DNA of 64,000 nucleotides from the NCBI GenBank assembly GCA_903901425.1, contig CAIURC010000063.1, positions 1 through 64,000 of the forward strand, in the 5' to 3' direction. Position numbers and translations under genes: made by a program. Position 1 is the stretch's first letter. Each line of letters begins with the position of its first letter. The notes beneath the pieces were generated by a model. It worked only from the letters and a program-made list of their open reading frames with translations. It had not been told where the DNA came from and ran no database searches. Positions 1-64,000 of this stretch are shown piece by piece. Origin of the DNA: an uncultured Spartobacteria bacterium (lineage in GTDB: Bacteria; Verrucomicrobiota; Verrucomicrobiia; Chthoniobacterales; Chthoniobacteraceae).

Positions 1-107
1 AGATGTACGGGGACGTGGCGTACCAGAAGGGGTTCGAGCACGTGTCTTCCGGGCCGTTGGTTCGGAGTTCCTATCATGCTGCTGATTATCATCCCGTGCC
101 GCGATGA
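1..107 (+). CDS. lipA: Lipoyl synthase, C-terminal fragment
   Basis: Only the last 34 codons are in the window; the gene begins upstream. The reading frame from position 3 ends [19 protein letters not shown] and stops with TGA at 105-107. The ending [11 protein letters not shown] is the characteristic C-terminus of lipoyl synthase, the radical SAM enzyme that inserts sulfur at C6 and C8 of protein-bound octanoyl groups to make lipoate. The catalytic cysteine motifs lie outside the window and cannot be checked. The stop overlaps the next start (ATGA at 104-107), so the downstream glycosyltransferase is probably translationally coupled to it. The identification rests on the tail alone, but that tail is distinctive. 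Confidence 0.85.
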
Positions 108-805
108 GTCGGGAGACGGATGGGTTGGTGGCGTTGATTCCTGCGTACCAGGAGGAACGGAGGATCGGCGAGGTGGTAAGGCGGGCTTTGGGGCAACTGG
201 GCCGGGTGCTCGTCGTGGATGACGGGTCCACCGACGGGACAGCCCCAGCAGCGGCCCAGGCGGGTGCAGTCGTGCTGCGGCATGAGGCGAACCGGGGAAA
301 AGGCGAGGCGATCCGGACCGGGTTGCGGCACTGGATGGGTACGGGCGAATGGGATGCGGTGGTGCTTTTGGACGGGGACGGCCAGCATTTGCCGGAGGAA
401 ATCAGCCGGTTCGCCGCGGTGGCCGGGGACGGGAGCGGGCTGTGGGTGGGGAACCGGATGCAAGACACCCGCAGAATGCCGCGGCTGCGCCGCTGGACCA
501 ACCGGTTCATGTCGGGTCAGGTGAGCGCGCTCTGTGGCCAGGCCGTGCCAGATTCCCAGTGCGGGTTCCGGATGGTGCGCAGGGACTGGGTTCCGCTACT
601 TCTGGGCTGCGGGGGAACGGGGTACGATTTTGAGAGCGAGATGCTGGTCATGGCTTCCCGGGCCGGATGCAGGATCGGGGCGGTTCCGGTCACCACGGTG
701 TACGGGGATGAGACCAGCAAGATTCGGCCGGTCCGGGATGCTGTGCGGTTTTTTCTTCTGGTGCGGCGGCTGGGGCGGAAAACGGGCCGATCGGCGGGCC
801 GCTGA
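104..805 (+). CDS. GT2 family glycosyltransferase (dolichyl-phosphate-mannose-synthase-like)
   Basis: This 233-residue protein is a family 2 (GT-A) glycosyltransferase. It opens with ALIPAYQEE, followed by the nucleotide-binding [10 protein letters not shown] (about residues 37-46), a conserved N-RGKGEAI segment, and the metal-binding LLDGDGQH motif near residue 88. Such enzymes transfer a sugar from a nucleotide donor, often to a polyprenyl phosphate, at the inner face of the membrane. No clear transmembrane helix is visible; only a mildly hydrophobic basic stretch ([11 protein letters not shown]) near the end might touch the membrane. The ATG overlaps the lipA stop by four bases. The acceptor and donor cannot be deduced. 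Confidence 0.85.
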
Positions 806-889
806 CGGGGGCGGTTCAGGAACCAGGGTAGTTTTTGGTTCAATCCGTGAAGCTGGAAAGGCGTGCGGGTTCGTGGGAGGGTGTGGGGA

Positions 890-2212
890 ATGGAAGGCAA
901 AGACACACTGGAAGGCGCAGCGCGTCGGGTCGTGGAACGTTTGGTGAAAGCCGGGCACCGGGCCTATTACGCGGGCGGTTGCGTGCGGGATGCCCTTTTG
1001 GGAAAGGCGCCGCACGACTACGACATTGCCACCAGCGCGCTGCCCGGGCAGGTCCAAGCCCTGTTTGGGCGGACCGTGGCCGTGGGTGCTCATTTCGGCG
1101 TGATTTGTGTGCTCGAAGGGGGCGCAGAGTTCCAGGTGGCGACCTTCCGGTCCGATGGCGCGTATTTGGACGGTCGGCATCCAGAGAGCGTCGAGTTTTC
1201 GTCGCCCGAGGAGGACGCCCGGCGCCGGGATTTTACGGTGAACGGAATGTTCTATGATCCCTTGAATGGGGAGGTGATTGATTTTGTGGGGGGACGCGAG
1301 GATTTGGAGCGGCGGGTGTTGCGTGCGATTGGAGATCCTGTGGAGCGCTTCCGGGAGGACCGGTTGCGCCTGCTGCGGGCGGTCCGTTTTGCCACGGTGC
1401 TGGGGTTTGACGTGGACGCGCAGACCTGGGAGGCGGTGTGCCGTGCGGCCGGGGAGATTCACGAGGTGAGCGCAGAGCGGATTCGGGAGGAGGTGGTGAA
1501 GATTTTCCTGAGTCCCGGGCGTGTCCGGGGCTGGGATTTGCTGGATGCGAGCGGTTTGATGCGGGAGGTGTTGCCGGAGTTGGAGGCATTGAAAGGGTGC
1601 GAACAGCCGCCGCAGTTTCATCCGGAGGGCGACGTGTTTGTGCATACCCGGGCGATGCTGGGGTTGTTGCCGGAGCAGGTGTCGCTGTCCCTGGTGCTCT
1701 CGGTGTTGTTCCATGACATTGGCAAACCTGGGACCTTCAGCCTCGACAATGGGCGGATCCGGTTCAGTGGGCACGACAAGCTTGGGGCGGTGATGACGGA
1801 GTCGTTGATGGAACGGCTGCGGTTTGCGCGGCGCGAGACGGAGTCGGTGGTGGAGGCGGTGGCCCAGCACATGGTGTTCAAGGACGTGCAGCAGATGCGT
1901 GTGGCGCGGCTCAAACGGTTCATGGCGCGTCCCGGGTTTGAGGACGAAATGGAGTTGCACCGGGTGGATTGCACGAGCAGCCATGGGATGCTGGACAACT
2001 ACGAGTATTTGAAGGCGAAACGGGAGGAGTTCGGCAGGGAACCGCTCATTCCCGAGCCGCTGATCGGGGGGCGGGATTTGATGGATTTGGGGATGAAGCC
2101 CGGTCCGCTGTTCCGGGAGGTGTTGGAGTCGGTGCAATCGCGGCAGTTAGAGGGCGGGCTTGTGGACCGGGAAGGGGCGTTGGAGTACGTGCGGCGGAAT
2201 TATCTGGATTGA
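890..2212 (+). CDS. cca: CCA tRNA nucleotidyltransferase / poly(A) polymerase family
   Basis: This is a class II nucleotidyltransferase of 440 residues that probably adds or repairs the CCA end of tRNAs using CTP and ATP. The N-terminal catalytic head has GGCVRDALLG (about residues 29-38) and the metal-binding DYD (about 43-45), followed by the RRRDFTVN template-like segment and the RLLRAVRFA neck motif. A C-terminal HD phosphohydrolase domain is marked by FHDIGKP near residue 274, as in long bacterial CCA enzymes with 2',3'-cyclic phosphodiesterase/phosphatase activity. I chose ATG 890 because GGGAGG at 875-880 gives a good ribosome-binding site nine bases upstream; the frame stays open back to a GTG at 863. 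Confidence 0.9.
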   Translation: MEGKDTLEGAARRVVERLVKAGHRAYYAGGCVRDALLGKAPHDYDIATSALPGQVQALFGRTVAVGAHFGVICVLEGGAEFQVATFRSDGAYLDGRHPESVEFSSPEEDARRRDFTVNGMFYDPLNGEVIDFVGGREDLERRVLRAIGDPVERFREDRLRLLRAVRFATVLGFDVDAQTWEAVCRAAGEIHEVSAERIREEVVKIFLSPGRVRGWDLLDASGLMREVLPELEALKGCEQPPQFHPEGDVFVHTRAMLGLLPEQVSLSLVLSVLFHDIGKPGTFSLDNGRIRFSGHDKLGAVMTESLMERLRFARRETESVVEAVAQHMVFKDVQQMRVARLKRFMARPGFEDEMELHRVDCTSSHGMLDNYEYLKAKREEFGREPLIPEPLIGGRDLMDLGMKPGPLFREVLESVQSRQLEGGLVDREGALEYVRRNYLD

Positions 2213-2359
2213 AAGGACTAGAATTTATCCTGCTGCTCGGGAAACAAACCGGATTGCAAGTTGGCTGCGGGCCGGGTTTGGTAACGGCCCACCCTCCGGA
2301 ACTCTGGACGCCGCTGAAAAAATCGTCCGGCCCCGCCGCAGGAAACCCCTTTAATCATC

Positions 2360-3466
2360 ATGTCCCAGATTGAGCACAACGACCCCGTCAACGCCCAGAT
2401 CCTCGCGGTATCAGAGGACAAGATCGCCGGATTTGTCAGAGAACCGTTTTTGGAGGTCGCGCAGAAGAGCGGGGTGCCTTTGGAGACGGTGGTGGACAGG
2501 ATCCGGGGGATGCTGGAGGCGGGGACGATCCGGAGGGTGCGTCAGACGCTGGTGGCGAGCAATCTGGCGGAGGGCGCTTTGGTGGCGTGGAAGGTGTCGG
2601 AGGAACGGCTGGGGGCGGCATTCGACTTCATGTTCCAGCAGGATCCTTTCAGTGGGCATGTGGTGGTGCGGTCTACGGACCAGCAGAGCAAGGGGTCAGA
2701 GTACCGGTTGTGGACAACGCTGAAGGTGCCGGTGGGGGAATCGCTGGCCCGGCACTGTGAGGTGTTGATGCGGCACACGGGGTGCGAGGCGTTCAAGTTG
2801 ATGCCTGCCCGCGGGATTTTTGCATTGGGAGTGGGGCATGTGCGTCGCAAAACGATTGAGCCGGGAGACAAGTCCGAGGAACCGGCGCGGATGATACCGG
2901 TAGGGGTGGTGAATTTGAGTGAGCAGGAGTGGGACGTGTTGTTGGCGCTGAAACGGGAGTTTACCTCGGAGGAAATCGGGCTGAATCCTTGGGCGCGCCG
3001 GGCGGAGGAGGCGGGGGTGGATCTGGAAACGTTCTGTCGGACAGCGGAGGATCTCAACGCGAGGCAGGTGATTGGACGGTTTTCCACCTTTTTGGAGCAT
3101 GTGAAGCCGTCCGCTGGGGGGCAGCGGGTGACCCGGTTCAATGCATTGTTCCACTGGGGGGTTCCCAAGGGGCGGGAGTTGGAGGCGGGCGGCGAGGTGG
3201 GGCGTCACCATATCCTGACCCACTGCTACTGGCGGGAAGGGGGGCCGGAGTTCTGCAACGTGAACATCATGGCGGTGGCACACGGGACCGACAAAGAGCG
3301 CGTGTTTGCGCACAAGGCCGCGATTGACCGGCATTTGGAGGGATGCGGAATCCCGGTGGAGTACACCAACGTGTTCTGGGGCGGGCGCAGCGAGATCAAG
3401 CCTTCGGAGATTTCGCCCAAGGTGCACCGTCAATGGTTGGCCCAGTACGGGGTGCCTGCAGAGTGA
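2360..3466 (+). CDS. Tandem AsnC/Lrp-fold protein resembling fused siroheme decarboxylase AhbA-AhbB
   Basis: This 368-residue protein contains two consecutive winged-helix plus AsnC-type alpha/beta units. Unit 1 covers about residues 15-160, with an IRR(V)R segment after the recognition helix and EYRLWTTL in the sensor domain. Unit 2 covers about 180-345, with HCYWREGG at about 288-295 and NVNIMAVAHG after it. These match the layout of siroheme decarboxylase subunits AhbA and AhbB (compare their HEYNLWFTL and SHCY signatures), which normally form a heterodimer and decarboxylate siroheme on the way to haem or d1 haem. A single-chain fusion is unusual. No haem genes are nearby, so a regulator or a different tetrapyrrole role remains possible. 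Its stop overlaps the next gene's GTG start. Confidence 0.6.
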   Translation: MSQIEHNDPVNAQILAVSEDKIAGFVREPFLEVAQKSGVPLETVVDRIRGMLEAGTIRRVRQTLVASNLAEGALVAWKVSEERLGAAFDFMFQQDPFSGHVVVRSTDQQSKGSEYRLWTTLKVPVGESLARHCEVLMRHTGCEAFKLMPARGIFALGVGHVRRKTIEPGDKSEEPARMIPVGVVNLSEQEWDVLLALKREFTSEEIGLNPWARRAEEAGVDLETFCRTAEDLNARQVIGRFSTFLEHVKPSAGGQRVTRFNALFHWGVPKGRELEAGGEVGRHHILTHCYWREGGPEFCNVNIMAVAHGTDKERVFAHKAAIDRHLEGCGIPVEYTNVFWGGRSEIKPSEISPKVHRQWLAQYGVPAE

Positions 3467-4428
3467 GTGCTGCAGAGAAGCACGGCTTGAAACTGCTGCT
3501 GGTAGACGGGCATTACTACGCGTACCGGTCGTTTTTTGCGATCCGGTCCCTGAGCAATTCGCGCGGGGAGCCGACCAATGCGGTGTATGGTTTTTTGAAG
3601 GCGCTGCGTCGGATGCTCCGAGATCTTGCGCCGGACCTGGCGGCGGTGGTCTGGGACATGGGGATCCCGAAGCGCCGCAGCGATCTGCAGCCGGCGTACA
3701 AGCAGCAGCGGGAGGAGATGCCTGACCTGATGCGGCCGCAGATTGGCCGGATTCAGCAACTGGTGCCGTTGCTGGGAGTGGCGAGCGTGTGGTTGGCGGA
3801 TACGGAGGCGGATGATTTGATGGCGAGTTACGCGGTGGCGGCGCGGCAGGCAGGGCACGAGGTGGTGCTGGCTACCAACGACAAAGACCTGTTCCAGATG
3901 GTGGACGACCAGGTGCGGGTGTATTCCACCGCAAAGACGGATCTGGCTTCTCCTTCGGATCCGTTTGCATTGCTGGGTCTGGAAGCCGTCCGGGCGAAAT
4001 GGGGGGTGGAACCGCACCAGATTGGGGCTGTTCTGAGCCTGACCGGCGATGCGGCCGACAACATCCCTGGCGTGCCAGGGCTCGGGGCGAAAGGTGCTGC
4101 TGCGCTTCTCCGCGCGCACGGGAGTCTGGACGTGTTGCTGCGGGAACCCGGCCGGATTGAAAACCCTCGGGTCCGGGAGAAGATTCTGGCGGCGAAGGAA
4201 CAGGTGGAACAGAACCGGGAGATGGTGAGGCTGGACACGGATTTGGAGCTGCCGTTGCCGGTGGAAGCGCTGCGGATCGTCCCCCGGCCTGAGGAGCTTC
4301 TGCGGGAGCTTGACCTTCTGGAGTTCCGCACATTGCGGCAGGAAGTGTCTCTGGAGCTGGGTGGGGCCGTGAAGAGCGGGGAGGCGAAGGGAGGCCAGAG
4401 GTCTGAGGTTCAGGGGGAATTGTTTTGA
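3463..4428 (+). CDS. Stand-alone 5'-3' exonuclease (DNA polymerase I N-terminal type, flap endonuclease)
   Basis: The 321-residue product matches only the 5' nuclease domain of DNA polymerase I. LLLVDGHYYAYRSF (metal Asp at about residue 15), the acidic ADTEADDLMA and ATNDKDLFQ segments, and the GDAADNIPGVPGLGAKGA helix-3-turn-helix DNA-binding motif are all present. It would remove RNA primers and 5' flaps during lagging-strand maturation and repair. There is no polymerase domain, so Pol I must be encoded elsewhere or this is a second nuclease. I take the GTG at 3463, which overlaps the preceding TGA (GTGA), because homology starts immediately after it; the frame is open further upstream (to 3343) but overlaps the previous gene. 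Confidence 0.85.
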   Translation: MSAAEKHGLKLLLVDGHYYAYRSFFAIRSLSNSRGEPTNAVYGFLKALRRMLRDLAPDLAAVVWDMGIPKRRSDLQPAYKQQREEMPDLMRPQIGRIQQLVPLLGVASVWLADTEADDLMASYAVAARQAGHEVVLATNDKDLFQMVDDQVRVYSTAKTDLASPSDPFALLGLEAVRAKWGVEPHQIGAVLSLTGDAADNIPGVPGLGAKGAAALLRAHGSLDVLLREPGRIENPRVREKILAAKEQVEQNREMVRLDTDLELPLPVEALRIVPRPEELLRELDLLEFRTLRQEVSLELGGAVKSGEAKGGQRSEVQGELF

Positions 4429-4567
4429 GGAATCCTGCGGGATTGGAAGTTTGGGTTGTCGATTGGAACCGGCTCGGATAACAAGGGCGGCCGCAATAAA
4501 GGTTTATCAGGTCCTGTGCAGGAACGCCCCTGAAGCACGGCCTGCGTACTAAAACGATTTTCATTCA

Positions 4568-5572
4568 GTGAATTATTTGACGCCCAGTTTGAGGGAGCTC
4601 TCCCGGAAGTTCCGCCGGTTCCGGATCCGACGGCAGCTTCAGAGCGAACGGGTGAAGCTGGCGGAGGCGGAAGGGGAATTGGGTTTGTTGGGGTGGCAGC
4701 AGGCGGATTTCCGTGGGGAAAGCCAGCGGGAGGTGGAAAAGATCAAGAACTGCGAGCGGGAACAGTCGCGTCTGACCAACGAGGGAGCCGAGGTGGGGCG
4801 TTCCATGCGGAAGTTCAGGGAGGAACGGGAGGTGGGAAAAAAGGCGTACGAGGAGCAGAAACAGGTTTTGCAGGCGGAGCGTCAGGTGTTGTTGGAACCC
4901 GTGACGCGGCTCGAAAAAGAGATCGAGGAGCATCGGCGGGAGGAACCTGGGTACGAGAAGCGGATTCCGGACTTGGACCGTGAACTAAGGGATGTTCAAG
5001 CCCAGTACTCGAGGTTGCTGGCGGAGAAGAATCAGTCGCCCCAGGACCGCGCGGAATTGATTCGGTTGCGGGAACGGACGGTGGCGATTCCGAATGAAAA
5101 GGCGGATTTGAGGACCCGGCATCTCCGGGTGGCCAGCGAGATTCAGATGCTTGAGAGCCAGTTGACGGCTCGGCGCAAGGAATTGGATGAGGCAACGGGA
5201 AAACTGCGGGTTCTGGAGCAGGAGTTTGCGGAAAAGGACCGGGTGTTGGCCACGGAACTCAAGAAACTGGATAAGGAGAAGGCGCGGATTGATGCGGAGA
5301 ACGACGCTTTGGAGTTGGCCAAGGCCAATCCCTACCAGCAACTGGGCCGGATTCTGGCGGACCACCGGTTGCCGCCGGTGAACCAGCCGCATTCTTTGGA
5401 AAAAGTGCTTCGGTACCGCGAATCTCTCGAGCTTTTGGAGGCGGAACTGGTGACCTCCAAACAGGAATCTGGCGCTGAGAACTTGCCGGTACTCAGGGTG
5501 TCTTTTGTGCTTTTGGGGACGATAGTTTTTCTGGTTTTTCTGGTCTTGGGCGCTCTGATGATTTCTGGTTGA
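4568..5572 (+). CDS. Long coiled-coil protein with C-terminal membrane anchor
   Basis: I do not recognise a family. The 334-residue product is very rich in Glu, Arg, Lys, Gln and Leu and reads as an almost continuous coiled coil from about residue 5 to 260. A single hydrophobic helix follows at about 310-332 (SFVLLGTIVFLVFLVLGALM), so it should be tail-anchored with the coiled coil in the cytoplasm. There is no signal peptide. The GTG start at 4568 has no clear Shine-Dalgarno sequence, so the exact start is uncertain. The next gene begins three bases after its stop and also encodes a single-pass membrane protein, suggesting the two act as a pair. Coiled coils give spurious matches to SMC-like proteins, so no function is proposed. 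Confidence 0.6.
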   Translation: MNYLTPSLRELSRKFRRFRIRRQLQSERVKLAEAEGELGLLGWQQADFRGESQREVEKIKNCEREQSRLTNEGAEVGRSMRKFREEREVGKKAYEEQKQVLQAERQVLLEPVTRLEKEIEEHRREEPGYEKRIPDLDRELRDVQAQYSRLLAEKNQSPQDRAELIRLRERTVAIPNEKADLRTRHLRVASEIQMLESQLTARRKELDEATGKLRVLEQEFAEKDRVLATELKKLDKEKARIDAENDALELAKANPYQQLGRILADHRLPPVNQPHSLEKVLRYRESLELLEAELVTSKQESGAENLPVLRVSFVLLGTIVFLVFLVLGALMISG

Positions 5573-5575
5573 GCT

Positions 5576-6013
5576 GTGTCTGAGAATCCCAAGGCTGAAT
5601 CTGAAAACACCGCTTCTGGCGGGGGGAACGATTTCCTGTTCAGTCAGAGGTGGTTGCAGTTGGGGTGGGGATTTGGGCTCGCAATGCTCCTGGTGGTGGG
5701 GTTGGGCTGGGCGGAAAACGGGGCTGGAATTCGCCGGGACGAGATGCGCGAGGTGACCGGTTTGGGGGACACGGTGTTTTTCCATCCGCCCTCGGCAAAG
5801 GTGGGGGAGGAGGTGGCTGTGGTTTCAGGGCGCGTCCTGATCCTGGCCGAAAGCCGCGAATACCCCCAGGGGGACTTGGAGATGCGCCGGATTGCCACGG
5901 ACAAAAAAACCGGCATTTCCGTGTATCAGCGCCGCGCCGGGAACGACCGGGCCGGGATTTATTACCTGAGGCTCTCGCCGGGGGTTTACCTCAAGGTCCA
6001 CCTCAGTCGTTGA
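5576..6013 (+). CDS. Small single-pass membrane protein of unknown function
   Basis: The 145-residue product has an N-terminal polar stretch, one transmembrane segment at about residues 28-46 (LGWGFGLAMLLVVGLGWAE) and an approximately 95-residue domain predicted to lie outside the cytoplasm. That domain is rich in beta-type sequence (VFFHPPSAKVGEEVAVVSGRV; GIYYLRLSPGVYLKVHL). I do not recognise the family. It starts with GTG three bases after the coiled-coil gene and is probably co-transcribed with it. It ends facing the convergent M23 peptidase gene. The reading frame is well supported by the tight spacing and by third-position GC bias. Confidence 0.55.
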   Translation: MSENPKAESENTASGGGNDFLFSQRWLQLGWGFGLAMLLVVGLGWAENGAGIRRDEMREVTGLGDTVFFHPPSAKVGEEVAVVSGRVLILAESREYPQGDLEMRRIATDKKTGISVYQRRAGNDRAGIYYLRLSPGVYLKVHLSR

Positions 6014-6087
6014 GGAGTCTGCGGGCCAGTGCACACCGGATCCGGCGGGTCGCCGGTGGCGGGGAATTGGGGCCGCCAAACCCGAGC

Positions 6088-6816
6088 CTACTCTCTGAGG
6101 CGCATGTCGCTGTACCGGTCGATCCGGAACTGGACACCGGGTTTTGGAGGCGGTGGCGGAGATTTCTGAACCGGCGACGGGGTGGTTGAACGGGCCGCCA
6201 AGGTGGGCGGGGTGGACGGGAAAGTGTTGATGGGGACGCTGGCCAGTTTGGAGACTGCCGGGAGGCGGGAATGATCGGCAATAAAATGGCTGGGGCTCCA
6301 GTACACGGATTGGTCCTGAGGAAAGCTGTTCCGGAACATGCCAACCCGGATGTCTTTGCGCATCTCAAAATGGAGGTGCGCGTCATACATTCCGCGGTTG
6401 TTTCCGATGGTGCCGACTTTCTGCCCCCTGCGCACGACCTGCCCCTCTCGCACCAGAATCTGCTGGAGATGACCGTAGAGGGAGTCCACGAACTTGGTCT
6501 GACCCGACTCTGGGTAGGCATGGCGGATGATGACCACGTTTCCCCAGCCCATTCGGAAGTCGCGTGCAAACACCACAATCCCGTGGGCAGTGCTCAGAAC
6601 CGGGTCCCCGAGGTCGGTGTCGCCCCCCATCACCCCGTTCCAGTCCTCGCCGAGGTGCCCGTTGATTCGCAACCCGCGGGACATGTAATACCCGCCGTTG
6701 CTTTGATCCACGGGAAGGCTGAATCCGTCCGCGAACGGGACCTGCGCGGAGTCTCCAGACAAGGCTCCGGGAAGTGCCAGAATGGTCAGAAAAAGGGCGG
6801 GCAGAAGGCGGAGCAT
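6088..6816 (-). CDS. Secreted M23 family (LytM-type) peptidase
   Basis: This is a 242-residue exported metallopeptidase expected to cut peptidoglycan cross-links. A signal peptide covers about residues 1-21. The M23 zinc signature is visible as HLGEDW (His54, Asp58), YGHL (His116) and DAHLHFE (His147 and His149). The lysostaphin-like fold usually carries H-x3-D and HxH as zinc ligands, and all are present. After the catalytic domain comes a Pro/Ser/Thr-rich tail (about 185-225, including a KSPPPPPKPG run), probably flexible or wall-spanning. It lies directly downstream of the undecaprenyl-diphosphatase gene on the same strand, so both may serve cell-wall turnover. Confidence 0.85.
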   Translation of the reverse strand: MLRLLPALFLTILALPGALSGDSAQVPFADGFSLPVDQSNGGYYMSRGLRINGHLGEDWNGVMGGDTDLGDPVLSTAHGIVVFARDFRMGWGNVVIIRHAYPESGQTKFVDSLYGHLQQILVREGQVVRRGQKVGTIGNNRGMYDAHLHFEMRKDIRVGMFRNSFPQDQSVYWSPSHFIADHSRLPAVSKLASVPINTFPSTPPTLAARSTTPSPVQKSPPPPPKPGVQFRIDRYSDMRLRE

Positions 6817-6861
6817 CGGGTTGAACCCAGAAGACGGGAGGGCAAGTATGGCCCGCCTGAT

Positions 6862-7668
6862 TCAGGAGGCAAGCGCGGTCAGCAGGAGGGCTGTCCCGAG
6901 CGCAATCCGGTAGAGACCGAATCCGGAAAATCCATGGTTTTGGACATAGCGCAACAGCCAGCGCACGGCGAGGAACGACACGGCTGCAGAGGTCAGGGCG
7001 GCGAGGAGGACGAGGGGCGCCTGGCCGGTCACGGCGTCGCTGGGGTGGCGGACTTCTTTCAAGAGTTTGAAGCCGGCGGCGGCCAGAAGAGTTGGGATTC
7101 CCACCAGAAAAGAGAATTCAGTGGCTGCAGGCCGGCTAGTGCCCAGAAGAAGCGCGGCTAGGATGGTGGCGCCTGAGCGGGAAGTGCCCGGAAAAACGGC
7201 GGCCAGCAACTGGGCGGCTGACACGGTGCAGGCGGTGATCCATGAGACCGTATCCGTCAGGGGCCGGGTCCGGATCCAGCGTTCAGCCAGAAGGAAGGCC
7301 AGTCCGCCGGCGATCAGCGCCCAGGCCACGGGCGCGACCGTTTCCGGGAGTTTGAAGTTGAGTTTGTTGAGGACGAGTCCCCCGGCGGCCGTGAAGGCGA
7401 ATGCCACGAGGATTTTCAAGAGAAACGCGCGACTTTCCTGCGACTTCCACTGGGCGAGCATCTCCAAGCGCCGACGGAACAGCGGGAGCACGGCAAGGAC
7501 GGCTCCTGCTTGGACCACCACGTTGAAGAAGTCCGTCCGGAAAACAGGGTTGAGACCGGGCAGAAGATGCTCGGTGAGCAGAAGGTGTCCCGTGGAGGAA
7601 ACCGGAATGAACTCGGTGAGCCCCTCAACCGTCCCGAGGAGGACGGCAGCCAGCCAGTCTGGAACCAT
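6862..7668 (-). CDS. uppP: Undecaprenyl-diphosphatase (BacA/UppP family)
   Basis: This 268-residue polytopic membrane protein recycles undecaprenyl pyrophosphate to the monophosphate carrier used for peptidoglycan and glycan export. The diagnostic motifs are EGLTEFIPVSSTGHLL near the N-terminus (about residues 15-30) and FPGTSRSGAT in the second half. Length and the pattern of hydrophobic helices match the family. It sits between the P-II gene (upstream, 63 bases away) and the M23 peptidase (downstream, 45 bases away), all on the minus strand. Overexpression of this family is known to give bacitracin resistance; nothing here indicates a specialised role. Confidence 0.93.
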   Translation of the reverse strand: MVPDWLAAVLLGTVEGLTEFIPVSSTGHLLLTEHLLPGLNPVFRTDFFNVVVQAGAVLAVLPLFRRRLEMLAQWKSQESRAFLLKILVAFAFTAAGGLVLNKLNFKLPETVAPVAWALIAGGLAFLLAERWIRTRPLTDTVSWITACTVSAAQLLAAVFPGTSRSGATILAALLLGTSRPAATEFSFLVGIPTLLAAAGFKLLKEVRHPSDAVTGQAPLVLLAALTSAAVSFLAVRWLLRYVQNHGFSGFGLYRIALGTALLLTALAS

Positions 7669-7731
7669 GGAATGCGGGGAAGGACCGAGCGGCGAGTGGA
7701 AATGCCGTCGTGTTCCTCCAGTAGCAGCGCG

Positions 7732-8082
<351 letters not shown>

Positions 8083-8104
8083 CTAACGCTTTGGAGCCAA
8101 ATGG

Positions 8105-8161
8105 CAAGAAAATGGAGGGCGTTCCTGAGGTTCATGCCCGGTTTTTCGGGGTGGGAACGCC
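8105..8161 (-). terminator. Probable terminator hairpin between the small unknown gene and glnB
   Basis: GGCGTTCC at 8118-8125 pairs with GGAACGCC at 8154-8161, and inside it CCCG pairs with CGGG around a GTTTTT loop (about 8137-8150). Read on the minus strand the hairpin begins about 19 bases after the stop of the gene at 8180-8686 and is followed by a T-rich stretch (CCATTTTCTTG). It would end that transcript before glnB. The stem has an asymmetric internal loop, so strength is uncertain. Confidence 0.45.
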
Positions 8162-8179
8162 AGATTCGAGAGCGCAGCC

Positions 8180-8686
8180 TCAGGCGGCGCCGAGGGCAAA
8201 TCGGGAGTCTTTCTGGAGAAGCGTTTCGAGGGTGGTCCAGCCTTCGCCATCCAGCGACTGGAACGCGTGGAGATAGATGGAAACGGTTTCCGCCGGGTAT
8301 TTGGCCAGAAGTTGGTCGAGGACGCGGACCAGGTCTTCCTCGGGAGGGGCTGGGGGCAGGGTTTCCAAGGTGCCGTTGGCGTCATGGGAAATGCCAAAGC
8401 CGTCGAGGAAATCGCAGAGGAGACTGGAATGAGCGCCTACCAGCCACACCTGGAGGAGATGGGCGGAGATGGTGGAATTGGCTTTGCGTCCGAGGGCTTC
8501 ATGAAGCCATGCATGGCGTTCGTTGCGGGGTTTGCGTTCCAGAAAAACGGGGCGCAGGTTGCGCTGTTTGGCCAGGGAGTCGAGCGTGGCGCGGTAGAGC
8601 GGCTTTTCTTTCTCGTAGAGGAAACCGAGGAGATCGGAGGCGGCGGTTGCGGACATTCTGGCAAAGATCTCGTGGGGATGGAGCAT
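8180..8686 (-). CDS. Conserved-looking hypothetical protein, 168 aa
   Basis: I do not recognise the family. The soluble product appears all-helical, with no signal peptide or transmembrane helix. It begins MLHPHEIFARMSATAASDLL and contains several Leu/Ala-rich amphipathic helices and a short acidic Pro-rich linker (LPPAPPEED) in the middle. Codon use matches its neighbours and the frame is uninterrupted. It is divergent from the MBL-fold hydrolase gene and upstream of glnB on the same strand, separated from it by a likely terminator. A helical adaptor or scaffold role would be a guess. Confidence 0.55.
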   Translation of the reverse strand: MLHPHEIFARMSATAASDLLGFLYEKEKPLYRATLDSLAKQRNLRPVFLERKPRNERHAWLHEALGRKANSTISAHLLQVWLVGAHSSLLCDFLDGFGISHDANGTLETLPPAPPEEDLVRVLDQLLAKYPAETVSIYLHAFQSLDGEGWTTLETLLQKDSRFALGAA

Positions 8687-8864
8687 AAGTGGGATAAAAG
8701 GTGGCGGGGGAGGCTAGAGAGGGTCTGCGGGTCAGGCAACACCGGATTGGATGACCCGGGGAGGGTGGAGGGGCGGCGGACGGGAGCGGACGGCGAGGAG
8801 AGAAGAGCGGCAGGCTTGTTTTTCCCGGTCGACTATGCGATTTTGCCAAAACCCTCTGAACGAA

Positions 8865-9788
8865 ATGAAACCGGGAGTGAAGGAATACGAAGGAATCGGG
8901 ACGGTGCCGGAAACAGTCCGGATCAAGTTTTGGGGGGTGCGTGGTTCGATTCCGACGCCGGGTCCACCAACGGTTTTTTTTGGGGGGAACACCACGTGTG
9001 TGGAGCTGCGGGTGGGTGCGGAGTTGATTGTGTTGGATGCGGGTTCCGGGATGCGGCCGTTGGGGAGCGCGTTGGCGAAGGAGTTTGGGGAGACGCCCAT
9101 CCACATGACGCTTTTGATCACGCACACCCACTGGGACCACATTCAGGGTTTTCCATTTTTTCTGCCGGCCTATCAGGCGCAGAATCAGGTGCGGATTCTC
9201 GGGTATGAAGGGGCTAGGGACGGTCTCCGGGGGACTTTGGCGGGGCAGATGGAGAGTTCGTATTTTCCGGTGGCGCTCCATGAGATGCCGGGCAATTTGG
9301 TGATTGAGGAGCTCAAGGAGCCTGAGTTCCGGATCGGGAAACTGGCAGTGACGGCTTGCCGTGCGAACCATCCTGGGATGTGTGTTGGGTACCGGGTGGA
9401 GACGGCGGCTGGGGCGGTGGTTTTTCTGCCGGACAACGAGAGTTACGGCCGGCATCCGAGTGGGATCCCGATTGCGGGGGAGGTCCGGGAATTTATCCGG
9501 GGAGCGGAGGTGCTCATTGCGGACACGCAGTACACGGCGGAGGAGTACCAGATGCGGCGGGGTTGGGGGCATGGGTGTTTGGACGAGGTGGTACGGGAGG
9601 CGTTGAGAGCGGATGTGAAGCGGCTTTACCTCTTCCACCACGATCCGTCGCACGATGACCGGTTTGTGTCCGGGATGCTGGGATACGCGAGGGAACTGGT
9701 GGCGTTTGATGGGGGCAGGATGGAGGTGGAGGCGGCGCGTGAGGGGGGCGAGATCCTGCTCAGGAGCAGGCAACTGGCCGTGGCCTAA
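8865..9788 (+). CDS. MBL-fold metallo-hydrolase
   Basis: This approximately 307-residue enzyme has a metallo-beta-lactamase fold, of the group that begins VRIKFWGVRGSIPTPG and FGGNTTC (related to PhnP and cAMP-phosphodiesterase-like hydrolases). The dinuclear zinc site is complete: H87-x-H89-x-D91-H92 in THTHWDH, with further His/Asp residues in NHPGM and LPDNE and a late FHHDPSHDD motif. Substrates of this subgroup are mostly cyclic or phosphodiester compounds but cannot be assigned here. I use ATG 8865; an ATG at 8835 is also in frame and neither has a clear ribosome-binding site. The last two codons and the stop (GTG GCC TAA) are the first unit of a tandem repeat. Confidence 0.8.
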   Translation: MKPGVKEYEGIGTVPETVRIKFWGVRGSIPTPGPPTVFFGGNTTCVELRVGAELIVLDAGSGMRPLGSALAKEFGETPIHMTLLITHTHWDHIQGFPFFLPAYQAQNQVRILGYEGARDGLRGTLAGQMESSYFPVALHEMPGNLVIEELKEPEFRIGKLAVTACRANHPGMCVGYRVETAAGAVVFLPDNESYGRHPSGIPIAGEVREFIRGAEVLIADTQYTAEEYQMRRGWGHGCLDEVVREALRADVKRLYLFHHDPSHDDRFVSGMLGYARELVAFDGGRMEVEAAREGGEILLRSRQLAVA

Positions 9789-9867
9789 GTGGCCTAAGTG
9801 GCCTGGGTGGCCTGGGTGGCCTGGGTGGCCTGTCGGTCCATTGTGTCCATCAGGTCCATCAGGTCCT
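9780..9867 (+). repeat. Degenerate 9-nt tandem repeat array running through a stop codon
   Basis: About ten consecutive 9-base units can be read in register: GTGGCCTAA twice, GTGGCCTGG three times, GTGGCCTGT, then CGGTCCATT, GTGTCCATC, AGGTCCATC and AGGTCCTTT. The first unit is the end of the MBL-fold gene and supplies its TAA stop. The unit drifts from a GGCCTG core to a GTCCAT core without losing the 9-base period. The GTCCAT core reappears with 10- and 11-base periods at 50596-50688. Confidence 0.85.
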
Positions 9868-9873
9868 TTGGGG

Positions 9874-9896
9874 TTCCCAGCCCCCGGGGCTGGGAA
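9874..9896. other. Perfect inverted repeat upstream of dnaE
   Basis: TTCCCAGCCCC (9874-9884) and GGGGCTGGGAA (9886-9896) are perfect complements around one central C. It lies between the 9-nt repeat array and the putative dnaE promoter. There is no T-tract on the plus side, so it could be a factor-dependent terminator of the MBL gene, a protein-binding palindrome or a cruciform. The near-zero loop favours duplex recognition over an RNA hairpin. Confidence 0.5.
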
Positions 9897-9925
9897 ATAT
9901 TCGTCCTTCGATGTGTTGCCGGGCA

Positions 9926-9954
9926 TTGCTCCCGGGCGGTGCGCATAGGATAGT
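9926..9954 (+). promoter_or_regulatory. Possible sigma-70-type promoter for dnaE
   Basis: TTGCTC (9926-9931) and GATAGT (9949-9954) are separated by 17 bases, matching three and four of six consensus positions. Initiation would fall only a few bases before the dnaE ATG at 9966, giving an almost leaderless transcript. This is a weak sequence match only. Confidence 0.25.
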
Positions 9955-9965
9955 GGTGGGCTCTT

Positions 9966-12900
9966 ATGGCCGAGGAAAGTTTCGTACACCTGCACCTGCA
10001 CACCGAGTATTCCCTGTTGGACGGGGCGAACCGGATCGAGGATCTGCTGAAAAAGGTGAAGAGTTTCGGGATGCCCGCAGCCGCCATCACCGACCACGGG
10101 AACCTCTTCGGAGCGATCGAGTTTTTTCAGGCAGCAAAAAAAGCTGGGGTCAAGCCGATCATCGGGTGCGAGGCCTACATGGCGCCCGGGAAACACACGG
10201 ACCGGAATGCCGCGAGCGCGCGGGACGCAGCCTCGCACCTCACGCTGCTTGCCACAAACGAACGCGGATACCAGAACTTGGTGAAACTGGTTTCGGCGGC
10301 GCATCTGGACGGGATGTACTACAAGCCGCGGATCGATCGTGAACTGCTGGCGCGCCATGCGGAGGGATTGGTGGGATTGAGTGGCTGTCTGAAGGGGGAG
10401 GTGGCTCAGGCCATTCTGGCGGAGAATCCCAAGGGAGCGTTGGATGCGGCGGCGGCGTACCGGGACATCTTGGGGGCGGAAAACTTCTTCCTTGAGATGC
10501 ACGACCACGGGATTGAGGCGCAGTTGAAGGTCAACCGGATGCTGCCGGGGATGGCGCGGGATCTGGGACTGGGATTGGTGGCCGCCAACGACGTGCATTT
10601 TCTTGAGCGGAGCCACCATGAGGCGCATGACGTCCTCATCTGCATCGGCACCGGGTCCAACGTGGCCGATGAGCGCCGGATGAAGTATGTGCCTGAGCTT
10701 TACCTCAAGAGCGGAGCCGAGATGCGGCATATTTTCCGGGATTTCCCGCAGGCGTGCGACAACACGCTCGCGATTGCGGAGCGGTGCAATCTGGAGATCG
10801 AGTTTGGGAAACCCAAGTACCCGAACTACACGCCGCCCCCCGGGTTGAACCAGAACGAGTATCTGCGGCAGATCGCGGAGGAGGGAGTCCGGACCCGGTA
10901 CGGATCCAAGTCAGACTCGGAGGAGGTCCGGAGTCGGTTGGAGCGGGAGATCGCGGTGCTCGAGAAACAGGGGTTCGTGAACTACTTCCTGATTGTGTGG
11001 GATTTCATCAACTGGGCCAAGGAACACGGGATCCCCGTGGGGCCAGGCCGCGGAAGTGCGGCGGGTTCGATGGTGGCGTATGTGATGGGGATCACGGACA
11101 TTGACCCGCTCAAGTTCAAGCTGCTCTTTGAGCGGTTTTTGAATCCTGAACGGGTGTCGCCTCCCGATATCGACGTGGACTTCTGTCAGAACCGGCGCGG
11201 CGAGGTGATCAACTACGTCCGTGAAAAATACGGGGAACGGGCCGTGTCCCAGATCGTCACGTTTGGAACGATGGGAGCGAAGTCCGTGGTTCGGGATGTG
11301 GGGCGCGTTCTGGGCTGGAGTTACGGGGACGCAGACCGGCTCGCGAAAATGATCCCGAACGAACTGGGGATCACACTGGCTGGGTTGGAGAAAAAGAACA
11401 AGGAAACCGGGGAGAAGGAGCATGTGCCCGGGGCGATTGACAAAAACCCGGACTTGAAAAAGGCGGTGGAGGAGGAGGACGCCGTCCGGCAGTTGTGGGG
11501 ATACGCGACGGTGTTGGAGGGGTTGACGCGTGGGACGGGGGTGCATGCGGCAGGGGTGGTAATCAGCGACCGGGATTTGTCGGAGTACATCCCGCTGACC
11601 CGGGCAAATGACGGGTCCATCGTGAGCCAGTACGCGATGGGGCCCCTGACCGACCTCGGGATGTTGAAGATGGATTTTCTGGGGTTGAAGACGCTCACCG
11701 TGATTTCGGATGCGGTGACGATGATCCGCCGGCGCGAGCCCGGGTTCGACGTTTCCCGGATTCCGCTGGACGATCTTTCGACGTTTGACCTGTTGAACCG
11801 GGGCGAGAACGTGGCGGTGTTCCAGATTGAAAGTGGCGGGATGGTGAACGTATGCCGGCAGTTCGATGTGAAGGACATCGAGGACATCAACGCGATTCTT
11901 GCGCTGTATCGGCCGGGCCCGATGGACCTGATTCCCGACTACATCAAGCGCAAGAAGGGGAAGGCCAAGATCAAGTACGCGCATCCGCTTCTGGCCAAGG
12001 TCTGTTCGGAGACCTACGGGATTTTTGTCTACCAGGAACAGGTGATGGCGGCTGCCTCGGTCCTTGCCGGATACACTCTGGGCGGCGCCGATTTGCTCCG
12101 GCGCGCCATGGGGAAGAAGGACAAGGAGAAGATGGCCAAGGAACGGGAAAAGTTCGTGGCGGGTTGTCGGGAGGTGAACGGGATTGAGGAGAAGAAGGCG
12201 AACGAGATTTTTGACCTGCTCGAGAAGTTTGCGGGGTACGGCTTCAACCGGTCGCATTCGGCGGCCTACGCGTGGGTGAGCTACCAGACCGCGTTTCTGA
12301 AAGCGAACTACCCGGTGGAGTTCATGGCGGCGGTGATGAGCAACGAGGTCAACAACACCGAAAAAATCAGTGTTTTCGTGGCCGAATGCGAGCGGATGGG
12401 GATCAGCATCCTGCCTCCGGACGTGAACCGGAGCGGACTCAAGTTCGAGCCCGAGGAGGTCCTCGAATCCGGGGTGGCCGGGGTCAAGGCTGCGCGGAGG
12501 GCCAGCCTCCAAAACGCGGCGGAGCCTTCAAGTGAGGAACCCGTGGTGCCAGAAGATGCCGATTACAGCGTGTCTGAGGAGCTGGGGAGCGATTCCGGGG
12601 AGGCAGTCGGCGAAGAGCCGGGGCCGGTGGCTGCGGGGGAATCCGGTGGGGATCGGATCCGGATGGGCTCCATCCGGTTTGGCTTGGCGGCCATCAAGAA
12701 CGTCGGGGAGGCGGCCATGGCATCCGCGGTGGAGGAACGGACGGTACATGGCTCCTTCAAGTCACTGGAGGATTTCTGTTCCCGAGTAGATTTGAAGAAG
12801 GTGAACAAGAAGACCTTGGAGTGCCTGGTCAAATGCGGCGCGTTTGACTGGACGGGACAGGAGCGTTCCCAGTTGTTCTCGGAGATCGACGGATCGTTGA

Positions 12901-13649
12901 GTGCCGCCGCGAGCATCAGCCGAGACCGTGCACGGGGGCAGGAGTCCTTATTCGACATGTTTGAGGCATCGGCTCCGACCACCAGTCGCAAACAGGCGGC
13001 GCTGGTGGCCCCATGGGCGCCCTGTGAAAAGCTGGGGTACGAAAAGGAGTTGCTCGGCTTTTACGTCACCGGCCATCCCTTGGACGAGTACCGCCGGGTG
13101 TTGGAGGGGGGCGGGTACGTGGGGATCGCCCGGTTGGTGGAACAGGAGGACAAATCCGTGGTGACCATTGGCGGCACGCTGGCCATGGTGGAAAAGAAGT
13201 TTGCGAAAAAGGACGGGAAACCGTTTGCCGTGATTCAGGTGGAGGATCTGACCGGTAGCGTGGAGGTGCTCGTCTGGGGGGCGGTTTTCGGCCAGTGCGC
13301 TGCGCATCTGGTTGCTGGGGCTGTGGTTTCCGTGGTGGGCAAGGTGGACCGGCGCGAGGAGTCGGCCCGGATGGTGGCCAATGAGATCAAACCGCTCAAA
13401 AAGCCGCAGCAGAAAGAAAAGCCGGTGGTGTTGGACTTCTGGAGCGGTGGCGCGACAGAGTCGGACCTTTTGGAAGTCCGCGAGGCGCTGTGGACCAACC
13501 CTGGGAGCCGGCCGGTGGAGTTGCGATTCCGGTTGCGGGAAGGGCGGGCCGAACGCGCGGTCCGGTTGTTGCCGGAGCGCGAAATTGGTGTGGCATGGTC
13601 TGCCGCGCTCGAGGAGAAGTTGAAGCGATGGATCCGGCCGGAAAAGTGA
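9966..13649 (+). CDS. dnaE: DNA polymerase III subunit alpha
   Basis: This 1227-residue product is the replicative polymerase catalytic subunit. The N-terminal PHP domain keeps all nine expected metal ligands: H10, H12, D19, H44, E69, H91, C141, D209 and H211, so it may be an active metal-dependent proofreading exonuclease, as known for some DnaE1 proteins. The polymerase active site is PDIDVDF (Asp401, 403, 405) after the GRGSAAGS palm motif. Fingers, helix-hairpin-helix, OB-fold and C-terminal regions follow in normal order. An acidic Ala/Gly/Glu-rich insert of about 65 residues (about 832-898, DNA 12460-12660) separates LPPDVNRSG from IRFGLAAIKNVG, where most homologues are contiguous. Confidence 0.95.
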   Translation: MAEESFVHLHLHTEYSLLDGANRIEDLLKKVKSFGMPAAAITDHGNLFGAIEFFQAAKKAGVKPIIGCEAYMAPGKHTDRNAASARDAASHLTLLATNERGYQNLVKLVSAAHLDGMYYKPRIDRELLARHAEGLVGLSGCLKGEVAQAILAENPKGALDAAAAYRDILGAENFFLEMHDHGIEAQLKVNRMLPGMARDLGLGLVAANDVHFLERSHHEAHDVLICIGTGSNVADERRMKYVPELYLKSGAEMRHIFRDFPQACDNTLAIAERCNLEIEFGKPKYPNYTPPPGLNQNEYLRQIAEEGVRTRYGSKSDSEEVRSRLEREIAVLEKQGFVNYFLIVWDFINWAKEHGIPVGPGRGSAAGSMVAYVMGITDIDPLKFKLLFERFLNPERVSPPDIDVDFCQNRRGEVINYVREKYGERAVSQIVTFGTMGAKSVVRDVGRVLGWSYGDADRLAKMIPNELGITLAGLEKKNKETGEKEHVPGAIDKNPDLKKAVEEEDAVRQLWGYATVLEGLTRGTGVHAAGVVISDRDLSEYIPLTRANDGSIVSQYAMGPLTDLGMLKMDFLGLKTLTVISDAVTMIRRREPGFDVSRIPLDDLSTFDLLNRGENVAVFQIESGGMVNVCRQFDVKDIEDINAILALYRPGPMDLIPDYIKRKKGKAKIKYAHPLLAKVCSETYGIFVYQEQVMAAASVLAGYTLGGADLLRRAMGKKDKEKMAKEREKFVAGCREVNGIEEKKANEIFDLLEKFAGYGFNRSHSAAYAWVSYQTAFLKANYPVEFMAAVMSNEVNNTEKISVFVAECERMGISILPPDVNRSGLKFEPEEVLESGVAGVKAARRASLQNAAEPSSEEPVVPEDADYSVSEELGSDSGEAVGEEPGPVAAGESGGDRIRMGSIRFGLAAIKNVGEAAMASAVEERTVHGSFKSLEDFCSRVDLKKVNKKTLECLVKCGAFDWTGQERSQLFSEIDGSLSAAASISRDRARGQESLFDMFEASAPTTSRKQAALVAPWAPCEKLGYEKELLGFYVTGHPLDEYRRVLEGGGYVGIARLVEQEDKSVVTIGGTLAMVEKKFAKKDGKPFAVIQVEDLTGSVEVLVWGAVFGQCAAHLVAGAVVSVVGKVDRREESARMVANEIKPLKKPQQKEKPVVLDFWSGGATESDLLEVREALWTNPGSRPVELRFRLREGRAERAVRLLPEREIGVAWSAALEEKLKRWIRPEK

Positions 13650-13698
13650 GCGGAACAGAGGCTTGATTCGGATGGGGAACTGAAGAGAAGAAACGAAT

Positions 13699-14229
13699 AT
13701 GCAATTGAACGACGAGCAGAAGCGACAGGTGGCATCATGGCTGGCAGAGGGGGCAAAGCTCTCCGACGTTCAGCAGCGGTTGGCCGATGAACTCGGGATC
13801 CGCCTCACGTACATGGAAGCCCGGTTCCTTCTTGATGATTTGAAACTCAGCGTTCAGGAGGCGCAGGCCTCCGAGCCTGCCGCTGAGAAGGAGGCCGGAG
13901 TTGGCCCCGATATGGCTTCCGGCGGTCCGGGTGGGGGACTTCATGGGGAAGCCGGTGGCCCGGATGGTGCAGTCGCGCCGGAATCAGATTTCGGTTCCGA
14001 GTCGCCCACGGGGGGGAGCGTGAGTGTGAAGGTGGATACACTGGCCCGGCCCGGGGCAATGGTGAGCGGTTCGGTGGTGTTCAGCGACGGCAACCGTGCG
14101 GAATGGTATCTGGACCAGATGGGCCGTCTCGGAATGAAAGCCGAATCGCCTAGCTACCGGCCGCCTCAGTCCGATGTGATGGAGTTCCAGCAGGCGCTCG
14201 AGCGGGAACTGGCTAAGATCGGGTTTTAG
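13699..14229 (+). CDS. Small conserved-looking protein, 176 aa, with helical N-terminus and disordered middle
   Basis: I do not recognise a named family. Residues 1-55 form an HTH-like helical segment (QKRQVASWLAEGAKLSDVQQRLADEL). A Gly/Pro/Glu-rich, probably disordered linker (about 60-110) follows, and then a short beta domain (SVKVDTLARPGAMVSGSVVFSDG) and a C-terminal helix. The gene follows dnaE after 49 bases and has a purine-rich leader (GAAGAGAAGAAACGAAT) before the ATG. Together with the downstream hairpin at 14296-14316 this looks like the last gene of the dnaE transcript. A replication-linked role is only guilt by association. Confidence 0.55.
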   Translation: MQLNDEQKRQVASWLAEGAKLSDVQQRLADELGIRLTYMEARFLLDDLKLSVQEAQASEPAAEKEAGVGPDMASGGPGGGLHGEAGGPDGAVAPESDFGSESPTGGSVSVKVDTLARPGAMVSGSVVFSDGNRAEWYLDQMGRLGMKAESPSYRPPQSDVMEFQQALERELAKIGF

Positions 14230-14295
14230 ACGGAGCCGGTTTCTGCCACGCGGCATCCGTGTAATCCGCCCCCATGGGTGTCACGGAATTCATTG

Positions 14296-14316
14296 CCGTA
14301 CGGCGTTCCCGTACGG
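14296..14316. terminator. Hairpin between convergent genes
   Basis: Two copies of the self-complementary octamer CCGTACGG (14296-14303 and 14309-14316) flank a five-base loop CGTTC, giving an eight-base-pair stem. It lies in the 107-base gap between the convergent dnaE-side gene and the sulfatase gene, so it could stop transcription from both sides. No T-tract follows on either strand, which makes intrinsic termination uncertain. Confidence 0.4.
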
Positions 14317-14336
14317 GTCGGCTGACTGGAGATCGA

Positions 14337-15797
14337 TCAGGGTTGAAAGGGAATGTGCGGAAACTGCTTTTCGAGCAGCGTTTCCGCCTCCCGGAGTTGG
14401 ACTGAAAGTGCGGGATCTCCGAACCGGTTCCGGGTTTCGCCCGGATCCGATTCGGTGGCGTAAAGCTCCCGGGCGCTGGGTTGGCCCGTGGTTGTGTCCC
14501 TCCATTCCGTGTAGCGGACCGAAGCGGTCCGGACACTGACTCCCATCGCGGATGGGGTTTTGGAGGGTTCACGGTCGTAGTAAGCCGGGCGGGGATGCTG
14601 GCTGTAGGCGGCGGGTTTGAGGGGGTCAGCCGGATCCGAAATCAACGGGAGCAGGTTGACACCCTCCATGCCGGGGGGCAAAGGCAGGCCGGAGGCGGCT
14701 ACCACGGTGGGAAACACATCCACCAATTCGGAGGGGGAGCGGGTTTTCATGGGGGCGGTTAGGCCGCCCCTGGGGGAGAGGAAAAACGGGACCTGCGTGT
14801 CGTACTCAAAGTTGGAGGTTTTTCCCCAGAGCGAATGTTCGCCGATGTGGTAGCCGTGGTCGGCAAAGAAGACGATGACGGTGCGGTCTGCCACGCCTGA
14901 GGCGTCGAGGGCATCGAGTACTTTGCCAATCTGGGCATCGAGAAAGGAGATGTTAGCGAAATAACCGTGTCGCATTTCCGCTGCCTGATCCGGTGTGGGG
15001 GCGTTCCCCGTTTGCCCCAGGATTTCCGTGCTGCGATGGAATGCGACATCCGGAGCGCCCTCGGGTCTTGATCCGTTGTAGGTGCGAAACTGGTCGCGGG
15101 AATAGAGGTCCCAGTATTTTTTGGGTGCGTTGAAAGGGGCGTGGGGTTTCCAGAATCCCACTGCGAGGAAGAAGGGGTGGTCTTGGACTTCCTTCAGAAC
15201 GCGAACGGCTTCGTGAGCGACCTTGCCGTCGTAATAGGCCTCATCGGGGACCTCAAGGGCCTCGCAGAGGGGACCGTTTCCGTACCGGTAGGGAGCGAGC
15301 ATGGGCGCGGCCGACGCGGGCGGGTTTTCCGGGTGATCGTCCCCGTGGTTGGCGTAGTGCAGAAATTCCGGGCTGCTCCAGGAAACCGGGTCGCCTTTTT
15401 CCTTCGTGTGCCAGTTGTGAAAGATCTTTCCGACGCAGCGGGAGGTGTAGCCGTGTTGTTTGAACCAGAGAGGGATCGTGGGCGTGTCTGGGTTGCGCTC
15501 GCGGAAATGGGTGCTGTTGTTCCAGATCCGGAGGGAATCGGGGCGGCGCCCTGTGAGGAGGGAGGAGCGGGAGGGGTTACATACGGCCTGCTGGGCGTAC
15601 ATCCGTTCAAACTGGAGGCTTTTGGCGGCCAAGCGGGCCAGGTTGGGGGTCAGGGCGGGGGAACCGTACGTGGAGACTTCGGGACGGAAATCGTCCGCCA
15701 TGATGAAGAGGACGTTGGTGGGAGGCGCCGTTGGGGGTTGGGCGGAGTAGACGAGGGGCGCACTCAGAATACAGAGAAACAAAACGGGGCGGCACAT
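14337..15797 (-). CDS. Secreted sulfatase, iduronate-2-sulfatase-like
   Basis: This 486-residue type I sulfatase should hydrolyse sulfate esters on a carbohydrate. A signal peptide spans about residues 1-19. The metal-binding NVLFIMADD follows, and the formylglycine motif is C73-N-P-S-R77, the cysteine being the residue oxidised by formylglycine-generating enzyme. The overall pattern (AVCNPSRSSLLTGRRPDS, then GKIFHN and GFWKPHAPF) resembles iduronate-2-sulfatases and similar PVC enzymes. No maturation enzyme gene is adjacent. Sulfatase abundance is typical of Verrucomicrobiota and Planctomycetes living on algal or animal polysaccharides; the true substrate is unknown. Confidence 0.9.
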   Translation of the reverse strand: MCRPVLFLCILSAPLVYSAQPPTAPPTNVLFIMADDFRPEVSTYGSPALTPNLARLAAKSLQFERMYAQQAVCNPSRSSLLTGRRPDSLRIWNNSTHFRERNPDTPTIPLWFKQHGYTSRCVGKIFHNWHTKEKGDPVSWSSPEFLHYANHGDDHPENPPASAAPMLAPYRYGNGPLCEALEVPDEAYYDGKVAHEAVRVLKEVQDHPFFLAVGFWKPHAPFNAPKKYWDLYSRDQFRTYNGSRPEGAPDVAFHRSTEILGQTGNAPTPDQAAEMRHGYFANISFLDAQIGKVLDALDASGVADRTVIVFFADHGYHIGEHSLWGKTSNFEYDTQVPFFLSPRGGLTAPMKTRSPSELVDVFPTVVAASGLPLPPGMEGVNLLPLISDPADPLKPAAYSQHPRPAYYDREPSKTPSAMGVSVRTASVRYTEWRDTTTGQPSARELYATESDPGETRNRFGDPALSVQLREAETLLEKQFPHIPFQP

Positions 15798-15865
15798 TGG
15801 GGGGGAGGGATGAATCTCCGCACTTTGGATCTGAGCCCAAGAAAAAACCAGTCGGTAAGCGTTTC

Positions 15866-15898
15866 CAGGATCGGCTGGATTCTCAGGATCGGCTGGAT
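15866..15898. repeat. Two-copy 15-bp direct repeat with 18-bp period across a stop codon
   Basis: CAGGATCGGCTGGAT occurs at 15866-15880 and again at 15884-15898. The second copy encodes the last residues of the ABC permease (minus strand) and overlaps its TGA stop at 15883-15885. The other copy lies just beyond the stop. This is the same arrangement as the arrays at 9780 and 50596. Confidence 0.7.
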
Positions 15899-17505
15899 CC
15901 GATGGCAGATGTTTTGAGTCGCCGATTTCGCGCGAGGATCAGGATGCCGAGTACGATACAGAGCCCGGCGTGGAACCCTGTGGAGACCAGCCATGGGAGG
16001 TGGAGGCTGGTGGGGGCGAGTTTGAACGAGTTGATGAGAGCAATGGACGGCAATGCGAGCCCCGAGCTGGCAAACAGCCAGCGTGGCCAGGAGTCAAAGG
16101 GGACGCCTGCCAGGGAACAAACCGTGGCGGTCATGGGCGCTGCCAACCAGAGGGACAGCATGAGGAGCACGGCGAATTTGCGGCCGCGCAGCTCGATGAG
16201 CATGGACCAGCTCAGTAGCGGAAAAAGAATGGCCAACAGGATCCATGCGGGCTGGTTGGGGGCGGCAGACAGCAGGATCTGGAAAACCGGGTTGGCTTTC
16301 ACCTGCTCGATCAGGAAAAGCCAGGCGCCGTGCGCCATCCCGGCCATTGCCACGCAGGCAGGCAGCGAGGAACGCGCATCGGCCGCTGAGTCCGGATGCG
16401 GAGCCGCAAACCCCCGGGACTGGGTGGCCCGGGCGATTTCAAGGGGTCCGGGTGCGATACAGGTGCTCAGAAGCAGGGCCATGTACAGGCCAATGCTGCC
16501 GAATGCGACCATGGCTGTGACGGGAAAAAGCGCCTGTTGCGAGGTCTGCAGGAGGACCGGTGCGTTTTCAAGTTGCCGAAGCAGGAATTTGGGCGGTTTG
16601 AGGGAAACGCCGGAGCGAAGATCGGGAGTCAACTCGCCCAAGCTGGAGACCAGCAGGGCAAGCATGCAGAGCAAGGCCAGGGGTTTGCTCAGAAGATGGG
16701 CTTCAGCCCGGATCCAGCGTCTGCGGAGCACCAAAACCAGCAGAGCCAGTAGCAGCACCATCGCCACCCACTGGTAACCAGCCGCCGACAGGTTCAGGTG
16801 GAAGAACGCGACATCCAGATTTTTTTTCAGGTACGCCGACTGGCTGACATTGGAGAGCTCCCCCGCAATCGTGGTTTCGATTCCGAGATGGCCCAGGGTG
16901 CCGACGCCGAATTTGGAAAAAAGCGGGATGATGACGTGGAGCAGGATCACCAGAAGCTGGGAGACCGTCCCGGCTGCAATCTTCTGGCGGATGACCGTGC
17001 CGGAGACTAGGCCGATGGCGTGGTGCAGGACTGCCGAGGTGCCCAGCAGAAGATGGATGCGGATGACGGTTTCGAGCGGAATGTGGCCGAGAAGCACGCT
17101 GGCGAGTGTCCATGGGAGGAGCGAAGCTGCCAGGAGGGAGTCGAGGATGGGCAGTCCGAGCAGGGAGCCGAGGACCTTGTGCCCGGGAGGCAGCGGGGTC
17201 AGCCGTTGGGCATCGGAGAGCCCCTCGGCGTGTTCGCGGGCCACACCCACCGCGACGCTGAACGTGCCTTTGACAAAAAGGAGAAGCCCTTGGAGAAAAA
17301 GAATGGGCACCCAAGCGCGAAGGGCGGCTTCAGCCGCGCTGGACTGTCCAAAAAGCCGGCTTCCATGGAATGCAGCCAGCCAGCCGAAGGCTGCGAGACT
17401 CTGAACCACCATCCCCCAGATGAGCACCGGTTGCCACCGGAGCCGGGCCACGGCGTACCGGCGCAGGAACGGATTCAACCAAAATTTATGGAGCGGCGGG
17501 TTCAT
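15883..17505 (-). CDS. Large multi-spanning membrane protein, probable ABC transporter permease
   Basis: The 540-residue product has many hydrophobic helices (for example VLIWGMVVQSLAAFGWLAAF, YQWVAMVLLLALLVLVL, LCMLALLVSSLG), perhaps 12 or more segments, and no signal peptide. I do not recognise the precise family. It is assigned as a permease because its start lies 20 bases inside the upstream ABC ATPase gene, as for ABC-2-type exporters. I place the start at ATG 17505 (MNPPLHKFW), not at the longer open frame that runs through the ATPase gene. It would form the membrane half of an exporter controlled by the ECF sigma/anti-sigma pair encoded upstream. Its 3' end carries an 18-bp-period repeat. 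Confidence 0.65.
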   Translation of the reverse strand: MNPPLHKFWLNPFLRRYAVARLRWQPVLIWGMVVQSLAAFGWLAAFHGSRLFGQSSAAEAALRAWVPILFLQGLLLFVKGTFSVAVGVAREHAEGLSDAQRLTPLPPGHKVLGSLLGLPILDSLLAASLLPWTLASVLLGHIPLETVIRIHLLLGTSAVLHHAIGLVSGTVIRQKIAAGTVSQLLVILLHVIIPLFSKFGVGTLGHLGIETTIAGELSNVSQSAYLKKNLDVAFFHLNLSAAGYQWVAMVLLLALLVLVLRRRWIRAEAHLLSKPLALLCMLALLVSSLGELTPDLRSGVSLKPPKFLLRQLENAPVLLQTSQQALFPVTAMVAFGSIGLYMALLLSTCIAPGPLEIARATQSRGFAAPHPDSAADARSSLPACVAMAGMAHGAWLFLIEQVKANPVFQILLSAAPNQPAWILLAILFPLLSWSMLIELRGRKFAVLLMLSLWLAAPMTATVCSLAGVPFDSWPRWLFASSGLALPSIALINSFKLAPTSLHLPWLVSTGFHAGLCIVLGILILARNRRLKTSAIGSSRS

Positions 17506-18454
17506 GGGGTGCGGAGGCCAGGCGGAGGACAACTTCTTCGATGCTGGAGTGGATTTCCTCGAGGGAAACCACCGCGAGGTTTGCCCCGGCCAGACGTGTA
17601 AAAAAACGGGCTTGGGCTTCGGTATCCCCAGCAAACTGGCATTCGACGGTATCGCCCCGGAGCACGGGGGCATGGGCCGGAAGCGCGTCCGGGGAATAGA
17701 GCCACGACAGGAGATTCTCCGGCGAACCCGCGGTGCGGATCCGGAGTCGTTTTTTGGCGTGGCTTTGCCTGAGGAGAACCTCGCGGGTCTCCCCCGAATC
17801 CACGAGTCTGCCATTTTGAAGCAGACCGATGCTGGAGCAGATGTCTTGGACCTCGGGCAGGATGTGGGAGCTGAGGATGATGGTGGTCCCGGAAGCGGCC
17901 TGGGCTCTGAGAGCTTCCTTGAGGGAGGCGCGTGCCGCGACATCCATCCCGCTCGCGGGCTCGTCCAGGATGAGGACCTTGGGCCGGTGTAGCAGGCAAC
18001 GGGCGAGATTCAGGCGCTGCCGCATTCCCAGAGAAAGCGCCCTGCAAAAAACATGCTGGCGTCCGGTGAGGTCCACTGCCTCAAGGCAGGCGGCAACCCG
18101 CTGGTCCCGGGCCGGACCATACAGGCCGTGGGACTCGGCAAAAAAACGGAGGTACTCGGCGGCCCTCAGATCTTCGGGGAGCGGCGCGAGGTCGGGCATG
18201 TAAGCCAGCACGGCGCGGGCAGCCTCGGGATCGTGTCGGGCGTCCCTTCCGCCAAGGAAAATCTCGCCGTGGACCGGATCCAGAAGCGTGGCCAAGGCGC
18301 GGAACGTGCTGGTCTTTCCGGCCCCGTTTGGGCCGATGAGTCCATAGATTTCGCCGGGCGGGATCGTGAGGTCGAGGTGGGGGACGGCGGTGAACGGGCC
18401 ATAATCCACCCGCAGGTTCCGGACCCAGACGCCATGGGGAGCGGGCACGCTCAT
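17486..18454 (-). CDS. ABC transporter ATP-binding protein
   Basis: This 322-residue ATPase has Walker A GPNGAGKT, signature LSLGMRQ, Walker B VLILDEPASGMD and the H-loop ILSSH, in the order seen in ABC-2-type exporters. Residues beyond about 225 form an extra C-terminal domain common in this class. It should power the membrane protein encoded immediately downstream. Its ATG overlaps the stop of the anti-sigma gene (ATGA at 18451-18454) and its own 3' end overlaps the permease, so stoichiometric, coupled synthesis is likely. Substrate is unknown; antimicrobial or envelope lipid export are typical of sigma-controlled ABC pairs. Confidence 0.9.
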   Translation of the reverse strand: MSVPAPHGVWVRNLRVDYGPFTAVPHLDLTIPPGEIYGLIGPNGAGKTSTFRALATLLDPVHGEIFLGGRDARHDPEAARAVLAYMPDLAPLPEDLRAAEYLRFFAESHGLYGPARDQRVAACLEAVDLTGRQHVFCRALSLGMRQRLNLARCLLHRPKVLILDEPASGMDVAARASLKEALRAQAASGTTIILSSHILPEVQDICSSIGLLQNGRLVDSGETREVLLRQSHAKKRLRIRTAGSPENLLSWLYSPDALPAHAPVLRGDTVECQFAGDTEAQARFFTRLAGANLAVVSLEEIHSSIEEVVLRLASAPHEPAAP

Positions 18455-19008
18455 GGAAGAACGGAATGGGAGATGAGCAGGACCCGCTGGACGTGAGCCA
18501 AACCATCCAGAAGCGAATTGGAGAGCGCGTCTTTTTCCCGGAGCAGAGAGGCGTCCAACATGGAAATCCGGGAGCCGATTTGCGAGGCCGGGTTTCGGAT
18601 GTCGGCAAGGGGAAGAGGGGATTCAGCCGAGGAGCGGCCCTGCCCTGGAGATTCCAGCCTCGGATTGAGCAGCCACCAGCTCACGGAGATAAAAGCCGCG
18701 ACAGCCGCCGCTTTCGGGAGCCAGACGAACGGAGTTCTCCGTTTTTCTGGAAGCGGGGGTGGGCCCGTCCGCCTTGCAGAATCCAAAAGCCGGGCAGTCA
18801 GCGCCGGTTCCATGGGCGGTACCGACCGGAGTTGAACCTCCATGCGGCAGGTGGCCTCAAAATGCGAGCACGCTTCGCAGAGGGCGATGTGCTGGGCCAC
18901 CGACTCGGAGGGGGGCCGGTTTTCGTCCCGGGCCTCGGAAATCTCCTGCTGAAACACGTCGCAGGAGGGGGGGGGGAGAGCCGGTGTGGATGCGTGGTTC
19001 GGGTTCAT
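18451..19008 (-). CDS. Membrane-anchored ZAS-type anti-sigma factor
   Basis: The 185-residue product has the zinc anti-sigma signature H-x3-C-x2-C as H40-IAL-C44-EA-C47, an upstream Cys16, and a single transmembrane helix around residues 98-112 (AAAVAAFISVSWWLL). The cytoplasmic N-terminus would bind the ECF sigma factor encoded directly upstream, with a short extracytoplasmic C-terminus sensing the envelope. Four-base ATGA overlaps join it to the sigma gene on one side and the ABC ATPase on the other. Sequence outside the ZAS core is not conserved in any family I can name. Confidence 0.7.
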   Translation of the reverse strand: MNPNHASTPALPPPSCDVFQQEISEARDENRPPSESVAQHIALCEACSHFEATCRMEVQLRSVPPMEPALTARLLDSARRTGPPPLPEKRRTPFVWLPKAAAVAAFISVSWWLLNPRLESPGQGRSSAESPLPLADIRNPASQIGSRISMLDASLLREKDALSNSLLDGLAHVQRVLLISHSVLP

Positions 19009-19607
19009 GGCGAAGTCGGGATTCTGGGGGTGCAGGTTGGGGATTTCCAGAGCTGTGCCAGCGTCTGCCGGGCTCGGAAGAGCGAGACTTTCACGTTTGA
19101 AACGCTGATTTGGAGCGCTGCAGCGATGGATTCAATCGGCAAATCGTCCTGGATTCTCAGCCAGAGCGCGGTGGCCTGCGTTTCCGGGAGCCGGGCAAAA
19201 ACCTGACGCCAAATCGCTCCTGCCTCCTCGGCGTCCTGGCAGATTCGGGCCGGGGTTTCCCCGTGGAACCCGCCGTGACTCTCTTCAAAGGGCTCTGTGA
19301 AGCGGGTTTGGCGCCAGGAATCAGCCACCTTGCGCCGGGCAATCCCGTAAAGCCATCCTGCGAACGGGTGTTCCGGTTTGTAGGTCTGGATCTGCCGGGA
19401 GACCGCAGACAGGATTTCCTGGGTCACGTCCTCGGCCTCATGGGGCGAGGAAACCCGGGTGCGCACAAACGCATGGAGCCGGGGGAGGCAGAGCCTGAGG
19501 AGTTCGTCGGCGGACTGGAGGTTTCCGGCCTGCCAGTTCATGGCCAGTCTGGACTCCGGGTCGGGCTCAAGGCGCTGGGGCGCCTCGGTTGGGGCGGGAT
19601 TCAGCAC
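19005..19607 (-). CDS. ECF RNA polymerase sigma factor
   Basis: This 200-residue protein has the two-domain layout of an extracytoplasmic-function sigma factor. Region 2 spans about residues 30-100 (HEAEDVTQEIL; FAGWLYGIARRKVADSWRQ) and region 4 about 130-190 (LPETQATALWL, then the helix-turn-helix IESIAAALQISVSNVKVSLFRAR). It lies six bases after a gene for a secreted protein and overlaps the ZAS anti-sigma gene by four bases. The expected circuit is release from the anti-sigma factor on envelope stress and activation of this operon and others. The first 20 or so residues are Pro/Glu-rich and may not be translated if a later start is used. Confidence 0.88.
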   Translation of the reverse strand: MLNPAPTEAPQRLEPDPESRLAMNWQAGNLQSADELLRLCLPRLHAFVRTRVSSPHEAEDVTQEILSAVSRQIQTYKPEHPFAGWLYGIARRKVADSWRQTRFTEPFEESHGGFHGETPARICQDAEEAGAIWRQVFARLPETQATALWLRIQDDLPIESIAAALQISVSNVKVSLFRARQTLAQLWKSPTCTPRIPTSP

Positions 19608-19613
19608 GGGACC

Positions 19614-20666
19614 TCAATTCCGTTCGGCGGCAGGCGGCACCGGTTCCCCGGAAGGCTGAGGCGCATTCGCCGGCGGAGTTGGTGGAGTTGGTGGAGCGCC
19701 CTCGGGTTTTCCCGGGCGTCGCCGGACCAGGCTCTTCTGAGTTTCAAGGGCGTGTTTGGCCCAGGACACCATTTCCTGGCTGCTGAAATCCGCCTCGATC
19801 CGGATGGTTTTGTTCTCCACACGGATGTCGAGTTTTTCGTCCAGTGCGGCACCCAAAGTTTTGGGGGCGGAAGCTGCGGCGGTGGCGGCGATTCCGTCCA
19901 GGATGCGTCGGGACCTCCTGGCCGCGGCGGCATCGGGCAGTTCCACGGTGCCTTGAAATTGGATCCCGTTGGGATCGTTTTCTGGGGTGAGAATCCGGAC
20001 ATCTACCGGGCCTTTGAGGGACGCGAGCAGTTCAGAGTTCGCGGACTGGGTCATGGAACTCGGATTGTTGATCCGGACTGAAAACAGGGTTCGTGGATCG
20101 ATGGGGGGGCCTTGGGTCACGCGTCCAAGCAGGGATTCCGAGATCTCGGAATGGGGTGGCTCGGTGGCCGAGCTTCCCCGGGAAGCGGTTGGCGGGAAAC
20201 TCAGCAGGAGCTGGTTTTGGGAGGGTTGCACCATCCAGACATCGAGTTCCGGCGGGGTGTTCCCCACTTTTCCTGCGGGATAGCCCAGAAGCGTGGACCA
20301 CCGGGAGGAGAGTTTTTCCGGGAGTTCCCCGGGAATCTCTGTGGTCAGATTCAGGAGGATTGCGGTGTCCGGGAAGTCTTCAGAACCCTTTTTGTTGGGC
20401 GGCATCCCGCCTTCAATCAGGATGGAGCCGACTTTGAGGGACCGCATTTTGTCCAGAACGGCTGGGGAGTTCGGAGAACCGTCCTTGGACAGAAGTTCGA
20501 AGATTTCCTCGAGCAGTTCGGCGTTCTCCTTCTTAAACCCGGCGAGGTTGACGGAAAGCGACCAAGCCGGCGCGGCGGTATCCGGCGCCGCGGCTACTGC
20601 GGCAACTGGTGCAGGCAGGGTGGCAAAGAGCAGCAGTGTGCCGAGACTTGGATGCGGGAGTTTCAT
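19614..20666 (-). CDS. Exported protein of unknown function upstream of ECF sigma gene
   Basis: The 350-residue product starts with a signal peptide (MKLPHPSLGTLLLFATLPAPVAAVAAA). The mature part is a mixed alpha/beta domain with repeated self-contained segments (GGMPPNKKGSEDFPDTAILLNLT; GPVDVRILTPENDPNGIQFQGTVELP), and it ends in a Pro-rich tail of 9-base-encoded repeats (PPTPPTPP). I do not recognise the family. It lies six bases upstream of the sigma factor and 57 bases downstream of the TPR protein, all on the same strand. It may be the periplasmic signal input or a target of the sigma/ABC cassette; this is inference from position only. Confidence 0.55.
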   Translation of the reverse strand: MKLPHPSLGTLLLFATLPAPVAAVAAAPDTAAPAWSLSVNLAGFKKENAELLEEIFELLSKDGSPNSPAVLDKMRSLKVGSILIEGGMPPNKKGSEDFPDTAILLNLTTEIPGELPEKLSSRWSTLLGYPAGKVGNTPPELDVWMVQPSQNQLLLSFPPTASRGSSATEPPHSEISESLLGRVTQGPPIDPRTLFSVRINNPSSMTQSANSELLASLKGPVDVRILTPENDPNGIQFQGTVELPDAAAARRSRRILDGIAATAAASAPKTLGAALDEKLDIRVENKTIRIEADFSSQEMVSWAKHALETQKSLVRRRPGKPEGAPPTPPTPPANAPQPSGEPVPPAAERN

Positions 20667-20723
20667 GATGCACGGAACTTCGGAATCCCCTGCGGGAAAG
20701 TTACAGAAAATCCCGGCTTGTTT

Positions 20724-22610
20724 TTAGTGGGCGCCCCCGGGCCACCACTCAAGAAGTGCCGCATGGACCCGCTCAAACACCCCGTCCCAGTCCCCGGGCA
20801 CGGTTTGACGGAACAGGCGGGCCGATGGATACCACGGCGTGTCCTCGCCCTGCCGATGCCAGCGCCAGTCGGCATCGTAGGGCAGAAGAATCCAGACGGG
20901 CTTGCCCATCGCTCCTGCCAAATGCGCAAGCGCGGTGTCGCAGGAGATCACAAGATCCAGATGCGCCACCAGCGCCGCGGTCTGAAGGAAATCCGGCTGG
21001 GATTCGGTGAACCGAAGCAGCCGGGTTTGGTTCGCGACGGCGTCCCGGTCCACTTCCCGGATCTCTGTTTGGAGTTGGACAAAATGAATGCCGGGCGTTT
21101 CCAGCCAGGGAACAAACCTCCCAAAGCCAGGCGAGCGGTGGGCGTCGTTCTGGTGTTTGGCGTTTCCAGACCAGACGATGCCGATTTTCGGGCCGGGCCA
21201 TGGGGCGAGCCGGAGGCGCCATGCTTCTAGCGAGGGCGCGTCGGGGCCGAGGTAGGGGGGCGGTGTGACGCCATCCCCGGGAGCCACGCGGGAGAGAGCC
21301 AGGGGCAGGCTCATCAAGGGACAGTGCAGATCGAACGCGGGCACCGGAGCGCCAGAGGGAAAAACCGAGGCCATGCCGGGAAGATCCTTCAGGAGTGTGA
21401 AAAGCGGAGGGGGGACCTCCAGATGGACCGCGCAGTTGAGGCCGGAAAGCATCGCTGCGTACCGGACGAACTGGAGGCAGTCCCCGAGCCCCTGCTCGGG
21501 ATGGACGAGCACGGACCGGCCTTCGGGCATTGTTTCCCCGAGCCAAAGCGGTTGTGGGTATTCCCTCAGATCCGGCGCCATATGCGGACTGCGCCACCGG
21601 ACTTCATAGGCAGGCCAGGCCTTTTCAAAATCGCCCGCGGCAAGCAGGGTCACGGCCAGATTCCATTCCGCGGAGGGATGTTCGGGATGCGTTTCAAGCA
21701 GGGAGCGAAACACCTGCTCGGCATCAGCGAACCGGCCTAGGGCAAGATGGGTGCACCCGAGGTTGCCCAGCGCCTCGGCGCAGCCGGGATCTACCCGAAG
21801 CGCCCGCTGGTAACAGAGCACGGCCTCCTCAAAGCGGTTGAAATGGCGGTGGACGTTGCCCAGGTTGCAGAGCGCCGGGACGGAACGCCCATCCATCTCC
21901 AAAGCGTTCGACAGGCATTCCTCCGCATTTTCGAACTGGCCGGTCTCAAAGTAGCACTCCCCAAGGTTACACCACAGGGCGGCATTCTGCGGGTGAAAGC
22001 CCAGCGCCTGAATGTGTGCGTCAATCGAGTCCTGGTAGTGTTTGAGCGAGCGAAGCACCCCGGCGATGTCCTCCCAGGCCTTCGGAAAATCCGGCTTCAA
22101 ATCGATCGCTTCGGCCATGGCCTGAGCGGCCTCTGCCAATCGCCCCAGTTGCATCAAGGCCCGCCCCAGATTGTGGTGCAGCACCGGGTTTTTGGGCGCC
22201 AGCGTCAGCGCCTCCTCAAAAAGGTGGGCTGCGCGCTCCGGTGTGCCACTTAGAAGATGGCAGTTGCCCAGGTTGCAGAGGAAATCCGGGTTTTGCGGGT
22301 TTTGCCGCACGGCGCGCTGGAGGGCTCCCACGGCTTCCCCGAGTTCGCCCTGCCGTTGGAGCAGGTTGCCGAGGTTAAACCATGCCCCGGGAAAATGCGG
22401 CTGGAGTCGGAGCGCCTCCCGGATCCGGGCGATTCCCTCGGCGGGCTGCCCGAGGCCGGCCTCCGCCATTCCTAGAAGATGGAGCGCATCGGGCTGATTG
22501 GGGAACCGGGAGAGCAGTTTGAGGTATCGGTCCTTGGCGGCATCCAGCTGGCCTGCCTGATGCAAGGCAAGCGCGGCTTCCAGTTCGGAGCTGGGGGATG
22601 AGGCGGGCAT
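20724..22610 (-). CDS. TPR-repeat protein with C-terminal GT9-like glycosyltransferase domain
   Basis: The 628-residue product has about nine or ten tetratricopeptide repeats (about residues 5-350, for example AWFNLGNLLQRQGELGEAVGAL and ALGNLGCTHLALGRFADAEQVF). A GT-B type C-terminal domain follows (about 365-625), with GQGLGDCLQFVRY-like entry (EQGLGDCLQF), KIGIVWSGN and ISCDTALAHLAGAMGKPVWILLP. The last two are hallmarks of heptosyltransferase-like family 9 enzymes and their TPR fusions. Such fusions glycosylate surface proteins or glycans. The start ATG 22610 is chosen because TPR homology begins at once; the open frame continues upstream without recognisable sequence. It is divergent from the dehydrogenase gene at 22752. 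Confidence 0.8.
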   Translation of the reverse strand: MPASSPSSELEAALALHQAGQLDAAKDRYLKLLSRFPNQPDALHLLGMAEAGLGQPAEGIARIREALRLQPHFPGAWFNLGNLLQRQGELGEAVGALQRAVRQNPQNPDFLCNLGNCHLLSGTPERAAHLFEEALTLAPKNPVLHHNLGRALMQLGRLAEAAQAMAEAIDLKPDFPKAWEDIAGVLRSLKHYQDSIDAHIQALGFHPQNAALWCNLGECYFETGQFENAEECLSNALEMDGRSVPALCNLGNVHRHFNRFEEAVLCYQRALRVDPGCAEALGNLGCTHLALGRFADAEQVFRSLLETHPEHPSAEWNLAVTLLAAGDFEKAWPAYEVRWRSPHMAPDLREYPQPLWLGETMPEGRSVLVHPEQGLGDCLQFVRYAAMLSGLNCAVHLEVPPPLFTLLKDLPGMASVFPSGAPVPAFDLHCPLMSLPLALSRVAPGDGVTPPPYLGPDAPSLEAWRLRLAPWPGPKIGIVWSGNAKHQNDAHRSPGFGRFVPWLETPGIHFVQLQTEIREVDRDAVANQTRLLRFTESQPDFLQTAALVAHLDLVISCDTALAHLAGAMGKPVWILLPYDADWRWHRQGEDTPWYPSARLFRQTVPGDWDGVFERVHAALLEWWPGGAH

Positions 22611-22751
22611 CGGGAAAAAACGTGGACTCAGGTGGAAAAACAGGGGGCAGGGCCTAAGAAAACAGCCAGCTCCGGGTGAATAAAAAAGGGTCACTCGGGA
22701 GGCTTTCAAGGCAGCTGGGGTGAACCCTGAAACAAGTTCCCAGAATTTCCC

Positions 22752-25358
22752 ATGAAAATCCCCGCATCCTTGCTTCTCACGCTGGCTGTTTCCTCCTCCT
22801 TGAAGGCGGCCGAGGCCCCAGCAGCCCCTCAGTTTCCCCCGGTGCCGCCCGTCCAGGCGCGGACGCCGGAGCAAACTGCCCAGAGCGTCCAGCTTCCGCC
22901 GGGGTACAAGCTGGAGGTGGTGTTGGCCGAGCCGGACGTTCGGGAACCGGTCTCGGCGTCGTTTGATGCGGACGGCCGGATGTATGTGGTGGAAATGCGG
23001 ACCTACATGCAGGACGTGGATGGGAAGGACGAGCACGCGCCCACCAGCCGGGTTTCCGTACACTGGTCCAGCAAGGGGGACGGCAAACTGGACCAGCACG
23101 CGGTGTTTGCGGACAACCTGCTTTTGCCGCGGATGATCCTGCCGCTGGGACGTGGCGAGTTGCTGGTCAACGAGACCGACACCCAGGACATCTACCTGTA
23201 CACAGACAAGGACGGGGACGGCAAATCAGACAGCAAGACGCTCTGGTTTGAGGGCGGGCCGAGGGGAGGGAACATGGAACACCAGCAGAGTGGCCTGATG
23301 TGGGCCATGGATAACTGGATGTACATGACCTACAACGCGTGGCGTTTGCGGTGGCAACCGGGCGGCAAGCCGCCTCTGAAAGAACCGCTGCCCGCCAACG
23401 GGGGGCAGTGGGGACTTACCCAGGACGACTGGGGCAAACCCTGGATCGTCAATGCCGGAGGTGAGATCGGGCCGTTAAATTTTCAGACCCACATCCTGTA
23501 CGGCGGGTTCAATACCAAGGCCCAGTTCGGCGAAGAGTTCCGCGAGGTCTACCCGCTGGTGGCCATTCCCGACGTGCAGGGGGGCGACCGCCGGTTCCGG
23601 CCCGAAGAAAAGACGCTCAACCATTTCACCGCCACGTGCGGGGCTGAGGTCTACCGGGGAGACCGGTTGCCCGCCGAGTTGCGGGGAGACCTGCTTTTTT
23701 CGGAGCCCGTGGGCCGATTGGTGCGCAGGGCCAAGGTGGAGGTCAAAGATGGCCTGACCACGCTGCGCAACCCGCATGAAAAGTCGGAGTTTTTGCGATC
23801 CACAGATCCCTTGTTCCGGATTGTGAACATGAACACGGCACCGGACGGGACGCTTTACCTGGTGGACATGTACCGGGGGATCATCCAGGAGGGGAACTGG
23901 GTGAAGGAGGGCAGTTATTTGCGGAACGTGGTGCAACAGTACCAACTCGACAAGCAGGTGGGTCGGGGCCGCATCTACCGTCTGGTGCATGAAGGTTTCA
24001 AACCCGGTCCGCAGCCGAATCTGTACGGGGCGAAAAGCGCCGAACTGGTGGCGGCACTGGAGCATCCCAACGGTTGGTGGCGGGACATGGCCCAGCGCCA
24101 GTTGGTCTTGAGGCAAGACCGGTCGGTGGTGGCAGATCTGGCCAAGTTGGCAAAAAATGGGGCGTCCCCGGTTTCCCGGGCTCACGCGCTGTGGACTCTG
24201 GAGGGATTGGAATCCGTGGACGCGACGCTGTTGCGTGGAGCGATGAAGGACCCGGAAGCGGGGGTGCGCTCGGCTGCGGCGCGGGTGGCAGAGACCCTGT
24301 ACAAAGCGGGCGACCAGAGCGTCTACGAGAACGTCGTGGCCCTGACCAAGGACCCCGACCCCTCAGTTGCCTTGCAGGCCCTCTGTTCGGCCCGTTTGCT
24401 CAATCCAGACAAAGCCAAGCCGTTGGTGCAGGCCAGCGTGGCGGGTGCCATGGGCCACATGGGGATGAAGGAAATCGCGATGCAGATGCTTTCGCCGAGG
24501 AGATCATGGGGCCGCGAGTTTAACGGTGAGCAGAAGGCCCTCCTGACCCAAGGCAACGAGGTGTTCAACGAACTCTGTTTCACCTGCCACAACCCTGATG
24601 GCCGCGGGACTCCCATCGAAGGGCGGCCCGGCGAAACCCTGGCACCCGCATTGGCCGGTTCCAGAACGGTGACGGGCCCTGCGGAGGGCTTGGTCGCTGT
24701 GTTGCTCAAGGGGCTCGCAGGACCGGTGAATGGAAAGACCTACGATGCCCAGATGGTCCCCATGGAAAGCAACAACGACCAGTGGATCGCTGCGGTTGCC
24801 TCTTACATCCGTAACAGTTTCGGCAACAAAGCCGCCACTGTCACCCCCAAGCAGGTGGCCGAGTTGCGCGGAAAACTCAAAGAACGCACGGCCCCGTTCA
24901 CGATTCCCGATCTCAGCCAGTTCGGGCCGCCCACCGTGGGGAACCGTTCCGAATGGAAGCTCACCGCCAGCCACAACGCGGAGGCTGCTGCCAATGCAGT
25001 GGACGGCAAGCCCGAAACCCGCTTCGACACCCGCAAACCGCAAACCCCTGGGATGTGGCTCCAGATCGAGTTGCCCCAAGTCACGCCATTGACTGGCTTG
25101 GTTTTGGATGCCGGAAAATCCGGGGGCGACTTCCCACGGGGGTACACCGTGGAACTCTCCACCGATGGCGTCCAATGGGGCGCTCCGGTGGCCAAGGGCG
25201 AAGGGCGGGGCGCACTGACGGAGATCCAGTTCAAACCGGCCAAGGCCCGGTTCGTGAAAATCACGCAGACCGGCGAGGCCAAGGGCTCTTTCTGGTCGGT
25301 GCACGAGCTCGAACTGCTGGCTGTGCCCGGCCCGGTGCAGACGGCGTCCGCCAAGTGA
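22752..25358 (+). CDS. PVC-type membrane-bound dehydrogenase with cytochrome c and discoidin domains
   Basis: This 868-residue exported protein belongs to the large PVC dehydrogenase group. A signal peptide spans residues 1-19. A six-bladed NHL/sugar-dehydrogenase-like propeller covers about 45-410 (PPGYKLEVVLAEPDVREPVSASFDADGR-type start, NMNTAPDGTLYLVDMYRG near its end). HEAT-like helices follow (about 430-580) and then a cytochrome c domain with C609-F-T-C612-H613. The C-terminal approximately 130 residues form an F5/8 type C (discoidin) domain beginning WKLTASHNAEAAANAVDG, which would bind carbohydrate. A periplasmic oxidoreductase acting on a sugar polymer is the usual interpretation, but no member here has a proven substrate. 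Confidence 0.85.
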   Translation: MKIPASLLLTLAVSSSLKAAEAPAAPQFPPVPPVQARTPEQTAQSVQLPPGYKLEVVLAEPDVREPVSASFDADGRMYVVEMRTYMQDVDGKDEHAPTSRVSVHWSSKGDGKLDQHAVFADNLLLPRMILPLGRGELLVNETDTQDIYLYTDKDGDGKSDSKTLWFEGGPRGGNMEHQQSGLMWAMDNWMYMTYNAWRLRWQPGGKPPLKEPLPANGGQWGLTQDDWGKPWIVNAGGEIGPLNFQTHILYGGFNTKAQFGEEFREVYPLVAIPDVQGGDRRFRPEEKTLNHFTATCGAEVYRGDRLPAELRGDLLFSEPVGRLVRRAKVEVKDGLTTLRNPHEKSEFLRSTDPLFRIVNMNTAPDGTLYLVDMYRGIIQEGNWVKEGSYLRNVVQQYQLDKQVGRGRIYRLVHEGFKPGPQPNLYGAKSAELVAALEHPNGWWRDMAQRQLVLRQDRSVVADLAKLAKNGASPVSRAHALWTLEGLESVDATLLRGAMKDPEAGVRSAAARVAETLYKAGDQSVYENVVALTKDPDPSVALQALCSARLLNPDKAKPLVQASVAGAMGHMGMKEIAMQMLSPRRSWGREFNGEQKALLTQGNEVFNELCFTCHNPDGRGTPIEGRPGETLAPALAGSRTVTGPAEGLVAVLLKGLAGPVNGKTYDAQMVPMESNNDQWIAAVASYIRNSFGNKAATVTPKQVAELRGKLKERTAPFTIPDLSQFGPPTVGNRSEWKLTASHNAEAAANAVDGKPETRFDTRKPQTPGMWLQIELPQVTPLTGLVLDAGKSGGDFPRGYTVELSTDGVQWGAPVAKGEGRGALTEIQFKPAKARFVKITQTGEAKGSFWSVHELELLAVPGPVQTASAK

Positions 25359-25394
25359 GCTTGGCGTTCGGCCCGGGGATGGTCTAGTTAGGGG

Positions 25395-26729
25395 ATGCTC
25401 AACTGGATCTGGCTCGGTTTCATCCTTGTCGCGGTGCTGGTGGGCGGTTTTACCGGGCGCCTTCCTGAGTTGACCAAGGGCGCCTTTGAGACCGCAGAAA
25501 CCGCCGTCATGAAGATTGCGCTCCCGCTGATGGGAGTCATGGCGATCTGGCTCGGCATCATGCGGCTGGCGGAACAGTCCGGACTCGTCCATGTCTTGGC
25601 CCGTTTCCTGAGGCCGGTGCTCAGACGGCTTTTCCCGGAAATCCCCGGGGAGCATCCCGCTCTGGGAGCCATGGTGATGAACATGGCTGCCAACATGCTG
25701 GGGCTGGGGAACGCCGCCACGCCCCTTGGGCTGCGGGCCATGGCGCATTTGGAACGGTTGAACCCGCACCCCGGGACTGCCACCAACGCGATGTGCACCT
25801 TCCTCGCGCTCAACACCGCGTCCATCCAGTTGGTACCCACCACGGCTATCGCGCTCCTTGCCGTGGCAGGGTCCGCCAATCCCACCGCAATTGTCCCCAC
25901 GGCCTTTCTCGCCACGGTCTGTGCCGCCGTTTCCGGCGTGGTGGCTTCCAAGCTTCTCGAACGTCTTCCCGGATTCCGGGTTCTGCCCGCCGCACGGTCC
26001 GGAGAAGAACCTGCCGGTGCTCCGCCTGATGCCGAGGATGAACCTCCAGCCGCACCGCCTCTCACCCCGGTGGGCCGCGGTCTGATGCTGCTTTTTTTGG
26101 CTGCGTTCGGACTTCTTTTTCTAGGCATGGTGGTGCCCGGCATCCTGCCGCACGGATGGGCGCGGGCAGCCGCTGGGGCTCCGCAGGGGGGAACCGGAAT
26201 GCGGATTTTAAATGGCGTGTCGGTTCTGGCTGTCCCGTTCCTGCTTTCCTTTTTTCCTCTCTATGCGGCTCTGAGGCAGGTTCGGGTGTACGAGCAGTTT
26301 GTGGAGGGAGCGCGGGAGGCCTGGGGCGTTGCCCAGCGTGTGGTACCCTTTCTGGTGGCGATGTTGGTGGCGGTCAGGATGTTGCGGGAGGCCGGGGTCA
26401 TTGACCTGATGACGCGGGTCTTGGGGCCGGTCATGGCGGGGTTGAAGTTTCCAGCGGATCTTTTGCCCATGGTGCTGATGCGGCCGTTGAGTGGAAGCGC
26501 CACGCAGGGGATTTTCGTCGAACTGCTTGGGCGTCTCGGCCCGGACAGTCTGGGGAGCCGGATGGCTGGCACCATTTATGGGAGCACAGAGACGACGTTT
26601 TACGTGCTGGCGGTGTATTTTGGTTCGGTGTCGGTGCGTCGGACCCGGCACGCGGTTTTGGCGGGGCTGACTGCGGATTTGGTGGCGGTGGCGGCTTCGG
26701 TGGCAATTTGCCGGCTGGCATTTGCCTGA
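25395..26729 (+). CDS. Nucleoside-recognition (Gate) domain membrane protein, SpmA-SpmB fusion-like
   Basis: The 444-residue polytopic protein has two Gate/nucleoside-recognition halves. The first half resembles SpmA (FETAETAVMKIALPLMGVMAIWLGIMRLAE; NMLGLGNAATPLGL). The second, after a Pro/Glu linker around residue 210-220, resembles SpmB (PFLVAMLVAVRMLREAGV; FVELLGRLGPDSLGSRMAGTIYGSTETTFYVLAVYFG). In Bacillus the two separate proteins affect spore dehydration, but fused forms are widespread in non-sporulating bacteria and their function is unknown, probably transport. It follows the dehydrogenase gene after 36 bases. Confidence 0.85.
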   Translation: MLNWIWLGFILVAVLVGGFTGRLPELTKGAFETAETAVMKIALPLMGVMAIWLGIMRLAEQSGLVHVLARFLRPVLRRLFPEIPGEHPALGAMVMNMAANMLGLGNAATPLGLRAMAHLERLNPHPGTATNAMCTFLALNTASIQLVPTTAIALLAVAGSANPTAIVPTAFLATVCAAVSGVVASKLLERLPGFRVLPAARSGEEPAGAPPDAEDEPPAAPPLTPVGRGLMLLFLAAFGLLFLGMVVPGILPHGWARAAAGAPQGGTGMRILNGVSVLAVPFLLSFFPLYAALRQVRVYEQFVEGAREAWGVAQRVVPFLVAMLVAVRMLREAGVIDLMTRVLGPVMAGLKFPADLLPMVLMRPLSGSATQGIFVELLGRLGPDSLGSRMAGTIYGSTETTFYVLAVYFGSVSVRRTRHAVLAGLTADLVAVAASVAICRLAFA

Positions 26730-26790
26730 GGCTCTTTCCGGCCATCCGCCCGATTGCCCCCGCACCCAACCCCAGCGAGGGTAGGGCGGG

Positions 26791-28137
26791 ATGAATCTGG
26801 TGGTTTTTGGATTGTCGATGACATCGGGGTGGGGGAACGGGCATGCGGCCGTTTACCGGGAGCTGTTGCGGGGGTGGACCCGGTGCGGCCATGAGGCGCT
26901 TTTTTTGGAGCGGACCCAGCCCTGGTACGGAAAGCGGAGGGATCTGCCCCGGGGTGGGAGGGTTCCGGTCCCGAGGGGAGCTCCCGGGTCTTCTTCCCGG
27001 GACTCCCGGGTGACAGCCCGGAATGGCGATCCGGCTCTGGAGCGGTGCCCCCTGGTCGATTCAACGGCGGATCCCTCGGTGCATGAGTTTGCGGTGCCCG
27101 GTTTTTGTCGGGTGGGCGAGTACCGGGATTTGCGGGATTTGAAGCGTTGGGTGAGGGAGGTGGCGTGTGCGGACTGTGTGCTGGTGGGGTCGCATGTGCC
27201 AGACGGGTCCGTGGTGGGGCGCTGGGTGCAGGAGGTGGCTTCCGGGGTGACGGCGTTTTACGATCTGGACGCGTGGGAAACGGTGGCGCGTCTGGAGCGC
27301 GGGGACGGGCAGTACGTCTCGGCCGAGGAGTTGCCGGGATACGACCTGTACCTGTCCACCACGGGCGGAGCGTTGCTCGGGCACATGGAGGAGCGGCACG
27401 GGGTGCGCCGGGCATGTCCGCTGTATCCTGCGGTGGATTGCACCCGGTTTTTCCGGGCCATTTCGGCTGTTTCCTCCGATTCCTCCGATTGCGCCCATCC
27501 CGCTGATGACGAAGCGGGGATGCGCTGGCGGGCGGGCACCTACGGTGCCTACTGTCCGGGCCGTCAACGGCAGCTGGAGGGATGGTTGCTTGAAGCGGCG
27601 CGACAATGGCCGGAGCAGCGGTTTGTGGTGGGTGGAGGCGGGTATCCCGCGGGCACCGTCTGGCCTGGGAACGTGGAGCGCGTGCCGGAATTGGGCTGGG
27701 ATCAGGCGCCGGAGTTTTTCGGGGGCATGAGCTGGTATTTCCATGCGATGCGTCCGGAGCAGCGGCTTTGGGGGGGGGCTGTGGGGTTGGGGATGCTGGA
27801 GGCTGCGGCGTGCGGGGTTCCCACGATTACGGAACCTTGGGAGGGCATGGAGCGGTTTTTCGCGCCTGGCTCCGAGATCCAAGTGGTGAGAAGCGGGCAG
27901 GAGTTCCAAAGGGTGTTGAAAGAAACCAGTCCCGAGGCGCTCAGGGAAATGGGAGGCAGGGCGCGAAACCGGGTGCGTGCCGAGCATTCGGTGGGAAGAC
28001 GGGTTCTTGAATTGGAGAGCCTGATTGTGAACGCAGCGGAAGGGTGGCGTGGCGAAAGTGTTGCGGGCCGGAACGGGCGCGCGGCGTTATTCGGGCCCAT
28101 GGCAGGAGCTGTGGAACGGCCGTCTGGGGCATGGTAG
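26791..28137 (+). CDS. Family 1/CgeB-like glycosyltransferase with low-complexity insert
   Basis: The 448-residue GT-B protein matches bacterial glycosyltransferases of the CgeB-like type: N-terminal VVFGLSMTSGWGNGHA, middle VTAFYDLDAWETVARL and YDLYLSTTGGALL, and C-terminal GMLEAAACGVPTITEPWEGMERFFAPG. Between WYGKRRDLPR and YRDLRDLKRW there is an approximately 50-residue Ser/Arg/Gly-rich insert (DNA about 26955-27105) in which CCCGGG is repeated. A second small insert (AVSSDSSD) is made by a duplicated 9-mer, TCCTCCGAT at 27472-27489. Both appear to be expansions within an otherwise conserved scaffold. Donor and acceptor are unknown. Confidence 0.72.
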   Translation: MNLVVFGLSMTSGWGNGHAAVYRELLRGWTRCGHEALFLERTQPWYGKRRDLPRGGRVPVPRGAPGSSSRDSRVTARNGDPALERCPLVDSTADPSVHEFAVPGFCRVGEYRDLRDLKRWVREVACADCVLVGSHVPDGSVVGRWVQEVASGVTAFYDLDAWETVARLERGDGQYVSAEELPGYDLYLSTTGGALLGHMEERHGVRRACPLYPAVDCTRFFRAISAVSSDSSDCAHPADDEAGMRWRAGTYGAYCPGRQRQLEGWLLEAARQWPEQRFVVGGGGYPAGTVWPGNVERVPELGWDQAPEFFGGMSWYFHAMRPEQRLWGGAVGLGMLEAAACGVPTITEPWEGMERFFAPGSEIQVVRSGQEFQRVLKETSPEALREMGGRARNRVRAEHSVGRRVLELESLIVNAAEGWRGESVAGRNGRAALFGPMAGAVERPSGAW

Positions 28138-28333
28138 GGGGGGCAGCGCTTCTCGCTCGGGATCTCGCTTGGAATCTTGGCGTCTGGACGGGTGGGGGTG
28201 CGGACACGCTATGTTTGCGAAAGCCGGCTCAAAGTGGTAGCGTTCACGGACTCAGTTTGAGCGGTTTTCCGAGGTGGGCCTCCCCCAAACAGCCCCCGCC
28301 CTCACAGCCGATCCCCCCCTTCTCTCGAACCTC

Positions 28334-30835
28334 ATGAAACGTCCAACACGTGTCCGGTATCTTCTGACTTTTGGTTTTCTCACGGTGTGTGCTCTGGGCA
28401 GCGGGGCGGTGTCCGGGGAGATCGAGGTGCCGGTCCCGGTGAATCCGGGGTTGAAAGTGGAGTTGGTGGCGGCAGAACCGGCGCTCTGCACTCCCACGGC
28501 GGTGCAGGTGGGACCGGACGGGCGGATTTGGGTTTTGGAAAACCACACCCATTCCCGGCCTGCGAGTTATCAGGGGCCGGATACGGACCGGGTGCTGGTT
28601 TTTGGAGGATTTGACGCTTCTGGGAAAGCCATGGAGCGCCAAGTATATGCTGAAGGGTTCCGGGACGGCATGGGGCTTCTGCTTCTGGGCAACGGGGATC
28701 TGGTGGTTTCCACCCGCAGTTCAGTGCTTCGATTCCTCGACCGGGACGGAGACGGTCGGGCCGATGACCGGCGCGCGTTGGTGACGCTTTCCACCAGCGA
28801 CGCCTATCCGCACAATGGAATTTCCGGGTTAGCCAGGCAGAAATCGGGCCGTCTGTTTTTTGGGTTGGGCGAAAACCATGGGATCGCATGGGAGATGCGC
28901 GGGGCAGATGGGCGGACATTGCAGGGATCGGACGAAGGCGGGGTGTTTGCGGTGGACCTCGAGGGAAACGGCCTGGAATGGTGGGCGCTTGGTCTGTGGA
29001 ACCCGTTTGGTCTGGCTTTTGGTCCTGAAGACGCGTTATTCGCGGTGGACAACGATCCTGCGGGAGGATCGCTCAGCCGGCTTTTGCACATTGTTCCCGG
29101 TGGCGACTACGGGTACCGGTACAGGTACGGCCGCACCACCCGGCATCCTTTTGTCTCATGGTTTGGCACCCGCCCCGGAACGTTGCCCCCGGTGTGTCTG
29201 GTGGGCGAGGCGCCCACGGGGATCCTGCAGTTGGAATCAGCCTCACTCGGAAAGGAGAATGCGGGAAAACTCCTGGTGGCCACTTGGACGGAGCACGGCA
29301 TTCAACGGTTGCCGTTGATGCGCCGGGGGATTTCGTACGCGGCGGAGCCCGAATGGGTGCTTCGCGGGGGGCATTATTTCCGGCCCTCCGGACTGGCGGA
29401 GGCTCCCGACGGGTCCTTGGTGATCGCCGATTGGGCAGATCCGGCTTACGAGGTGCACGGGAAAGGGCGACTCTGGCGGCTGCGCGGCAACTCCGCTCCA
29501 GATACGGCTCGGGGCGGTTCAGGTCCGCGCGGGGAAGACGGAGTCACAGGGGCGGGGCCAGGAACCGGCGAACTGCAGCGGTATGCGCGTCTGGAGGCGG
29601 GCAGTTCTGATTTTCTGGAGGGCAAAACGGCTTTGCAGAGCACGGACCCGTATGTGTACCGGGCCGCGGTTTTGTCGCTGGCGCGGGAACCGGCATCGCG
29701 CTTGGAGGCTGCGATTGCAGAGGAAAAGGAAGGCCGGGTTCGGCTGGGATTGTGGCTCGCCTTGAGGCGGGGCGGAGGCGGGCCTGGACTTTTGGAGAAC
29801 GGATTGAAAGATCCGGATGAGGAGGTGCGCCGGGCAGCTTTGCAGTGGATTGCAGATGCTCAGCTTCCCGGTTGGGAGGGGCGTTTGGAAACGGCTCTCA
29901 CGGGCATTGTTTCCCGGGAAACCTTTCAAGCGTACCTTGCGGCTTTGGAGCTGTTTCGGCCTGGAAAACCGGATCCGCGTGCGACGGCCGAGATTCTGGC
30001 CCAGATGGCCATGGATACGGGGCGCGCGCCGACGGTGCGTGCGTTGGCGCTCCGGAGCATGGTGCCATGGTTGCCGGTGCTTGGCCCGATCGAGTTGGCC
30101 CGACTGTCTTCGGATTCCAACGGTGCGGTGGCACTGGAGGCAACCCGGATTCTTGCCGGCCGTAAGGATCCGCAAGCCCTTCAGGCATTGAGAAGCATTG
30201 TGGAGAACGCAGGGACGCAGCGTGACATCAGGTTGGAAGCCGTGGCTGGGCTGAGTCTGGCAGCCTCGGAGGAGGCGGTTCGGGGCCTCCTGGAGGGGCT
30301 TGTTGGCGGCGGGGACAGCGCACTGGCGGGCGAGGCAAGGCGCTCCCTTGGAAGGAGGGAAGATGGCTGGGAATCTGCGGGACAGGTGCCGGTTAAACAG
30401 GTGTTGGAGGGACGGGGGGATCCCATGGCGGGGCGGCGTCTGTTTTATCACCCCAACGGACCGGGATGCTCCGTGTGCCATGCGGTTGAAGGGCGTGGGG
30501 GAGGGGTGGGGCCGGACCTGACAGACGGAGCCCGGATGCCCGTGGACCGTCTGCTGGAATCGATCCGGGAGCCCAGCCGCGAAATTGCGCCGGCGTTTGG
30601 AACATGGCGCGTTGAGATGAAGGACGGATTGGCCTATCTCGGGATCGATCTTTTTGAGGACAACAAAAAGCTGATGACCTTGGTGGATGCCACCGGCGCC
30701 AAGCACAAGCTCGCCTTTACGGAGATGACGGTGCGGGAACCGGTGCCGGTTTCACTGATGCCGCCCGGTTTGGATGCTCGGTTGAGCCTCCAGGAGCTGC
30801 GGGACCTGCTGGCTTTCCTGACTCAGCCGCGGTGA
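28334..30835 (+). CDS. PVC-type membrane-bound dehydrogenase with HEAT repeats and C-terminal cytochrome c
   Basis: This 833-residue exported protein is a second PVC dehydrogenase. A signal peptide lies at about 1-28 (RYLLTFGFLTVCALGSGAVSG), then a propeller of about 370 residues (LVAAEPALCTPTAVQVGPDGRIWV; DGDGRADDRR), then HEAT-like helices (about 430-690). It ends with a cytochrome c domain carrying C712-S-V-C715-H716 and a conserved tail typical of planctomycete haem domains (LIESIREPSREIAPAF-like LLESIREPSREIAPAF). Unlike the paralogue at 22752 it lacks a discoidin domain. I start at ATG 28334 because a signal peptide follows directly; the frame is open 20 codons further upstream. The 196 bases before it hold no gene that I can support. 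Confidence 0.85.
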   Translation: MKRPTRVRYLLTFGFLTVCALGSGAVSGEIEVPVPVNPGLKVELVAAEPALCTPTAVQVGPDGRIWVLENHTHSRPASYQGPDTDRVLVFGGFDASGKAMERQVYAEGFRDGMGLLLLGNGDLVVSTRSSVLRFLDRDGDGRADDRRALVTLSTSDAYPHNGISGLARQKSGRLFFGLGENHGIAWEMRGADGRTLQGSDEGGVFAVDLEGNGLEWWALGLWNPFGLAFGPEDALFAVDNDPAGGSLSRLLHIVPGGDYGYRYRYGRTTRHPFVSWFGTRPGTLPPVCLVGEAPTGILQLESASLGKENAGKLLVATWTEHGIQRLPLMRRGISYAAEPEWVLRGGHYFRPSGLAEAPDGSLVIADWADPAYEVHGKGRLWRLRGNSAPDTARGGSGPRGEDGVTGAGPGTGELQRYARLEAGSSDFLEGKTALQSTDPYVYRAAVLSLAREPASRLEAAIAEEKEGRVRLGLWLALRRGGGGPGLLENGLKDPDEEVRRAALQWIADAQLPGWEGRLETALTGIVSRETFQAYLAALELFRPGKPDPRATAEILAQMAMDTGRAPTVRALALRSMVPWLPVLGPIELARLSSDSNGAVALEATRILAGRKDPQALQALRSIVENAGTQRDIRLEAVAGLSLAASEEAVRGLLEGLVGGGDSALAGEARRSLGRREDGWESAGQVPVKQVLEGRGDPMAGRRLFYHPNGPGCSVCHAVEGRGGGVGPDLTDGARMPVDRLLESIREPSREIAPAFGTWRVEMKDGLAYLGIDLFEDNKKLMTLVDATGAKHKLAFTEMTVREPVPVSLMPPGLDARLSLQELRDLLAFLTQPR

Positions 30836-30852
30836 ACCGCGGGCGTCCGATT

Positions 30853-31710
30853 TCAGCGGGCGGTTTGGAGGAGTTTCTCGGCGAGAGGTTTGAGTTTCGC
30901 GGCGTAAAGCGCGTATCCGCCGTCCTGGGTGAGGTGGATGTTGTCCGGGGTGAACAAACCGGCTTTCAGGGTCCCATCGGGGTTCAGCATGTCCCCATGG
31001 AAGTCCAGCACATGGATTCTTGGATTGGACTCGAGGTGAAGGGAATCCAAGGCGGCGTTGGTGAGTCGGATGTCCTCGTAAAAGCGGTTCCCTGGGGCGT
31101 GGGCCGGCAGGATCTTGGCAAGGATGAGGGGTGCGGACGGAAACTTTTCGAGCAGATTTTCTGCGCACGTTTTGATCCCGAGGGCGGCGGCCTCGATGCC
31201 CGTTTCCCCGGTGAAAAACATGTTGTTGTTGCCGATCATGAGCACCACGATCTTGGGCTGCAGTCCCTCAACGCCGCCGTGGTCGAGCCTCCAGAGAACG
31301 TTCTGGGTTTTGTCGCCGCCAATCCCGATGTTCACTGTCTTGTACTGGCCAAAGTGCTTTTTCCAAGCCTCGCCCCACTGCATGGTGATGCTGTCGCCGA
31401 CGAGCAGGAAATCGATCGGGCCGCGGCTGGCTTCTGCGGTTTTCACCAGTTTTTCGTGGAGATCCAGCCAGGAGGTGCCGCCCCAGTGACCCGCAGAGGG
31501 CACAGACGGCCAGAGCTTGGGGAGATGCTGGTTCTGAAGGGCGCCAGGCCGGCGTTCATGTTCCGGTCGGAGCACAAAGGCGCGTTCCGCATCGGTGAGC
31601 GGCCAACCGGAGGTTTGGGGCTCGCCGGTGGCGCTGGGATAATCCAGTGCGAATCCGGTGAGCGTGCACGCGAAACTGCAGGCCAGTGCGGTGAGTTTGG
31701 GGTGGTTCAT
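30853..31710 (-). CDS. Secreted SGNH/GDSL-family hydrolase
   Basis: This 285-residue enzyme has a signal peptide (about 1-21) and the SGNH esterase blocks: GDS at residues 105-107 with Ser107 as nucleophile, NIGIGGD (block II Gly), GNNN (block III Asn) and DNIHLT (block V Asp/His). It resembles the acetylhydrolase-like subgroup common in Planctomycetes and Verrucomicrobia, which remove acetyl groups from glycans. It is the last gene of a five-gene minus-strand run that begins with a sigma factor, 21 bases after the DUF1552 gene. It is convergent with the dehydrogenase gene, with 17 bases between their stops. Confidence 0.85.
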   Translation of the reverse strand: MNHPKLTALACSFACTLTGFALDYPSATGEPQTSGWPLTDAERAFVLRPEHERRPGALQNQHLPKLWPSVPSAGHWGGTSWLDLHEKLVKTAEASRGPIDFLLVGDSITMQWGEAWKKHFGQYKTVNIGIGGDKTQNVLWRLDHGGVEGLQPKIVVLMIGNNNMFFTGETGIEAAALGIKTCAENLLEKFPSAPLILAKILPAHAPGNRFYEDIRLTNAALDSLHLESNPRIHVLDFHGDMLNPDGTLKAGLFTPDNIHLTQDGGYALYAAKLKPLAEKLLQTAR

Positions 31711-31731
31711 GGGGGGGGATTTTCTCGGGAC

Positions 31732-32970
31732 TCAGGCGTCCAAGCCGGAAAGCGTGCCGGTGCTGGATGCGAACCGGTCCGCCTCGATTCCTGCGCGGTG
31801 GAGCATGCTCAGGAACAGGTTGGACATCGGGGTGTTGTTGGTTTCGTCAAAGCGCAGATGTTTGCCGTGCTTGAATCCGCCGCCTGCGAGGATCAGGGGC
31901 AGGTTCTGGTTGCTGTGCGAGTTGGCATTCCCGAGGCAACTGCCGTACAGGATCTGGGTGTGGTCCAGCATGGAACCGTTGCCCTGGCTGGATTCCAAAA
32001 ACGCCTGGAGCAGTTCGCCAAAAACCGACACCTGAGCCTCCTCGATCTTCCGGAGTTCCGCGATTTTCTCGGGCTCATTCCCGTGATGGGTCAGGCCGTG
32101 GGTTTCACTCTTCACCCCGGGCACATGTGGGACCACGGAAAATGTGCTCAGGGAGAGGGTCACAACGCGGGTGGAATCCGTCTCAAATGCGAGTCGGATC
32201 AAGTCGAACATGAGCTTCGACTTCGCAATGACCGCATTGGCATCCGCGATGTCCTTGGGCAGCGGATAATCCACCGAGGGTTTCGGCTTTTTTTCCCAGT
32301 CCAGGTTCCGCTCGAGCCGGGATTCGAGTTCCCGAACACTTTGGAAATACTGGTCCAACCGTGCCCGGTCCTCGCGGGATACGGAGTTCTGCAGCGTCTT
32401 GGCCTTGGAAAGCAAAAGATCCAGAACGCTTCCGCCTGCCTGGATTCTGCGGAATGTGGCGGCTTTTTCCTCGGGCGTTCCGGCAACAAACAGCCGCTTG
32501 TAAAGGGCCTCGGGGCTGCTTTCCGAGGGCATCAGAATCCCAGAGCGCGACACCGAGATCGAGTCCGCGTAGTGTTCACCCTTGTGAACAGAAAGGGCGA
32601 GGTACGGAAACCGGGTGTCGGCGCCAATTTTTTCCGCGAAGATCTGGTCGAGTGAAAGCGAGTTCCGGAATGTTGGTTGTCCGGGGTGCGGCGCGCCGGT
32701 CAGGAAACACTGGCCAGCGTGATGGTTCCCATCCACGCCAGGATGCGAGACCCCCGAGAACGAAGTGAAATGTCCCCGGTACGCCGATACCAGATCGAGG
32801 TACGGGCTCGAGGTTTCATCCGGTTTGGGGAAGAAAAACTGGGGCATCATCCCGAGCGGGACATGGATGGCCAGCAAGCGCGGTGGAGGCTGCGATTCTG
32901 AGGCCCGGCCAAGGGCCGGGAGTGCAAGCATTGCGCCTGCGGCGCGAAGGAAATAGCGGCGGGTCATCAT
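31732..32970 (-). CDS. DUF1552 domain protein with twin-arginine signal
   Basis: The 412-residue product begins MMTRRYFLRAAGAMLALPALG, a twin-arginine type signal, so it is probably exported folded. The rest fits DUF1552 (GVSHPGVDGNHHAGQCFLTGAP; GLTHHGNEPEKIAELRKIE; GSCLGNANSHSNQNLPLILAGG), a sulfatase/alkaline-phosphatase-like fold found almost only with DUF1592 proteins in Planctomycetes and Verrucomicrobia. The upstream gene is exactly that partner and overlaps it by four bases (32967-32970). Function is unknown; a shared role in polymer degradation has been suggested for the pair. ATG 32967 is an alternative start one codon later. Confidence 0.88.
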   Translation of the reverse strand: MMTRRYFLRAAGAMLALPALGRASESQPPPRLLAIHVPLGMMPQFFFPKPDETSSPYLDLVSAYRGHFTSFSGVSHPGVDGNHHAGQCFLTGAPHPGQPTFRNSLSLDQIFAEKIGADTRFPYLALSVHKGEHYADSISVSRSGILMPSESSPEALYKRLFVAGTPEEKAATFRRIQAGGSVLDLLLSKAKTLQNSVSREDRARLDQYFQSVRELESRLERNLDWEKKPKPSVDYPLPKDIADANAVIAKSKLMFDLIRLAFETDSTRVVTLSLSTFSVVPHVPGVKSETHGLTHHGNEPEKIAELRKIEEAQVSVFGELLQAFLESSQGNGSMLDHTQILYGSCLGNANSHSNQNLPLILAGGGFKHGKHLRFDETNNTPMSNLFLSMLHRAGIEADRFASSTGTLSGLDA

Positions 32971-35630
32971 GGGGTGTGGGGGGTGAAAAGTGGGCTTTCC
33001 GCAAGGGCATGGATCAGCGACCGAAGCCCGTAGCCGGAGGGTTTGCAGGATTCCACGATCCGCGCAATTTCGCGGCGGTCGCTGTATCGGAGATCGGAGC
33101 CGGTGGCGTACCGGCACAGATGCGCGACAAATGCGGTCGCGAGCTTCTCGGGGTTTGCCGCCAGATGGTCGACCAGTTCGCCGGGCCGGCTAAAGGCGCG
33201 GCCGTCCCGCAACTCGCCGGAAGGATCCACCTGCGGTCCGAGTTTGTATGTGGCGCGCCATGCAGATTTGGCGTCGGCGGGTGTGGGATCCCCCTTGCCG
33301 TTGGAACGGTACCGGGTCCGGAATCCGCCGATGGGATCAAACGCTTCAAGTGCAAATCCCGCGGGGTCAATTTTGGAATGGCATGCCGAGCAGTTCGGGT
33401 CGGACCGATGTCTGGAAAGCTGTTCCCGGACTGTGGATGCGCCCCGGGTGTCGGGATCGATCTGGCTGACGCCGGGGGGCGGCGGCGGAGCTGGATCGTT
33501 CAGCAGCCGGTCCATGACCCAGAGGCCGCGTTTGACGGGGGAGGTGGTGGTTCCGTTGGCGGTGAGTTTGTGGATTGCAGCCTGGCCGAGCAGCCCGCCC
33601 CGGAGACTGTCTGGCGGGAGGTTAACCTTGCGGACTTCGACCCCTGAAACACCCGGAATTCCATAGTGCTCAGCGAGTCGCTGGGTGAGCATCGCAAAGC
33701 CCGGCTTCAGCAGATCCCGTGCGGGTCGGTTCTCGCGAATCAACTCGGTGAGAAACCCGCGGGTCTCTGCTCCCAGACTTTCCTGAAGGAGAAACCGGTG
33801 CTCGGGATAGAGCTGGCGGTCCGGGGTGGTCTCATCGAGGCGGTTAAGTTCCAGCCATTGATTGGAGAAATCTTCGATGAAACGGGTGTTCTTGGGATCG
33901 TTGAGCAGCCGGTCTATCTGGGCATGGAGGACGGCCGGGCGGGCCAGGGATCCGTTTCTGGCGAGCCCAAGCAGTTCCGAGTCTGGCGGGCTGTTCCAGA
34001 GCCAGAAAGAGAGCCGCGATGCTTTTGAGAACAGGGTCCGGTTGTCGTGCTCTGGCGCAAGGAAAAGGAACTCGGGAGAGGTGAGAACCGCCACGTACAC
34101 GCGCCGCATCGCATCCTCGAAGCACTCTTTGGCCGCCAGCCGGGTCTTGAGAAGGTTCAGGTAGGGGATGATCTCTGCGGGGGCAACGTCCCGCCGGAAA
34201 GCTCGGGGGAGAAACGCGGCCAGCAGTTTCTGTCCGTCCTCAAGAGGGTGGTTCGAACACACCGATTCCAGTGGAGGGTTCCGGTCTTTTGGCGAAAGGT
34301 CTGAGTGAAGCGTGGGCATGTAAAACCCGCCAAGGGACCTGATTTTCGTGCGCTTGGGCGGGGCCACCTCTGAGGCCGCCAGTTCTTGGATGGGCAAATC
34401 GCCAAAGAGCCTGCGATGGCTTTCGGGCGGCCACTGGGAGTGGAGTGGGCCCTCAATTTCAAACCAATCCAGCGCGACGCCCGGACCGACGTGTTTGGCT
34501 GCGCGGCCGGCGACCTGGCCGACGCGTAAACCGGTCCACGGAACCGACACCGGGTCAAAAACCAGGGACTCCAATGAATCGATCCAGGAGGTGAATTCGT
34601 GTTCCTGGGAAACCATGGAGGGTGCCGTGAGCGTGGCGAGCAGTCTGCCCCCTTCCTGCTGGTGGCCCTCGGCATGCGCCCGGAGCACAGCAGCCTGGGG
34701 CGCCTCGCAGGGTTCAGGGTTCCCTTTGTTCCAGTGAAACCCCCAAACCGAGGTCTTCATCCGGTACAGCCCGGCGTAAATCGGGGCGATGTCTAAAGCG
34801 GCCTCGTACCCCGCGAGGTTCGGGTTGAGCAGGCCCACGGCGCTCTGCGTTTTTTCGGCGTTCGCCTGGGCAAGTTGTTTGGCGCGTTCCGCCAAGTCGG
34901 GCCCGGCATCCCCAACGTGCCCCTGTCTGTCCTCGAATCCGCCCCGGACCGGCAGCGCCGGGTCGTTGTTTTTGTCTTTGAGAAGCACAAACTGACCCTG
35001 GGCGAGGTTGCCCTTGAACTTGAATAGACCCGCCGGATACACGCGGCGCTTGAAAACCGGGGGCGGCGTGCTGCGTGTGGCAATGGCTGCGTCGAGCGCC
35101 TTTTCCACGGCTTCCTCATAGGCAGCCAAGTGCGCGGAGGAGATGTCCAACCCGCCCGCAATCTTGTCGTATCCTGAGACTCTTCCATCGATGGGAAGCA
35201 GCGCCGTGATGTCCAGACGGGGGAGATCCAGCAGATCGCGCAGAGAATTCTCAAATTCCTTGCGTGTCATCCGGCGCAACGGGAGACGGTGTCCGGATTC
35301 CTTGGAGGACACCGTAAAAATGCGCTGGTCGAGTTGGGCGGCAAACTCGGAGCGTTCCTCAGCTCCGGGCTGGCTCTTTTTCTTGGGGGGCATCTCCGAC
35401 TGTGCAACGGCATCGTGGATCTTGATCCACGTCGGAAGCTGGTCACTTCCAAACTGGAGTGCACTCAGATCCAACCCCCCTTTTTTGGAGTCTGAATCAT
35501 GGCAATCCAGACAGTATTTTTCAAAAAATGGCGCTGCCAATTCAGGGCCGGATTCTGGTCCGGGATTGGACTGGGCAACCAAGGCTGCGGGAAAAAGTGT
35601 TCCAGAGGCAAGAAGTCGGATCAGGCGCAT
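32967..35630 (-). CDS. Planctomycete-type cytochrome protein with DUF1587/1592/1595/1588/1585 domains
   Basis: The 887-residue exported protein starts with a signal peptide (about 1-19) and a haem-binding C40-L-D-C43-H44 motif (PSCyt1-like). The DUF1587 segment (LPLRRMTRKEFENSLRDLL), DUF1595 (AFLPRAFRRDVAPAEIIPYL), DUF1592 (VAVLTSPEFLFL; LSFWLWNSPPDSELLGLA), DUF1588 (LNDPAPPPPPGV; CSACHSKIDPAGFALEAFDPIGGFRTRYR) and DUF1585 (YATGSDLRYSDR near the end) follow in the usual order. A second CxxCH (CSACH) lies in DUF1588. Proteins of this type are PVC hallmarks with no biochemical assignment. It is coupled to the DUF1552 gene and lies 34 bases after the anti-sigma-like gene. Confidence 0.9.
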   Translation of the reverse strand: MRLIRLLASGTLFPAALVAQSNPGPESGPELAAPFFEKYCLDCHDSDSKKGGLDLSALQFGSDQLPTWIKIHDAVAQSEMPPKKKSQPGAEERSEFAAQLDQRIFTVSSKESGHRLPLRRMTRKEFENSLRDLLDLPRLDITALLPIDGRVSGYDKIAGGLDISSAHLAAYEEAVEKALDAAIATRSTPPPVFKRRVYPAGLFKFKGNLAQGQFVLLKDKNNDPALPVRGGFEDRQGHVGDAGPDLAERAKQLAQANAEKTQSAVGLLNPNLAGYEAALDIAPIYAGLYRMKTSVWGFHWNKGNPEPCEAPQAAVLRAHAEGHQQEGGRLLATLTAPSMVSQEHEFTSWIDSLESLVFDPVSVPWTGLRVGQVAGRAAKHVGPGVALDWFEIEGPLHSQWPPESHRRLFGDLPIQELAASEVAPPKRTKIRSLGGFYMPTLHSDLSPKDRNPPLESVCSNHPLEDGQKLLAAFLPRAFRRDVAPAEIIPYLNLLKTRLAAKECFEDAMRRVYVAVLTSPEFLFLAPEHDNRTLFSKASRLSFWLWNSPPDSELLGLARNGSLARPAVLHAQIDRLLNDPKNTRFIEDFSNQWLELNRLDETTPDRQLYPEHRFLLQESLGAETRGFLTELIRENRPARDLLKPGFAMLTQRLAEHYGIPGVSGVEVRKVNLPPDSLRGGLLGQAAIHKLTANGTTTSPVKRGLWVMDRLLNDPAPPPPPGVSQIDPDTRGASTVREQLSRHRSDPNCSACHSKIDPAGFALEAFDPIGGFRTRYRSNGKGDPTPADAKSAWRATYKLGPQVDPSGELRDGRAFSRPGELVDHLAANPEKLATAFVAHLCRYATGSDLRYSDRREIARIVESCKPSGYGLRSLIHALAESPLFTPHTP

Positions 35631-35664
35631 TTTTCGGGGGGGGGACTGCGGTGGGAGAGGAGAG

Positions 35665-36633
35665 TCAGGGTTTGATTTGCCGCACAGGCAGCACTGGCTG
35701 GGTTCTGAGGCTCAGAGAGACGTTGTCAACAAACTGGTGTCCGAGTTCCAGAGGGCCCTTCCAACGGTCGGGTTGACACCCTGCCGCGAGATGGATCAAG
35801 GCGAAATCGGCGTTTTTGGTGAGGAGTGTCTTGGTGTGGACGCGGCGCCATGCCGGGTTCTGGCCCCGGCTAAACAGGAATTCCGCGCTGCTGGCCAGAG
35901 CCTGGCCGAGGCTGGCCGGCCAGTCCGGCCCGATCTTGGCGGGGTCTCCCGAAAACAGGCAGATTTTGCACAGAAAATGGATTTCTGGCGATGCCTCGGT
36001 CCGTTCATCCAGAAAGTCGGCTGAGAGCTCCAGAAAAGCCTCGCCCGAGGACAACGCGGAATGCAAAGGCCGGAGATCCACCAGCTGAAAAACATCGCAG
36101 GAACGCGCCGCAGCCGGGTCGGTGGAGCCCTCGGAAAAGGCGGATATCAGACGGAGTGCTCGGGTTCCTTCCGAGTGGGGTACATCTGCGACGGGCGCGG
36201 TTTGGGAGGGATCTCCGGACCATGTCCCAAAGCGGGTTGGAAACCCAGACGGGAGCATCCCCACAGTTTTTTCGAATCCGCCATCCGACATGGAGGAGAC
36301 GCGGGAAATGGTGGCAACGAGTTTTGTGGTGGTCAGCGCCCATGCCAGTGGACTGCCCAGCGCGCCGAGAGTGAGGATCGCTGCAGCCCAGCGCAGAGGC
36401 GCCTTCCACCTGTCCTTGCGGACTGTGGAGGGGAGCGGTGCGGGTTCTGCACCGGAGGACGCTGCGGCCGATCGGAGTGCCGACTCCAGGTTGCAGCGGC
36501 GCCTGAAATCTGAGCGCGCAGCGGCGCTCCCGGCGAGGATTTGCTCCAGTCGAATGGAGTCCTCGTTCCGGATGGTGCCGAGCAAATAGCCATCCACGAG
36601 GGTGCCCCAGTCTTCTGGTAGTGAGTTTTTCAT
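35665..36633 (-). CDS. Membrane-anchored anti-sigma-like protein with extracytoplasmic sensor domain
   Basis: The 322-residue product has a cytoplasmic N-terminal approximately 85 residues (LVDGYLLGTIRNEDSIRLEQIL, typical of the ASD/FecR-type anti-sigma region), one transmembrane helix at about 92-108 (AAAILTLGALGSPLAWALT), and a beta-rich extracytoplasmic domain (about 125-322) containing DGGFEK and FLELSADFLDE segments like LamG or carbohydrate-binding folds. It is coupled to the sigma factor gene by a four-base overlap at 36630-36633. The obvious reading is a sigma regulator that senses an external glycan and controls the DUF1592/DUF1552/SGNH genes downstream. No zinc anti-sigma motif is visible. 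Start ATG 36633 chosen on the overlap. Confidence 0.6.
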   Translation of the reverse strand: MKNSLPEDWGTLVDGYLLGTIRNEDSIRLEQILAGSAAARSDFRRRCNLESALRSAAASSGAEPAPLPSTVRKDRWKAPLRWAAAILTLGALGSPLAWALTTTKLVATISRVSSMSDGGFEKTVGMLPSGFPTRFGTWSGDPSQTAPVADVPHSEGTRALRLISAFSEGSTDPAAARSCDVFQLVDLRPLHSALSSGEAFLELSADFLDERTEASPEIHFLCKICLFSGDPAKIGPDWPASLGQALASSAEFLFSRGQNPAWRRVHTKTLLTKNADFALIHLAAGCQPDRWKGPLELGHQFVDNVSLSLRTQPVLPVRQIKP

Positions 36634-37157
36634 AACGCGGTGGATTCCTGAAGCCGGGTTTCGACGCACGTCAGAAGCTTTTCGCGGAGCCGGCCCAGCA
36701 GTTTGTAGAGGCTGTTGACTGAGCGCGCCGTGGTGTCTGCGATCTTGGAGACACGGCCCTCGCCGCGGTACGGGGCGAGCAGAAGTTCCCGGTGATGCGG
36801 GGCAAAGGAGGTCAGGCAGCGCTCAAGGGCTTCCCGTTCCATTTCCCAAATGTCCTCGGACACTTCAGCCGCTTCCTCGGCCAGGAGGGTGAGCACGTCC
36901 TCGGAAAAATCATGGCGGTCCCGGGAAAAATCGCGCCGGATCCGGAGTCCTTCGAATCGGAGGATCACCTTGGCCCAGGGAAGAAACCCATCGGCATCTT
37001 CGAGTTGTCCGAGTTTGCGCCACATGACGACGCTGGCCTCCTGCATGAGTTCGTCCACGGCTTCCCAGGACGGCATCAGGACACGGGCGTAGGAGCGCAG
37101 GGAGGTTTCGTGGCGGACAAAGAGCCGGAGGAAATCGCTTTCAGGAACGCCTTTCAT
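36630..37157 (-). CDS. Sigma-70 family factor, Rhodopirellula/Verrucomicrobium type
   Basis: The 175-residue product matches the ECF-like sigma group that is expanded in Planctomycetes and Verrucomicrobia. FLRLFVRHETSLRSYARVLMPSWEAVDELMQEASVVMWRK is region 2 (shown here as the segment at about residues 9-48) and the last 60 residues form region 4 (LTSFAPHHRELLL; VSKIADTTARSVNSLYKLLGRLR). These factors typically precede a membrane anti-sigma gene and DUF1592-type operons, as here. Start ATG 37157 is favoured because homology begins immediately; a GTG four codons upstream is possible. The 143-base gap upstream presumably holds the promoter. Confidence 0.85.
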   Translation of the reverse strand: MKGVPESDFLRLFVRHETSLRSYARVLMPSWEAVDELMQEASVVMWRKLGQLEDADGFLPWAKVILRFEGLRIRRDFSRDRHDFSEDVLTLLAEEAAEVSEDIWEMEREALERCLTSFAPHHRELLLAPYRGEGRVSKIADTTARSVNSLYKLLGRLREKLLTCVETRLQESTAL

Positions 37158-37300
37158 GGGGGTACTCACACACTTACTGCCGGCCAGCGGCCGACCTGCC
37201 GAAAAAAGTGGAAAATTTTTGGATTTTTTTGCGGCTCCAGACTGAGGGGCCCTCTGGGGCTTCTTTTTTGGGGCCGGTTTGAGGCAAGCGGGCCGGGATT

Positions 37301-39121
37301 TTACGGGGATGGAATGTGGGAGAGGCCGATCAAGGTTTCGCCTCCGACAAAAGACATTCCCTCCACGGCCTCCCGGGTTTTGGTGGGGGCAAGCGTCACC
37401 ACCAGGTGGCTGAGGCTGCGTCGGACCCGGACTTCGGCGGCATGGGAGGGGAACTGGTTTCTGGCCAGCCAGCGGGAAGCGCAGTCGATGGCCCACGGGT
37501 GCCATGCAAAATTGATGCTTTCTCCTGCGTTCTGAGAAATTCCCAGATGACTCGTGCATGAGGCCCGAAACTCCCCGGCGTCGTATGCATTTTCCTCAGT
37601 CCGCCCGGTCAACCGGTCCAAGTGGGCTTCGATCTGGTTCAGGAGCGTGGCTGGGAGCGGAAACCCGGTCGCGGCTTCTGCCCGGAGCAGTTCGGCGTAG
37701 AGTTGGAGCGTTAACCCCTCGGAAATGGGAACCGAATCCTCATGGGTCCGGCGCCAGCCCCAGATGCCTTTGAATTCGTAGAGGTTGAGGAGAAACTGCG
37801 CGGTTTTCTTCAGAAGCGCGTCCCGGGTTTGGGTGTTGTCTTTCCACGGAAGCGCTGCGGCATGGACCTCCAGCAGGCAATGCAGGCCCAGCGCGGTGGT
37901 GTAGGGGCTGTATTGCCCGGGGATTTTCTGGTTGGGAAAGATGTTCCAGCCGCCCGTGTCCAAAGGACGGTATCGGGGGTTGTCGACCGATTCCTGAGCC
38001 CGGCGCAGGCACTCCAGATACTGTGGCCGGTCCGGCTCAGGAATCAGTCCGGGAGTGCCGAGCGCCCGGGCCAGCATTGCCACCGTCCAAAGTCCGGGTT
38101 CCGCGTAAGTCAACCGGGATTCCTCGCCTTCCTGCCCCCGCCAGCCGTAGCCCTCCACAAAAACCTCGGGATCAAAAAGATACTTGATGTACCGGGTCAG
38201 CAGGGCCCGTTTCTGGTCCGCAGACAACTCCGGGGTCGCCAAAAGTCCGCAGATCGCCTGCGAAGAGCCCCAGACGCTCGAACCCGGATCATTGGGTTTG
38301 CGCAGTTCGGTAGCGATCCTGCCATCGGGGAGTTGGGCTGCATGGATGGCTTGGGCGATCGATGCCCGAGTTTCGGAGGCCGTTTTCCGGACGGTGCCCG
38401 TGTTTTCAAAGGAGCGGAAAAGGGAAAGGTCGTTTTGATCGAGCCAGTCCTGAAGGAATGGGGCTCCGGGCATCTTGGGAAGCGCATCGGCCAGCAGGAC
38501 GTAGCCCAGCAGCGCGAGTCCGGCCACAACGGCAGGCCGGCACTTTTGCCACACCCGGCTCCAGCAGAACGGGCGGTCAATCCAGACCAGAGTGGAGCCC
38601 AGTCCCTTGAGGTGGACGCGGTCTTTGCGGAAGACCCGGGCGAGCGCGGCGTCCCGATGCGCCATGGACTCGAAGGTGGGCGTGTCCAGGGCAAGGCCTT
38701 CGGGACGCGCCATGTTTTGAAGTCGCGCGGCGAGGTTGACTGTCACCCCGTAGTAGTCGTCGGACTTGGAAACCTCGCCTGCCACCACCCCGATCCCGAC
38801 CCGGGTGGGGAGCTTGGAGCCGCCGCCTTCCTCCGCCATCCGGCCGGCCACAAAAGCAGGAAATGCCAGCCGCGCTTTCTGGGCTGTCTGCACCACAAAC
38901 TGAAGGAGATCATGGTCGGGTGTCTGCTCGGTTTCCCAGATGAGCAAGTGGCCGTCGCCCAGGTTTTTCACAAAGGTGGGCGGACGTTCGGTGAAAAGGT
39001 CGAGGATGGTCCGGTGGGCTGCAGCGGCGAATGCCCCCAGATCAGCGGTGGCGATCTTTTTCGAGGCGGCTGTGAAGCCCCGGATGTCGTAGATGAGGAC
39101 AACAGCGGACACCTTGGCCAT
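37301..39121 (-). CDS. Class III nucleotidyl cyclase with N-terminal catalytic domain, one TM helix and large C-terminal helical domain
   Basis: Residues 1-180 form a complete class III cyclase domain: metal Asp12 in YDIRGFT and Asp56 in LGDGHLLIW, purine-selecting Lys52, Asp121/122 before YYG, transition-state Asn129 and Arg133 in VNLAARL. The Lys/Asp pair predicts adenylate rather than guanylate cyclase. One transmembrane helix follows (about 196-213). The remaining approximately 390 residues appear to be an all-helical toroid-like domain (YTTALGLHCLLEVHAA; GGWNIFPNQK; GLWTVAMLARALG) reminiscent of alpha/alpha-barrel glycan or terpenoid-binding folds, expected outside the cytoplasm. Receptor cyclases usually carry the sensor N-terminal and the catalytic domain C-terminal, so this order is inverted. 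No cAMP receptor is nearby. Confidence 0.8.
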   Translation of the reverse strand: MAKVSAVVLIYDIRGFTAASKKIATADLGAFAAAAHRTILDLFTERPPTFVKNLGDGHLLIWETEQTPDHDLLQFVVQTAQKARLAFPAFVAGRMAEEGGGSKLPTRVGIGVVAGEVSKSDDYYGVTVNLAARLQNMARPEGLALDTPTFESMAHRDAALARVFRKDRVHLKGLGSTLVWIDRPFCWSRVWQKCRPAVVAGLALLGYVLLADALPKMPGAPFLQDWLDQNDLSLFRSFENTGTVRKTASETRASIAQAIHAAQLPDGRIATELRKPNDPGSSVWGSSQAICGLLATPELSADQKRALLTRYIKYLFDPEVFVEGYGWRGQEGEESRLTYAEPGLWTVAMLARALGTPGLIPEPDRPQYLECLRRAQESVDNPRYRPLDTGGWNIFPNQKIPGQYSPYTTALGLHCLLEVHAAALPWKDNTQTRDALLKKTAQFLLNLYEFKGIWGWRRTHEDSVPISEGLTLQLYAELLRAEAATGFPLPATLLNQIEAHLDRLTGRTEENAYDAGEFRASCTSHLGISQNAGESINFAWHPWAIDCASRWLARNQFPSHAAEVRVRRSLSHLVVTLAPTKTREAVEGMSFVGGETLIGLSHIPSP

Positions 39122-39179
39122 TGGTCCAAATCATGGGGAAACCCATGTGGGATGCACGCCCAAAGTTCCCCCGGATGAA

Positions 39180-40841
39180 TCAGGGCTGCCGTGGTGGACG
39201 CTTTCCAGGCGGTTCCTCAGGACTGGAGCGGGTAAAACGGACCTTCAACTCGGCCGAGGCCAGCACCCGGCCTTGGAGCGCGGCTTGGAGTGTCTCCAGT
39301 GTGACGGGTGCGTTGGCCGATAGTTCCGGGTCCGCTGAGAGGGCGTACAGGGTGAGGAAATACGACTTTTCACCGGGGCCCTTGGATTGAGGGGGCGCGT
39401 ATTCGCCGCGCCGGTTGATGGAGTTGAGTCCAAAATGGCCGATCGACTGTGCGTTTTTTGGAATCTGGCGGGTTGAGCCCGGAATGTGGTGGAGGATCCA
39501 GTAGCATTTCAACCGGCCCTCAGGATCCACATGGTGCATGGTGAGCGCGTAGCTCTGGGTTCCAGGAGGTGCACCTTGCCATTCCATGGGGGGCGAGATT
39601 CCGGCACCTTCCCCGGTGAACTCGGCGGGCAACGTCCCATCGGATGGCACCGCGGGACTCCGCAGGTTGAACCCCTCCTTTGGCCGTTGCAGGTCCTTGG
39701 CAACCGGTTCGCCAGAGGGTTCCTCTCGGCGAGGCGGTCTTCCCTGCTCGGAATCGCGTGGAGTTCTTCCACGAGATCCATCTGCTGGTTCCCGAGGTTT
39801 TGGGGGGCGGTCCTGATTGCCCGGTGGACGGGCGCCTGCGTTTCGTGCCGTGTAAACTTCCCGGACGGGTGCAGAGTGAGGCGACTGGAACTCAAACGGA
39901 TACGAACCGTCTGGAAGAGCCGAGTAGATCACCTGGTGCTTCTCCCCGCGGATCTCGTAGGAAAGGCGCCAGGTGTTGGGATTCACAGTCTCGTGTCCGG
40001 TGATGCTGGCGCCCCGGAGCGCCTGTAAGGCGGGCCGTACCGGGTTTGCGCGGGGCTGGGGGTCGACTTGGCCATCGCGTTCAATCACTTCTCCGTGGAA
40101 TCCGCCATTCACAAACGGATAGGAGGTGGAAGCGTGGTAATGGTAGCCGAGGGGGGCGTGCTTGTGGCCGCGAAATGTGTCCAGACCCGAGGGGGGCCTG
40201 CCATCCTGCTCCAACGTGCCCACGAGGGGATACCCGTCCAGAGCATAGGCAATCGGGTTGCCCCGGCCCACCACCGGCTCAAGGTGCAGCGGGGCGGCAT
40301 GGTAATGGTAGTCGTCGGCCCGCCCACAATGCCCCCCCCAACGGTCCAGTTCCCCAATCTCAGCGGAAATTTCGCCCCGGTTGTTTTGCGGGTTGAAGAT
40401 CGGTATCCCGTTTGCTGCCAGAGCAATGGCTCCGCGCAGGAACTGGTTGTGGATCGAGCGCGGGTTTTTTGCGGGAACGGGTTGGAGCGGGATCTGCCAT
40501 GCATTGGAGCCGGTGTAGGGCTGGGGCAGGGGCACCTGCTGTTGCCACGCTGTGATGCCGGTCATCATGGGATGGGTGGGCAGGCCGTTCCCTTCCACGT
40601 AAAGGTTCCTGCCGTCCCAACGGACTTGCACGGCCGGGGCGAACTTTTTGAACACAGCAGCCTGGGCGGGTTCGGAGGCGGCGTTGCGCACCGGCACAGC
40701 CGATCCCGAAGGTGGAACTGTGTTTTGGGCGAGAAACCAACGCGGCTGGTTTGTTCCCGCGCTGGAACTGGGGTCATGGGCCGATGCGCCGTGGGCGATC
40801 AGGATGCCAACGAATCGGAGGAGTCGGAAGTGGGCTTGCAT
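39180..40841 (-). CDS. Exported YHYH-domain protein fused to PEBP (YbhB/YbcL-like) domain
   Basis: The 553-residue product has a signal peptide (FRLLRFVGILIAHGASA). A YHYH domain covers about residues 70-300, with DDYHYHA and LGYHYHA motifs and GHKHAP and DGYPL between them, a fold thought to bind metal. A charged, Pro/Arg-rich linker (about 330-385) leads to a C-terminal phosphatidylethanolamine-binding/Raf-kinase-inhibitor-like domain (about 390-540), recognisable by FTGEGAGISPPMEW, HHVDPEGRLKCYWILHHIP and SYFLTLYALSADPEL. I start at ATG 40841 where the signal peptide begins. Both domains occur separately in many bacteria; I do not know an established role for the fusion. It lies 61 bases after the sugar-phosphate operon. 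Confidence 0.82.
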   Translation of the reverse strand: MQAHFRLLRFVGILIAHGASAHDPSSSAGTNQPRWFLAQNTVPPSGSAVPVRNAASEPAQAAVFKKFAPAVQVRWDGRNLYVEGNGLPTHPMMTGITAWQQQVPLPQPYTGSNAWQIPLQPVPAKNPRSIHNQFLRGAIALAANGIPIFNPQNNRGEISAEIGELDRWGGHCGRADDYHYHAAPLHLEPVVGRGNPIAYALDGYPLVGTLEQDGRPPSGLDTFRGHKHAPLGYHYHASTSYPFVNGGFHGEVIERDGQVDPQPRANPVRPALQALRGASITGHETVNPNTWRLSYEIRGEKHQVIYSALPDGSYPFEFQSPHSAPVREVYTARNAGARPPGNQDRPPKPREPADGSRGRTPRDSEQGRPPRREEPSGEPVAKDLQRPKEGFNLRSPAVPSDGTLPAEFTGEGAGISPPMEWQGAPPGTQSYALTMHHVDPEGRLKCYWILHHIPGSTRQIPKNAQSIGHFGLNSINRRGEYAPPQSKGPGEKSYFLTLYALSADPELSANAPVTLETLQAALQGRVLASAELKVRFTRSSPEEPPGKRPPRQP

Positions 40842-40902
40842 GCGCGGGAATTTCTGCTGTCCCGAGACTGCCTGACCCGGCCTGAAGAAAAGGTGAAGAC
40901 GC

Positions 40903-41475
40903 TCAGGGGCGCTGGAGTTCGGGCAGTTCCACAAACGCGTAACAGAGCATGTGCAGGATGTGCATCTGCACGTCCTCAACCCTTCCGTAGTGGGTGTCTT
41001 CGACTACCAATACCTGGTTGGCAATCTCCGAGAGCCGCCCGCGCTTTGCACCGACCAACGCGGCAGTTTCCACACCGTTGGTTCGTGCCCATTCAAACGC
41101 TTTCACCAGGTTGGGCGAATTCCCGCTCACGCTCGCCGCAATCAACAGGTCGCCCGGCCGCGCAAAGTTCATCAACTGCCTGAGGAAACAATCTTCATAG
41201 CTGTAGTCGTTGCCCAGCGCCGTGATCCATGCCGTGTTGTCCGTTAACGACAAAACCCGGACCCGGCGTGGGAGCGCGTCGGAGGAGCATTTTCCGAGGT
41301 CCGTGGCAAAGTGCGAGGCGTTTGCGGCGCTGCCGCCGTTGCCAAGTGCGAACACCTGTGCATCGCGTTTCCAGGCGGACTGGATGCTCTGGGTGAGCCT
41401 TTCGATCGCCTCCAGATTCACGGATTCGAGGGCGCGGTGTTGGGCGGCGATGTAGTTTTGGAGCCAGGTTTTCAT
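40903..41475 (-). CDS. SIS-domain phosphosugar isomerase, GmhA-like
   Basis: The 190-residue product has the single SIS fold of sedoheptulose-7-phosphate isomerase: ALGNGGSAANASHFATDL (phosphate loop and metal-side His), SVSGNSPNLVKAFEWA, and the C-terminal HILHMLCYAFVEL helix with a His equivalent to the GmhA active-site base. GmhA converts sedoheptulose 7-phosphate to D-glycero-D-manno-heptose 7-phosphate. It is the last gene of the five-gene operon, five bases after the ROK gene, next to a heptose-kinase-like PfkB protein, which supports a heptose or related sugar pathway. The glutamate often following QHFA-E in GmhA is Asp here (ATDL). Start ATG 41475. Confidence 0.75.
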   Translation of the reverse strand: MKTWLQNYIAAQHRALESVNLEAIERLTQSIQSAWKRDAQVFALGNGGSAANASHFATDLGKCSSDALPRRVRVLSLTDNTAWITALGNDYSYEDCFLRQLMNFARPGDLLIAASVSGNSPNLVKAFEWARTNGVETAALVGAKRGRLSEIANQVLVVEDTHYGRVEDVQMHILHMLCYAFVELPELQRP

Positions 41476-41480
41476 GGGAT

Positions 41481-42425
41481 TTAGGATGCAGGGTTTCGGA
41501 GACATTGTGCTGCCAGTGCCAGAGCACCAACGGGTACGGCGTCCTCGCGGAGCTCAGAGAGGCGGAGTCCGGGGCCGGGCAGAATCGCGTCCATCAGGAG
41601 CGGGCGGAGGTGGAAATCCACGGCCGTCTTCAGGGGTTCGCCCAGAAGCGAAACGCCGCCTCCAAGGATCAGGATTTCCGGGTTGAACAGGTGGACCACG
41701 TGTGAAAGCGCATGGGCAATATGTCCCGCAGCGGTCTCGAGGATCTGAAGGGCAAATGGATCGTTTTCTGCGATCGCCTGCGCAAGGTGACGCGCCTCGC
41801 CCCCGGGAGAACCGAGGGAGAGTCGGGTAAGTATACTCTCCGGGTTTGTCGCCAAGCCCTCCCGGATGCTCCGGTCAATGCTCCACCCTGAACAGACGTC
41901 CTCCGGCCGGAGCCGGGAACGGTCCAATGCGAGGTGCCCGATCTCGGCTTCCGTGGGCGATGCGCCGTGGTAGATCCGGGCCTCGTGGATCAGGCCGCCT
42001 CCCATCCCTGAACCGATGGTGACGTAGAATACGGGGTCAAAACCCCGGCCCGCGCCGTGCACCGCTTCGCCCAGCGCAGCCGCATTGGCGTCATTCTCCA
42101 CAAACACCGGAAGGCCTGAGATTTCCTTCAGCCATGGTCCGAGCAAAAATCCGGTCCATCCCGGGACATGGTAGGATTTTACGACCTGGCCCGTGCGCCA
42201 GTTGACGGGGCCGCCGTATCCGACGCCGATGGCGGCTGGGTGGTGCAGGGCGATCAACTCTGGGAGAATCCTTTGGATTTCCGACCGGATACCCTCCCCG
42301 CCGCGTTCCGGGTTTACGGTGCAGCGGCGACGGTCCAGAATAGTGCCATGGGAGGTTCCCACGCTGAGTTGAAGTTTTGTGCCGCCGATTTCGATGGCAA
42401 GCAGTCGAGGATGGGGATCGTTCAC
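41481..42425 (-). CDS. ROK family sugar kinase
   Basis: This 314-residue kinase opens with the phosphate-binding AIEIGGTKLQLSVG and has the catalytic ENDANAAALGE and IGSGMGGGLI segments of ROK glucokinase/N-acetylmannosamine-kinase enzymes. The usual zinc-binding CxCGxxGCxE motif after EIGHL is degenerate: only one Cys remains (RPEDVCSGWS), so metal binding is probably lost or altered. Start is GTG 42425, overlapping the PfkB stop (GTGA at 42422-42425). A second sugar kinase in the same operon is notable, since a GmhA/HldE route needs only one. Substrate unknown. Confidence 0.85.
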   Translation of the reverse strand: MNDPHPRLLAIEIGGTKLQLSVGTSHGTILDRRRCTVNPERGGEGIRSEIQRILPELIALHHPAAIGVGYGGPVNWRTGQVVKSYHVPGWTGFLLGPWLKEISGLPVFVENDANAAALGEAVHGAGRGFDPVFYVTIGSGMGGGLIHEARIYHGASPTEAEIGHLALDRSRLRPEDVCSGWSIDRSIREGLATNPESILTRLSLGSPGGEARHLAQAIAENDPFALQILETAAGHIAHALSHVVHLFNPEILILGGGVSLLGEPLKTAVDFHLRPLLMDAILPGPGLRLSELREDAVPVGALALAAQCLRNPAS

Positions 42426-43462
42426 AGGGTTTGGGATGGGGGGAGCGAGGGGAGCAGTCGGAGAATGTCCGGTCTGGTGGCGCTTCCGGAGGTGCCGAGT
42501 TGGTGGACCACGTGGGAGCAGGCCAGCATCGCGAGTTGCAAAGATTCCACGGTGTTGGCGCCCGCTGCGGTTGCCGCCGCCAGATTTGCCGTGACGCAGT
42601 CCCCGGCGCCCACCACGTCGATGGGCCCGCGCACCGGCAGTGCAGGGACCAGAATCGGTTCTGTCTTGCCGGGTTCGGCACAGACGATACCCCGTTCTGA
42701 GAGCGTGACGCAGACCGGTTGGCCGCTCCGGTCCGCCAGCGCCTGGGCCGCGCTCCCGCACCGCGCGGGGGAGTGGTCCTTGAGCCCCACCAGTCCAGCC
42801 AGTTCCGCCGCGTTGAGTTTGAGGCGGCAGGCCGGAAACCTGCCGAGCCCCGATCGGCTGTCTGCAAACACCGGGATGCCGGGGTGCGCTGCCGACAGAC
42901 GCCCGAGGGCCTCCAAGACCCGGCTCGTCACGGTGCCGGTTTCAGGGAGATCCACCTGGTCCATCACCACCACGGCTGCGCACTCGGGGAAAACCATCTC
43001 CAAGGCGGCCACAAGCGAATCCGAGACGGGCTCCGGCGTTGGAGACCAGTTCTTGATGTCCAGCCGGCTGAGTTCAACGGGTGCGACCCCAGGGGAAATC
43101 AGGAGCGGTTTGACGTAGGTGAAAGTCCGGCGGAGCGGGGTCTCCATGAAAAACCGGGGATCCACCCCAGGCAGAGAGCAGACGGCGGACCGCAGCTCAA
43201 ATCCTTCGCCGTCCCGGCCATGAAACCCAATGGGGACGATCGAGCCGATTCCGAGGGCGGAAAGGTTGTTCAAGACCGTGCCCGCGGCACCGGGTTGGGG
43301 ACGGATTCGGGTGACATTGTGGACAGGGAGCCCGGTTTCGATGGAGGTCTCTGAACGGGCCGGGTCGATTTCGAGGTAGCGGTCCAGACAGAAGTCGCCC
43401 AGCACCGCAATCTTTAGACGGGGGAAACGGCCGAGGAGAAATTCGAGGCGTTCTTGGGTCAT
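42422..43462 (-). CDS. PfkB-family kinase resembling heptose-7-phosphate kinase (HldE/RfaE N-domain)
   Basis: The 346-residue protein has the ribokinase fold with AVLGDFCLDRYL at the start, PGAAGTVLNNLSALG (sugar binding), LKLNAAELAGL and the anion-hole/catalytic-base motif DVVGAGD near residue 280. The entry GDFCLDRY and the PGAAG block resemble the kinase half of HldE, which phosphorylates heptose 7-phosphate at C1, but there is no C-terminal nucleotidyltransferase domain. It overlaps the gene on each side by four bases. Whether the sugar is a heptose is inference from the neighbouring GmhA-like and HAD genes. Confidence 0.78.
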   Translation of the reverse strand: MTQERLEFLLGRFPRLKIAVLGDFCLDRYLEIDPARSETSIETGLPVHNVTRIRPQPGAAGTVLNNLSALGIGSIVPIGFHGRDGEGFELRSAVCSLPGVDPRFFMETPLRRTFTYVKPLLISPGVAPVELSRLDIKNWSPTPEPVSDSLVAALEMVFPECAAVVVMDQVDLPETGTVTSRVLEALGRLSAAHPGIPVFADSRSGLGRFPACRLKLNAAELAGLVGLKDHSPARCGSAAQALADRSGQPVCVTLSERGIVCAEPGKTEPILVPALPVRGPIDVVGAGDCVTANLAAATAAGANTVESLQLAMLACSHVVHQLGTSGSATRPDILRLLPSLPPSQTL

Positions 43463-44568
43463 GGCCGTGTGAGTGCGGCAAAGAGGGCATGGAGGAAAGC
43501 CACATTGTCGCACTGGTGGTAAATCATCGGGGCCTGCATTCTGGAAAAGCTTTTGCAGAAGCGCAGGTAATAGGCGGGATGATTTTTTGGGGGTTCCCCC
43601 GCCGACCAATCCCACCCGCCATTGTCCTGAAGGTCGACCACGTCGATGGAGTGCCCGTGGACGATCGGTCGTCCTGTCTGAAGGCGGAGGTTGTTCACGC
43701 AACTGAGGGATTTTTCGAATACCTGAGGGCCCATCACCGCCGAGCCGATACAGAGCACCACACCATCGTCCAGAAGGTCGGCCGATGCTCCAAACACCCG
43801 GAAATCCAAGCCGCCCGCGCGGCCAATCGCGCTGCCGGTGAAAAGGGGGTGGTTGGAAATAATGTCGTATCCGATGCCCGGATGAACGGTGGCCGGGACA
43901 CCGTGGCGCCATGCGGAGGCAAGGATGGAGGCTTCGGGGTGCCGGTGTTCCACCCGCATCGGGCCGGGACGCAGCAAGCCGGACTCAAGGGCGCCCAGCA
44001 GGTCCGCCCGCGCAGAAGCCAGAGGGTGCCTTGGTTCTCGCGCAAGGCTTGCCGCCAGCGAGTCCGCATCCGGAAGAACAGCGCCGTTCTCACAGATGAA
44101 CCTTCCCACTGCCGCCCCGTAGCCGAGTTGATCCAGCGCGCCTGCCAGAAGCGCGGCATGGAGGCAGACTGCGGTTTCCTCCCAAATCCCGAAGGTCCCT
44201 GCCGCCACGTTCTGTTCGACGCTCTCGGTGGACACGCCCGACCACGCAAACTCCCAGTCATGAATGGAGCCTGCCCCGTTGGTGGCAAGATGGGTAACCC
44301 AGTTTTTTTCCAATAAACGGTCTACAATCAGGGCTGCGCCATTGCGGAGCAGGTGGGCACCGTAAATCAGAAAAACAGCGGCCCCCTTTTCACGCGCGCG
44401 CCGGACGCGCTCCGCGCATTCCTGGACGGATTCCTGCAGCGGTCCAGAAAGGAGGGGCGGCGGGGAATCTGGATTGATGAGCACGTCCACTGCGCGCGAA
44501 AGGCTCTTGCGCTCCTGCAGTGGCCGGATCCGGAGCCTTCCAAGGTCGAGTGCGGAATGGGGGATCAT
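43459..44568 (-). CDS. Deoxyhypusine-synthase-like protein of unknown activity
   Basis: The 369-residue product resembles the bacterial deoxyhypusine-synthase-like family. THLATNGAGSIHDWEFA, then TESVEQNVAAGTFGIWEET, then VPATVHPGIGYDIISNHP and VVLCIGSAVMGPQVFEKSLS correspond to the family's NAD-binding Rossmann blocks. The true enzyme uses NAD and spermidine to modify eIF5A, which bacteria lack. The C-terminal catalytic-lysine segment of eukaryotic enzymes (EFDGSDSG region) is not recognisable, so spermidine chemistry is doubtful. The gene is locked between PfkB and HAD genes by ATGA overlaps on both sides, which strongly suggests a role in the same pathway, perhaps an NAD-dependent step on a sugar phosphate. 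Confidence 0.65.
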   Translation of the reverse strand: MIPHSALDLGRLRIRPLQERKSLSRAVDVLINPDSPPPLLSGPLQESVQECAERVRRAREKGAAVFLIYGAHLLRNGAALIVDRLLEKNWVTHLATNGAGSIHDWEFAWSGVSTESVEQNVAAGTFGIWEETAVCLHAALLAGALDQLGYGAAVGRFICENGAVLPDADSLAASLAREPRHPLASARADLLGALESGLLRPGPMRVEHRHPEASILASAWRHGVPATVHPGIGYDIISNHPLFTGSAIGRAGGLDFRVFGASADLLDDGVVLCIGSAVMGPQVFEKSLSCVNNLRLQTGRPIVHGHSIDVVDLQDNGGWDWSAGEPPKNHPAYYLRFCKSFSRMQAPMIYHQCDNVAFLHALFAALTRP

Positions 44569-45386
44569 CGGCCCAGAAGATGGTTTACGAGGGAAACGGC
44601 GTCGCGGTAGTCCGGGATCGCAGCATCTGCCCCGGACTCGAGCAGTTGCGTGAGTTTGTAGGGGTGGGGAATCCCAGAGCCGTTGTTTTCCTCGTCGCTG
44701 CAAACGGCGACAGCGAGCCCGCCGAGTTGTTTGGTGCACTCGATTTCCACGGGGCCGTCGCCAAACGCGAGCAGGTTCTCGCCTCCGATCTTTTCCGAGG
44801 CGAGGATGCGCTCAAAGACCTCCAGTTTGCTGAATCCCGTCGGGTCGGGTGCGCTCCCGTAAATGTGGTTTCCAAAAAAGCAGGTTAATCCGAGCGCTTC
44901 CGCCTCTTGCCGGACCCGGTATTCGACCGAGCTACTCAGGATGACCAGAGTCAGGCCCAGCGAGGACAGGTGTTCAAGCAGGGGCCGCGCGCCGTGGACC
45001 ACATAAGCGTCTTCTGCGCACCGTCCATCCGCCATCGCATCCAGACGCTCTTGGATCCGGGCGTCCAGAGCCGTCTGGAAATGGTTCCTGAGCGTTTCCG
45101 GGGCCGGGCAGGATGCGGCTTCAGCGGCAAAGCGCTGCATCTGGAGCAGGGATGGTTTGCCGTTCATTCCATAAACAATCGATTCCATCTGGGTGGTCCA
45201 CTCGGGCCGCCCTGTTTCCTCGGGCCGGGGCCAGTGGGCGCGGAACGTTTCAAACATGAGTTCTGGCCAGCCGTGGCGGACCCAGGAGAGCGTGCCGTCA
45301 AAATCAAAGACCACGTGCGAAATGGTAGTGCGCGGCGCGCAACGGACCAAAACGCCGGGAGTGGGGAAGGAGGGGGATCCGTTCAT
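44565..45386 (-). CDS. HAD-superfamily phosphatase
   Basis: The 273-residue protein has the HAD motifs in order: VVFDFDGTLSW (motif I, nucleophile Asp in DFDGT), VILSSS (motif II), a Lys in GFSKLEVFERI (motif III) and LAFGDGPVEIE (motif IV). A helical cap lies between motifs I and II. The entry DFDGTLSWVRHGW is like HAD proteins found beside sugar-phosphate kinases. It is the first gene of the five-gene operon and overlaps the deoxyhypusine-synthase-like gene by four bases. It could play the role of GmhB (removing the 7-phosphate from a bisphosphate) although it is not closely GmhB-like. Only 48 bases separate it from the divergent PAS-AraC gene. Confidence 0.8.
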   Translation of the reverse strand: MNGSPSFPTPGVLVRCAPRTTISHVVFDFDGTLSWVRHGWPELMFETFRAHWPRPEETGRPEWTTQMESIVYGMNGKPSLLQMQRFAAEAASCPAPETLRNHFQTALDARIQERLDAMADGRCAEDAYVVHGARPLLEHLSSLGLTLVILSSSVEYRVRQEAEALGLTCFFGNHIYGSAPDPTGFSKLEVFERILASEKIGGENLLAFGDGPVEIECTKQLGGLAVAVCSDEENNGSGIPHPYKLTQLLESGADAAIPDYRDAVSLVNHLLGR

Positions 45387-45434
45387 GGGTTGCAGTGTAG
45401 GCCGGAACCGGGCAGAAGTGTGACGACAAACTCT

Positions 45435-46286
45435 ATGCCAAAAGCGACATTACTGCGTCCCTTTTCAGGACCCGAAAGAAGCACGGCCGAGATCAAACGC
45501 TGGCGCCAACGCCGGGAGGCATGGACGAGAAAAATCCAGCATGCGGAATTTTTCCTGCAACTCTTTGAGCAGATTCCTGGGGTCCATTTCTTTGCAAAAG
45601 ACCGGGACGGCCACCTGATGTACGCGAGTCGCGGGCTGCTGGACCGGTACGGGTTTGAGGAGGAACAGGAGTTTCTGGGGCGGACGGATTACGACATCAA
45701 TCCGGGATGCATGGCCGAGGCGTACGTGGCGGATGACCGGCGGATTCTGGGGGGAGAGGTGGATGCGGTTGAGCGGATTGAGCTCTGGTGGGATCGCCAG
45801 GGAATGCCGGACTGGTTTCTGGTCAGCAAGCGGGTGGTGCGTGACCGCGAGGGGCGGATCCACGGCGTGGCCGGGGTCCTGCGAAGGCCTCAGGATTTTG
45901 AGCGTTCACTGCCCGTGTTTGAGGGCGTCTCCAAGGCTGTTGAAATCATCCGCCACAAGTTTGCAGACGGTATCCGAATTGCGGATGTGGCCCGGCAGTG
46001 CGGCCGCTCGCTCCGCCAGTTGCAGCGCCAGTTTCATTCTGCGTTGGGTCTCAGCCCCCAGGATTTCCTCACCCGGACCCGGGTTTTGGCGGCGATGCGG
46101 TTTCTGGAGGAGACGGTCTTGAGTTGTGCGGAGATTACTGTGCGCTGTGGGTTTGTGGATCCGAGCGCATTCAGCGCGCATTTCCTGCACTGGGTGGGGG
46201 CGACTCCCATGGAATACCGGCGGCGGAGCGGAATCCAAAAAACAAAAGGGCCGGGCCGGGGAAAACCCCGGACCCGGCCCGAGTGA
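45435..46286 (+). CDS. AraC-family regulator with N-terminal PAS domain
   Basis: The 283-residue protein has a PAS domain at about residues 35-160 (FFLQLFEQIPGVHFFAKDRDGHLMYAS; FLGRTDYDINPGCMAEAYVADDRRI). The C-terminal AraC DNA-binding domain covers about 170-265, with two helix-turn-helix units (IRIADVARQCGRSLRQLQRQF; SCAEITVRCGFVDPSAFSAHF). PAS-AraC proteins of this form are common in Verrucomicrobia and Planctomycetes. Divergent placement suggests that it controls the sugar-phosphate operon and itself. The last residues (GPGRGKPRTRPE) are encoded by a terminator hairpin belonging to the opposite strand. Start ATG 45435. Confidence 0.85.
   Translation: MPKATLLRPFSGPERSTAEIKRWRQRREAWTRKIQHAEFFLQLFEQIPGVHFFAKDRDGHLMYASRGLLDRYGFEEEQEFLGRTDYDINPGCMAEAYVADDRRILGGEVDAVERIELWWDRQGMPDWFLVSKRVVRDREGRIHGVAGVLRRPQDFERSLPVFEGVSKAVEIIRHKFADGIRIADVARQCGRSLRQLQRQFHSALGLSPQDFLTRTRVLAAMRFLEETVLSCAEITVRCGFVDPSAFSAHFLHWVGATPMEYRRRSGIQKTKGPGRGKPRTRPE
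46237..46280 (-). terminator. Strong intrinsic terminator embedded in the 3' end of the AraC gene
   Basis: Bases 46248-46261 pair with 46266-46280 (14 base pairs of G/C with one bulged A) around an AAAA loop. On the minus strand the hairpin is followed by TTTTGTTTTTT (46247-46237). It therefore terminates the minus-strand exported-protein gene ending at 46323, yet lies inside the coding sequence of the convergent AraC-type gene. Confidence 0.85.
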
Positions 46287-46322
46287 AGGCGACTTCCGGC
46301 CTGCCGGCGCGCCCGCAGAGGA

Positions 46323-47765
46323 TTACGGGAGGATAGAATTGGTGTTTTGGAACTCTTCGAGCGGCTTGGCGGTGACCTTGCGTGTGAGGGTGGTCACGTT
46401 GCCATCCGCATCGGTTGCGATGAACGTGAGGTTGTTGGTGGCTTCGTAGAGTTCACAGAATCCCCCAAAGAAGCCGTTGCCGTTCACGTATCCGGGGACC
46501 GTGGGATTCCCATCGTCATCCACGGGAAGCGGATTTCCAAGGGCATCGGTGAAGTCGATGGAGAAGGGGGTGTTGGTCGTTTCGTCTCCTGGGTCACCCG
46601 AGGATTGTCCCTGTCCGTTGATGAGCAACCCAAGTTCCGGTGCGTTTGAGGCGTCCGCAAGTTCCTCGGGTAGGGGGATTGCACTCGGAAAAGTCGGGGA
46701 TGGTCGGTCGGTCACACTTCCCAAAAAGTCGACTCCGAACAACTCGGGATCTGCGGCCGCGGGCACCATGAGCCTGAGTTTGGGGCCTTCCGTATCCGCA
46801 GCGGCCGTGAGGGAAACGCTCCGGACATAGGGATTTTCCGCGGCAAGAACCCTATGAAACCGCGATTTGATGACCCCCCTGCCGTAAGCGACGCGGGCGC
46901 CCGAGGCCGAGCCGAATGTGACGGAGACGGGAATGGGTTGGTTGGCAAAGTTCCGCGAGGCGCGCGTGGAAAGCACGGCGAGGCGGTCGGCGGCAATCGA
47001 GGTTTTTTCGCCCGGAGACGCGATGTCCGGTGCCAGCGTTCGCTGTTCGAGAGTGAATGTCACCGTTTTGGATTGCCGGCTCCACTCGATCTTAATCGAT
47101 CCGGTCTGTTTGAAGAGGGTCACTGGGTTGCCTTCCTCATCGGTCACTTCGTTGCCACTGCTATCGAGCTTTGGGTAGCTGTACCCCAGCTTGTACAAGG
47201 CGCTGGAGCCCAAAGGCTTCGGTTGGCCGGCTTCATACAGGACGCCGTTGATGGTTGTCGCCCGCGTAAAAACGCCCCGGCCCTCCTCTGCCCCGAGGGT
47301 GCTGCTAAAGGAGTAATCCCCCACGGTGATTGAAACCGGCGTCTCCTCATTGATGGAGTCGAAGTCGAAGTCGACTGAGCCCGCCTCCGGATCCTCGGGG
47401 TTTGTGCCAACGCCCTTCAGGTTGGCAACAATCCTCGCATTCACCTTCTGGGAAGGCATCTTGCCGTAGCTGTACACCTTGATGAACTTGGGGGCATCGT
47501 ACCGGTTGTCCCCGTCATGGTCGGTGATGAGTTCTTCGCCGGCGTCCCACCTGCCGTTGCCGTTGGCGTCGTCGAACTCGTCGCCGGGGTTTGCCGGGTC
47601 GGGTTCCAGAGTGAAATAGCGCACCAGTTTTTCGGTGAGTGTCTCACCGAGGGTGATCTGGGGCTTGAATGCATCTCTGTTGGCGAGAATGCCAGTGCCG
47701 GCCATCGCCCAGGGGGCAGTGACGAAAATTGCGGCAAGGGCGGAGACGGCGGGGTTCAGTTTCAT
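46323..47765 (-). CDS. Exported protein with dockerin/EF-hand-like calcium motifs
   Basis: The 480-residue product has a signal peptide (about 1-22, SALAAIFVTAPWAMAG). Near residues 68-92 it carries DANGNGRWDAGEE and DHDGDNRYDA, calcium-loop motifs of the type seen in surface proteins. The rest is beta-rich and Asp/Gly/Asn-rich, with another DDDGNP loop near the C-terminus, and resembles adhesin or thrombospondin-type-3-like architecture without a match I can name. No sorting signal such as PEP-CTERM or LPxTG is visible at the end. The gene has a possible sigma-54-type promoter upstream and a strong terminator, so it is probably a single-gene unit. Confidence 0.6.
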   Translation of the reverse strand: MKLNPAVSALAAIFVTAPWAMAGTGILANRDAFKPQITLGETLTEKLVRYFTLEPDPANPGDEFDDANGNGRWDAGEELITDHDGDNRYDAPKFIKVYSYGKMPSQKVNARIVANLKGVGTNPEDPEAGSVDFDFDSINEETPVSITVGDYSFSSTLGAEEGRGVFTRATTINGVLYEAGQPKPLGSSALYKLGYSYPKLDSSGNEVTDEEGNPVTLFKQTGSIKIEWSRQSKTVTFTLEQRTLAPDIASPGEKTSIAADRLAVLSTRASRNFANQPIPVSVTFGSASGARVAYGRGVIKSRFHRVLAAENPYVRSVSLTAAADTEGPKLRLMVPAAADPELFGVDFLGSVTDRPSPTFPSAIPLPEELADASNAPELGLLINGQGQSSGDPGDETTNTPFSIDFTDALGNPLPVDDDGNPTVPGYVNGNGFFGGFCELYEATNNLTFIATDADGNVTTLTRKVTAKPLEEFQNTNSILP

Positions 47766-47825
47766 GGTGTTTTAGCAGATGGATCGAAAATGCGCCCGGG
47801 GAGGGCACGGACGTTCCAACTATTT

Positions 47826-47842
47826 AAGCAGCCACCATGCCA
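47826..47842 (-). promoter_or_regulatory. Possible sigma-54-type (-24/-12) promoter
   Basis: Read on the minus strand the site is TGGCATGGTGGCTGCTT, close to the sigma-54 consensus TGGCAC-N5-TTGC, with GG and GC separated by the required ten bases. It lies about 60 bases upstream of the ATG of the exported-protein gene at 46323-47765. No activator-binding site could be recognised. Chance occurrence is possible. Confidence 0.3.
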
Positions 47843-47947
47843 GATGCCGCAGAGCGCAGCCGGTCCGCTTGAAAATTCTCTAAGGTTGCAAGGGCTTGTG
47901 AGTGCGGCACACCGGTCTGGGTTCTCGGAAATGAGAAGCGACAGGAC

Positions 47948-48271
47948 TCACTGGCCAAACACCCGGCACATTCTGGACTCCACGCTGGCGCAGCGGGCCA
48001 GTTGCTCGGGGGTCAACCGGGCGAACGTGTCACCGTAGCGCCGGCGCCACTCGTCCACCTGTGCGCGCGCATCTTTGGAGTCTTGAACCGTGAGCTTCCT
48101 GCGAGCCGCAAGGGTTTCCCAGCGCACCACGATTTTTTCTGCCTCCGTGAGGGCTTTGTCCGCATCAATCCTGCAGCCTGAAAAAAGACTGAGAAAGACG
48201 GTGCCCCCCGCCAACCCGAGGGTTTTCAGGGATACTTTCACGAGCGATCGTATGCGGCAGAAGGGCGGCAT
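47948..48271 (-). CDS. Small predicted lipoprotein
   Basis: The 107-residue product has a type II signal peptide with hydrophobic core GLAGGTVFLSLF and lipobox LFSGC, Cys33 being the acylation site. The mature approximately 75 residues are charged and helical (DADKALTEAEKIVVRWETLAARRKLT; RRRYGDTFARLTPEQLARCASVE). I do not recognise the family. It lies downstream of the aminopeptidase gene on the same strand (70-base gap) and upstream of the exported calcium-loop protein. A small helical envelope lipoprotein is the most that can be said. Confidence 0.6.
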   Translation of the reverse strand: MPPFCRIRSLVKVSLKTLGLAGGTVFLSLFSGCRIDADKALTEAEKIVVRWETLAARRKLTVQDSKDARAQVDEWRRRYGDTFARLTPEQLARCASVESRMCRVFGQ

Positions 48272-48341
48272 GAGACTCCACCCTCCGTTTGCACCGGCCG
48301 GTGGTCCCGTGTCAAACCCTCATGCCGCGTTCCATCCCGTT

Positions 48342-49634
48342 TCAGCGGGTGGACGCCATGAGTTCCTCGATGGATTCGGGTTCGATCGGGATGGAGGCTG
48401 ACAGGTTGACGGGGCCGGATTCGGTGACCAGAACGTCGTTTTCCAGCCGGATCCCAAACCCTTCCTCAGGCAGGTAGATGCCGGGCTCCACAGTCAGGAC
48501 CCAGCCCGGGGCGAATGGTTCGGAGTAGGATCCCACATCGTGGACATCCAAGCCCAGCGGATGGCCCAGCCCGTGCATGAAAAATTTCTTGGACGCCGCG
48601 GCGCCGAGGTCGGGTTTTCTGAGATCGGATTTTTTCAGGAGACCGAGTCCGACCAATTCCTGGGCCATGACCTGCTGGGACTCCCGTTGCCAGTCTCTGT
48701 GGAGGCGCCCTGCCACGGCGCCTTGCATTCCGGCTTGGAGCACGTTCAGGACTGCCTGGTAGACGGCGCGTTGCCGGCGGGTGAACCGGCCGGAGACGGG
48801 CAGGGTGCGCGTGATGTCCGCGCAGTAGTTCCCGTAGCGTGCGCCCACGTCGATGAGAAGCAGGTCACCCTTCCTGCACGGAGCGCAGTTCTCGTTGTAG
48901 TGCAGCACGCAGGAGTTGGCGCCTGAGGCCATGATTGGGTTGAAGGCGAAACCAGCCCGGGCCCGGGTGAATTCATGGGCAAATTCCGCTTCGACATCCG
49001 ACTCGTGGATGCCGGGTTGGAGCACCGCACAGGCGCGCAGAAAGCCGTTCCGAGTGATGTCCACGGCTTTCCGGATCAGGTCCACCTCGGAATTGGACTT
49101 TACCAAGCGCAGCGGGTGCATCAGGCGTGCCAGACGCCGGTACTCGTGGAGCGGGTACCGGGCTTGGGTTTGGCGGATGAAGCGCAGGTCGCGCGATTCC
49201 ACCTCGGAATCGGCCCGGCCGTTTTCGTTGGAGTTGAGGTACACGCAGTCCGCCTCGCACATGAGGGAGTGGAAAAAGCCGGGAAGCTCATGGAGCCACC
49301 GGACCTCCTGAATGCCGCTGATCTGCGAGGCTTGGGTCTTCGAAAGTTTGTGGCCTTCCCAAGTGAGCAGGTGCGGGTTGGGTTCGCGCAGAAACAAAAT
49401 CTCCCGGTGTTGTGGGTTGAAGGCGCTCGGACTGAGGATCAGCACCGAGTTTTCCTGCTCAATCCCGCTCAAGTAAAACAGATCGGAGTTGGGATGCATC
49501 AGGAGTGTGCCATCGCCGTTGGTGGGCAGGATGTCGTTTGCGTTGACAACGGCCAGGGCTTTTTCCGGAAGCAGTTCCCGGAGGCGGCGGCGGTTTTCGA
49601 CAAAGAGGGAGGGGTGCAATGGGGCGTGACGCAT
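48342..49634 (-). CDS. pepP: Xaa-Pro aminopeptidase (M24 family)
   Basis: The 430-residue enzyme removes N-terminal residues before proline. The N-terminal creatinase-like domain (NSDLFYLSGIEQENSVLIL) is followed by the pita-bread catalytic domain. The metal ligands are present: Asp in LIDVGARYGNYCADITR (two Asp), His in FFMHGLGHPLGLDVHD, Glu in LTVEPGIY and Glu in IRLENDVLV. Substrate-binding ITRTLPVSG matches PepP. Start ATG 49634 fits the normal family length; the frame is open for another 44 codons upstream without homology. It is divergent from the response regulator, and the gap contains 12-nt repeats. Confidence 0.93.
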   Translation of the reverse strand: MRHAPLHPSLFVENRRRLRELLPEKALAVVNANDILPTNGDGTLLMHPNSDLFYLSGIEQENSVLILSPSAFNPQHREILFLREPNPHLLTWEGHKLSKTQASQISGIQEVRWLHELPGFFHSLMCEADCVYLNSNENGRADSEVESRDLRFIRQTQARYPLHEYRRLARLMHPLRLVKSNSEVDLIRKAVDITRNGFLRACAVLQPGIHESDVEAEFAHEFTRARAGFAFNPIMASGANSCVLHYNENCAPCRKGDLLLIDVGARYGNYCADITRTLPVSGRFTRRQRAVYQAVLNVLQAGMQGAVAGRLHRDWQRESQQVMAQELVGLGLLKKSDLRKPDLGAAASKKFFMHGLGHPLGLDVHDVGSYSEPFAPGWVLTVEPGIYLPEEGFGIRLENDVLVTESGPVNLSASIPIEPESIEELMASTR

Positions 49635-49805
49635 GATGGGCGGAAGGATCCGAGCCGGCATCCTAGAGGGTTCCGGGGGGCGGCGGGAGCGTGTTTTCAA
49701 AATTTTGCGGCCCCGGCCTACGTCCATCTCCCAAACGGCGCCCGATTCCATGGGGGGGGAGCGCATGGCAAAAGCGGGCTGGAAAGGCTGGGCGGGCCGG
49801 AACTG

Positions 49806-49853
49806 GGGCTGAAACGAGGGCTGAAACGAGGGCTGAAACGAGGGCTGAAACGA
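49806..49853. repeat. Four perfect copies of a 12-nt tandem repeat at a start codon
   Basis: GGGCTGAAACGA is repeated four times without mismatch (49806-49817, 49818-49829, 49830-49841, 49842-49853). The last A of the fourth copy is the first base of the likely ATG of the response regulator. Degenerate GATGGACGGAA units follow inside the gene. Each copy brings a GAGGG-like purine run, so copy number could alter the spacing or the strength of the leader. Confidence 0.8.
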
Positions 49854-50590
49854 TGGACGGAAAGATGGACGGAACGGGGGTTGAGAATGGGGATGTCACC
49901 ACCGGTGGCACCGGGGCCAACACCGGGGGCCTGGTTTGGAACCAGAGCGGGTGTGCGGAGGAGGGAGCCGGGGCGGCGGTGGTCTTGGTGGAGGACAATC
50001 CGCTGGACGCGGAGCTGGCGTTGCGTGCGCTCCGGACCTGCGGCATTCGCGGGCGCCTTCTGCATCTCCGGGACGGCCAGGAGGCCATCGATTATTTCTT
50101 CAGGGACGTTTCCGATGGGGGGAGGGGCGTGGAGTCTGCAGGGGGCACAAATCGGTGGACTGGCGCGGAGGGTGTTTCTGGGGAGGCGGCCGCTGGTTGG
50201 GTGGGATCCGGCCCCAGTGCTCCGGAGGAGCAGGGCAGTCTTTGGGGGGCACCTTTGCCCCGGGTGCTGCTTCTGGACTGGAAGCTGCCCAAGCGGGACG
50301 GTACCGAGGTGCTCAGGGCGGTGCGCAACCACGCCCGGACCCGGTTTTTGCCGGTGGTGGTCCTGACTTCGTCCCGGGAGGAGCGGGACCTGATGTCCAG
50401 CTATCATCTGGGCGCGAACAGTTACATTGTGAAGCCGGTGAACTATGAGAGGTATCTGGAGGCCGTGACCATGCTTGGGGTGTATTGGATCACCCTGAAT
50501 CAGGTGCCTGAAGGTTCGGGGGGCATCCCGGTGAAAGCCGGGGGTGCGGATTCCGGATGCCCTCCATTGGGGGAACCCAAACCGGGGTAA
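49853..50590 (+). CDS. Rcp1-like single-domain response regulator with a long internal insert
   Basis: The approximately 245-residue protein is a CheY-type receiver. The acidic pair lies in VVLVEDNPLDAELAL, the phosphoacceptor Asp in VLLLDWKLPKRDG, the Thr/Ser switch in VVVLTSS and the conserved Lys in SYIVKPV. The phrasing RDGQEAIDYFF and the ending SYIVKPVNYERYLEAV are typical of Rcp1-type regulators paired with phytochrome-like kinases. Between IDYFF and PRVLLLD lies a Gly/Ala/Glu-rich insert of about 45 residues, and the first approximately 35 residues are Gly/Thr-rich. No histidine kinase is adjacent. The start is uncertain: ATG 49853 directly follows the 12-nt repeats, and the frame is open upstream to 49691. 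Confidence 0.8.
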   Translation: MDGKMDGTGVENGDVTTGGTGANTGGLVWNQSGCAEEGAGAAVVLVEDNPLDAELALRALRTCGIRGRLLHLRDGQEAIDYFFRDVSDGGRGVESAGGTNRWTGAEGVSGEAAAGWVGSGPSAPEEQGSLWGAPLPRVLLLDWKLPKRDGTEVLRAVRNHARTRFLPVVVLTSSREERDLMSSYHLGANSYIVKPVNYERYLEAVTMLGVYWITLNQVPEGSGGIPVKAGGADSGCPPLGEPKPG

Positions 50591-50595
50591 AGCCT

Positions 50596-50688
50596 GTCCA
50601 TACAGGTCCATACAGGTCCATACAGGTCCATACAGGTCCATACAGGTCCATACAGGTCCATAAGGGGTCCATAAGGGGTCCATAAGGG
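50596..50688. repeat. Tandem repeat array with 10-nt then 11-nt units
   Basis: Six perfect copies of GTCCATACAG (50596-50655) are followed by three perfect copies of GTCCATAAGGG (50656-50688). The array starts six bases after the response regulator stop and ends about 60 bases before the protease gene. Its GTCCAT core is shared with the 9-nt array at 9834-9867. Confidence 0.9.
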
Positions 50689-50750
50689 CACTCAGACATG
50701 CGAGGAATGGAGGCTGGCAAGCCGGGCTAAAAGGGGGCAGACACTCTGGG

Positions 50751-51848
50751 ATGCGTCGGTTCAAAAATCCGGGGATTACGCGGTCTGTGGCTTGCCTCTG
50801 CGCGGTCTTGGTGTGGGGCTGGCCGGCTTCAATCCGCGCCGGGGAACGTTCCGCGCAGCGTTCGGTTCCGCCAACCTCGGGTGAGGGTGCCGGGGTGGAG
50901 AGTGCAGCAGGAACCGGCGGAAGGACGGGAAGGGGGGGCGAACGGAGCAAGCAGGACGAGGTGGGACGGGGCGTTCCGGAAGGGTTTCCATGGCCGGGGG
51001 TGGAGTGGCTCCCGGAGGACGTCCGCGCTGGTGTGCGTTTTCATCTGGGGGCCGGGAAACGCGTGGAACAGAGCAGCCGCCAAATTTTTCCGACCGGACT
51101 GGGTTCGGCATGGTACGCAGAGTTTTCCGGGGCTTCAGCGGGTTATGTGATCCGCGGGGAACTGGGGTGGGAACTTGGATTTTCTGGGGTGCAAGGAGAT
51201 CCCGTGATTTCTGGCCCAGACAGCGGATGGGTGCCGGGTGTGCCAAATCTCCAGCAGTTTCCCGTGTCTGGCCGAATGGCACGGAGGGTGGCCTCTGGGT
51301 GCGTTCCAACTGCAGCTGGAAACCTGCTGGGATTTTGGAGGGGGCGCCTGAAATCGGGGAGGAGGGCCTCGGTGGATTTGGCGAATGGCAGGGGGGAAGT
51401 GGCTCCGGATGCCGGTGAGGACACGCTCAGGGAATTGACTTTGGCGGTCCGGAACCGGCTGGAGATGCACGAGTTTCGGGACGAGGCGGGTTATACGGAG
51501 GATGGGATGCCACTGGCCGGCGCGTATCCGGGGGAGTTGGTCCATGCTTTGGGGGCGGTGGCGCGGGAGGAGGGGATGGAGTTGAAGGCAGAATTGCTCC
51601 CGTTCGATTTTGGGGTGTACCGGTCTGAGATTGGGCAGGGGCGGCCTGTCCTGCTCTCGTGCGTGGTGCGTCTTCCCCACAAGCCGCATTTGTCGTGGGG
51701 TCATGAGGTGTTGGGTGTGGGCTGGGGAAGGTGGCAGGGGGCGGAATGGGTGCTGGTCCGAGACAATTTTTTTCCGCCCGGGGCACCAGGCCAAGTGCGG
51801 TTGCTGCCCTCCAAAGGGATGGGAAGCATGGTGGTGGTCAGACCCTGA
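50751..51848 (+). CDS. Secreted C39-like (papain-fold) cysteine peptidase
   Basis: The 365-residue product has a signal peptide (about 1-30, ending WPASIRAG) and a Gly/Arg/Glu-rich, probably disordered stretch (about 32-75). A peptidase C39-like domain in the C-terminal half has nucleophile Cys in ASGCVPTAAGNLLGFW, catalytic His in WGHEVLGVGW and Asn/Asp in VRDNFFP. Domains of this type (Peptidase_C39_2) process or bind peptides outside the cytoplasm; there is no ABC transporter fused or next to it, so it is not a typical bacteriocin exporter. The upstream 60 bases contain the end of a repeat array. Confidence 0.72.
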   Translation: MRRFKNPGITRSVACLCAVLVWGWPASIRAGERSAQRSVPPTSGEGAGVESAAGTGGRTGRGGERSKQDEVGRGVPEGFPWPGVEWLPEDVRAGVRFHLGAGKRVEQSSRQIFPTGLGSAWYAEFSGASAGYVIRGELGWELGFSGVQGDPVISGPDSGWVPGVPNLQQFPVSGRMARRVASGCVPTAAGNLLGFWRGRLKSGRRASVDLANGRGEVAPDAGEDTLRELTLAVRNRLEMHEFRDEAGYTEDGMPLAGAYPGELVHALGAVAREEGMELKAELLPFDFGVYRSEIGQGRPVLLSCVVRLPHKPHLSWGHEVLGVGWGRWQGAEWVLVRDNFFPPGAPGQVRLLPSKGMGSMVVVRP

Positions 51849-51887
51849 TCACAGTGCAGGGGGGAAGACTTTCTCGGCCCGGTCGGC

Positions 51888-54800
51888 TCAGGACGGCTGG
51901 GGCACCGGCAGGGAATCGATTTCGGAATCCCCTTTTGAGACGACGCAGTAAAATGCCGGGACAACGAACAGGGTGAACAGGGTGCCGATGAGCATGCCGG
52001 ACACGAGCACGATGCCGATGCTGTTCCTCGCGCCGGCACCGGGTCCGGAGGCAAGAATCAGGGGGAAGTGTCCAATGACCGTGGCCACGGTGGTCATGAG
52101 GATGGGCCGGAGCCGGGTGGATGCAGCCTGTGCCACAGCGCTTTGCTTTGGGAGACCCTGTTTGCGGAGTTGATTGGCAAACTCGACGATCAGGATTCCG
52201 TTTTTTGACACCAGCCCCACGAGGGTGATGAGTCCGACTTGGCTGTAGATATTGATGGAAGTCAGTCCCAAAAAGCTGAACAGGAGAGCGCCCGAAAGCG
52301 CCAGGGGCACCGATCCACCCAGCACAATCAGCGGGTCCCGGAAGCTTTCGAACTGGGCCGCCAGCACGAGGAAGATGAGGAGGATGGCCAGAAGGAGGGT
52401 CGTTTGAAGCCGGTTGCCCTCAATGCGGAGTTGGCGCGCCTCCCCGGCGTAATCAATGCTGAAGCCGGGAGGCAAGATCGCTGCGGCCTCCGCTTCAAGA
52501 GCCTTGAGGGCCTTATCCAGAGGCACATGCGGCGGGAGTGCTCCCTGGATCTTTGCAGCGTTGAGTTGCTGAAAACGGTTGAGGGTGCGGGGCTCCGTTG
52601 AAGAACGCAGCGAGGCGAATGTGGCGAGTTGAACAAGTTCCTGATTTGGGCCTGTGACGTAAAAATTCCGGAGTTGGTCCGGGGTGAGACGCTCGGCCCG
52701 GGCAACCTGGGGAATCACCTTGTAGCTCCGGCCCTGCATGCTGAACCGGTTCACGTAGTTTCCACCCAGAAGCGTTCCCAAATCGGCCCCAACTTTCTGC
52801 AGGTCCAAGCCGAGCGAAGCCACCTTGTCCCGGTCGAAAACGACCTCGCTTTGGGGCATGTCATATTTGAGGTCGGAATCGGCAAACACAAAGAGGCCGC
52901 TCTGGAAGGCTTTGGCGACCAGGCGGTTTGCAAATTCGAGCAACTGGTCGGGTTCAGCCGTGGATGCGATCACAAATTCAACCGGAAACTGGCCCCCGCC
53001 AGGGAGCGGCGCCGGCGTGGTGGCAATGACCCGGATCCCGGGAATCGTGGAGGTTTTGGCAAAAACCTCGCCCACGATTTCCTCGGTGGTCCGGCTGCGT
53101 TCGCTCCAGGGTTTGACCCCCATCCCGGAGAATCCCCCAAACGCCTCGGTGATTTGAAAAGTGTGCTTGGTTTCGGGAATGCTCTGGAATGCCGCGTGCA
53201 CTTTCTCCGTGAAAAGCGTGGTCTGTTCGATGGTCGCATTGGGTGCTGCCTGAACAATTCCAAGAATGACCCCCTGGTCTTCCTTCGGGGCGAGTTCGCG
53301 TTGGGAGAGCGCTGAAAAGATGGGGATGAGCGCAATGACGATTCCGGCAGCCGTGAGAGTCACAGGCTTCCAATTCAGAGAGGATTCCAAGGCGCGCTGG
53401 TAGCCCGCGCGCAGTCGGTCAAACCGGTTGTGAATCCAAGCGGCGTACCCGGAATGGCTCTGGTGAGCGCGGAGCAATTTGGAAGACATCATCGGGGAGA
53501 GCGTCAGGGCAACGACTCCCGACACGAGCACGGCCCCAGCCAGTGTGAATGCGAATTCCCGGAACAAAGTTCCCGTCAGGCCGCCCTGGATGCCGATGGG
53601 AGCGTAGACGGCCGCGAGGGTGATCGTCATTGCGATGACGGGCCCCACCAGTTCCCGGGCGCCGCGCAGTGCCGCCTCGAGGGGGGAGAGGCCTTCCTGC
53701 AGGTGGCGCTCCACGTTTTCGACCACCACAATGGCGTCATCCACCACAAGGCCGACAGAAAGCACGATCGCCAGAAGGGTGAGCAGGTTCAGAGTGAAGC
53801 CGAGCAGCACCATGATGAACCCGGCGCCGACCAGGGAGATGGGGATGGCCACCACGGGAATGATCACGGAACGCCATGACCCCAGGAAAAGGAAAATGAC
53901 GATGACCACAATCACCAGAGTCTCAATCAGGGTATGCAACACCTCGTGCAGCGCGTCGTCGATGTACCGTGTCGCGTCGTAGGGAACGCCGAGCCGGATC
54001 CCCTTGGGGAGCTGGTCCTCAATCTCGGGAAGCGCTGCCCGGACCGCCTGAATCACTTCCAGCGAGTTGGCTGTGGGCAGGACCCAGATCCCCATGAACA
54101 TGGCTTTCTGCCCTGAAAACCGCACATCCGTGTCGTAGTTCTCGGCTCCCAGTTCGATTTCGGCAACATCGCTCAGGCGCACCACGGTGCCTTGGTCTTC
54201 TCCAACAACCAGTTGACGGAAATCCGATTCCGAACGCAGGTCGGTGTTTGCCACAAGGTTGATGGAGGTCATCGAGCCCTTGGTGCTGCCCACGGCGGAC
54301 AGGTAATTGTTGGCCGCAAGTGCTGCGCGGATTTTGGACGGAGAAAGGTTCAGGGCCGCCATGCGGTCCGGATGCAGCCAGATCCGCATGGCAAAGGTGC
54401 GGGCACCGAGGATCTCGGCTTTCTGAACGCCTCCCAGAGCGGTGAGCTTGGGCTGCACCACCCGGGTGAGGTAGTCGGTGACCTGATTGGGAGTGAGCTC
54501 TTCCGAGGCGAACGACAGGTACATCTGGGCAAACTGCGTGTCGCTCAGGGTCAACTCGATCTCGGGTGCCTCCGCTTCAGGGGGAAGGTTGTTCCGGACT
54601 TGAGCCACCTTGGCTTGGATCTGCGTCAGCGCCGCGCTTGTGCTGTAGTTGAGCTTCAGGTGGACATTGATGATGCTCAGGCTCTGCGCAGACTGGGAGT
54701 CGAGGTAATCAATCCCGTCGGCGCTGGCAATGACCCGTTCCAGGGGGGTGGTGACAAATCCCCGGACCAGATCCGCGCTGGCCCCCACGTAGCGGGTTTT

Positions 54801-54941
54801 GACTTGGACCACCGCGATGTCGCTGCGCGGGTACTGTCGGACGTTGAGGCTCCGCAGGGATTGGACCCCGGCGATCAGCAGCAGCAGGCTGATCACCATG
54901 GCCACCACCGGCCGGTGGATGAAGAGGTCAGTGAACCTCAT
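51888..54941 (-). CDS. RND efflux transporter, inner-membrane permease (AcrB/MexB/MdtBC-like)
   Basis: The 1017-residue product is a resistance-nodulation-division pump. It begins MRFTDLFIHRPVVAMVISLLLLIAGVQSL and shows the twin periplasmic loops. The proton-relay Asp pair is in LVVDDAIVVVENVERHL, and the HAE1-type helix-10/11 segments (VGLISKNGIL-like VGLVSKNGILIVEFAN; RLRPILMTTVATVIGHFPL) are present. It should export drugs or other small amphiphiles by proton antiport with the adaptor encoded just upstream (four-base overlap at 54938-54941). No TolC-type outer-membrane gene is next to it, so the channel must be encoded elsewhere. Confidence 0.95.
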   Translation of the reverse strand: MRFTDLFIHRPVVAMVISLLLLIAGVQSLRSLNVRQYPRSDIAVVQVKTRYVGASADLVRGFVTTPLERVIASADGIDYLDSQSAQSLSIINVHLKLNYSTSAALTQIQAKVAQVRNNLPPEAEAPEIELTLSDTQFAQMYLSFASEELTPNQVTDYLTRVVQPKLTALGGVQKAEILGARTFAMRIWLHPDRMAALNLSPSKIRAALAANNYLSAVGSTKGSMTSINLVANTDLRSESDFRQLVVGEDQGTVVRLSDVAEIELGAENYDTDVRFSGQKAMFMGIWVLPTANSLEVIQAVRAALPEIEDQLPKGIRLGVPYDATRYIDDALHEVLHTLIETLVIVVIVIFLFLGSWRSVIIPVVAIPISLVGAGFIMVLLGFTLNLLTLLAIVLSVGLVVDDAIVVVENVERHLQEGLSPLEAALRGARELVGPVIAMTITLAAVYAPIGIQGGLTGTLFREFAFTLAGAVLVSGVVALTLSPMMSSKLLRAHQSHSGYAAWIHNRFDRLRAGYQRALESSLNWKPVTLTAAGIVIALIPIFSALSQRELAPKEDQGVILGIVQAAPNATIEQTTLFTEKVHAAFQSIPETKHTFQITEAFGGFSGMGVKPWSERSRTTEEIVGEVFAKTSTIPGIRVIATTPAPLPGGGQFPVEFVIASTAEPDQLLEFANRLVAKAFQSGLFVFADSDLKYDMPQSEVVFDRDKVASLGLDLQKVGADLGTLLGGNYVNRFSMQGRSYKVIPQVARAERLTPDQLRNFYVTGPNQELVQLATFASLRSSTEPRTLNRFQQLNAAKIQGALPPHVPLDKALKALEAEAAAILPPGFSIDYAGEARQLRIEGNRLQTTLLLAILLIFLVLAAQFESFRDPLIVLGGSVPLALSGALLFSFLGLTSINIYSQVGLITLVGLVSKNGILIVEFANQLRKQGLPKQSAVAQAASTRLRPILMTTVATVIGHFPLILASGPGAGARNSIGIVLVSGMLIGTLFTLFVVPAFYCVVSKGDSEIDSLPVPQPS

Positions 54942-56086
54942 GAGTTCTTGGGTTTAGGCGAAGTCTGTGCCGGGGGTTGAAGCGAGTTGTCGACCTGCAC
55001 CCGTCCATGGTTGCGGAGCTTGAATACCCCGGCCGAAACCACTTCGTCGCCTTCCTTCACGCCCCGCAGGACCGCCACCATGTCACCCCGCCGTTCGCCC
55101 GTCTGTACAAACTGCTGTTCCACGGTCTTCTGCGGTTTTCCATCTGGTCCAGGCGTCTCGGTCACGATGAAAACCGAGTTTCCGTAGGGGGCGTAGGAAA
55201 CCGCGGAAGCCGGCAGGATCAGGATGTTTTCACGAATTGGTAGCAGAACCTCCACCCGGGCAAACATGCCCGGACGAAGGTGACGGCCGGGGTTGGGGAG
55301 CGTGCCCTGAAGCCGGATGTTGCGCGTGGCAGGGTCCACTCTGGAATCCACGGCGCTCAGGGTGCCTTCATAGGGCGCCTCGCCGGCGCCCTCGGCGTTG
55401 ACCCGGATCGGGATTCCTTTCTCCAGTTGCTGCAGGTGCTGTTGAGGCAGGGCAAAGTCGATCAGGATCGGATCCAAGGACTCCAGGCGCGCCACCGGGG
55501 TTCCCGGGGTCACATACTGTCCCAGATTGACTTCCCGGATTCCCAGCAGTCCACGGAAGGGTGCCACGATTTTTTTCCGGGCAATCAAGGCTCGTGTTTC
55601 CGAGACTGCGGCCTCGGCTTGGCGCAGAGCAGCCTGCGCGGCATCGAATTCGGCTGGAGAGATGGCCCGCTTGGAGAGAAGCTCCTGTTTGCGCTTCAAC
55701 TCCGAGCCAGCCAGTTCCAGCCGCGCTTCGGAGGAGCGCAGTTGTGCCTCCTGCTCGGTCGAGTCGAGTTGGAGAAGCAGGTCCCCCTCTTTGACCTCGG
55801 ACCCGGATTCAAAATGGATTTTTGAGACGATCCCGGGAAGGTCGGTGCTCACCAAAACCCCTTGAACCGCCCGGAGGGATCCGACCGAGGAGAGAACCGG
55901 TTGCCACGGGGTGGCCGAGACGCGATAGGTGGTCACCGCCGTGGGGGGGGGCGCAAACCGGGCTCCCATCGCCATGCCGGCGCGGATTTGCCGGTACTTG
56001 AGAAAGCCAATGGCCACCAAGGCCAGCGCCACAAGCCCCAGCATCTGGAGCATCTTTCGGGTCAATGAACGTTTCCGGATTTCCAT
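54938..56086 (-). CDS. RND efflux periplasmic adaptor (membrane fusion protein)
   Basis: The approximately 382-residue adaptor has an N-terminal membrane anchor (MLGLVALALVAIGFLKY), a lipoyl/barrel-sandwich half (GIVSKIHFESGSEVKEGDLLLQLD), a coiled-coil hairpin of about 80 residues (ELKRKQELLSKRAISPAEFDAA), then the second lipoyl half (VAPFRGLLGIREVNLGQYVTPG) and beta-barrel (RPGMFARVEVLLP). It bridges the RND permease to an outer-membrane channel. I start at ATG 56086 just before the anchor. A TTG at 56182 is in frame and overlaps the AraC gene's stop (TTGA at 56182-56179), so a 32-residue longer, coupled product is possible. Confidence 0.92.
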   Translation of the reverse strand: MEIRKRSLTRKMLQMLGLVALALVAIGFLKYRQIRAGMAMGARFAPPPTAVTTYRVSATPWQPVLSSVGSLRAVQGVLVSTDLPGIVSKIHFESGSEVKEGDLLLQLDSTEQEAQLRSSEARLELAGSELKRKQELLSKRAISPAEFDAAQAALRQAEAAVSETRALIARKKIVAPFRGLLGIREVNLGQYVTPGTPVARLESLDPILIDFALPQQHLQQLEKGIPIRVNAEGAGEAPYEGTLSAVDSRVDPATRNIRLQGTLPNPGRHLRPGMFARVEVLLPIRENILILPASAVSYAPYGNSVFIVTETPGPDGKPQKTVEQQFVQTGERRGDMVAVLRGVKEGDEVVSAGVFKLRNHGRVQVDNSLQPPAQTSPKPKNS

Positions 56087-56178
56087 GGCAGCAGTGCGGC
56101 GGTTTTCCGGGTTTAATAGCCGGGTCTCGGGTGGAGGGGAAGTTTCTTGCCCCGGAGTCTGGGGCTCTCCGGAAACGC

Positions 56179-57111
56179 TCAAAGCGGAATACTGGGCGGG
56201 GGAAGCGGCGCCCCGCTGGAAACCAGATTCCGATAGGTCCGGGGCGGGACACTGTACGCTTTCCGGAACGCTCTTGAAAAAGCGAACAGCGACTCAAACC
56301 CGCACGCCTCGCCCACCTCGGACACGTTCATTTCGCCGGCTTGCAGCAGCTGGGCGGCCTGGGAAAGGCGGGACTCCCGAATGTACCGCCCGAGGCTTAC
56401 CCCGAGCCGGTCCCGGAAAACAGCCCGCAGATGGCTCACGGAGTAGCCCAGATCCTTGGCCAAGTCTCCAATAGTCACGGCCTCCCGCAAGTGCGCACGC
56501 ACATACGTGTTGATCCCTTCCAAAATCACGTCCCGCGCGTCGTCGCTGGAATGAATGTCCCGCCGCTCCTCGGCAATCTCCGGAGCTCCCGCCAGATGCA
56601 GCAGCAAATGGGACAGAATGTGGGAGAGTTCCAAGCCGGACTTCGTCCGGTTCTCCCCGGGCAGCGTGTAGAGATTCAGCACTTGGGTCAGCAGTTCCGA
56701 GGCTTTGAGGTCCAGCCTCCTTGGGGTGTTCCGCAGTCCCAGAATGGGATCAGGATGGGCGAGGTCAAAAGTGATGAAGAGCCAGTCCAGACTGCCCTTG
56801 GCCACGTCCATGAAGTGATGGAACTGGTGGGGGAAAATCAGGGCGCATTCCCCAGGCTGCAATTCGTGCGAGGCATGGTCGATCCGAGCGGTGCCGCCCG
56901 TCTCGAAAACCGTCACCAGCACGTACCGGTGGTGGTAGTTGTTGCTCACGCACTCAGGCCGGAGCGAGGCGGCGTCTGTCCGCCGGAAAAGCAGAATGTT
57001 GTCCGGGGCAAACGCCTGTTCGATCCGGATCCCGTTGAACAAACTGGTGGGCGGTTCGAGTTTTTTCAGGGCTTTTTTGAGGACGGGCAGAAAATCAGGA
57101 GTCGCTTTCAC
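56179..57111 (-). CDS. AraC-family regulator with cupin-like ligand domain
   Basis: The 310-residue protein has an N-terminal cupin-like sensing domain (about 30-110, YHHRYVLVTVFETGGTARIDHASHELQPGECALIFP-like beta barrel, given here by position) and a C-terminal AraC helix-turn-helix pair (about 210-300, VTIGDLAKDLGYSVSHLRAVFRD and NVSEVGEACGFESLFAFSRAF). It lies immediately upstream of the RND adaptor on the same strand and is divergent from the ROK/NagB amino-sugar module, so it may regulate either. Cupin-AraC proteins usually sense sugars, which favours the amino-sugar genes. A short inverted repeat GGAAA/TTTCC (57182-57201) lies in the divergent gap. Confidence 0.85.
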   Translation of the reverse strand: MKATPDFLPVLKKALKKLEPPTSLFNGIRIEQAFAPDNILLFRRTDAASLRPECVSNNYHHRYVLVTVFETGGTARIDHASHELQPGECALIFPHQFHHFMDVAKGSLDWLFITFDLAHPDPILGLRNTPRRLDLKASELLTQVLNLYTLPGENRTKSGLELSHILSHLLLHLAGAPEIAEERRDIHSSDDARDVILEGINTYVRAHLREAVTIGDLAKDLGYSVSHLRAVFRDRLGVSLGRYIRESRLSQAAQLLQAGEMNVSEVGEACGFESLFAFSRAFRKAYSVPPRTYRNLVSSGAPLPPPSIPL

Positions 57112-57230
57112 GGGATCGAGGTGCGGTCAAAATGGGATGGGAGACCATGCACGAGGCACGGCAGGAATCAAATCAAACACCGGAAAGCCGTCCAGGTTTC
57201 CAAAGTGGCTCTCCGGGCGGGGAATCGAAA

Positions 57231-58709
57231 ATGACAAGTAAGTTGACAAAGATGCGAAGCGCGATAAAAGATCTGTCCATGCTCACCGCCCCGATCGCCC
57301 CCCAGTCTTCCCTGGATTCCGCAAGGCATGGCGCCGCACCGCGCCCGGTTCCGCCCGCGCTCGATCCCGGGTTCCTGCCCGCATTCCAAGCTCATTCCCA
57401 CTACGCCGACCGAGTCGGTCGCAGCGGACGCGGGATGCGTCTGGTCATTGGCTTGGAGGGGGTGTCAGGCGCTTTTTCCCGGTACGAAACCCTGGTCTTC
57501 CCGGAGCCGGATTCGGAGACGCTGCGGCATGTGGAAAGGACGCTGAAGTTTTTGCTGTGGGCGCGTGGTGGGGGGCGGGTGTGGCTTGGCGGTCCCAAGA
57601 AGGTTTGTGAACGGGTTGCCGCGGTGTACGGGGGAACTGGGGAGCGTGCTTTTGACGCGGAACAGATGGGCATCGTGTATGATCGGCGATTTGAGGTGCT
57701 GTGTGTGGATGCGTCCGAGGTGCCTGAGGAGAGGCGGGGGGGATCTGCCTTGGGGGGGCATCTGGACGGGTGCAGGATCGGGTTTGACCTCGGAGCCAGC
57801 GACTTCAAGGTGGCCGCGGTTCAGGACGGTGAAGTGCTGTACAGCGACGAGTTTCCGTGGGACCCGAAGCGGCAGGTGGACCCGGCGTATCATTTTGACC
57901 ATCTCCAGAAGGGGTTGGAGCGAGCGGCGGGCTATCTGCCCCGGGTGGACGCGATAGGGGGCAGTTCAGCCGGTGTGATCGTGGGGAACCGGTTCCGGAT
58001 TGCGTCCCTGATTCGTTCAGTGCCCGTGGACCGTTTGGAAGAGGCGCGGGATTTGTTTTTGCGGATCCAGCAGCGGTGGGGGGTTCCTTTGGAGGTGGCC
58101 AACGACGGGGACGTGACGGCACTGGCTGGGGCGTTGTCCATCGAAGGCGGGGCGCGGGGCGGGCTTCTGGGGATCGCGATGGGGTCGAGTGAAGCGGTCG
58201 GATACTTGGACCCGTTCGGACAGATCACCGGATGGTTGAATGAACTGGCGTTTGCGCCGGTGGATTTTCAGGAGTCAGCGGCGGCGGACGAATGGTCAGG
58301 TGACCGCGGGGTGGGGGCGTTGTATTTTTCGCAGCAGGCGGTAAACCGGCTTCTGCCGGCTGCGGGGATTGAGGTGCCGCCTGAGATGGGGTTACCGGAG
58401 CGATTGAAAGAGGTGCAACGGTTGATGGCGTTGGAAGATCCCCGCGCTGCTGCCATTTATGAGACCCTCGGGGTGTGCTTTGGGCACGCTCTAGCATATT
58501 ACTCGGAGTTTTACCGGTTTGAAAACGTCTTGGTCCTTGGGCGTGTCACCACGGGGGCCGGTGGCGAGATTCTGCTCGGGCGCGCGCGCCAGATTCTGGA
58601 GCGGGATTTTGCCCAGAGGATGGGCGGAGTCCGGTTGCACGTGCCGGACGAGAAGAGCAGGCGGGTGGGGCAGGCGATTGCGGCTGCCAGTTTGCCGTTG
58701 ATTGCCTAG
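57231..58709 (+). CDS. ROK-family sugar kinase-like protein with N-terminal extension
   Basis: The 492-residue protein has an N-terminal approximately 170-residue region of unknown fold and then a ROK kinase domain (CRIGFDLGASDFKVAAVQDG phosphate loop; VANDGDVTAL catalytic Asp; LLGIAMGSSEAVGY). The usual CxCGxxGC zinc motif is absent, as in many long PVC ROK-like proteins. The start ATG 57231 is preceded by GGCGGGGA at a good distance. Downstream genes are a PIG-L deacetylase (27 bases) and glucosamine-6-phosphate deaminase, so it most likely phosphorylates GlcNAc or a related amino sugar. The frame continues upstream to 57132 without homology. Confidence 0.75.
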   Translation: MTSKLTKMRSAIKDLSMLTAPIAPQSSLDSARHGAAPRPVPPALDPGFLPAFQAHSHYADRVGRSGRGMRLVIGLEGVSGAFSRYETLVFPEPDSETLRHVERTLKFLLWARGGGRVWLGGPKKVCERVAAVYGGTGERAFDAEQMGIVYDRRFEVLCVDASEVPEERRGGSALGGHLDGCRIGFDLGASDFKVAAVQDGEVLYSDEFPWDPKRQVDPAYHFDHLQKGLERAAGYLPRVDAIGGSSAGVIVGNRFRIASLIRSVPVDRLEEARDLFLRIQQRWGVPLEVANDGDVTALAGALSIEGGARGGLLGIAMGSSEAVGYLDPFGQITGWLNELAFAPVDFQESAAADEWSGDRGVGALYFSQQAVNRLLPAAGIEVPPEMGLPERLKEVQRLMALEDPRAAAIYETLGVCFGHALAYYSEFYRFENVLVLGRVTTGAGGEILLGRARQILERDFAQRMGGVRLHVPDEKSRRVGQAIAAASLPLIA

Positions 58710-58736
58710 GGTGCGTTCTGTTTACCGAGGAGATGC

Positions 58737-59600
58737 ATGAGCTCAGAATTTGGATTTGAAGGGAAAGCGGACGTTTTTGTGCCAGACGGTCTTGGGTGGG
58801 AGGCGGCGACGGCCCGCGTGACCCACTTGGGCGTGGGTGCCCATCAGGATGATTTGGAGTTCATGGCGTACGACGGGATTTTACGGTGTTACAGGAACGC
58901 CCAGAGCTGGTTTGGGGGTGTGACCTGCACCGATGGTGCGGGGAGTTCCCGCACCGGACCCTACGCCCATTACACCGATGCGGCACTGTGCGAGGCGCGG
59001 GTCTTGGAACAGCGTCAGGCAGCGGTGGTGGGGGAATACGGGGTCATGCTTCAGTTGGGGTACCCGAGCCGGGCTGTGAAGGAGCCGGGTGCTGCAGGGT
59101 TGGTGGCGGATCTCCGTCGGATTCTGGCTTGGAACCGGCTGGAATGCGTTTACACGCACAATCCGGCGGACAAGCACGACACCCACATCGGGGTGGTGGT
59201 CGCGTTGCTGGATGCGGTCAAGGGGCTGCCCCGGGCGGCCCGCCCCAGGAAGATCTACGGATGCGAGGTGTGGCGGGATCTGGACTGGCTTGCGGACGCG
59301 GAAAAAGTGGTGATGGACCTCAGTGGCCGGCCCAATCTCGCGGCGGCCTTGAACGGATGTTTCGATTCCCAGATTAGCGGCGGCAAACGGTACGATCTTG
59401 GAGTTCTGGGGCGGCGCTCTGCGAATGCCACGTTTTTTCAAAGCCACGCTTCGGACGCCGCAACGCAATTGGCGTTTGCCATGGATCTGACCCCGTTTGT
59501 GGAGGAGGACGCACCGGACCTTTTGGAGTACGTTGGGGGCGCGCTGGACCGGTTCAAGGAAGACGTGCTTGGACGCCTGCGCCGGCGCATCGGACGCTGA
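58737..59600 (+). CDS. PIG-L/LmbE-family N-acetylglucosaminyl deacetylase
   Basis: The 287-residue zinc deacetylase has the AHPDDxE-type signature as GAHQDDLE (His36, Asp38/39, Glu41) and a further ligand region HNPADKHDTHIGVV. PIG-L enzymes deacetylate GlcNAc moieties in GPI, mycothiol and bacillithiol synthesis, chitooligosaccharides or free sugar. Here it sits between a ROK kinase and NagB, where the amidohydrolase NagA would be expected, so it probably provides the N-deacetylation step. GAGGAG (58727-58732) precedes the ATG with short spacing. Replacement of the Pro of AHPDD by Gln is seen in some family members. Confidence 0.88.
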   Translation: MSSEFGFEGKADVFVPDGLGWEAATARVTHLGVGAHQDDLEFMAYDGILRCYRNAQSWFGGVTCTDGAGSSRTGPYAHYTDAALCEARVLEQRQAAVVGEYGVMLQLGYPSRAVKEPGAAGLVADLRRILAWNRLECVYTHNPADKHDTHIGVVVALLDAVKGLPRAARPRKIYGCEVWRDLDWLADAEKVVMDLSGRPNLAAALNGCFDSQISGGKRYDLGVLGRRSANATFFQSHASDAATQLAFAMDLTPFVEEDAPDLLEYVGGALDRFKEDVLGRLRRRIGR

Positions 59601-59604
59601 TTTT

Positions 59605-60387
59605 ATGGAGATTGTCATTGAATCGAATTCCGAGAGGGCCGGGGTTTTGGCGGCCCGGTTGATTGCGCGTTTGGTCCGTGAAAAGCCGGACGCGGTGCTT
59701 GGACTTGCGACCGGCAGCACCCCGCTTGGGGTTTACCGGGAGTTGGTCCGGATGCACCGGGAGGAGCACTTGGACTTCAGCCGGGTGACCACGTTCAACC
59801 TAGACGAATACGTGGGCCTGAGCGGTGCGCACCCGGCTTCCTACCGCCGGTTCATGGAGGAAAACCTTTTTTCCCAGATCAACGTGGCCCCGCAGAACGT
59901 GTTCATCCCGGACGGCATGGCCTCGGACGTGCCCGGGTTTTGCCGGGAATACGAGGACCGGATCCGGGCCCATGGCGGGATTGACGTGCAGCTTCTGGGC
60001 ATTGGCGGGGACGGTCACATCGGCTTTAACGAGCCCAGTTCGTCCCTGGCTTCCCGGACCCGGATCAAGACGTTGACGCCAAAGACCCGGCAGGACAACG
60101 CCCGGTTTTTTGCAAGTCCCGAAGAGGTGCCCCATCATGTGATCACCATGGGCGTGGGCACGATCCTAGATGCCCGGCAGGTGGTGTTGCTGGCTCTGGG
60201 GGCTGGCAAAGCCCGGGCGGTCCGGGAGGCTGTGGAGGGACCCGTCACGGCCATGGTTCCCGCCTCCGTCCTGCAGATGCATCCGTCTGTCAAAGTGCTG
60301 CTGGACTCTCAAGCCGCCTCGGAACTCGAACGTTCCGACTACTACCGTTGGGTGTACGAGAACAAGCCCGATTGGCAGCGGTTCTGA
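59605..60387 (+). CDS. nagB: Glucosamine-6-phosphate deaminase
   Basis: The 260-residue enzyme converts glucosamine 6-phosphate to fructose 6-phosphate and ammonia. All family blocks are present: GLATGSTPLGVYREL (phosphate loop), TFNLDEYVGL (catalytic Asp), GIGGDGHIGFNEP (catalytic His and Glu region) and TMGVGTILDARQVVLLA. It begins four bases after the PIG-L stop. Length is typical of short, non-allosteric NagB proteins. A stem-loop 20 bases after its stop probably ends the operon. Confidence 0.95.
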   Translation: MEIVIESNSERAGVLAARLIARLVREKPDAVLGLATGSTPLGVYRELVRMHREEHLDFSRVTTFNLDEYVGLSGAHPASYRRFMEENLFSQINVAPQNVFIPDGMASDVPGFCREYEDRIRAHGGIDVQLLGIGGDGHIGFNEPSSSLASRTRIKTLTPKTRQDNARFFASPEEVPHHVITMGVGTILDARQVVLLALGAGKARAVREAVEGPVTAMVPASVLQMHPSVKVLLDSQAASELERSDYYRWVYENKPDWQRF

Positions 60388-60407
60388 TTCCTGAACCGGC
60401 GGGAAAT

Positions 60408-60427
60408 AGACCGGTCCCGTCCGGTCT
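60408..60427 (+). terminator. Hairpin after nagB
   Basis: AGACCGG (60408-60414) and CCGGTCT (60421-60427) form a seven-base-pair stem with loop TCCCGT about 20 bases after the nagB stop. No T-tract follows, so it may be a weak or factor-assisted terminator, or an RNA-stabilising structure. Confidence 0.4.
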
Positions 60428-60556
60428 GATCCGGGGGCCGGAGGGGTTCTGGAGCCAGCGGGGTCGGGGTTTCGTGCCAGAGCCCAACCGGGGTGCTTCC
60501 GGGGATTGCAGCCCGGGCTGTGGCCGTTTAAAAGGGAGGGGTTCGAATTCAGACAA

Positions 60557-61438
60557 ATGACCCCCACCCCATCGGCCATGGAGTATCCGCAGGATGCGGG
60601 AACGGCGTCCCTGCTCGGGGCGCTCCGTGGCAAGGTGGATGCGAATCCCTCAGACGTTGCGGCTTTGGAGACGTTGCGGGATGCGCTCCGGCAACTGGGT
60701 TTGAGGGATGAGGCCGTGGAACTGTCTTACCGCCTGGCCGAGGGGTACGCCGGGCGCGGAGAGTTTTCATTGGCGTTGCTGGAGTACGAGGCGCTTTTGC
60801 GGAGTGAACCGGCGGATTCGCGGGTTCTGGAGGCCCTCGCTGGTGTCGAGCGCCGGATGGACCGGGGCCGTTCCGGGAGGGAATCCATCCGGATGGATTT
60901 TGAGGGTGTTCTGGAACCGGACGTCCAGGCTGGAGCCGGCCCGGAAAACGGCGAGGATCCGGCGGATACGGAGTTGGCCGCCTTTCTGATCCGGAGCCAT
61001 CTTGCGCCGGAACTGGTGGTGAAAAAGGTGCTTTCGGACATCCACCGCACCCGCCGGAAGCCAGCCGGATGGCGGACACCAGTGTCCCTGGTTTTGGAGG
61101 TGGCAACGGCGGTGGACTTGGACAGGGAAGAGGTTTTGGTTCGGATGCTGGACCGGACCCAGATGGCATACGTGCCACTTTCGGAGTACGAGGTGGACCG
61201 GAGTGCGGCGCGTTTGATTCCTGAGGAGCTTGCGGTGGGAGGTTTGATGGTGGCGTTTGACCGGATGAGCACCACGGTTTTGGCGGCGGTGTCGAATCCG
61301 TTTGACCGAGTCCGGATGGAGCGGGCGGAGGCGGCGTTGGGGTGCGATGTCCAGTGGTATCTGGCCTCGCCGGAGTCTGTGATCCGGGTGCTGGGAGAGG
61401 TGTACCGGCTTCCCGCAGGGGGAGGTGGGCCGGCATGA
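60557..61438 (+). CDS. TPR-like protein with GspE/PilB N-terminal (MshEN-type) domain
   Basis: The approximately 293-residue protein has two tetratricopeptide-like helical pairs in the first third (SDVAALETLRDALRQLGLRDEAVELSYRLAEGYAGRGEFSLALLEYEALL, about residues 28-85). Its C-terminal half (about 165-290) is like the N-terminal domain of type II secretion/type IV pilus ATPases (ATAVDLDREEVLVRML; RLIPEELA; MSTTVLAAVSNPFD). It lacks any ATPase core. It overlaps the following complete ATPase gene by four bases, so it probably interacts with it. MshEN-type domains can bind cyclic di-GMP, but key residues were not verified. ATG 60557 has no good ribosome-binding site; an ATG at 60578 is possible. 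Confidence 0.65.
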   Translation: MTPTPSAMEYPQDAGTASLLGALRGKVDANPSDVAALETLRDALRQLGLRDEAVELSYRLAEGYAGRGEFSLALLEYEALLRSEPADSRVLEALAGVERRMDRGRSGRESIRMDFEGVLEPDVQAGAGPENGEDPADTELAAFLIRSHLAPELVVKKVLSDIHRTRRKPAGWRTPVSLVLEVATAVDLDREEVLVRMLDRTQMAYVPLSEYEVDRSAARLIPEELAVGGLMVAFDRMSTTVLAAVSNPFDRVRMERAEAALGCDVQWYLASPESVIRVLGEVYRLPAGGGGPA

Positions 61439-63159
61439 AAACTCGGAACCTTGGGGAACGGATTGCGCGGCACCTGGTGGGGAATGGGCTTCTGCCGGAA
61501 TCGCGCTTGCAGGAGCTTTTGGAGGAGCAGAAGCGGTCCGGGCAGAGTCTGACGCGGCTTTTGTCGGAGCGGGGGGGGGTGGCCGAGCTGGATTTGATGT
61601 TGGCGGTGGCCCGGTGTTTGGAGGTGCCGCCGGTGAACCTCTCCCGGATCCGGGTTTCGCCGGAGCTTCTGGCCTTGGTGCCCCGGGATTTTGCCCGGGC
61701 CAACCGGGTGGCTCCTGTGGCCCGGGTGGGGAAACGGCTGTTTGTGGCGATGGTGGACCCTCTCAACGTGGTGGCTCTGGATGAACTCCGGCAGATCACG
61801 CAGTTGGATGCGGTCCCGATGATTGCCACGGAACAGGCCGTCCGGGATGCTTGGGAGGGGGTTGTTTCGGCCAAGGCCTCCATGGAGGAAGCCATGCGCG
61901 CCGCCGGTGACGTGCTCGCGGTTGAAACCGGTCCCCAACCAGCGACTGCCTCACGGAGGGACGATCTGGATCTGGACTCAGCGCAGAATGCGGGCTCGGA
62001 CGCTCCTGTGGTCCGGATCGTGAATCTGATTCTGGGCCAGGCCCTCAAGGAAAAGGCGTCGGACATCCATCTTGAACCCTTCGAGGACCGGCTCAAGTTG
62101 CGGTACCGGGTGGACGGGAACCTGGTGGAAGCGAGTTCCCCTCCCAAGGCGTTGCAGTTGCCCATAGCGTCCCGCATCAAGATTCTGGCGGGATTGGACA
62201 TCTCCGAGAGGCGCCTGCCGCAGGACGGCCGGTTCAGGATGCGCGTGACGGGGCGGGAGGTGGATCTGCGCGTTTCGATTCTCCCCACGGTTTTCGGGGA
62301 GAAAATCGTGATCCGGCTTCTGGACCGGGCAAGTTTAAGCGGGAGCATTGACCAGTTGGGAATGGACGCAGCGACCCTGAGCGTTTTTCGGCGGGCGGTG
62401 GATGCGCCGCATGGGATGATTCTGATGACGGGCCCGACCGGTTCGGGCAAGACCACAACCCTGTACTCCGTCCTCAACGAGCTCAACCATCCCGAATACA
62501 ACATCGTCACCGTCGAGGATCCGGTCGAGTACCAGCTGGCCGGCGTCAATCAGGTGGCTGCCAACCCCGGGATCGGGCTCGGGTTCGCCGATGCGCTCCG
62601 GTCCATCCTCCGGCAGGACCCTGACATCGTCATGATCGGTGAAATCCGGGACCGTGAAACAGCCGACATTGCGGTGAAGGCGGCGCTGACCGGACACCAG
62701 GTGTTATCCACCCTGCACACCAACGACGCTGCAGGCGCCATGACCCGACTCGATGACATGGGCATTGAGCCTTTCCTGATCGCGTCCTCGGTCATTCTGG
62801 CCTGCGCCCAAAGGTTGGTGCGCCGGGTGTGCCCCAACTGCAGGGAGGAAATCACCCCGGGTTCGGAGTTGCGCGAAAAACTTGGCCTGCTGCCTGAGGA
62901 CGGTTCGGTGTTCTTTCATGGCACTGGTTGTGCCCGATGCAAGGGAACGGGCTATGCCGGTCGGGCTGCCATTCTTGAGGTGTTGCCTGTGACAGAGGAA
63001 ATTCGCCGACTCATCATCCAGAGGGCATCTTCGGCAGTGATCAAGGAGGCGGCTGTCCACGGCGGAATGCGGACACTGCGCAGATCTGGTCTGGACAAGG
63101 CGGCGCAGGGGGTGACCAGTCTGGAGGAGGTTCTCCGGATCACCTCGGAGGATCATTAA
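61435..63159 (+). CDS. Type IV pilus assembly / type II secretion ATPase (PilB/GspE family)
   Basis: The 574-residue AAA-type hexameric ATPase drives pilus extension or secretion pseudopilus assembly. Its own MshEN-like N-terminal domain occupies about 1-150. The ATPase core follows, with Walker A GPTGSGKT (about 333-340), Asp box TVEDPVEYQLAGVNQ, Walker B DPDIVMIGEIRD and His box LSTLHTNDA. The four-cysteine zinc element near the end (CPNC and CARCKGTGY) is intact, typical of PilB/GspE rather than PilT retraction ATPases. It starts at ATG 61435, overlapping the previous stop, with GGGGGAGG upstream. No pilC or pilin genes are in the window. Confidence 0.93.
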   Translation: MKTRNLGERIARHLVGNGLLPESRLQELLEEQKRSGQSLTRLLSERGGVAELDLMLAVARCLEVPPVNLSRIRVSPELLALVPRDFARANRVAPVARVGKRLFVAMVDPLNVVALDELRQITQLDAVPMIATEQAVRDAWEGVVSAKASMEEAMRAAGDVLAVETGPQPATASRRDDLDLDSAQNAGSDAPVVRIVNLILGQALKEKASDIHLEPFEDRLKLRYRVDGNLVEASSPPKALQLPIASRIKILAGLDISERRLPQDGRFRMRVTGREVDLRVSILPTVFGEKIVIRLLDRASLSGSIDQLGMDAATLSVFRRAVDAPHGMILMTGPTGSGKTTTLYSVLNELNHPEYNIVTVEDPVEYQLAGVNQVAANPGIGLGFADALRSILRQDPDIVMIGEIRDRETADIAVKAALTGHQVLSTLHTNDAAGAMTRLDDMGIEPFLIASSVILACAQRLVRRVCPNCREEITPGSELREKLGLLPEDGSVFFHGTGCARCKGTGYAGRAAILEVLPVTEEIRRLIIQRASSAVIKEAAVHGGMRTLRRSGLDKAAQGVTSLEEVLRITSEDH

Positions 63160-63164
63160 GGCCG

Positions 63165-64000
63165 ATGAACACGTTTGATCTCCGCGGTCCGCTGCAGCTG
63201 CCTTTTTTCCTCAAGGGTGAGCCGGGCGAGCTTTTGAAGCAGACGCGGTCTCGCTGTCCGGTATGCGAGATTGGATTGCCAGCGGAAGTCTGGCGGGCGC
63301 GCAACCAAGTCTGGTTGCGGCGGCGTTGTCCCGAACATGGGGAACAGACCACCTGCATTGCCTCCGATGCCCGGTTTTACTGGGTGTCGCGGGGGAGCAG
63401 CAGCGGGGACTGCTGTGGCGGCAGCGCCTGCAGGGCTTCTGACGGCGGTGTGGCGGGTGTTCTTGGGGGAAATGCGGGGCTGGCCGGAGGCGACATGGAC
63501 CGGCTTTCCACCTGTGTGGCTCTGATTGAGGTGGTCAACTCCTGCAACCTCGCCTGCCCCACGTGTTACGCCGATTCTCCTGCCGGAGCGGGACGCGTGG
63601 ATGCGGTGCCAGTTGAAGAGTTGAAAACCCGGATTTCCGGGGTTCTGGAGCGAAAGGGCGAGATTGATATCCTGCAGTTATCCGGAGGCGAACCCACGTT
63701 GCACCCGGACCTTTCTGAGCTGCTGGACTGGCTGCGCGGCGAGTCCCGGATCAAATACGTTTTATTGAACACCAATGGGGTCCGGTTGGCGCGCGAGCCT
63801 GGTTTTGCGGAGCGTTTGATCCAATCCACCGAGCCGGGCCGTTTCCAGATCTACCTCCAGTACGATGGACCTCAGGAAGCGGGCCAGCGCACACTCCGGG
63901 GCGCAGACTTGCGCAGCCTCCGGGAAGGCTGTCTGGATGTCTGCGAACGACTCGGGATCCCGGTGACCCTGGCGATGACGGTGACCCGGGAGAATCTGGG
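63165..64000 (+). CDS. Radical SAM protein resembling Tes/MJ0619-type family, truncated by window end
   Basis: About 278 residues are visible and the frame runs off the end. The N-terminus has a zinc-knuckle-like CPVCEIGLPAEVW and RRCPEHGE, as in Tes (tetraether lipid synthase) and MJ0619-like pterin methyltransferase relatives. The radical SAM cluster motif is CNLACPTC, preceded by IEVVNSCN, and the GGE motif is LQLSGGEPTLHPDL. In those relatives a third cysteine-rich motif of the CPYDCGLC type lies between the two; here that region is GDCCGGSACR followed by a Gly-rich stretch, so it differs. The chemistry is probably radical-based methylation or C-C coupling on a lipid or cofactor; the substrate is unknown. 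It starts six bases after the PilB-type gene. Confidence 0.75.
   Translation, partial: MNTFDLRGPLQLPFFLKGEPGELLKQTRSRCPVCEIGLPAEVWRARNQVWLRRRCPEHGEQTTCIASDARFYWVSRGSSSGDCCGGSACRASDGGVAGVLGGNAGLAGGDMDRLSTCVALIEVVNSCNLACPTCYADSPAGAGRVDAVPVEELKTRISGVLERKGEIDILQLSGGEPTLHPDLSELLDWLRGESRIKYVLLNTNGVRLAREPGFAERLIQSTEPGRFQIYLQYDGPQEAGQRTLRGADLRSLREGCLDVCERLGIPVTLAMTVTRENL

Follow-up and report, generated by a model that had tools for sequence, protein, structure and literature searches.

A GSU2086-family paralogue in a heptose-type operon of a Spartobacteria bacterium, and the possible replacement of HldD by its sister type

Deoxyhypusine synthase (DHS) and ornithine cyclodeaminase oxidize their substrate with NAD, rearrange it, and reduce the product, the cofactor being returned in the process. 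HldD, a member of the NAD-dependent epimerase/dehydratase family (PF01370), oxidizes ADP-heptose at C-6 by means of a bound cofactor and then re-reduces it. The enzyme is described as NAD+-dependent in PMC10948575. In Geobacter, the authors of a Tn-seq study (PMC5585712) place GSU2086 in a sugar biosynthesis operon as a hypothetical cytoplasmic protein, and the defects given there are nearly equal for GSU2085 hldE (-3.1), GSU2086 (-3.2), and GSU2087 gmhA (-3.7). Judged by locus number, GSU2086 lies between hldE and gmhA. The family to which it gives its name (NF052581, "GSU2086 family protein") is already known, and NCBIfam does not name a function for it. A search of open-access PMC full text likewise found no function for the family, and nothing on nickel-pincer ornithine cyclodeaminase, on DHS together with heptose, or on an ADP-heptose epimerase in Planctomycetes; for a heptose epimerase in Geobacter it gave only an apparently unrelated paper.

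The window analysed here is a stretch of 64,000 nucleotides of an uncultured Spartobacteria bacterium (contig CAIURC010000063.1). An intact ORF of 369 amino acids spans positions 43459-44568 on the minus strand (44568..43459); the plus-strand frame of the same interval is interrupted by a stop. The initial annotation saw here a DHS-like enzyme lacking its lysine segment, embedded in a carbohydrate operon between sugar kinases. In the main it stands with regard to the gene, its motifs, and the missing segment, but not with regard to the kinases, and the strand is given here as minus. All four motifs that it cited (NGAGSIHDWE, GTFGIWEET, GIGYDIISNHP, and GSAVMGPQVF) are found within the minus-strand ORF. 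The protein scores 302.2 bits against NF052581 over residues 7-364 (curated cut-off 250). On the evidence of this score and of homologues at 80 loci, the ORF is a genuine gene and not a chance reading frame; identity to the window protein is 54-64% at all 80 loci kept, which come from named genomes. The description as a variant DHS-like enzyme therefore needs amending, since the protein is not an orphan: its family is named, if uncharacterised, and another member of it is encoded in this genome. That second copy is of the shorter A-type (G000:C98, 417 bits) and is located beside HldA. The genes around the window copy are as follows.

44907..46286, plus strand: AraC-type regulator with a PAS domain, divergent (PF12833, PF08448)
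44565..45386, minus strand: HAD-family hydrolase, presumed sugar-phosphate phosphatase (PF00702, 52 bits)
43459..44568, minus strand: B-type GSU2086-family protein, 369 aa, with a predicted DHS/ornithine-cyclodeaminase fold (NF052581, AlphaFold model, alignment, and tree)
42422..43462, minus strand: PfkB kinase, HldA-like (best NCBIfam match TIGR02198 rfaE_dom_I, 118.8 bits, cut-off 345)
41481..42443, minus strand: ROK-family sugar kinase (PF00480, 146 bits; TIGR00744, 154.8 bits, below cut-off); the predicted start codon is approximate, the scan having been run from 42443
40903..41505, minus strand: SIS-domain isomerase, GmhA-like (PRK13936 phosphoheptose isomerase, 107 bits, cut-off 276)

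On the minus strand the order is thus HAD hydrolase, window gene, PfkB kinase, ROK kinase, and SIS isomerase. The end of the HAD gene overlaps the start of the window gene by 4 nt (ATGA), and the ATG of the PfkB gene overlaps the stop of the window gene by 4 nt. The sugar kinases therefore do not flank the gene on both sides, as had been proposed: the HAD phosphatase is upstream, and PfkB and ROK are both downstream, followed by the GmhA-like SIS gene. More narrowly, the carbohydrate operon can be described as one of heptose-type genes, the best match of the PfkB protein being HldA and that of the isomerase being of GmhA type. Because both score far below their NCBIfam cut-offs, they look like paralogues of the heptose enzymes and not those enzymes themselves. 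The operon has no nucleotidyltransferase. The start of the AraC/PAS regulator is uncertain because its ORF as called extends back into the HAD gene; a homologue was found at 8 of 96 loci searched. Elsewhere in the window, positions 39180-40979 encode YHYH and phosphatidylethanolamine-binding domains in one chain, in a same-strand ORF whose called extent runs into the end of the SIS gene; positions 37301-39121 encode a 606-aa protein with an N-terminal nucleotide-cyclase-type domain and a remainder to which no domain was assigned; and at about 49690-49860 short tandem repeats appear in translation (GLKRGLKRGLKR / AETRAETRAETR), ahead of a response-regulator-like ORF.

For an AlphaFold model built from the window protein together with 80 relatives, pLDDT is 92.3 and pTM 0.91. 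Its top Foldseek matches are the LOR/SDH protein 3c2q, ArgZ, AgrE, and DHS. The best structural match is the ornithine cyclodeaminase domain of AgrE/ArgZ (TIGR00300, PF21570; 6lrg, 6juy), with VIA-align Z scores of 19.5-19.7 (AgrE, 6lrf_A: Z 19.7, rmsd 3.5 Å, 216 residues aligned), followed by the Methanococcus LOR/SDH protein 3c2q (Z 18.3), archaeal DHS (Z 17.6), and human DHS (1dhs: Z 17.1, 250 residues, 3.9 Å). By the superposition on human DHS, the DHS fold is kept. The DHS-like fold was rightly recognized, with the ornithine-cyclodeaminase domain as the nearer cousin. Sequence profiles agree weakly with the fold, with ArgZ/AgrE at E 0.005-0.007 and hhalign probabilities of 82% (ArgZ-like sequences) and 52% (DHS); the hhalign comparison of A1 with DHS ended at profile residue 258, short of the position equivalent to K329. 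A phmmer search of the single window protein against the PDB gave one chance match only.

This kinship raises the question of whether the window copy acts on amines or amino acids, like ornithine cyclodeaminase or homospermidine synthase, and is merely located in a sugar operon. The closest fold speaks for it, as does the HDxE motif common to the window protein and AgrE/ArgZ, and D312 of the window protein aligns with a conserved Asp of these enzymes. However, the window protein is only about 16% identical to AgrE/ArgZ, is without their dihydrolase domain, and lies in a sugar operon. It has no Pfam match above cut-off: it reaches 18.4 bits against PF21570 (cut-off 27) and 12.6 bits (E 0.08) against the deoxyhypusine synthase family PF01916 (gathering score 27), and in NCBIfam 15 bits against TIGR00300 (cut-off 410.8). 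DHS and the bacterial DHS-type homospermidine synthase (PF01916) have the same superfamily fold, but their WGK catalytic segment is missing from the window protein. The motif occurs in 0/91 B-type, 0/8 C-type, 0/2 D-type, and 1/48 A-type sequences, while the positive control L001 has WGKI, so the claim that no catalytic-lysine region is recognisable holds. The only true DHS of the genome is a separate gene (G000:C103, 232 bits) with EAVSWGKI. For these reasons a true DHS or homospermidine synthase was rejected. The gene context is one of sugar phosphates and not of protein or polyamine, as the earlier suggestion of a substrate other than that of DHS would have it, and sugar-phosphate enzyme neighbours recur in separate subtypes of the family (see below). 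An amine or amino-acid enzyme is accordingly quite improbable. In Limnoglobus roseus, a DHS with SSWGK (L053, 10836-12011) is found some 3 kb away from the B-type gene.

Within the family, the tree supports a B clade (1.0, 91 sequences), a C clade (0.96, 8 sequences), B+C (1.0), and A+D (1.0); A was not recovered as a clade apart from D. The window copy belongs to the B clade, whose members are longer than the A-type and carry an inserted segment; a second conserved block, GGWDW..GEPP..AYY, is present in the B clade and gapped in the A-type. The window copy nevertheless has the same near-invariant residues as A-type members. Across 149 family sequences these include R20, G70, H72, N97, G98, H103, D104, E106, E115, F126, G127, E131, T132, H229, D235, D255, K286, D312, and R336. 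Among the B-type lysines conserved at 90% or more, K286 is the only one that the A-type keeps too.

Conserved residues of this kind could hold a cofactor other than NAD. LarA performs hydride-mediated epimerisation with a nickel-pincer nucleotide, and the family might do the same, with the nucleotide held by K286 together with H72, H103, and H229. All four residues stand at about 100% in the 149 sequences, and the related TIGR00300 bears the NCBIfam name "ornithine cyclodeaminase, nickel-pincer nucleotide-dependent". On the other hand, the solved AgrE complex 6lrg is titled with NAD+, and a pattern scan, a weak test, found no larB/C/E-like gene in the 1.9 Mb of window plus loci. A nickel-pincer cofactor thus seems improbable, although somewhat less so than an amine enzyme.

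The neighbourhood of B-type genes was surveyed at the best 80 loci (named genomes) of at least 560 confirmed stretches, with neighbours called by a simple ORF caller and not by a trained gene finder. These best 80 loci come from Planctomycetes, Verrucomicrobia, Lentisphaerae, and Acidobacteria. A same-strand HAD gene is near the B-type gene at 50 of them and a PfkB gene at 51, both at 45 and neither at 24; SIS and ROK genes are near it at only 6 and 2 of the 80, respectively. Similar partners are found with the C-type. At L159 and L160 a PfkB-HAD fusion, one protein of about 633 aa, lies beside the gene, and similar PfkB and HAD matches occur beside the C-type genes of L185, L189, L190, and L202 and, at L203, by another short-form copy; at most other C-type loci no PfkB or HAD neighbour was found. 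At the C-type locus L161, GmhA is directly downstream (209.9 bits, cut-off 209.45).

Could the window copy itself stand in for HldD? With E values up to 0.01 admitted, the window protein has no NCBIfam match to TIGR02197, the HldD model (cut-off 274.6 bits), and HldD is of a different family. HldD was searched for in 50 of the 80 genomes that carry a B-type copy; there the B-type coexists with HldD in 16 and with the A-type in 16, and it adjoins HldD in three genomes (G353, G374, and G383). The B-type is therefore ruled out as the HldD replacement. In the Gemmataceae genome G353 (L183, 2805-4911) the B-type gene and HldD are on one strand, with matches 62 bp apart.

It is the A-type that trades places with HldD. 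In 57 relatives, with the A-type taken as a match above 400 bits and HldD as a match above its cut-off (scores drop from 309 to 148 bits), the A-type occurs in 32 and HldD in 23. Both are present in 2 (G011 and G023), the A-type only in 30, HldD only in 21, and neither in 4 (Fisher p=1.2e-9; this and the other p-values ignore relatedness and overstate the evidence because the genomes are related and often incomplete). The four with neither are G026 (73% complete), G035 (where a contig ends in an A-like fragment), G036, and G045 (a C-like copy). Within family f1 alone the exclusion is weak (both, A-type, HldD, and neither in 2, 30, 2, and 2 genomes; p=0.053). The 50 B-type genomes show the same pattern, with both in 0, the A-type in 16, HldD in 16, and neither in 18 (p=7e-4). 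There the A subtype was assigned from the length of the match (about 0.9 kb vs about 1.07 kb), after which the loci were retrieved; of the 16 A loci, 15, G366 included, were placed as A-like in the tree or identity table, from which one or more identical rows had been dropped before counting. The exchange is seen within groups as well: among Gemmataceae, L080 and L092 have the A-type whereas L073 and L109 have HldD, and among Acidobacteria, L090 and L123 have the A-type whereas L104 has HldD.

Of 288 genomes sampled from the phylum, 35 have a family match above cut-off, and HldD is found in 10 of these (two weak) compared to 179 of the 253 family-negative genomes (p=2.1e-6). By type, HldD accompanies the C-type in 5/27, the B-type in 3/3, the D-type in 2/2, and the others, including the window's own genome, in 0/3. 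The C-type thus also tends to exclude HldD (5/27 vs 179/253, p=1.6e-7), with lineage as a strong confounder. The absence of HldD does not require the GSU2086 family, since 18 of the 50 B-type genomes have neither HldD nor the A-type and 74 of the 253 family-negative genomes lack HldD. At L146 (G044, with HldD), a 324-aa ORF at 5539-6513 overlaps the start of HldA by 4 nt and has only a 33-bit family match with most motifs lost, and may represent an A-type gene that has decayed or diverged strongly. In G019 and G023 a DHS-type gene with WGK is directly upstream of HldD on the same strand (L148, 1200-2198 and 110-1123; L149, 4935-5939 and 3925-4929).

The remainder of the heptose pathway is shared. 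In the 57 relatives, matches to the GmhA family (some weak) and to the HldA family (in pieces in G018, G035, and G047; weak in G026) are found in all 57, and the HldC domain and GmhB in 54 each, with no split between A-type and HldD genomes. Replacement of GmhA, HldA, HldC, or GmhB by the GSU2086 family was rejected, as all are present in both A-type and HldD genomes. The A-type gene has the same pathway neighbours as HldD. Coordinates were compared in 27 of the 32 relatives with an A-type, and in 25 of these the gene lies within 250 bp of HldA; in G008 no A-type gene is beside HldA, and in G019 the gene before HldA is, judged by a motif, presumably a homoserine kinase. Typical clusters are A-HldA-GmhB-KdsB and LpxK-A-HldE-heptosyltransferase. 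At the 16 A-type loci of the second set, HldA/HldE is nearby at 7, a GT9 heptosyltransferase-like gene at 6, LpxK at 6, and KdsB at 3; at least one of these is found at 11 loci and none at 5. Of representative neighbours tested against NCBIfam, KdsB, LpxK, and heptosyltransferase II are above cut-off, whereas HldA (343.5/345 bits) and HldE (421/521 bits) are just or well below it.

Based on this gene exchange, we consider it reasonably probable that the A-type replaces HldD in the synthesis of ADP-L,D-heptose, with the same reaction. Because the family shares a fold that oxidizes and re-reduces and trades places with HldD, it is most simply another redox-neutral epimerase. Alternatively, the role of the family in heptose metabolism may be something other than epimerisation, such as that of a dehydrogenase, dehydratase, or isomerase leading to an unusual heptose, with organisms without HldD using D,D-heptose. 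The context is firm and the reaction less so; many genomes are without both HldD and the family; and D-type copies, including that of L163 located behind a nucleotidyltransferase-PfkB fusion, occur in genomes with HldD. A repeated one-for-one exchange between the A-type and HldD, together with heptosyltransferase neighbours, is however best explained by equal function, and we regard the non-epimerase alternative as unlikely, if the most serious of those considered.

The epimerase reading can be put as a mechanism. A bound hydride acceptor, of NAD type by homology, would oxidize a carbinol of the heptose derivative and then return the hydride, and the simplest outcome of that return would be epimerisation at C-6. 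In the synthesis of ADP-L,D-heptose, the A-type would do so instead of HldD. The window copy is read as an enzyme of a heptose-like phosphate because it has the same near-invariant residues, has parallel partners, is without a nucleotidyltransferase in its operon, and belongs to a type that coexists with the A-type or HldD. That coexistence suggests related epimerase chemistry, probably on a heptose-like phosphate, in a separate, parallel pathway, in which the GmhA-like isomerase, HldA-like kinase, HAD phosphatase, and B-type enzyme would act and which the ROK kinase would feed. For the family as a whole, redox-neutral heptose enzymes on the DHS/ornithine-cyclodeaminase fold, with the A-type replacing HldD and the B-type as its paralogue in a parallel pathway, make a tentative proposal that falls a little short of an even chance. 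Epimerase-type chemistry by the window copy, which follows from paralogy and neighbours, is more tentative still. A broader version, in which the fold gave rise to sugar epimerases, possibly with a nickel-pincer nucleotide, that repeatedly replaced HldD across several phyla, and in which the window operon encodes another heptose-phosphate pathway, so far unrecognised, is speculative and somewhat doubtful.

The new lead is therefore the exchange between the A-type sister and HldD, with the window copy as the A-type's paralogue in a heptose-like operon; annotators would otherwise label such proteins hypothetical or deoxyhypusine-synthase-like. If the proposal is true, the GSU2086 family, so far named only by a locus tag, would gain a pathway, many Verrucomicrobiota, Planctomycetota, and Acidobacteriota would have a gap in their LPS heptose synthesis filled, and sugar chemistry would be added to a fold known for its action on amines.
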